21,236 nucleotides of DNA from a virus. The stretch spans positions 1 to 21,236 of IMG/VR virus record IMGVR_UViG_3300035698_009135, one strand, 5' to 3'. Shown here piece after piece: positions 1-21,236 of this stretch. Every line of letters begins with the position of its first letter. Position 1 is the first letter of the stretch. The notes under the pieces were generated by a model, which was given only the letters and a program-made list of their open reading frames with translations, was not told where the DNA came from and did not search any database. Position numbers and translations under genes: made by a program.

Positions 1-316
1 CAACTATATCACCACTCGATCCGTCCCCGATGGTCCATGTATTAGAAGAAGTTAAATCTCCCCCGGCAACACAATCAGAATAAGCGCTTCCATCTTGGGA
101 ACATTTGAATTTACCGGAAGTAAGATCGAAATACATTCGGCCCATATCAGAGGGGGCAACAGCCGGCTCTGGTGTACCTTCAAATTGAATAACCTCTGCG
201 TCTAAATGGCAATAACCATCAACCGTAACTTCACATTGGGCTTGCACTTTATTGGGGGCAAGAAATATGAAGGTACTAACTATGAGAAGAATCAGCCCGT
301 TCAATGTCTTTTTCAT
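1..316 (-). CDS. Secreted fibre-like protein with Sec signal peptide (C-terminus cut by window edge)
   Basis: The frame is open from an ATG at 316 to the left edge, giving about 105 residues with no stop, so the C-terminus is missing. An in-frame TAG directly precedes the ATG, so no longer start is possible. Residues 1-26 look like a classical Sec signal peptide: MKK, then a hydrophobic core (LILLIVSTFIFLA), then a VQA cleavage site before QC. Residue -1 to the cysteine is glutamine, so a lipobox is unlikely. The mature part has four cysteines in two pairs, then segments (GRMYFDLTSGKFKCS, TWTIGDGSSGDIV) like the beta-rich repeats of phage fibres and secreted bacterial proteins. The start overlaps the preceding coiled-coil gene by 41 bases, and the Shine-Dalgarno (AAGAAAG) is weak. 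The family resemblance is my inference; the signal peptide is read directly. Confidence 0.7.
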   Translation of the reverse strand, partial: MKKTLNGLILLIVSTFIFLAPNKVQAQCEVTVDGYCHLDAEVIQFEGTPEPAVAPSDMGRMYFDLTSGKFKCSQDGSAYSDCVAGGDLTSSNTWTIGDGSSGDIV

Positions 317-1079
317 CTAATCGGTTCTTTCTTATTAACATGTTGATTCGATTTAATTTACCTTCAAGCATTTTCTCTTTTTCATTAATAGCAACTCGTA
401 AATCTTCTAAAGCAACGCGTTCTTTTTCATTTTCAATTTTTAAAGCCTGCTGCTTATCTTCTTCTTTGACAAGAACAATATTTCGCTTATTAAAGTTTTC
501 CTCTTTTTTGCCAATATCATACAATATGTCAGATCGGTATATTTCAAACTCTTTTTCAGAATTTTCAAATTCAACTCTTTGTTTATTGAACGCAGCGACC
601 TCTTGATCAAAGGGATCTTTCTGAATAATCAACTTATTCAATTCTCTTTGGGCTACAGCAATCTTGTCTTGAAGATCGGCATTCCTTGATTCAACTCTAT
701 GCAGTTCCTCTCTGTTGGAAAGAAGCTGAAGGTCCAATCTATCGTTTTGGGCTTCAAGATCATTTCGTTCAGTATCATAGATAAGCTTTTTATCTTCATA
801 CTCCTGCTTGATCCCGCCAAGCGCATGACCTAAATCTCTAATCTCGTCCTGCAATTCAGATATTTTTGAATTTCGCGCCCTTTGATTCTCTTTAAATTCT
901 GATTCAGCAGAAACGAACTGATTCCGTAAATACAGAAAAGCCTTACGAATATTGCCTTCCCTTTTCTTGGAAGTAAAGTTTTCCTTCTCAAGAAAGACAA
1001 TTCTTTCATTAGGCATATCTCTGCCCGGCTTGCCCTTGATCTTAACTTTTGCTCCTGCTTTTAATCCCGGTTTAATCAT
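276..1079 (-). CDS. Long coiled-coil protein of unknown function
   Basis: This 267-residue protein starts at an ATG four bases after the stop of the 117-residue gene, with only a weak GGTG ribosome site, so it is probably translated by coupling. Residues 1-20 are basic and glycine-rich (KAGAKVKIKGKPG). From about residue 45 to 260 it is almost wholly charged helix, rich in Glu, Lys, Arg and Asn with regular hydrophobic spacing, as in a long coiled coil; a short break with Pro lies near residue 155 (QKDPFDQ). There is no signal peptide, membrane segment or recognisable enzyme motif. Its place after the tail fibre suggests a virion appendage, fibre chaperone or host-interaction protein, but I do not recognise the family. 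An SMC-like or septation-like fragment is possible by composition alone and cannot be favoured. Confidence 0.85.
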   Translation of the reverse strand: MIKPGLKAGAKVKIKGKPGRDMPNERIVFLEKENFTSKKREGNIRKAFLYLRNQFVSAESEFKENQRARNSKISELQDEIRDLGHALGGIKQEYEDKKLIYDTERNDLEAQNDRLDLQLLSNREELHRVESRNADLQDKIAVAQRELNKLIIQKDPFDQEVAAFNKQRVEFENSEKEFEIYRSDILYDIGKKEENFNKRNIVLVKEEDKQQALKIENEKERVALEDLRVAINEKEKMLEGKLNRINMLIRKNRLDEKDIERADSSHS

Positions 1080-1082
1080 AAA

Positions 1083-1436
1083 TTACACCGCAATAGTTTC
1101 ATATTCTTCGATCATGGCTGTCATGTAAACATTGGCTGTTCCGGCCTGATTAACGTCAACATTGAATCCATCCCCGACCTTTAATTCAATATCCTTCCCC
1201 GGAAGATAAAAATAATCCGTATCAGACGACAAGGTTGTGATATCAATAATAACGCTATAGGTCGCACCTGTCGCAGACGTTATTGTAACTATAATTACAT
1301 TACTACTTGAAGCGTCAAATTTCAGCCCGATCCACTTTAACTTAAAATCTCTTGTTGCAACAAAGGTATAAGCTAAAGCAACAGAACTTAAAAGCGCTGT
1401 GGCTTCTTTTTTAATTCCGGCATGTTTGTATCCCAT
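1083..1436 (-). CDS. Small beta-rich protein, probably an abundant virion component
   Basis: This 117-residue protein has a short basic N-terminus (GYKHAGIKKEA) followed by alternating hydrophobic/polar stretches with many Val, Ile, Thr and Ser (NVIIVTITSATGATYSVIIDI), typical of a beta-sandwich. There is no signal peptide or enzyme motif. The ATG at 1436 is preceded by AAGGAGTAATATC, one of the strongest ribosome sites in the window and almost the same as the one before the cement-protein gene, so high expression is likely. It follows the tail fibre directly: the fibre stop lies within its leader. A decoration, cement-like or fibre-associated protein would fit composition and position. I do not recognise a named family, so the role is inferred. 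Confidence 0.85.
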   Translation of the reverse strand: MGYKHAGIKKEATALLSSVALAYTFVATRDFKLKWIGLKFDASSSNVIIVTITSATGATYSVIIDITTLSSDTDYFYLPGKDIELKVGDGFNVDVNQAGTANVYMTAMIEEYETIAV

Positions 1437-1457
1437 GATATTACTCCTTTTTTATTA
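1437..1457 (-). promoter_or_regulatory. Strong ribosome-binding leader of the 117-residue protein gene
   Basis: On the minus strand the leader reads TAATAAAAAAGGAGTAATATC and then ATG; its first TAA is the fibre stop codon. The AAGGAG core sits 7 bases from the start. It matches the cement-protein leader almost base for base, apart from one inserted G and the last bases. Confidence 0.8.
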
Positions 1458-2483
1458 AGCTGTTCTTTGCCAAACATATTTAACGATATATGGCTGTAAT
1501 ATGCTAGGCGTACCGTTTGCGCTCATAGCGTCCGATGTTCCTGTATGAGTATGTGAAGGACCCGCACTTGAAACTTGATCCCCACCTGATTGATCGTCCG
1601 GGCTTACAACGGCAGAAGGTCCACCTGTGGTATATGTATGTGCATGAGCAATATTTACTGTTTCAGCCCCACCCGTTGCATTTAACGTATTAAATGTTCC
1701 GGCTGCTGCCTTACCAACAATGACCATGCCTTCAATAGCAGTCCACGTTCCAAAACCAAATAACGTCGCAGGATTAGTGGCAACACCAAGCGTAACAACG
1801 ATTCCTATAGGATATAGCCCTTGCACCGCGCTTGCTGCTGCTGCTGCTGCTGCTGCTGCACTTGCTGCTGCATTACTCTCGGCAGTTTCGGCATTCGTTT
1901 CTGCGGTTTCAGCATTATTTTCAGCAGTTTGTGCGTCATTTTTTGAAGATTCGGCATTCGTTTCGGCTGATTCGGCTGCTGCTTGGGCTGCTTCGGCATT
2001 CGTTTCTGCTGCTTGGGCTGCTGCGATTGAAGCTGATAAGGCTGCTACGGTGATTGTGCTTTCGGTGGGCCCGGCAAGAACCGCTCGATCAAGTTGCTCT
2101 TGAATCTGTTGAGCAATATATGTAATATAATCAAGCGCGTCCTCGTATGTTGCAGGGAAGAAGCTTCCTTGATTACGAATATCTGTTTCCTGAACTAAAG
2201 GTACAACGCGCCTAATATTAAGAGAATAGCCCGTTTTAAGATTTCCCGCGCCATCAAGCCAATCTTGACCCGCTTCAACAAGAACAACTGTTCCACCCGC
2301 AACTTCTCCAACATCCGTAACAGTATAATCAGTCGTGATCGTCAGTTCAGTTTCAACGCCATCCGTATCAGCAACGGTTAATACAAGGTGATCCTCGTCA
2401 AGCACCTTAAAAGTATAATCATACGTCCCAAGATTCCCCGCACCTGTATAGTCATTAGTATTTGTTGCTGAAGTAAGCGTCAT
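1455..2483 (-). CDS. Tail fibre: T7 fibre-like N-terminus, heptad stalk, collar/gp10-like C-terminus
   Basis: This 342-residue protein is the only complete receptor-binding candidate here. Residues 1-135 resemble the T7 gp17 N-terminal domain that anchors the fibre to the tail: it opens with TNTNDYTGAGNLGTYDYTF and contains LNIRRVVPLVQETDIRNQGSF and YEDALDYITYIAQQIQEQLDRA. Residues 159-207 are seven successive heptads of the AETNAEx type, followed by nine alanines at 209-217, a trimeric stalk. Residues 224-342 resemble the C-terminal domain of gp10-type baseplate or collar proteins: PIGIVVTLG, NPATLFGFGTWTAI, histidine clusters HAHT (280-283) and HTHTG (311-315), and the ending ILQPYIVKYVWQRTA. 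The histidines probably bind metal in a trimer. Start ATG at 2483 has GGGGGA upstream. The protein is much shorter than T7 gp17 (553 residues). Confidence 0.9.
   Translation of the reverse strand: MTLTSATNTNDYTGAGNLGTYDYTFKVLDEDHLVLTVADTDGVETELTITTDYTVTDVGEVAGGTVVLVEAGQDWLDGAGNLKTGYSLNIRRVVPLVQETDIRNQGSFFPATYEDALDYITYIAQQIQEQLDRAVLAGPTESTITVAALSASIAAAQAAETNAEAAQAAAESAETNAESSKNDAQTAENNAETAETNAETAESNAAASAAAAAAAAASAVQGLYPIGIVVTLGVATNPATLFGFGTWTAIEGMVIVGKAAAGTFNTLNATGGAETVNIAHAHTYTTGGPSAVVSPDDQSGGDQVSSAGPSHTHTGTSDAMSANGTPSILQPYIVKYVWQRTA
1833..1859 (-). repeat. Pure (GCA)9 trinucleotide repeat coding for polyalanine in the fibre
   Basis: Nine identical GCA codons on the coding strand (TGC nine times on the plus strand) encode Ala209-Ala217. 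A further GCA triplet run at 1863-1871 is separated from it by one AGT codon. Length change by slippage would stay in frame and only lengthen or shorten the stalk. Confidence 0.95.
1863..2009 (-). repeat. Seven tandem heptad codons of the fibre stalk
   Basis: Seven imperfect 21-base units encode residues 159-207: AETNAEA, AQAAAES, AETNAES, SKNDAQT, AENNAET, AETNAET, AESNAAA. The alanines at positions 1 and 5 are nearly invariant. This is a coiled-coil stalk likely made by tandem duplication. Confidence 0.85.
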
Positions 2484-2521
2484 TTTATCCCCCTAATATA
2501 TTCATTATAACAAAATCATCA

Positions 2522-5500
2522 CTAAAACGGCTTCTTTTTTCTCTTTTTTCCACCGGGCGTCAATGCACTCTCGGACCAAATTAAACGCCTTAAATCTTCA
2601 TCATTACCAGAAGTAAGATCAAGAGCGCCTTTGACCGTTCTTCTCATTTGAGAAAATGGTAATTGAGCATATACAGCAACAAGAAACGCTGCTTCATCAA
2701 TAGCGCCAATATAATCACCATTCGCAATATTCGATCCCATATACTTCATATTATCTAAAACCGATTGAGCAGGGCTTATTGATGGATCATAACCCCGGAA
2801 TAAAGACATTCCCCAATTTCCCAAAATAGGAATAGAAGATAATATGTTGCCGAAAATAGCGTCAAAATATTCTTCAGGTTCTTCCGGCAAACGACCATGT
2901 GACATAATATAAATCATCATTGAAGAAATCATTACAGACGCGACACCAACAGAAGCTTTACCAAATTCCTTTTCTTGCAATTCAGCAGGCAATTCAGCTT
3001 TCATCATATTCCAAATCTGATTCAACTGATTCGTAAACATTAAAACCATGCGAAGATATTCATTGTTTTCTCGATATAATTCAGGTAAATCCTTGATCCC
3101 GCCCTGTGGCTGCGTCGTAATAACTGCCTTATCTGCAATATCCCGCGCTTCAGCTTCCGACTTTGTTTTCCTTTGGAAGTTATAAACGCTATCATAAACC
3201 GCTAAAACCGCCCGGCGATCCATGTCCATAATCATAGCGAAAGCCACTTTATCAATTGTCTTTGAAGCTTCCTGCAATCTTCTTTTAATATCTCCTTCAG
3301 GAAGGTCCTTAACTTGCTCCATAATTTCCCGCAAATCCCTTGTCAATACACGATTCTCTAACGCGGGCGCATTCTTATATATTTCCTTTCGTACTTCGGG
3401 ATCAAAAGAAGTGCGTAATATGCTTGCCAATAAATCTTGCGGGGACGTATGTTTTAAGGCTAACACAACAGATGGGAACTGCTTCAATGCTGTGACCATA
3501 TTTAAACCAAGAAACGCCTTGCTCAATCCATGCCGAAGCCGTCGAACAAACGTCTGGTGGTGTCCGCCGTGATAAACCAACTGCGGATTAACGACCTCTT
3601 TTAAATACCGATTAAAACTTTTCCAAGCCTTCTCGGAGTAATTGTAAGTGACTGCTGCTTGAAGCTGTTTATCGTTTACCGCTTTGTTAAAGGCCTTCTG
3701 TAAAGGCGCGTGCGCAATTAAGTGTTCCTGCGTTTTCAATGTGCGTAATGCGTCACCTATAAAATCAAGACTAATTTCTGTTTGAAACCTCTCGTCAATA
3801 TCCTTACGTTCAATTGTGATCGTTTTATCCGCAGACGTATAACTAAATCCGGGGCCGGATCGTAGGCCTAATTCGTATATGACCTCTGCTTCAGCCGTAG
3901 GATATAATTGTTCTGCTGTCTGATTGAGCGCAACACGCTTTAATGGAAAATAGATTTTAACTTTTTTAAGAGTGGTGTTAAATATATTCTGCATTGTATC
4001 TGAAATCGCGTCATATCTATCAGCCACAATGCTCTGTACTTCATCAGCGAATGCGATATATTCCGGCGATACCAGTTTAATAAATTCATTAATTTCTTCC
4101 TCTGTTATGTTGTTGCCATGCTCCAAGGCCCTCATTGATTGTTCATCTTTGGTCGCAAGGTACATTCTTAATATTTGATTAACTTGAAATGATTGTGTTC
4201 CATTATTAATAACTTCACCAAGACCGAAGAAAGTGACTTTATGCTTCTTCATACTAGCCTGAATAGCCTTTTGACGTTTAATGAAATGAATGTTCTCTTG
4301 CGTATCAGCAGCGTTAATGCTGTCATAAAATATCCTTTCCCCAAGCTTGCCGAATATCTTACGAATGATCTGAATAGGCCGAAGCGTATTAATATCAATC
4401 CTATCGTTAAGATTAGCTTTTTTACTTTTCTTTTCCTCAACTGATCCCTTTGCGAATGTCCCATCAGGGAGCCCGCCAACATTCCTAATTAACCCGGCGC
4501 TCAAAATCTCTGACGCCATAGCGCGCTGTGCCTCCTTAGATTTGAAGGAAGCCCGACCTTCATCTTTCAATTTAGCAACAATCCCGGCAACTCGCTCTAA
4601 ATTCTCTGTTGACATTTCCTTAATAGATCGCTGACGCTCCCCCTTAGTCGCGCCAAGTTTCTCTAATATATCGTCAATATGTTTTTGATATTTTACATCA
4701 GTCACGTTTTCAGGGTTCTTAGGCTGCTTCAGAATCGTCTTTTCAAGCTTCCCGCGCTTCTGTTTTTCGGCTGCAATATTGGCAAGGTTATTAACGCGGG
4801 TTTCGATCTTGTCCATTAATTTCTGAAATTTCTTATCACTCGATACATCCCCCTCTGTGACCTGCCCTAACGTCTTAACGAACTTCCCGCGATCATGTAG
4901 GCTTAATCGCTTGAGAACGTCATTAATCGCTTTAATACGCTCCCCTAAGACTTCTTTTGCTTCAACAACACCCTTTTTAAACCCTCTCCTGATATGTTTG
5001 ATCTTCTCTTTTAATATCGTAGTTTCGCGCTTGGCAAGAAGCTTTGGCTTTTTCTCGTTAATCTCACGTTTCTTCTCTGAAATTTGTTCATCAATATATC
5101 TTGATTTTATTTTTTCAGGCCGGAATATCCTGTTTGTCGTTTCGGACTGTTGACCAATTTCGTCAGAAATGAATTGACGTAATCCATTATCATCAGGATC
5201 GTAGCCAAGAATTTCAAGGGCTTCACTAATATCTGTTTCAGCAGCAATATTATCAAGTGTCCGGCCTTCTCCTTCTTTACCGAACAAGCTGCGGGGGATC
5301 AACTTTTCTTCACCAGTAAGGCCCGTCTTTTTGATCTTTGTAGACTTTAATCGCTTCTTTATAGTTTCCTTTAGACCGTCCGTGAACCCTTCACTTTCTT
5401 CCTCAATATCCCGCAACGCTTCCAACTGCTTTAATTCACCCTGCGCAGTTTCCAGTTCATCTAATTGACGACCTTCCTTGTCAATTTGCTCCTGAAGCTT

Positions 5501-6910
5501 TTTATCAATATATGTTCCAAGGGTGGTATTTCTTTGTTTCGTAGGCTTCTGCGTAGAAGGTTCTTGACCAACGGTTATATTGTTAATTTCCGTAGCCATA
5601 GATTCTTCATCAACTACCTCGTCCTCAATTCGATCAACCAATTCAAGGTCGGCAAGATGGTCATGTACGGACCGTAACGTGGTCTTTTCAGCTTCGGTTA
5701 ATTCTTCCCCGGATAATGCCTTAACAACAACGGCCCCGCGCTTTTGTTCATCTTCAAACGTCCTACCACCAAGATCGGATTTCCACTCGGGTAAATTGTC
5801 AAATGCTTCCCGCGCTGATTCTTGCGCTATTTTTTGCATTTCTTCACTTTTGGCTTGTTTCTGTTCCGGCGTAGGTTCGGCCTTCACTACTTGATCAGCA
5901 GCTACTCCGGCAACGTCAGCGCCTACGCGCGGGCCCATGAGAAACAACATAGGGATTGCAGATTCTTTAATAGCATTCCAACCCTTAATCGCTGAATTAG
6001 TTATTACTTCAGCAACACCCTTTTTTGTTTTCTTCGCAATATTTGTTCCAATATCTTTCGCAGCAGTAATAACAACTTCCTGCAATCCTTCTTCCCCAAT
6101 TTCCTGAAGCCAGTTAGCCCCATGTTTAGCTGCTAACTTCTTAATTGCTGTGCTAATAGTGTCTGATATTGCTCGCCTAGCAAAATTCCGCGCACCGGGA
6201 ATTAACTTATCAACTTGTGAATATTCAATTGCACCGTATAATCCGCCCGCTATTTGTGACGTAGGAATAGATATAGAATCAGGCACACCTTCGTCACGAA
6301 GATCAGAATAAAGACTTCCCGCGCCCTGTTTAGCCCAATAAAGAACTGATCCTGCTGCTGTACCAAAACCAATGGCTGTCGGTACAGTCAAAATTTCTTC
6401 TGGTGTTAAAATTTGTGGCCCGGCCTGACCAAGCGCAGCAGCACCTAATCCGGCAGCCAATCCGATTGTTTTCCCCTCAATAATACCTTTACCCATAGCG
6501 GGCAACATATTCGCAACAGAATACAGAGCGTCCATGAAGAAGTTCCCGCCATCAACAGGGTTCTCTCTGACCCGGTTTCGGAAATTCTCTTTGATCGGCC
6601 TAACATCCTTATCATAATCAATGTCACCAATTGAAGCGTGATAGGACATAATATCAATATTGGAAGAAGCGTCACCTTGAGCCCATGCTTCTTTAAGATT
6701 CTCTACGATTGTAGGTGGTGCTTTAACTATGGATTTGTGAAGTTGCTGTTCAAGGAAGGTGTCAGGATCATCAATATCGTTAGTAATATTATCTTCGATC
6801 CGGCCTAATCGTTCAAACTCGTCAATATCTAATGCTCGCCCGGACGCGATAGGTACGTCCTTTGTTGCGGGAAGCGATTCAAATTCATCAATTGAAATTG
6901 CCCGTACCAT
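2522..6910 (-). CDS. Giant internal virion / DNA ejection protein (T7 gp16 position)
   Basis: At 1462 residues this is the largest gene. It comes last of three consecutive internal-protein genes, the place of T7 gp16 (1318 residues), and would form the DNA-ejection channel across the host envelope. Visible parts: two glycine/alanine-rich hydrophobic stretches near residues 138-195 (IGLAAGLGAAALG; IGFGTAAGSVLYWA); a helical segment containing LQEIGEEGLQEVV; a long Lys/Glu-rich helical middle; a conserved-looking region near residues 1130-1300 (NMVTALKQFPSVVLAL; TTQPQGGIKDLPELYRENNEY) resembling large polyvalent-protein-associated domains of phages; and a hydrophobic segment near 1318-1336 (VASVMISSMMIYIM). 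I see no lytic transglycosylase motif at the N-terminus, unlike T7 gp16. The ATG overlaps the preceding stop as TAATG with AAAGG upstream. The ejection role is inferred from order, size and composition. Confidence 0.85.
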   Translation of the reverse strand: MVRAISIDEFESLPATKDVPIASGRALDIDEFERLGRIEDNITNDIDDPDTFLEQQLHKSIVKAPPTIVENLKEAWAQGDASSNIDIMSYHASIGDIDYDKDVRPIKENFRNRVRENPVDGGNFFMDALYSVANMLPAMGKGIIEGKTIGLAAGLGAAALGQAGPQILTPEEILTVPTAIGFGTAAGSVLYWAKQGAGSLYSDLRDEGVPDSISIPTSQIAGGLYGAIEYSQVDKLIPGARNFARRAISDTISTAIKKLAAKHGANWLQEIGEEGLQEVVITAAKDIGTNIAKKTKKGVAEVITNSAIKGWNAIKESAIPMLFLMGPRVGADVAGVAADQVVKAEPTPEQKQAKSEEMQKIAQESAREAFDNLPEWKSDLGGRTFEDEQKRGAVVVKALSGEELTEAEKTTLRSVHDHLADLELVDRIEDEVVDEESMATEINNITVGQEPSTQKPTKQRNTTLGTYIDKKLQEQIDKEGRQLDELETAQGELKQLEALRDIEEESEGFTDGLKETIKKRLKSTKIKKTGLTGEEKLIPRSLFGKEGEGRTLDNIAAETDISEALEILGYDPDDNGLRQFISDEIGQQSETTNRIFRPEKIKSRYIDEQISEKKREINEKKPKLLAKRETTILKEKIKHIRRGFKKGVVEAKEVLGERIKAINDVLKRLSLHDRGKFVKTLGQVTEGDVSSDKKFQKLMDKIETRVNNLANIAAEKQKRGKLEKTILKQPKNPENVTDVKYQKHIDDILEKLGATKGERQRSIKEMSTENLERVAGIVAKLKDEGRASFKSKEAQRAMASEILSAGLIRNVGGLPDGTFAKGSVEEKKSKKANLNDRIDINTLRPIQIIRKIFGKLGERIFYDSINAADTQENIHFIKRQKAIQASMKKHKVTFFGLGEVINNGTQSFQVNQILRMYLATKDEQSMRALEHGNNITEEEINEFIKLVSPEYIAFADEVQSIVADRYDAISDTMQNIFNTTLKKVKIYFPLKRVALNQTAEQLYPTAEAEVIYELGLRSGPGFSYTSADKTITIERKDIDERFQTEISLDFIGDALRTLKTQEHLIAHAPLQKAFNKAVNDKQLQAAVTYNYSEKAWKSFNRYLKEVVNPQLVYHGGHHQTFVRRLRHGLSKAFLGLNMVTALKQFPSVVLALKHTSPQDLLASILRTSFDPEVRKEIYKNAPALENRVLTRDLREIMEQVKDLPEGDIKRRLQEASKTIDKVAFAMIMDMDRRAVLAVYDSVYNFQRKTKSEAEARDIADKAVITTQPQGGIKDLPELYRENNEYLRMVLMFTNQLNQIWNMMKAELPAELQEKEFGKASVGVASVMISSMMIYIMSHGRLPEEPEEYFDAIFGNILSSIPILGNWGMSLFRGYDPSISPAQSVLDNMKYMGSNIANGDYIGAIDEAAFLVAVYAQLPFSQMRRTVKGALDLTSGNDEDLRRLIWSESALTPGGKKRKKKPF

Positions 6911-8400
6911 TATTTAACCTTTGGAAGTAGCTTTATTTTGCCATCTTCCTCAATGGCTGTGAAATTAACACCGCCCCGGCTATATGTTTCGCCAACAATG
7001 TACTGCGCCTGTCTTGGGTCTTTCTTAATGTTTTCATCACGAACAATGGCTGAAGTCGCTTCTTGCATTTGCTTCTGATCTTTAGTACCATCACCAGAAT
7101 AATCAACTAATTTCCTTAATGCGCTAGAAATATCCGGGTTCTCAAAACCTGTCTTTCTCAAATCGTTTTGAATTTTTTTAGCAGAATCGCTAAACATAGC
7201 TTTTATTATGGTCCACTCCAAATTAATACTATTTGCAGGCTCCCCTTTTTTCTTATTTGCCTTATCAATCCTTTTCATAAACTTCATAATATTAGAAAGC
7301 TTCTTTTTCTCTTTTGTTGAAAGCGATCCGTCAATGTAGGCGTCAACCAAAACTTCCTTCATTTTATAATTATCGACACCATTATCAATCATCTTGTTGA
7401 CAAGCGCGACATATTCAATATCCTCTTTTGTCTTAACTTCAAGAATATCCGTTATCTCATTTAACTCTGAATTTTGAATTCCTGTGATCTTGTCAATGAA
7501 GAATTTAGCCCTTTTCTTTCCGATCCCACCCTGCGCCTGTTTACCACTAGCAGCCATGACTTCATCAAAAGAAAGGCTTTTATCCATCAGCTTATCATAA
7601 AAATTATCCTCAATTTCTTCGGTCCGGGCTTTGTGTAAGGCTTTAATATTTTTCTCTAATTTAGCTTCAGTTAATAAATTGCGATCAATTGAGCCTTTAT
7701 TAGATTTGAAATATTCTCTAGCTTCATCAGTATCAGCAGCAAGTAAACGATTTACGTTTTGAATATGGGTTGCGCTTGTTGCATTAAAAACATCAATATC
7801 AACCTGATCTTGAGGAAGGCCATGTGACTTCCCAAACGCGCGTATTTTATTTTCATTTACAAGAATAGATTGATTAATTTCATCTTCGTCACCGCTATTA
7901 ATAGCAAGTAACCTATTCTTTTCAATTGATGAATTCAACTCCGCAACAGCAAATTTCTTACCTTCATTTTCAACGTGTTGCTGTGTTGCTGACCGCCCTC
8001 TTATAGAAAAACTTAATGCTTCACCCTGAAGTTTTCTCTTAACTCTACGATTAGAAACTCCATTCAATATTTCAGATTGTCGGTCAGCGCGAAGCTTATC
8101 TTCTTTTTCAGGATATTTAAGAGCATTTTCGCCAAGGTGTTTACCGCGTTCCGCCTGTAACCCAAGTTCCACTTCAGCTAATTCAGCAGAATGTTTATTA
8201 AATAAAGCTTCATCAGCTTTCTTAATTTCATTAACAATGAGATTGCTTGCGTTCTCACCAAGGTTACGCGCAGCATGAGTAACATTACGCGCAGACTGTC
8301 CACCGCCAAAAGCTTCTTCAGAGATTTTAGTAGTAATACGAGGTTGCCCCGGCGCTGTTTTTTTAACCCTTGATTCACTTGCTCTTGGTACTTTAACCAT
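6910..8400 (-). CDS. Internal virion protein (T7 gp15 position)
   Basis: This 496-residue protein is almost entirely helical and charged, with no enzyme motif. Residues 90-170 carry a pattern common in podovirus ejection proteins: LGLQAERGKHLGENALKYPEK, then regularly spaced helices ending QGEALSFSIRG. The N-terminus (residues 1-35) is basic and flexible. Its place between a gp14-like and a gp16-like gene indicates the middle component of the ejection apparatus; T7 gp15 is longer (747 residues). Start ATG at 8400 follows the preceding TAG by seven bases, with TAGGT as a modest ribosome site, and its stop overlaps the next ATG. Function is inferred from order and pattern, not from a diagnostic motif. 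Confidence 0.8.
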   Translation of the reverse strand: MVKVPRASESRVKKTAPGQPRITTKISEEAFGGGQSARNVTHAARNLGENASNLIVNEIKKADEALFNKHSAELAEVELGLQAERGKHLGENALKYPEKEDKLRADRQSEILNGVSNRRVKRKLQGEALSFSIRGRSATQQHVENEGKKFAVAELNSSIEKNRLLAINSGDEDEINQSILVNENKIRAFGKSHGLPQDQVDIDVFNATSATHIQNVNRLLAADTDEAREYFKSNKGSIDRNLLTEAKLEKNIKALHKARTEEIEDNFYDKLMDKSLSFDEVMAASGKQAQGGIGKKRAKFFIDKITGIQNSELNEITDILEVKTKEDIEYVALVNKMIDNGVDNYKMKEVLVDAYIDGSLSTKEKKKLSNIMKFMKRIDKANKKKGEPANSINLEWTIIKAMFSDSAKKIQNDLRKTGFENPDISSALRKLVDYSGDGTKDQKQMQEATSAIVRDENIKKDPRQAQYIVGETYSRGGVNFTAIEEDGKIKLLPKVK

Positions 8401-8407
8401 AATTTAC

Positions 8408-8902
8408 CTACAGTATCTTGCTGACCCCGCGCGTAATATCACTCGCTGCGGTAAGCCCGCCTGTTAAAATAGAATTTCTTGCTTTGTTTTTTCCTGTGAT
8501 CTTTGCCAATTTCGCCCTATTCCTACTATCAATTGATTCAATTCTATGCCCTGTGGCTTCTCTGAACGCGTTATTTTTAATCGTTAAAGCGTCAGCAGCG
8601 CCAAATTCAGCAGATTCAAGCTGAATATCTAACGCGGACCCGGAATCAATCTCGATCCCTTGAGCAGATAAGGCTGCACGCTGACGACCTATGAGAAGCT
8701 TTGTCTTATTCTTCTGCTCAATTTCATCATCACGCCCGCGCGTTATAGCACTTCGTGCCTGAAGGTCGCTTAATTGTGCCTGCGTTTCAAGCTGACTTGA
8801 TTCAAACTCTGCTGACGATTGCGAAGCCGAAGCTTGATTAAAGCTACCACTTAACCCGCTACCAACCTGTAAACCAACAGCAGTTAATAATAATAATTCC
8901 AT
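8408..8902 (-). CDS. Internal virion protein of the T7 gp14 type
   Basis: I chose the ATG at 8902 (164 residues, starting MELLLLTAVG). It sits five bases after the stop of the nozzle gene and has AAAGGG seven bases upstream. An upstream in-frame ATG at 8941 would add 13 residues and overlap the nozzle gene by 35 bases without need. The N-terminus is hydrophobic (LLLLTAVGLQVGSGLSG), followed by a long Gln/Ala/Ser-rich helix (SSQLETQAQLSDLQARSAITRG) and a segment QRAALSAQGIEIDSGSALDI that is typical of small podovirus ejection proteins (gp14-like, virion core). In T7 the gp14 protein forms the part of the channel in the outer membrane. Size and position fit well. Confidence 0.8.
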   Translation of the reverse strand: MELLLLTAVGLQVGSGLSGSFNQASASQSSAEFESSQLETQAQLSDLQARSAITRGRDDEIEQKNKTKLLIGRQRAALSAQGIEIDSGSALDIQLESAEFGAADALTIKNNAFREATGHRIESIDSRNRAKLAKITGKNKARNSILTGGLTAASDITRGVSKIL

Positions 8903-8906
8903 AGCC

Positions 8907-11405
8907 TTACCCTTTAAATGGTATGAACCCCGCCGGGGCAATTGATAATATTGTCATTGGTAATGGATCGACTTGTCTAATAAATACACGACCACCCAAG
9001 GTCCACTCTGTTTGCATTTCAATTCCAATTACTTCTGTAAGCAACGAAGGCGGATCATCCGTGCTTTCATCTTCTCTAGCCTTCAATTCATATAATCCTT
9101 CAAGCGGATTAACCGTATCATCATCAGGCGGTTTTGATCCGGCAAATACCCCACGCGTATCCTCAACATAAGCATTTAATTTGCTTATCAATATTTTCTT
9201 ATCGGCAAGTGTTTCACCATCTACCGTATCAATATCAAGAGTTTCAATATCGGAAGTTATCGGTATGCCTATGTGCATTACAACTCTTGGCGTATCTAAT
9301 GTGACCGATCCACTTGCAACTGTCTTTACCGTATAAGAAGAATTATTAGGACTTGCGTCAACAAATCCGTCGCCAAAAGCTGCGACTTCTTCGCCTTCAA
9401 GATGTCCCAATCCGCTAAAAGTATCCACCGCTTTACCCCATGTAGTTATTGCGGTAGCCTGCATAACAGTAGGGACAGTCTTATTTGCCCTAACCGTGAC
9501 AACCGTAGTATTTGTATACGCGGTAATCTCACAACGAAGGATTGTACCATCAGAACCCGTTAAATGTATTTCATTCCCAACATCCCCGGCAGCGAAAAAT
9601 GCAACACTTGATGTTAATGTTAAATCTTCAGTATGCAACCATGTGGACCCGCCGGATAATGTCATTGTAGTTGCTGCGGTATTTGTACCGTCATAGGATA
9701 AGGCACTATCCATTAGAATTAAATCTTCAATATCACCAAGCAACCTCGATTCCATACGTTCAACATATCGAACCGTACTGCCATCAATCGTTCTTTTTAC
9801 AATAAAATAAACTGCGCTCTCCGTACCTTCAGGAACAGAAATAACATCCTCATATTCACCCGACGCGCCCGTATCGTGTATATGCCATGCAAACATTTTC
9901 TGTTTTCGATTATAAGTAAACCCTAATAATTTCCCGTCACTTCTAACAGCCCAAACAATAGAATGCGGAATCTGCTGATAAGCCCAAGAAACGATTGTAT
10001 ACCCGTCAAACATGTGCGCAGAGAATATCGTAAGATCGTCGCTAGTAAATCCCTCAATAGTGTCATTAATCAAATCTCTAACAATCGTCGATCTTGCCTG
10101 AAGAAATAACGCTGTTGATCCAACAAGAAGCGGAGCAACGTCACCAGACCCATAATAAGATATTTGTTCAAGGTTAATTTCACCCGGTAAAAGGACGCCA
10201 TCACTATTTCCTTTTGCGACCCATTCCCCGCCGGAAGTCATAATTATCAATTTACCAAGAGTGATTAAATGCTTAATTCTATTAACGCGATCCCCGGCAA
10301 CAGTAAATCGGATAGCGTCGTCGTCTTGAATCGGCGTGCTTCTTGTGAAGTTTTTATAACTTGAGGATCGACTTAAATCGACGGTTTCGGGAAAATCATC
10401 AGACCCGGCATGAGCGTTCCGCCCTTGATAATAAGTTCCCGTAGCAGGCCAATTAGCAGCCCCGGCAAACGGGTCCCTTGCTATTGGTGGCGTGTCTGTT
10501 GTATCTGGTGAATCGACGCTGTTCACATAACTATTTGTCCCGGCTACACCAAGAAAGCCTGCGACACCGTTCAATTCCATGTAAACATTATATTCATTAA
10601 CTCCCATATCGTCCCATGAAACTGTATGAGGATTAGTCGAAGGCGCTGTTGCAACCGCAGAAGCTACCGTCCCCGCTAAACTTTCTTCACCCGTTTCATT
10701 ATCAATGGCTGTAACGTGATAGGTATATACAGTCGCCCCACCTGTTATAGCAACAGCAACATTCGTCGGCGTAGGTTCACTCGGGGCAAATGTCGCAAGC
10801 GCTAATACCCAAGCAGTATCGCCTGTCCGCGATAACTCCCTTGGAGCATACGACGTTGATTTATCAATCGTAACAACATCAGCAGATTGCTTTGTTTGCA
10901 AAGTAAATAAATCAGCTTCGACGTATGGGGTAGGAATCTCAAAAATATCACCTGTCAGCGCGTGCCAATAATCAAGATAATTTGTTCCATCAGACGGCCT
11001 ATCATTGGCTTGATTTGAAGTATGTGCTAGAAAACAATAGTAATTTACGCCACCATAGGAAACAAGGTTTCCGGCAACATACCCGGTAGCGTTGGCCCAT
11101 GCAGAAACACCGCTAACAGTTACATTAGCGCCGTTCCTGTGAACGCGCATATACAGATTACCAAATTCAAGAACGTATGTTTGGGCTGAATTAAAAACGA
11201 AGGGTATTAATCGGGAAGCTTTTGAGGAATCTTTTGTTTCAATTACAAATTTTCCACCCGGTCCATTGGTGGCTCCACCATGTCGCATTGTGATCATATT
11301 ACGCAACGTTCTCAAAGACGTGACGTATTTTGCTATGTCAGTCCTCGCGTATAGGGAAGGCGTAATTTCTCCCCCGGAAAATGATCTTTGCGATACTGTT
11401 GTCAT
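8907..11405 (-). CDS. Tail nozzle protein (T7 gp12-like) with inserted carbohydrate-binding-like and Fn3-like parts
   Basis: This 832-residue protein opens with the signature of podovirus tubular tail proteins: QRSFSGGEITPSLYARTDI, then YVTSLRTLRNMITMRHGGA at about residues 27-45. It would form the distal tail tube (nozzle) below the gp11-like adaptor. Residues 103-149 (AWANATGYVAGNLVSYGGVNYYC ... YWHAL) look like a CBM5/12-type chitin/cellulose-binding module. Residues 211-306 (TPTNVAVAITGG, YHVTAIDNETGEES, YNVYMELNG) look like a fibronectin type III domain. The nozzle fold resumes after about residue 310 and runs to the C-terminus. The start ATG at 11405 has TGGA upstream and lies 47 bases after the preceding stop. 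Domain calls for the two inserts are by eye. Confidence 0.85.
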   Translation of the reverse strand: MTTVSQRSFSGGEITPSLYARTDIAKYVTSLRTLRNMITMRHGGATNGPGGKFVIETKDSSKASRLIPFVFNSAQTYVLEFGNLYMRVHRNGANVTVSGVSAWANATGYVAGNLVSYGGVNYYCFLAHTSNQANDRPSDGTNYLDYWHALTGDIFEIPTPYVEADLFTLQTKQSADVVTIDKSTSYAPRELSRTGDTAWVLALATFAPSEPTPTNVAVAITGGATVYTYHVTAIDNETGEESLAGTVASAVATAPSTNPHTVSWDDMGVNEYNVYMELNGVAGFLGVAGTNSYVNSVDSPDTTDTPPIARDPFAGAANWPATGTYYQGRNAHAGSDDFPETVDLSRSSSYKNFTRSTPIQDDDAIRFTVAGDRVNRIKHLITLGKLIIMTSGGEWVAKGNSDGVLLPGEINLEQISYYGSGDVAPLLVGSTALFLQARSTIVRDLINDTIEGFTSDDLTIFSAHMFDGYTIVSWAYQQIPHSIVWAVRSDGKLLGFTYNRKQKMFAWHIHDTGASGEYEDVISVPEGTESAVYFIVKRTIDGSTVRYVERMESRLLGDIEDLILMDSALSYDGTNTAATTMTLSGGSTWLHTEDLTLTSSVAFFAAGDVGNEIHLTGSDGTILRCEITAYTNTTVVTVRANKTVPTVMQATAITTWGKAVDTFSGLGHLEGEEVAAFGDGFVDASPNNSSYTVKTVASGSVTLDTPRVVMHIGIPITSDIETLDIDTVDGETLADKKILISKLNAYVEDTRGVFAGSKPPDDDTVNPLEGLYELKAREDESTDDPPSLLTEVIGIEMQTEWTLGGRVFIRQVDPLPMTILSIAPAGFIPFKG

Positions 11406-11452
11406 TTTTTTCCATCACCGTAGATCGTATCAGTCACGCTTTTTTCAAGTTT

Positions 11453-11725
11453 TTATTCAAGGGACATTTCAGTAATTTGAAGCGTCATGCGTTTTCGCTT
11501 CTCACCGTCTTGTCTTTCATCTTCCCCTGTGCTTTCAACCTTCGCATTACCGACAATAGACATTGTTACACCCGCTTCGGGCAAATCAGTAATTCCTAAT
11601 TTATTCAAAGTATCATTGTCAAAGTTTAGTGAAAGCCCCCAAGGATAACGTGGAAGATTATCCTTGCTCGGCTTCATTTCTTCCCGCGCTTCTTTTTTTG
11701 TAATCTTCATATCTTTTAGTGGCAT
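11453..11725 (-). CDS. Capsid-staple-like small protein
   Basis: This 90-residue protein lies between the adaptor and nozzle genes. It has a basic N-terminus, a central PRYPWGLSLNFDNDTLNKLG (residues 25-44), a short beta segment (VTMSIVGNAKVEST), a charged loop, and the ending RMTLQITEMSLE. The combination of a YPxGLSL motif, a small beta domain and an LQIT(D/E)M tail is one I associate with small podovirus head proteins often labelled capsid staple. The ATG overlaps the preceding stop as TAATG with AAGGA upstream. The family label is from memory of the motif; a minor head or adaptor-associated protein is the broader safe reading. Confidence 0.7.
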   Translation of the reverse strand: MPLKDMKITKKEAREEMKPSKDNLPRYPWGLSLNFDNDTLNKLGITDLPEAGVTMSIVGNAKVESTGEDERQDGEKRKRMTLQITEMSLE

Positions 11726-12336
11726 TATCCTTCCCTCACTCTTATAAATTCAGATTCAACAACCTCGTCGTCTTGCTGCTCATTAAAGGCAGTTGCTTCT
11801 GCTTTTGCTTTAGAAATATTATATAAATTAAAAGCCCGTTCACCTAATTTAAAAGGATCGCCTGCTGTGACGCTCGGAGCGATATATGTGGCTAATAATA
11901 AGGAAAGCATATTTACATAATCTTGAGTAAACAATGTTACGTCTGTTACCTTTTTTGTATATTTTCCAAGCGCGCCCTCTGTGTCGCAAAATATTAATTT
12001 ACCTGAATCATCACTAGCAATTTCAGATGGGACGCGCGACTGCCTACTATCATTTCTGACTGTATTTAATATTTTTCTAAACCTCATACAATCAACTGGA
12101 TACCGATAAGAATACGCCCAATCGGTGTTAGGGGTTTCTTCGATAAGACCTAATGTTGCATATTTAGTAGCGAAGGGCCAATTGAAGTCGCGGAAGGTTT
12201 CATCACGCGCTGAATCAAACCAACGTCTACACGCTTTAGCATTCGCTGAAACTTCAGTATCAATATTATTTATTTCTTTACTGATACCTAAATGTGTCAG
12301 CCCTAAATTACAAATTTCGGTCTTGGAAGAAGCCAT
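11725..12336 (-). CDS. Head-tail adaptor / tail tube protein (T7 gp11-like)
   Basis: This 203-residue protein carries the usual features of the T7 gp11 (tail tubular protein A) family: an N-terminal helix ICNLGLTHLGIS, then WFDSARDETFRDFNWPFATK (residues 39-58), YSYRYPVDCMRFR in the middle, and a C-terminal helix with many alanines. It docks below the portal and connects to the nozzle protein encoded two genes later. The start ATG follows the previous TAA by one base, with GAGGACG further upstream. Length matches the family (T7 gp11 is 196 residues). Confidence 0.9.
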   Translation of the reverse strand: MASSKTEICNLGLTHLGISKEINNIDTEVSANAKACRRWFDSARDETFRDFNWPFATKYATLGLIEETPNTDWAYSYRYPVDCMRFRKILNTVRNDSRQSRVPSEIASDDSGKLIFCDTEGALGKYTKKVTDVTLFTQDYVNMLSLLLATYIAPSVTAGDPFKLGERAFNLYNISKAKAEATAFNEQQDDEVVESEFIRVREG

Positions 12337-12337
12337 T

Positions 12338-12742
12338 TTAAATCACGTCCTCGTCCCCGCTAACTTCGGGTACAGGTTTTTGGTCCGCCTGCGCTACTTC
12401 TTCAGCAGGGCCCGCGTCAGGAGCCTTCTCCTGATCTGCGCCTTGATCCTTGGTATCTTCATCAATACCATCAGCAGGCGGTATTTCTCCCGGGCGTTTT
12501 GCCGGATGTTGAATTCCGCCTTCGTGGACAGCTTTATTTCCATCAGAAGCAGGCCTTGCTGCCCGACCATCTGAAGCTTTACGATCATCAATTTCGCTTT
12601 GAGCAGATACATCAACCTTCTTCATATACTCTTTTGAAAACTGTTTCATGCTATTAATGACAACGATTTCACCCTGCTTAATTCTCCTGTTATACGGATT
12701 TCCCATATAACCCGGCTCCAAAAATCGAACTCGTATTCCCAT
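12338..12742 (-). CDS. Small protein with N-terminal beta domain and acidic disordered tail
   Basis: This 134-residue protein lies between the cement protein and the gp11-like adaptor. Residues 1-45 (IRVRFLEPGYMGNPYNRRIKQGEIVVIN) resemble the small beta-barrel N-terminus seen in many short phage proteins at this position. From about residue 46 on it is low-complexity and acidic, rich in Ala, Asp, Glu, Pro and Gly, hence probably disordered. The ribosome site AAGGA lies 11 bases upstream of the ATG, and a GC hairpin precedes it. No family with a known function is recognised; a minor head protein or assembly factor is plausible from position. Confidence 0.75.
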   Translation of the reverse strand: MGIRVRFLEPGYMGNPYNRRIKQGEIVVINSMKQFSKEYMKKVDVSAQSEIDDRKASDGRAARPASDGNKAVHEGGIQHPAKRPGEIPPADGIDEDTKDQGADQEKAPDAGPAEEVAQADQKPVPEVSGDEDVI

Positions 12743-12767
12743 GATTTTAAAATCCTTTCTCTACTGA

Positions 12768-12787
12768 CGGGGGGATTAGTCCCCCCG
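12768..12787 (-). terminator. Perfect 8-bp GC-rich hairpin after the cement gene (no U-tract)
   Basis: CGGGGGGA and TCCCCCCG flank a four-base loop, so the stem is fully paired over eight base pairs. It lies 23 bases after the cement-protein stop and 25 bases before the next ATG. Neither side has a run of T on the transcribed strand, so it is not a standard intrinsic terminator. An attenuator, RNA-processing or mRNA 3'-end stabilising element is more likely. Confidence 0.6.
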
Positions 12788-12810
12788 CCTATAGAATATT
12801 AATATTGACC

Positions 12811-13245
12811 TTACGAAATGGTAATATTGTCCGCGTAAACTTTCACTTTATCAATTCCAACCGTCAAGAATGATGTGAAAGAACCAGTTGAAAGGTTGCC
12901 AGTATTCGGCGTGTAATACAGACCGATATACTGATACTGCAACGAAGCCAAGCCCGGACTAAGCTTATGGAAGAACTTCGTCCCGGCTGCGGAAACAGCA
13001 GGGATCGTGAACAACGTATCTTCGTCGTCCGGGGTAATTGTGGTGGTACTATCACCACGCAACGAAACTGTGACTGTTGAATCTGACCCGGAATCTGTCA
13101 TGGCTACGTCAACGATAGTCACAACATAAAGGTCTGCGCCCGTACCAATATCACGAACAGCACCTAAATCAAGAATGTTAGTTGAGATAGCTGCTGCTGT
13201 GACGGCCTGTGCGTCGGAAAACAAGCATTGAGAATCTAAGAACAT
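12811..13245 (-). CDS. Capsid cement/decoration protein (Bbp16-like)
   Basis: This 144-residue protein follows the major capsid gene and has the hallmarks of the BPP-1 Bbp16 family: start FLDSQCLFSDAQAVTA, then ILDLGAVRDIGTGADLYVV, then a beta-sandwich rich in Thr, Ser and Val with SDSTVTVSLRGDS and a C-terminal strand VKVYADNITIS. Such proteins bind the outside of the capsid at local symmetry axes and stabilise it. The ribosome site AGAGGAGTAATCC is very strong, as expected for a protein needed in hundreds of copies. Length and order (scaffold, capsid, cement) match. Confidence 0.9.
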   Translation of the reverse strand: MFLDSQCLFSDAQAVTAAAISTNILDLGAVRDIGTGADLYVVTIVDVAMTDSGSDSTVTVSLRGDSTTTITPDDEDTLFTIPAVSAAGTKFFHKLSPGLASLQYQYIGLYYTPNTGNLSTGSFTSFLTVGIDKVKVYADNITIS

Positions 13246-13267
13246 TGGATTACTCCTCTTTTTATTA
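13246..13267 (-). promoter_or_regulatory. Strong ribosome-binding leader of the cement gene
   Basis: The minus strand reads AATAAAAAGAGGAGTAATCC just before the ATG region. The GAGGAG core lies eight bases from the start. It is nearly the same as the leader of the 117-residue gene at 1437-1457 and similar to that of the major capsid gene. Confidence 0.75.
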
Positions 13268-13306
13268 GGTAAATATTATTTTTTAAACAAGCAACCAAAA
13301 CTACAA

Positions 13307-14308
13307 TTACGTTACTTGTGCTTCAGTTTCAAGAAGCGCGTCACATAGACGTACAGGTACGCCCCGGAATAAAGGAACTCTTTTTCCGTCAACATTGTCG
13401 TATGTGATACCACCACCAGAAATAACATCATCCCGGCGCTGAATATCAAGATATTGGAATAGGGAACGATTCATGTAGAATACAGCTTTCCCTAAATTGA
13501 TATTCGGAATTCTGTGCATGGCCTTAATCATAAGCTTGGTCATTTGCGCAGCAGAAGATTCCGCGACGAGATTGCTAACGTCAACATTGGCAACACGAAC
13601 AGCATATCGCCAATCCTTAACTGCAAGTCCCGGGTCCCAAGTCCATTGATCCCTATAGGCCCTCATGCGACTTCCGGCAATTCCGGCGGTTGTTTCAACG
13701 GTTTCAATCCCTAAATCATTGTGCTCAAGCCCTGCCTTTGAGCCCTTTGGATAGATACCGTACAAAGAATTTTCGCCCCAAACACACAGCCAAATAGAAC
13801 TGTTGTCAGAACCCGTCCCGCCACCGTCAACAATGTTTTGAGCATTATCTGCGGATAGATCGGAATAACGAATCGCTAACCCGGTGAATTCCTCGGGCGC
13901 GGTCCCGGCGTTACCATAAAAAAGCGTACCCGCCATTTCTTGATTCATGGCTTCGATAAAAGCCATAGCTTCACTCAACCTGAACGCGTTCACGTTATTG
14001 TTAAGTTTAGCAAGCTTTACATCAACTTCTGACCATGCTTCAAGCATTCCACAAGCTTCATCAACCTGCGCAGTCGTACTTTTTGATGGCTGCACACCTT
14101 GATTAAGCAAGCGCCATGCAACAGTCGGTAAACCTGTACGCACGGTGACGCGGTGGCCCGTAGGCAAATTTCCTTCACGCCATAACATATCAGCGAGAAT
14201 TTCATTTGTCTGCGAAAGCAATTCAACAATTTTTGGAACTTTGCCATTAGGGTCTAACCTTTTGGCCCAATCTGCTAATGTTAATACATTTGATCCAAGT
14301 GTGGACAT
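13307..14308 (-). CDS. Major capsid protein (Bbp17 / epsilon15 gp7-like)
   Basis: This 333-residue protein is the expected HK97-fold shell subunit. It starts TLGSNVLTLADWAKRLDPNGK, then has ILADMLWREGNLPTGHRVTVR (residues 37-57), LPTVAWRLLNQGVQPSK, and FTGLAIRYSD (141-150), all typical of the capsid proteins of BPP-1/epsilon15-type podoviruses. The C-terminal third contains YMNRSLFQYLDIQRR and VPVRLCDALLETE. It lies directly between scaffold and cement genes. Its leader TAAATAAAATAGGAGTTATATT gives a strong ribosome site, in line with very high expression. No truncation or frame problem is seen. Confidence 0.95.
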   Translation of the reverse strand: MSTLGSNVLTLADWAKRLDPNGKVPKIVELLSQTNEILADMLWREGNLPTGHRVTVRTGLPTVAWRLLNQGVQPSKSTTAQVDEACGMLEAWSEVDVKLAKLNNNVNAFRLSEAMAFIEAMNQEMAGTLFYGNAGTAPEEFTGLAIRYSDLSADNAQNIVDGGGTGSDNSSIWLCVWGENSLYGIYPKGSKAGLEHNDLGIETVETTAGIAGSRMRAYRDQWTWDPGLAVKDWRYAVRVANVDVSNLVAESSAAQMTKLMIKAMHRIPNINLGKAVFYMNRSLFQYLDIQRRDDVISGGGITYDNVDGKRVPLFRGVPVRLCDALLETEAQVT

Positions 14309-14330
14309 AATATAACTCCTATTTTATTTA
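14309..14330 (-). promoter_or_regulatory. Strong ribosome-binding leader of the major capsid gene
   Basis: The minus strand reads AATAAAATAGGAGTTATATT before the ATG at 14308. The AGGAG core is eight bases from the start. The A-rich stretch upstream is shared with the cement and 117-residue gene leaders. Confidence 0.75.
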
Positions 14331-14340
14331 ATTAGAATGT

Positions 14341-15333
14341 TTAATCGTCTTTTTTTTCTTTTTCATCACCACCATAAAAAACGTCCTCTAAATTTTTCTC
14401 ACCTTCCCCGCCTTTATCCTTGGGAATAATAAGTTGATCGTCGGACATGGATTTACCGATCCTAGAAAAAACGCGTATTAACTCCGGGTGATTTCCGTAG
14501 CCTTTACCTTCAGGGTTTTTCTTAGCGTCATACGGGTCGAGTAGATTGAGGAAGTCCTCGGTCCCGAATTTTTTAACAACCCTTTTACATAACTCCGCGT
14601 TTTTAGTTAAATCATCACCGCCAATTTCCTTATCGTCGGCTGCTTGAGCAGGCCAATCTTCATTGACCAACTTATGCGCGCCTTCAACAAGGCCTGCATT
14701 GTATGTAAGAACCGCCTGATTTTCCATGTCCACCAAAGATTGTGCGACTTCATTTGAGAATCCTCGTTCACGCGCGTAGCTGACGATTTCCTCAAGTCGC
14801 TCTTTTGGCAACAAAGTAATTTCCGGCAGTTTAACATCATATTTTATTTCCGCATTCTTAGCTGATTCAACAGCGTCCTTAGAAGCTTTAACAGCTTCAT
14901 CTGAAAGTTTTTTATTTTCAGGCGTAGGGCTTGCCTGCCATTTTTCAATAGCTTTTTGCGCTGCGTCTTGCAATTCGCTGACTGTGGGCTTATCGGCTTC
15001 GGCTTTTTTATCTTCTGCAGTTTTAACTTCCGCTTCTGTTGCCCCTTCTTTGAGCCCGACCTTCTCTGCGCGTTCATTTAATTCTTTTGTAACCGTTTCC
15101 ACTTTTGTTTCCGCTTCCTTAATATCATCTTCTGAAGCGTCTTTTTCAAGGCCAACCTTTTCAGCACGTTCACCTAATTCCCGCGTAACCTTTTCTTCCG
15201 GCGATTCTTCTTCCCCTTCACCATCTTTCTTCTTATCGCCTTCAGGATACATTATGCTTCCATCATCTTTAATTTTTTCATCTTCTTTAGGATCGTCGTT
15301 TGGGGACTGTGATCCGTCATTGGGTTTCGGCAT
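14341..15333 (-). CDS. Capsid scaffolding protein
   Basis: This 330-residue protein is highly acidic and helical. Residues 1-48 are disordered and rich in Asp, Glu, Lys and Pro. Residues 49-111 hold two 32-residue copies of a helical unit (ELGERAEKVGLEKDASE and ELNERAEKVGLKEGATE). Residues 170-300 form the more conserved part: LPERxEEIVSYARERGFSNEVAQSLV-like helix, LVNEDWPAQAADDKEIGGD, and GNHPELIRVFSRIGKSMSDD, which I associate with podovirus scaffolds. It would fill the procapsid and leave before packaging. The ATG overlaps the preceding stop (TAATG) with AAGGGAG upstream. Position directly before the major capsid gene supports the role. Confidence 0.85.
   Translation of the reverse strand: MPKPNDGSQSPNDDPKEDEKIKDDGSIMYPEGDKKKDGEGEEESPEEKVTRELGERAEKVGLEKDASEDDIKEAETKVETVTKELNERAEKVGLKEGATEAEVKTAEDKKAEADKPTVSELQDAAQKAIEKWQASPTPENKKLSDEAVKASKDAVESAKNAEIKYDVKLPEITLLPKERLEEIVSYARERGFSNEVAQSLVDMENQAVLTYNAGLVEGAHKLVNEDWPAQAADDKEIGGDDLTKNAELCKRVVKKFGTEDFLNLLDPYDAKKNPEGKGYGNHPELIRVFSRIGKSMSDDQLIIPKDKGGEGEKNLEDVFYGGDEKEKKDD
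15001..15189 (-). repeat. Two-copy 32-residue duplication inside the scaffold gene
   Basis: Residues 49-79 and 81-111 of the scaffold align without gaps: both have ERAEKVGL in the same place, followed by a charged turn and a second helix. The DNA copies have diverged, so the duplication is old or under protein-level selection. Confidence 0.8.
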
Positions 15334-15671
15334 TATTTTGCTCCCTTTCCTTGTAGTTTTTTCCAGTTTTCTTTCTCTGCTTTTTGATATAACTCAAGCG
15401 ACGCTTCACAACAATCGCCTTTAATTATTCGACCAACATTTCTTTCGCCCTGTTCATAATACATTCCTGATCCCGAAGGATTGAATAGCGTCGTATCATA
15501 ATGACAAATCTTATTAACGATCCGATCAATAAACCTGCGACCCTGCTCCGTATCCATAACGTGTAAACAATCCGCTATTTCTTCTTCACGATCAATCTTC
15601 ACTTGCTCGGCTGCGCTCTTAACTTGTTTCTTATCAGCAGCATTTCTAACTAAAGCTTTGTCCTCGATCAC
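15333..15671 (-). CDS. Bbp19-like small phage protein
   Basis: This 112-residue protein lies between portal and scaffold, where BPP-1-type phages carry Bbp19. Recognisable are GRRFIDRIVNKICHYDTTLF (44-63) and YEQGERNVGRIIKGDCCEAS (72-91), which match the family pattern of a helix after GRR, a short acidic/aromatic link, and EGxRNVG. The start is GTG at 15671, overlapping the portal stop as GTGA, with a GTGGGG ribosome site inside the portal gene; translation is probably coupled. The precise function of the family is not known to me; position suggests a head-assembly or portal-associated role. Confidence 0.8.
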   Translation of the reverse strand: MIEDKALVRNAADKKQVKSAAEQVKIDREEEIADCLHVMDTEQGRRFIDRIVNKICHYDTTLFNPSGSGMYYEQGERNVGRIIKGDCCEASLELYQKAEKENWKKLQGKGAK

Positions 15672-17416
15672 TTTGACCCCACAAGATCATTGGCGCGTTT
15701 TAATAAACTATCATCTTCTAATTGCGCGTTAGATAATTTCTGCGCTGTATCAGCGCCTTGATTCATCATTTCTAAAGCTTGAATGGCCTGCGCCTGCGCT
15801 GCCCGGTCCTTCCTTATAAAAGCAACGTCCTCGTCCGTAACAACAATATCAGGATCAACTCCCATTCGATCAGCGTAAACATCAATAATCTGATCAAAGT
15901 TCATCTTGTCTAACAACTCAACCCCTTCAGCAGCTTTAAGTTCTTTCGCTAAATTAACAGCAAAAGCCACAAATCTTTCAAGAGAAGCTATCCCGGCAAG
16001 CTTCTGTGCCTGCGCCATAATACTAACATACTCGATCTTTAATTCTTGCCCCTCTAATTCCGGGGGCGGTTCAGGAAGCAGGCCTTGCTCAAGCGCGAAA
16101 TTATAGGTGTTCTCAACCAACGGATCAAGCAAGTCTTGATTCAAATTCTCAAGTACCGGACCTAAACCTAAAAGCTTTTCTTCATGGCGTTCATCAACCT
16201 CACGCGCGGTAATTTCCCTACGGTCCGATTCAGCTAACATTAAAAATAAATTAACAAAGAACGCTTCTTTTATTTGCTTCTCTTTTTTCTCAATAGCTTG
16301 ACTTATTTCTGCAACTCGCGGATCAACTTCATGTGCAGGCCGGAATCCTTTCTGCCCTTCCCGAACATCATCATACGTCATGTCACCCGGCAATATCGAA
16401 GTCTTAGCATTCCTCAAAGAAGAAGGCCCGGTCATGGGCGGATTAACCAATTTCTCTAATGCTTGGGCTAATCGCTTCTCCATTGTCTGAAGCGACTTAT
16501 TATCACCAAGGGCAATCATCCCGGGACAATTTGTTCCGTAAGAATCTTCCCCGGTTGTTTCCCAACGTGGTGCTAATACAGGGAAATGATTATATCCGCT
16601 TTCCTTTAATAGCTTATCTTGATCCGCTTCAGAATATCCTGAAGAATAAACTGTAAGACCTGCCCCTCTTTCCCAATACTCGCTGACATATCTTTTAAAT
16701 TTCGGCTCAAACCTTTTCGGATCATAATTTTCGTTTGGCTTGATAACGTGACAAATATCAATCCACGTTTCCTTCATATCCTGCGCCCACATATTCTGAA
16801 CATGATCGCTGATATTCGACCAATCAGGCTTCCCATCCTCACCGATCTTACCAAACTTCTCAACAACTTGCCTAACTGTCATTCGATATTCTCTGAAAAA
16901 CGTCCTAACGCGAAGCTTGTGATCATTCGATATAAAATAACTTCCAATCGGTATCGAGTAAAAACGTGTAACCGTTTCAAAATCTTCTTCCTGAAAAATG
17001 CACCCTGTCGCAAAAACGCCAATATCCCCGTAAGTTATCGGAAGGATATTATACAAATTCGATTTGAGAAAGATCGCTCTTAAAATGCTTACTACTTGAT
17101 CAAGCCAAATTTTCACCGGGCCGAATTCAGATAAGCCATCATTCTGCGCTGACATTCTGAACCAAGGCCGGGCAGGTGAAGTGATCCCCGCCATCATGCC
17201 GGATCGTAATGTACGGGCTGATGTTGTCCCCGTAGAATTGATTATCTTTTGATTGCGATACTCGCCCTTATTAGTATCGCTTAAAGTAAACCGTGCGCGC
17301 CGAGGAAGATAATGGTCGCCTAAATCCCGCCAATGCGTTTTGAAAGACGATCTTTCGTTCTCTAACTCAACACGAAGAATATCGTTCTTCCGTGCGCGTC
17401 CATCTCGTTTTGCCAT
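15668..17416 (-). CDS. Portal protein (podovirus head-to-tail connector family)
   Basis: This 582-residue protein has the conserved N-terminal half of the bacteriophage head-to-tail connecting protein family: WRDLGDHYLPRRARF (29-43), then NSTGTTSARTLRSGMMAGIT (60-79), and SPARPWFRMS. Further on are IGVFATGCIFQEEDFETVTRF, FREYRMTVRQVVEKFG, and a long helical C-terminal part typical of portal barrels. Twelve copies would form the DNA channel at one capsid vertex, bind terminase outside and the gp11-like adaptor after packaging. The start ATG follows the previous stop by one base with AGGAA nine bases upstream. Length is normal for the family. Confidence 0.92.
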   Translation of the reverse strand: MAKRDGRARKNDILRVELENERSSFKTHWRDLGDHYLPRRARFTLSDTNKGEYRNQKIINSTGTTSARTLRSGMMAGITSPARPWFRMSAQNDGLSEFGPVKIWLDQVVSILRAIFLKSNLYNILPITYGDIGVFATGCIFQEEDFETVTRFYSIPIGSYFISNDHKLRVRTFFREYRMTVRQVVEKFGKIGEDGKPDWSNISDHVQNMWAQDMKETWIDICHVIKPNENYDPKRFEPKFKRYVSEYWERGAGLTVYSSGYSEADQDKLLKESGYNHFPVLAPRWETTGEDSYGTNCPGMIALGDNKSLQTMEKRLAQALEKLVNPPMTGPSSLRNAKTSILPGDMTYDDVREGQKGFRPAHEVDPRVAEISQAIEKKEKQIKEAFFVNLFLMLAESDRREITAREVDERHEEKLLGLGPVLENLNQDLLDPLVENTYNFALEQGLLPEPPPELEGQELKIEYVSIMAQAQKLAGIASLERFVAFAVNLAKELKAAEGVELLDKMNFDQIIDVYADRMGVDPDIVVTDEDVAFIRKDRAAQAQAIQALEMMNQGADTAQKLSNAQLEDDSLLKRANDLVGSK

Positions 17417-17417
17417 A

Positions 17418-17882
17418 TTACGTTCCTATTAAAGTCTTTTTATCACCAGTAGAACCGCCACCCGTTACACCTAAAGGTGAAGTTAAGATCGTACTTCGTC
17501 GGCCTGAAGCTGAAGCTGCTTTTCGGCGCTGTTTCTCTTTTGCGTCTTTTCGTACCTTCGTTTCTTCTGCTCCGCTTTCGTCCAAAGTCTGTTGATTTTC
17601 AAGGCTTCTTATTTGCGCGTCGGTCTTTTTTTTATTTTCAGCGATTTGCTCACTTGCTGATCTTGACGCAGATTCAGCGCTTCTCTTTGAATTGGAAACA
17701 ATCGCGCCCGTTCCCGCAACTGCCCCGGCAGTTAAAGCTGCACCAGTAAAACCTGCTGCGACTACCCCGGTAGCTGCTGCTGTCCCGGTTGCTGCTGCGC
17801 CTACACCAATCGCATGACCAATAGCAACGAAAAACGATATAGGGTCCCTACAAATGTTTAAATGTGGGGCTCGTATAGGCAT
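17418..17882 (-). CDS. Small glycine/alanine-rich virion protein next to the portal
   Basis: This 154-residue protein has a hydrophobic Gly/Ala-rich stretch at 16-62 (IGHAIGVGAAATG, AAGFTGAALTAGAVAG), a charged coiled coil at 65-120, and a C-terminal RRSTILTSPLGVTG (128-141) followed by KKTLIG. That C-terminal motif recurs in small proteins encoded beside podovirus portals. The hydrophobic stretch could insert into a membrane or pack in the virion. The ATG at 17882 overlaps the upstream gene by 25 bases but is well supported by AGAGGAAAATT before it. Function is unknown; a minor virion or ejection-related protein is the best inference. Confidence 0.8.
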   Translation of the reverse strand: MPIRAPHLNICRDPISFFVAIGHAIGVGAAATGTAAATGVVAAGFTGAALTAGAVAGTGAIVSNSKRSAESASRSASEQIAENKKKTDAQIRSLENQQTLDESGAEETKVRKDAKEKQRRKAASASGRRSTILTSPLGVTGGGSTGDKKTLIGT

Positions 17883-18280
17883 AATTTTCCTCTTTGGCTA
17901 ATCCATGATATTGTTTGGGGGGATTTGTTCTTGATTATACTCTTGATCCCTAGTCTGATAATATTCATACCGTCAGTCCTCAAGGCGAAGAAGTGAATGT
18001 GACTGCCATTTTCCTTTGCTCCTTCTATCATCTGCAAAGGTATTTTAAAATCAATTTCACCACGTTTAAGTCGTTCAAACGTGTCAGTCGTCAAAGTTAA
18101 ATAAGCAGCAGCGCCGAATATTTTACCGTCTTTACGGACATAAACGATTCGACTGAAATTACGATTAACAAAATTAAGCGTAAGTTCAAAGCTGCTATGT
18201 TGCTGTAGAATTAAAAAGCCATTATAAAAATATTCCGCAATTTCTTTTTTAATTTTATCTATGTTTTCATTATTACCCAT
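17858..18280 (-). CDS. Possible acyltransferase-fold (GNAT/HlyC-like) phage protein
   Basis: I take the ATG at 18280 as start (140 residues, MGNNENIDK); a TTG two codons earlier is less likely. Neither has a clear Shine-Dalgarno, and the 33 bases before it are very AT-rich. The protein has FSRIVYVRKDGKIFGAAAYLTLT in the middle, GSHIHFFALRT further on, and the ending ISWISQRGKLCLYEPHI. The succession of a strand with IVYVRKDGK, a small-residue strand, a helix, and a C-terminal SWxxxxGKLxxY resembles GNAT-like or toxin-acyltransferase-like proteins that some phages carry between terminase and portal. Coenzyme A-binding residues are not clear. The fold is a guess; only the reading frame is secure. 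Confidence 0.7.
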   Translation of the reverse strand: MGNNENIDKIKKEIAEYFYNGFLILQQHSSFELTLNFVNRNFSRIVYVRKDGKIFGAAAYLTLTTDTFERLKRGEIDFKIPLQMIEGAKENGSHIHFFALRTDGMNIIRLGIKSIIKNKSPQTISWISQRGKLCLYEPHI

Positions 18281-18312
18281 TATCAATAATTATTCAACTA
18301 TTTTATAAGATT

Positions 18313-19752
18313 TTATTTAAACGGGTCCCATTCATGCTCAACCTGATTCAAATTTACGCCACCACTTTCCTTCAATCGCGTCATTAAAACTTCTTCTTTT
18401 GGAATGTCAGGATTGATAAAAGTCAATGCAAGGCCGTCCCCCAAGTCGGGCGACCACCCCATACGGTCTTTAATTTGTCGCTTGTCCTCTAATTGAAATT
18501 TCCCGTTATTAAAAATATAAGTAGGTGTAGTCAACTCAACAATTAATTCAGGAATGTTAGGAAGTGACCCACCCTTCTTAATCCACTCTGCCATCATAAA
18601 CCACATGTACGCTCGATTATTCCTATATCGCGGATCGTAAGAAGGTCGATCAAAGGCTACGGGCATAGGGCTGTATCCTGCTGCCCGCATGTTATCAATA
18701 GCACCATGAGCCCATCCAACGGTATCATCAAAAATTTCAAGTTCGCTTCCCCACCGAGATTTCGCCATAATGACCCGGCTTGAAATGTCAACAGAAACAG
18801 GATCGTCCCTACGGTGGCGCATAATAGCAGGCATAAAAGCCTGCAGCTCTTGACGCGGGAATATAACAGTACGATCATCACCGAACCGGGAAACGTCAAT
18901 TCCTAATCGTTTCTGCGACCATGAAAATACGTCAGACTTATATCGACGGTTCATAGCAGCTTTAACTTCGTCCGGCCCAAGTAGAGTATTAATAGAGGAA
19001 GGCGGAAACTTACCAAAGACGTTGACCAATACCCAAGGATTCTCACGTCCGTATTTCTCGATCTGTTGTCGCGCCCAATCTTTACTAATACGCGGGGAGC
19101 GCATGGGATCATCAGGGTCGCCCGTAATTTCAGTAACATCCCATAAATTAGCTTCTGACGTACACGCGCGATAAAGCGGTCCGTCACAATGCGTCGGGTT
19201 CCCGGCAATAACAATCTTCGTTTCAATACCAGTAGCAAGAATGGCTTCAACTGTAGCCATAACTGCGTCAGGAATACCACCGACTTCATCTATAATAGCA
19301 AGCATATAATCTGCATGAAGTCCGGCAAGCGTGTCGGCCTGCTGTGTTGGATCGGCTGCCTTATTAAATGTTCGCGCGGAACACCACCAAGTAGCAGCAG
19401 ATTCTTTGGACACGATACGAGTTTTTGTCCATTGAAATTTTTGTTTTAAAAATTCAGAATTATTTTGCCATTTCGCCAACTCTTTCCATAAGCCATCTGA
19501 AAGGTTGTCTGACGTGATTGATGTGCAGGCGATATTCGGGTGGGGTCGTGTTGCTAAAAAATTCCAAATGATCCATGCTAAAAGACAAGTTTTACCCGGG
19601 CCCTTACAGGCCTTCATAGCAATTCGATTATTATGTGGGAAAGCTTTTAATACTTCAAGCTGCCAAGGGTCCGGCTCAACTCCGAAAACTTCGCGCACGA
19701 ATTGATGTGGACGTTCCCGCCATTCTTTAATCTTACTTTCAGCTACGTTCAT
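18313..19752 (-). CDS. terL: Terminase large subunit
   Basis: This 479-residue protein is the packaging motor. The ATPase domain shows Walker A KACKGPGKT (47-55), Walker B YMLAIIDE with the catalytic glutamate at 156, and a coupling motif AGNPT (183-187). The RNase H-like nuclease domain shows GIDVSRFGDD (284-293, Asp286), EIFDDTVGWAHGA (339-351, acidic pair 342-343) and SPDLGDGLALT (434-444, Asp436/Asp439), so all metal-binding acidic positions are present. The ATG overlaps the stop of the 82-residue gene as ATGA, so translation is coupled. Length is normal. Partner: the small subunit encoded upstream; docking target: the portal. Confidence 0.96.
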   Translation of the reverse strand: MNVAESKIKEWRERPHQFVREVFGVEPDPWQLEVLKAFPHNNRIAMKACKGPGKTCLLAWIIWNFLATRPHPNIACTSITSDNLSDGLWKELAKWQNNSEFLKQKFQWTKTRIVSKESAATWWCSARTFNKAADPTQQADTLAGLHADYMLAIIDEVGGIPDAVMATVEAILATGIETKIVIAGNPTHCDGPLYRACTSEANLWDVTEITGDPDDPMRSPRISKDWARQQIEKYGRENPWVLVNVFGKFPPSSINTLLGPDEVKAAMNRRYKSDVFSWSQKRLGIDVSRFGDDRTVIFPRQELQAFMPAIMRHRRDDPVSVDISSRVIMAKSRWGSELEIFDDTVGWAHGAIDNMRAAGYSPMPVAFDRPSYDPRYRNNRAYMWFMMAEWIKKGGSLPNIPELIVELTTPTYIFNNGKFQLEDKRQIKDRMGWSPDLGDGLALTFINPDIPKEEVLMTRLKESGGVNLNQVEHEWDPFK

Positions 19753-19997
19753 TCAGGGTCCTCAAATCCGCTTTCAACAATCATGTGATCTAGCATTTTT
19801 GATATAAATACGCGGTCCTGAAATAACCCATGATGTTTGCATTGATAAAATGCTTTTTCGTCAGGCAAATCATATCCATAAATAAACGTAGACGTGCGCG
19901 ACCTTATAGCTTCCAATAAGTCAGGTATTGGAATAAGGGAAAGATCGACCTCTGTTACCGGGTTATTCGGTATATTTGAGTTATCAAGTTCTTCCAT
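19749..19997 (-). CDS. Small protein of unknown function between the terminase genes
   Basis: This 82-residue protein lies between small and large terminase genes. The N-terminus is polar (EELDNSNIPNNPVTEVD), followed by LSLIPIPDLLEAIRSRT, a strand with aromatic residues (STFIYGYDLPDEKAFYQCKH) and a helix VFISKMLDHMIVESGFED. It has no signal peptide or enzyme motif. The ATG follows the small-subunit stop by 10 bases with a poor ribosome site, and its stop overlaps the large-subunit ATG. This coupling suggests it is produced in step with terminase. The family is not recognised. Confidence 0.75.
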   Translation of the reverse strand: MEELDNSNIPNNPVTEVDLSLIPIPDLLEAIRSRTSTFIYGYDLPDEKAFYQCKHHGLFQDRVFISKMLDHMIVESGFEDPE

Positions 19998-20007
19998 TTA
20001 ATACTTT

Positions 20008-20682
20008 TTAGATTTCGTCGTCTGACGGTTCCGCTTCTGTTTCTTGCGGTTCGCTTTTATCTTCTTCACCATCTACCTTTTCCTTTGCATTTTTAATATC
20101 GTCAACAGTCACGCCTTTATCATCAGCCTTTTCAATAGGATTCGGTGGCTGTTCGTCTTTCGGTTTCGCCAACGATCCGTTTACAAGGTCCTCAAGAGTG
20201 ACTTGCCCGGAATGCTCGACCTTATCCGTGAACATTTTAAGGTGTTTACCCAACAGTTCCAACGTCCCCTTCTTGTCGATCAATTTAATCTTACGGGTAC
20301 GCGGGGTAACTTCCTCGCCTTCCTTATCAAAGATCGGGTCTTGAATATCAATCCCGGCAATCGCTGCTGCGACGTTAGCGGGCAACTCGGACACGTCCTT
20401 GATTGATCCGTCGTCATTAAATAATTGACGCACGTCGAAGAAACTAATCTTCTGCAATTCTAACAAGATACGCTGTGCCACCCATTCTCCCCGGGCGGTC
20501 AGAGCGACCTCGTAAGATTTCTGTCGGTTCTCGTCCTCATAAATCCAGTTGATTACGCGGGAGTATTTCAATTCTCGCGCTTCACAAATCGTGATCAGCG
20601 ATCCGCCATTCGCGACTTCTTCACAAATTGAACTTAACCCCTCGGCGCTTTCGCAATATTTTTGAGTAGCGTCTTTTACCAT
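20008..20682 (-). CDS. terS: Terminase small subunit
   Basis: This 224-residue protein precedes the large subunit. Residues 24-58 look like a helix-turn-helix DNA-binding region (GGSLITICEARELKYSRVINWI); residues 60-80 form a helix (LTARGEWVAQRILLELQKIS); residues 134-159 (LIDKKGTLELLGKHLKMFTDKVEHSG region, key residues KKGTLELLGKHLKMF) are the typical oligomerisation segment of this family. The tail from about 170 is acidic and disordered, probably contacting the large subunit. It recognises viral DNA and starts packaging. The ribosome site GAGGTGA lies six bases from the ATG. Confidence 0.9.
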   Translation of the reverse strand: MVKDATQKYCESAEGLSSICEEVANGGSLITICEARELKYSRVINWIYEDENRQKSYEVALTARGEWVAQRILLELQKISFFDVRQLFNDDGSIKDVSELPANVAAAIAGIDIQDPIFDKEGEEVTPRTRKIKLIDKKGTLELLGKHLKMFTDKVEHSGQVTLEDLVNGSLAKPKDEQPPNPIEKADDKGVTVDDIKNAKEKVDGEEDKSEPQETEAEPSDDEI

Positions 20683-20694
20683 TTTATCACCTCG

Positions 20695-20757
20695 TTAAGA
20701 TTGAATGAACTTCGGCTTGAGCTTGGTTATGAATAATGCTGATAGATAAGGGTGCAT
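20695..20757 (-). CDS. 20-residue mini-ORF with strong ribosome site upstream of terS
   Basis: An ATG at 20757 opens 20 codons to TAA at 20695-20697. TAAGGAGAACC precedes the ATG, with the AGGAG core six bases away, and that TAA is also the stop codon of the LamG-like gene. The mini-ORF stop lies directly before the terS ribosome site, with the terS ATG 12 bases on. The peptide begins MHPYLSALFITKLKPKF: a hydrophobic part and a basic end. It could be a leader peptide that couples terS translation, a real microprotein, or a remnant of a former gene. The site is read directly; expression is unproven. Confidence 0.45.
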   Translation of the reverse strand: MHPYLSALFITKLKPKFIQS

Positions 20758-20765
20758 GGTTCTCC

Positions 20766-21236
20766 TTAGGGGTTTAGGATTGAGTCTACATTACTGGCTT
20801 CTGTTGCACTTAGGCGCTTGTTGAATAGGGCTATGCCTGTTAGTATCATGGCTTGACTTCCACTAGCTTGTATAGTCATACTAGCTGGTAGTGCTCCTAC
20901 TGGTGCAGAATAGTTGGCGTTTGAACCCTTATCTACACCATCAAGGTACGCTACTATCTTATCTCCTCCAAGTGCTGTCGTAGAATATGTTCCAATAAGA
21001 GAGTGGAGACTGTATCTAACTGAACCGAATGGCTCTGCTCCAACATTAGCATTAAACTGAGTATTCTCAGATTCACTAACAAACTCTGGTCTATCACTAG
21101 CTATGAACATATATCTTACTTGCCATTTATTATCTCCGTCTATCTGAACATTGAAGAAGTCAACCCATTCAGTTCCTAGCTCATCCGGCAACATAATCGG
21201 TCTATAAACAAAAGCAATACTCCCATCAGTCCCACC
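20766..21236 (-). CDS. LamG / concanavalin-A-like beta-sandwich protein (N-terminus cut by window edge)
   Basis: The frame is open from the right edge to TAA at 20766, at least 156 residues; methionine at 21194 is probably internal, because the reading continues in frame through SIAFVYRPI to the edge. Alternating strands (WQVRYMFIASD, RYSLHSLIGTYS) and the segment KIVAYLDGVDKGSN, then MTIQASGSQAMILTGIALFNKRLSATE, fit a LamG or concanavalin-A-like domain as found at the ends of phage fibres and other glycan-binding proteins. Codon use differs from its neighbours: isoleucine is mostly ATA, arginine mostly AGA and leucine often CTA. It may be a receptor-binding or tail protein of recent foreign origin. 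Confidence 0.75.
   Translation of the reverse strand, partial: GGTDGSIAFVYRPIMLPDELGTEWVDFFNVQIDGDNKWQVRYMFIASDRPEFVSESENTQFNANVGAEPFGSVRYSLHSLIGTYSTTALGGDKIVAYLDGVDKGSNANYSAPVGALPASMTIQASGSQAMILTGIALFNKRLSATEASNVDSILNP

Follow-up and report, generated by a model that had tools for sequence, protein, structure and literature searches.

Virion proteins of tailed phages are normally assembled in the cytoplasm. The described systems that come closest to the gene analysed here are the two-protein fibre LtfA-LtfB of the T5-like phage DT57C (PMC4728585), the mosaic adhesive trimers of Bdellovibrio (PMC10769870), and the exported superinfection-exclusion lipoproteins, including the small Llp of T5 and similar proteins (PMC9586334). 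Each of them shares one aspect with the gene, and none matches it. As with LtfA-LtfB, a short docking fibre stands beside a separate gene with putative receptor-binding modules; the part of the DT57C paper covered here mentions no signal peptide, whereas in the present case the second protein, and in one relative (L111) also the first, carries a predicted Sec signal and is cysteine-rich (PMC4728585). The Bdellovibrio trimers are encoded on the host chromosome and are displayed on the surface for predation, a conserved beta-rich domain of about 130 amino acids lies directly behind their signal peptide, and 13 of 21 end in an S74 chaperone/protease (PMC10769870). The signal peptide and a phage-fibre-like body are common to both, but here phage genes adjoin the tail fibre, and a Pfam search of the complete homologue from another contig (L113) gave no S74 match; this absence is not decisive, because 8 of the 21 trimers also lack S74. 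T5 Llp is likewise a phage protein that is sent to the envelope and can affect receptors (PMC9586334), whereas the present protein has no lipobox, is fibre-like, and is encoded in the virion unit.

The window, i.e., the whole stretch of DNA that was analysed, is an entire IMG/VR virus record of 21,236 bases. It contains a podophage structural unit comprising terminase, portal, capsid, tail tube A, a phrog_376 tail protein, internal virion proteins and a fibre, and the names terminase, portal and capsid were given by position and relatives. The gene for the putative exported protein comes after the fibre and is truncated by the contig end: its reading frame (2-316, minus strand) starts with the ATG at 316 and continues for 105 codons without a stop as far as the edge of the contig, where the record ends, so that the leftward extension suggested in an earlier note is impossible. 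The following features were annotated:

2..316, minus strand: 5′ part of the gene for a predicted Sec-exported fibre-type protein, based on the reading frame and the complete homologue L113:12766-13845 (359 aa)
239..316, minus strand: predicted signal peptide of 26 residues with predicted cleavage VQA^QC, based on a rule-based score of 7.97, passing of the strict rule, and the homologue's own signal peptide
2..238, minus strand: start of the mature part, with a four-cysteine module (CEVxxDGxC ... KCSQDGSAYSDC) and the onset of a beta-type stretch; Cys 28, 36, 72 and 82 are kept in L113
276..1079, minus strand: gene for a coiled-coil protein, overlapping the putative exported gene by 41 bases; positional counterpart of L113:11919-12776 with weak similarity
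1083..1436, minus strand: small protein between fibre and coiled-coil protein, homologous to L113:11581-11931 (32% identity, E 4e-15)
1455..2483, minus strand: short T7-type tail fibre of 342 aa with a docking N-terminus (phrog_1640, 2e-36) and a Gp10_C-like C-terminus (Pfam Gp10_C, 3e-14)

Signal peptides were called with a rule of our own that scores the n-, h- and c-region, and not with SignalP. The N-terminus of the window protein is MKKTLNGLILLIVSTFIFLAPNKVQA^QCEV with cleavage predicted after A26, and the protein continues as MKKTLNGLILLIVSTFIFLAPNKVQA^QCEVTVDGYCHLDAEVIQFEGTPEPAVAPSDMGRMYFDLTSGKFKCSQDGSAYSDCVAGG... The pattern expected for Sec and signal peptidase I, a positive n-region, a hydrophobic h-region and a c-region of the A-x-A type, was present both in this protein and in its homologue. 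The score of 7.97 compares with 9.0-9.2 for the E. coli proteins OmpA, MalE and LamB, while no signal was called in LacI, and it was attained in 58 of 20,000 trials when residues 2-35 were shuffled. Taken alone it is moderate evidence, because 15 of 260 virion genes located 5′ of fibres in related loci also reached at least 7.9. The window signal also passes the strict rule, and it becomes convincing because that rule found no gene upstream of the fibre and because the complete homologue has a signal peptide. Neither the window protein (VQAQC; ...NKVQA-QC) nor the homologue (...AYA-EGMC) fits the lipobox [LVI][ASTVI][GAS]C.

The homologue came to light when viral contigs were searched with aligned fibre N-termini; direct pattern scans gave none. 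It has 359 aa, is 36% identical to the window protein (E 2e-16), is preceded by a good ribosome-binding site, and its signal peptide has a score of 9.99. In L113 the fibre is followed by genes for 112 aa, for 116 aa (the homologue of window 1083-1436), for a coiled-coil protein of 285 aa and for the signal-peptide protein, and the last two overlap by 11 bases. All four cysteines of the mature window protein (C28, C36, C72 and C82) are conserved (4/4), and cysteine pairing is predicted. Beyond the cysteines the homologue has beta-type repeats with a wording like that of fibre repeats and no Pfam or PHROG profile match, and an AlphaFold model from a two-row alignment had a pLDDT of 35. The repeat-like, beta-type sequence together with the position suggests that both proteins are of fibre nature.

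An earlier note, written from the sequence of the window, had described an exported fibre-like protein of beta type with four cysteines, encoded in the virion transcription unit. The predicted signal and the conserved cysteines bear this out, the 41-base overlap was verified (276-316 is shared by 276-1079 and 2-316, both on the minus strand), and the membership in the virion unit is strengthened by L113, where the gene likewise overlaps a coiled-coil gene after the same small gene and fibre. A fibre type is suggested by the repeat-like sequence of the homologue. The complete homologue has retained a cleavable-type signal, and no homologue turned up that is an ordinary fibre extended at its N-terminus in a different frame. 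Of the roles that the earlier note had proposed, surface coating, a superinfection block and an adhesin function are conceivable.

The window protein had no Pfam, no PHROG and no convincing PDB match, and PDB sequence searches matched it to no solved structure. A T7-type docking domain (phrog_1640-like) was absent from it and from the homologue in a PHROG search; in the window the separate gene 1455-2483 has it. A pattern scan for relatives of the 105-aa and the coiled-coil protein, which reaches close relatives only, yielded none.

Signal-peptide genes after a T7-type fibre were present in 10 lineages (the window, L011, L183, L113, L111, L103, L105/L106, L104, L115 and G009), with two such genes in L011, three in L111, and six in a row in L183. 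In all loci together, a set that includes one biased member (L041, found via an exported protein) and a count that includes a few spanin- or lipoprotein-like genes, none of the 89 genes that precede the fibre passed the strict rule, and 27 of the 81 that follow it did. At the loci that had been found only by the fibre N-terminus the values were 0/43 and 12/50 (Fisher p 3e-4); the p-values for this slot are indicative because some loci share ancestry, L041 is biased, and there are a few spanin- or lipoprotein-like matches. The phages with this slot form one group of uncultivated, environmental T7/epsilon15-like podophages, in which the tail protein is 48-77% and the terminase 48-76% identical to that of the window where measured. 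Five members of the clade (L107, L108/G004, L110, L114 and L116) have no signal-peptide fibre-type gene after the fibre, and therefore the gene is not essential. The L183 contig (MVQL01000157.1, 44.9 kb) is binned to a Pelotomaculum MAG; it has the terminase, tail protein and fibre of the clade and is probably a phage contig.

The mature parts of the exported proteins vary, and the content of several points to fibres. Family matches were phrog_863 tail fiber (L104) and phrog_6002 virion structural (G009, L041), and domain matches were Laminin_G_3 (L113:14743) and a pectin-lyase-like domain (L111:11385). Two collinear blocks of the 615-aa exported protein of L103 correspond to distal stretches of the L107 fibre, a one-piece protein of 1153 aa (E 3e-15 and 6e-6), and this L103 protein also matches the C-terminus of the L116 fibre; the exported proteins of L115 and L183 share shorter stretches with the fibres of L185 and L210. 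The fibres are short (177-484 aa) in phages with an exported gene and mostly long in those without (p 2e-4). The T7-type fibre of L111 itself begins with an in-frame signal peptide, its start is preceded by GGAGG, and the predicted cleavage leaves TISSTTSRMDYTGNG, the canonical fibre N-terminus minus its methionine. The exported mature parts contain 1.22 cysteines per 100 aa compared with 0.32 in fibres, and the cysteine number is even in 9 of 15 cysteine-bearing exported proteins, some of which are truncated. A recurrent, Sec-targeted and cysteine-rich fibre-type slot, which includes a signal-fused T7-type fibre, is unexpected against the textbook picture of wholly cytoplasmic tailed-phage assembly.

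The leading reading, held tentatively, is that the window gene encodes a distal fibre or receptor-binding module that was split from a short T7-type docking fibre, is exported via Sec, is probably stabilised by disulfides, and most likely joins virions. The distal module would have separated from the docking fibre and gained a signal peptide for Sec. It would be made late in infection alongside the virion proteins, exported via Sec and cut by signal peptidase I; it would fold, and probably form disulfide bonds, outside the reducing cytoplasm, and it would most likely join virions on the docking fibre once the inner membrane is breached at lysis. We infer the export itself, the late expression, the disulfides and the joining of virions after export, and the virion-joining fate is favoured because of the L111 fusion, the one-piece fibre counterpart, the short docking fibres and the position in the virion unit. 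The L111 fusion also makes it plausible that an exported protein may itself be a virion fibre, a reading absent from the earlier note. That the clade as a whole exports its own virion fibres via host Sec, forms disulfides outside the cytoplasm and completes assembly at lysis, when capsids meet fibres, is possible, if less than probable. In one open-access library, a scope that makes this weak evidence of novelty, no published description of exported tail fibres was found.

It is rather doubtful that the exported fibre-type protein acts free of the virion, with secreted or surface-held receptor-binding, lectin or lyase modules that would occupy or trim receptors on the infected cell, on debris and on neighbours, so that superinfection or wasteful adsorption would be blocked or matrix cleared. 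Such a role would agree with the lectin-fold gene (Laminin_G_3), the pectin-lyase-like gene and the several fibre modules in the exported set, with the lack of a docking domain in the window protein and its homologue, and with cassettes of three to six different exported genes (L111, L183, L041), which seem beyond the need of one tail. However, the gene lies in the virion unit, and in several relatives the lysis genes come after it, whereas early expression is described for superinfection-exclusion proteins (PMC9586334); in L111 the signal peptide of the fibre is still followed by the domain for docking to the virion, and the exported modules match distal fibre parts. The recurrent slot would imply either that in some phages the receptor-binding apparatus is finished outside the cytoplasm or that free receptor-binding modules are released by infected cells.

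A non-exported, signal-like anchor or assembly peptide at the N-terminus of an ordinary, cytoplasm-assembled virion protein is clearly unlikely. It would conform to the usual place of virion assembly and to a window score that is moderate and is passed by the 15 upstream virion genes, but many unrelated mature parts are preceded by a complete n-h-c pattern that ends in an A-x-A-type motif, the strict rule was passed by none of the 89 upstream genes, the exported mature parts are enriched in cysteines, and the predicted cut in L111 restores a canonical fibre N-terminus. Capture by the phage of a host surface adhesin as an accessory gene, for which the Bdellovibrio trimers with their pairing of signal peptide and phage-fibre-like domains would be a precedent (PMC10769870), is highly improbable, as in many lineages the slot, the gene order and the fibre modules are of phage type, and the window query had no relatives in the genomes of 84,980 species of bacteria and archaea (by a method that reaches close relatives only) and matched no solved structure. 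The host-derived surface protein that the earlier note had listed as an option is thus disfavoured: the slot holds phage fibre-type genes clade-wide, and the exported protein of L103 corresponds to the distal half of a relative's fibre. For annotation this would mean that a fibre gene with a signal peptide in a viral contig is not necessarily of host origin.

Several candidate observations were not retained. A match seen by eye between the window module and residues 507-552 of the L107 fibre was rejected, since the profile that found it included L107 and a profile built without L107 missed it. The signal trait is not general to fibres with G009-type repeats, because among repeat-bearing relatives in unrelated viral contigs 7 of 86 had a signal compared with 33 of 849 other reading frames. 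An upstream start in the L117 fibre was set aside, as no ribosome-binding site was seen.

Some further features were noted in passing. In the more distant viral contigs L041 and L095, three or four signal-peptide genes stand in a row close to fibre-type genes. In L148, a contig of the enterobacterial-prophage type, a signal-peptide gene of 595 aa (12263-14050) follows the fibre and is apparently unrelated to fibre modules. Limnohabitans phage DC33 (L101, PQ492659.1) is filed as Inoviridae despite its tailed-phage structural genes. In the window itself, the fibre is preceded by a 1462-aa internal protein (2522-6910) that is partly homologous to proteins of a Rhodobacteraceae phage and of a Methanomicrobiales-assigned contig, and at the far end a partial reading frame (20766-21236), upstream of a small-terminase-like gene, gave a weak concanavalin-like lectin match (Laminin_G_3, E 0.017).
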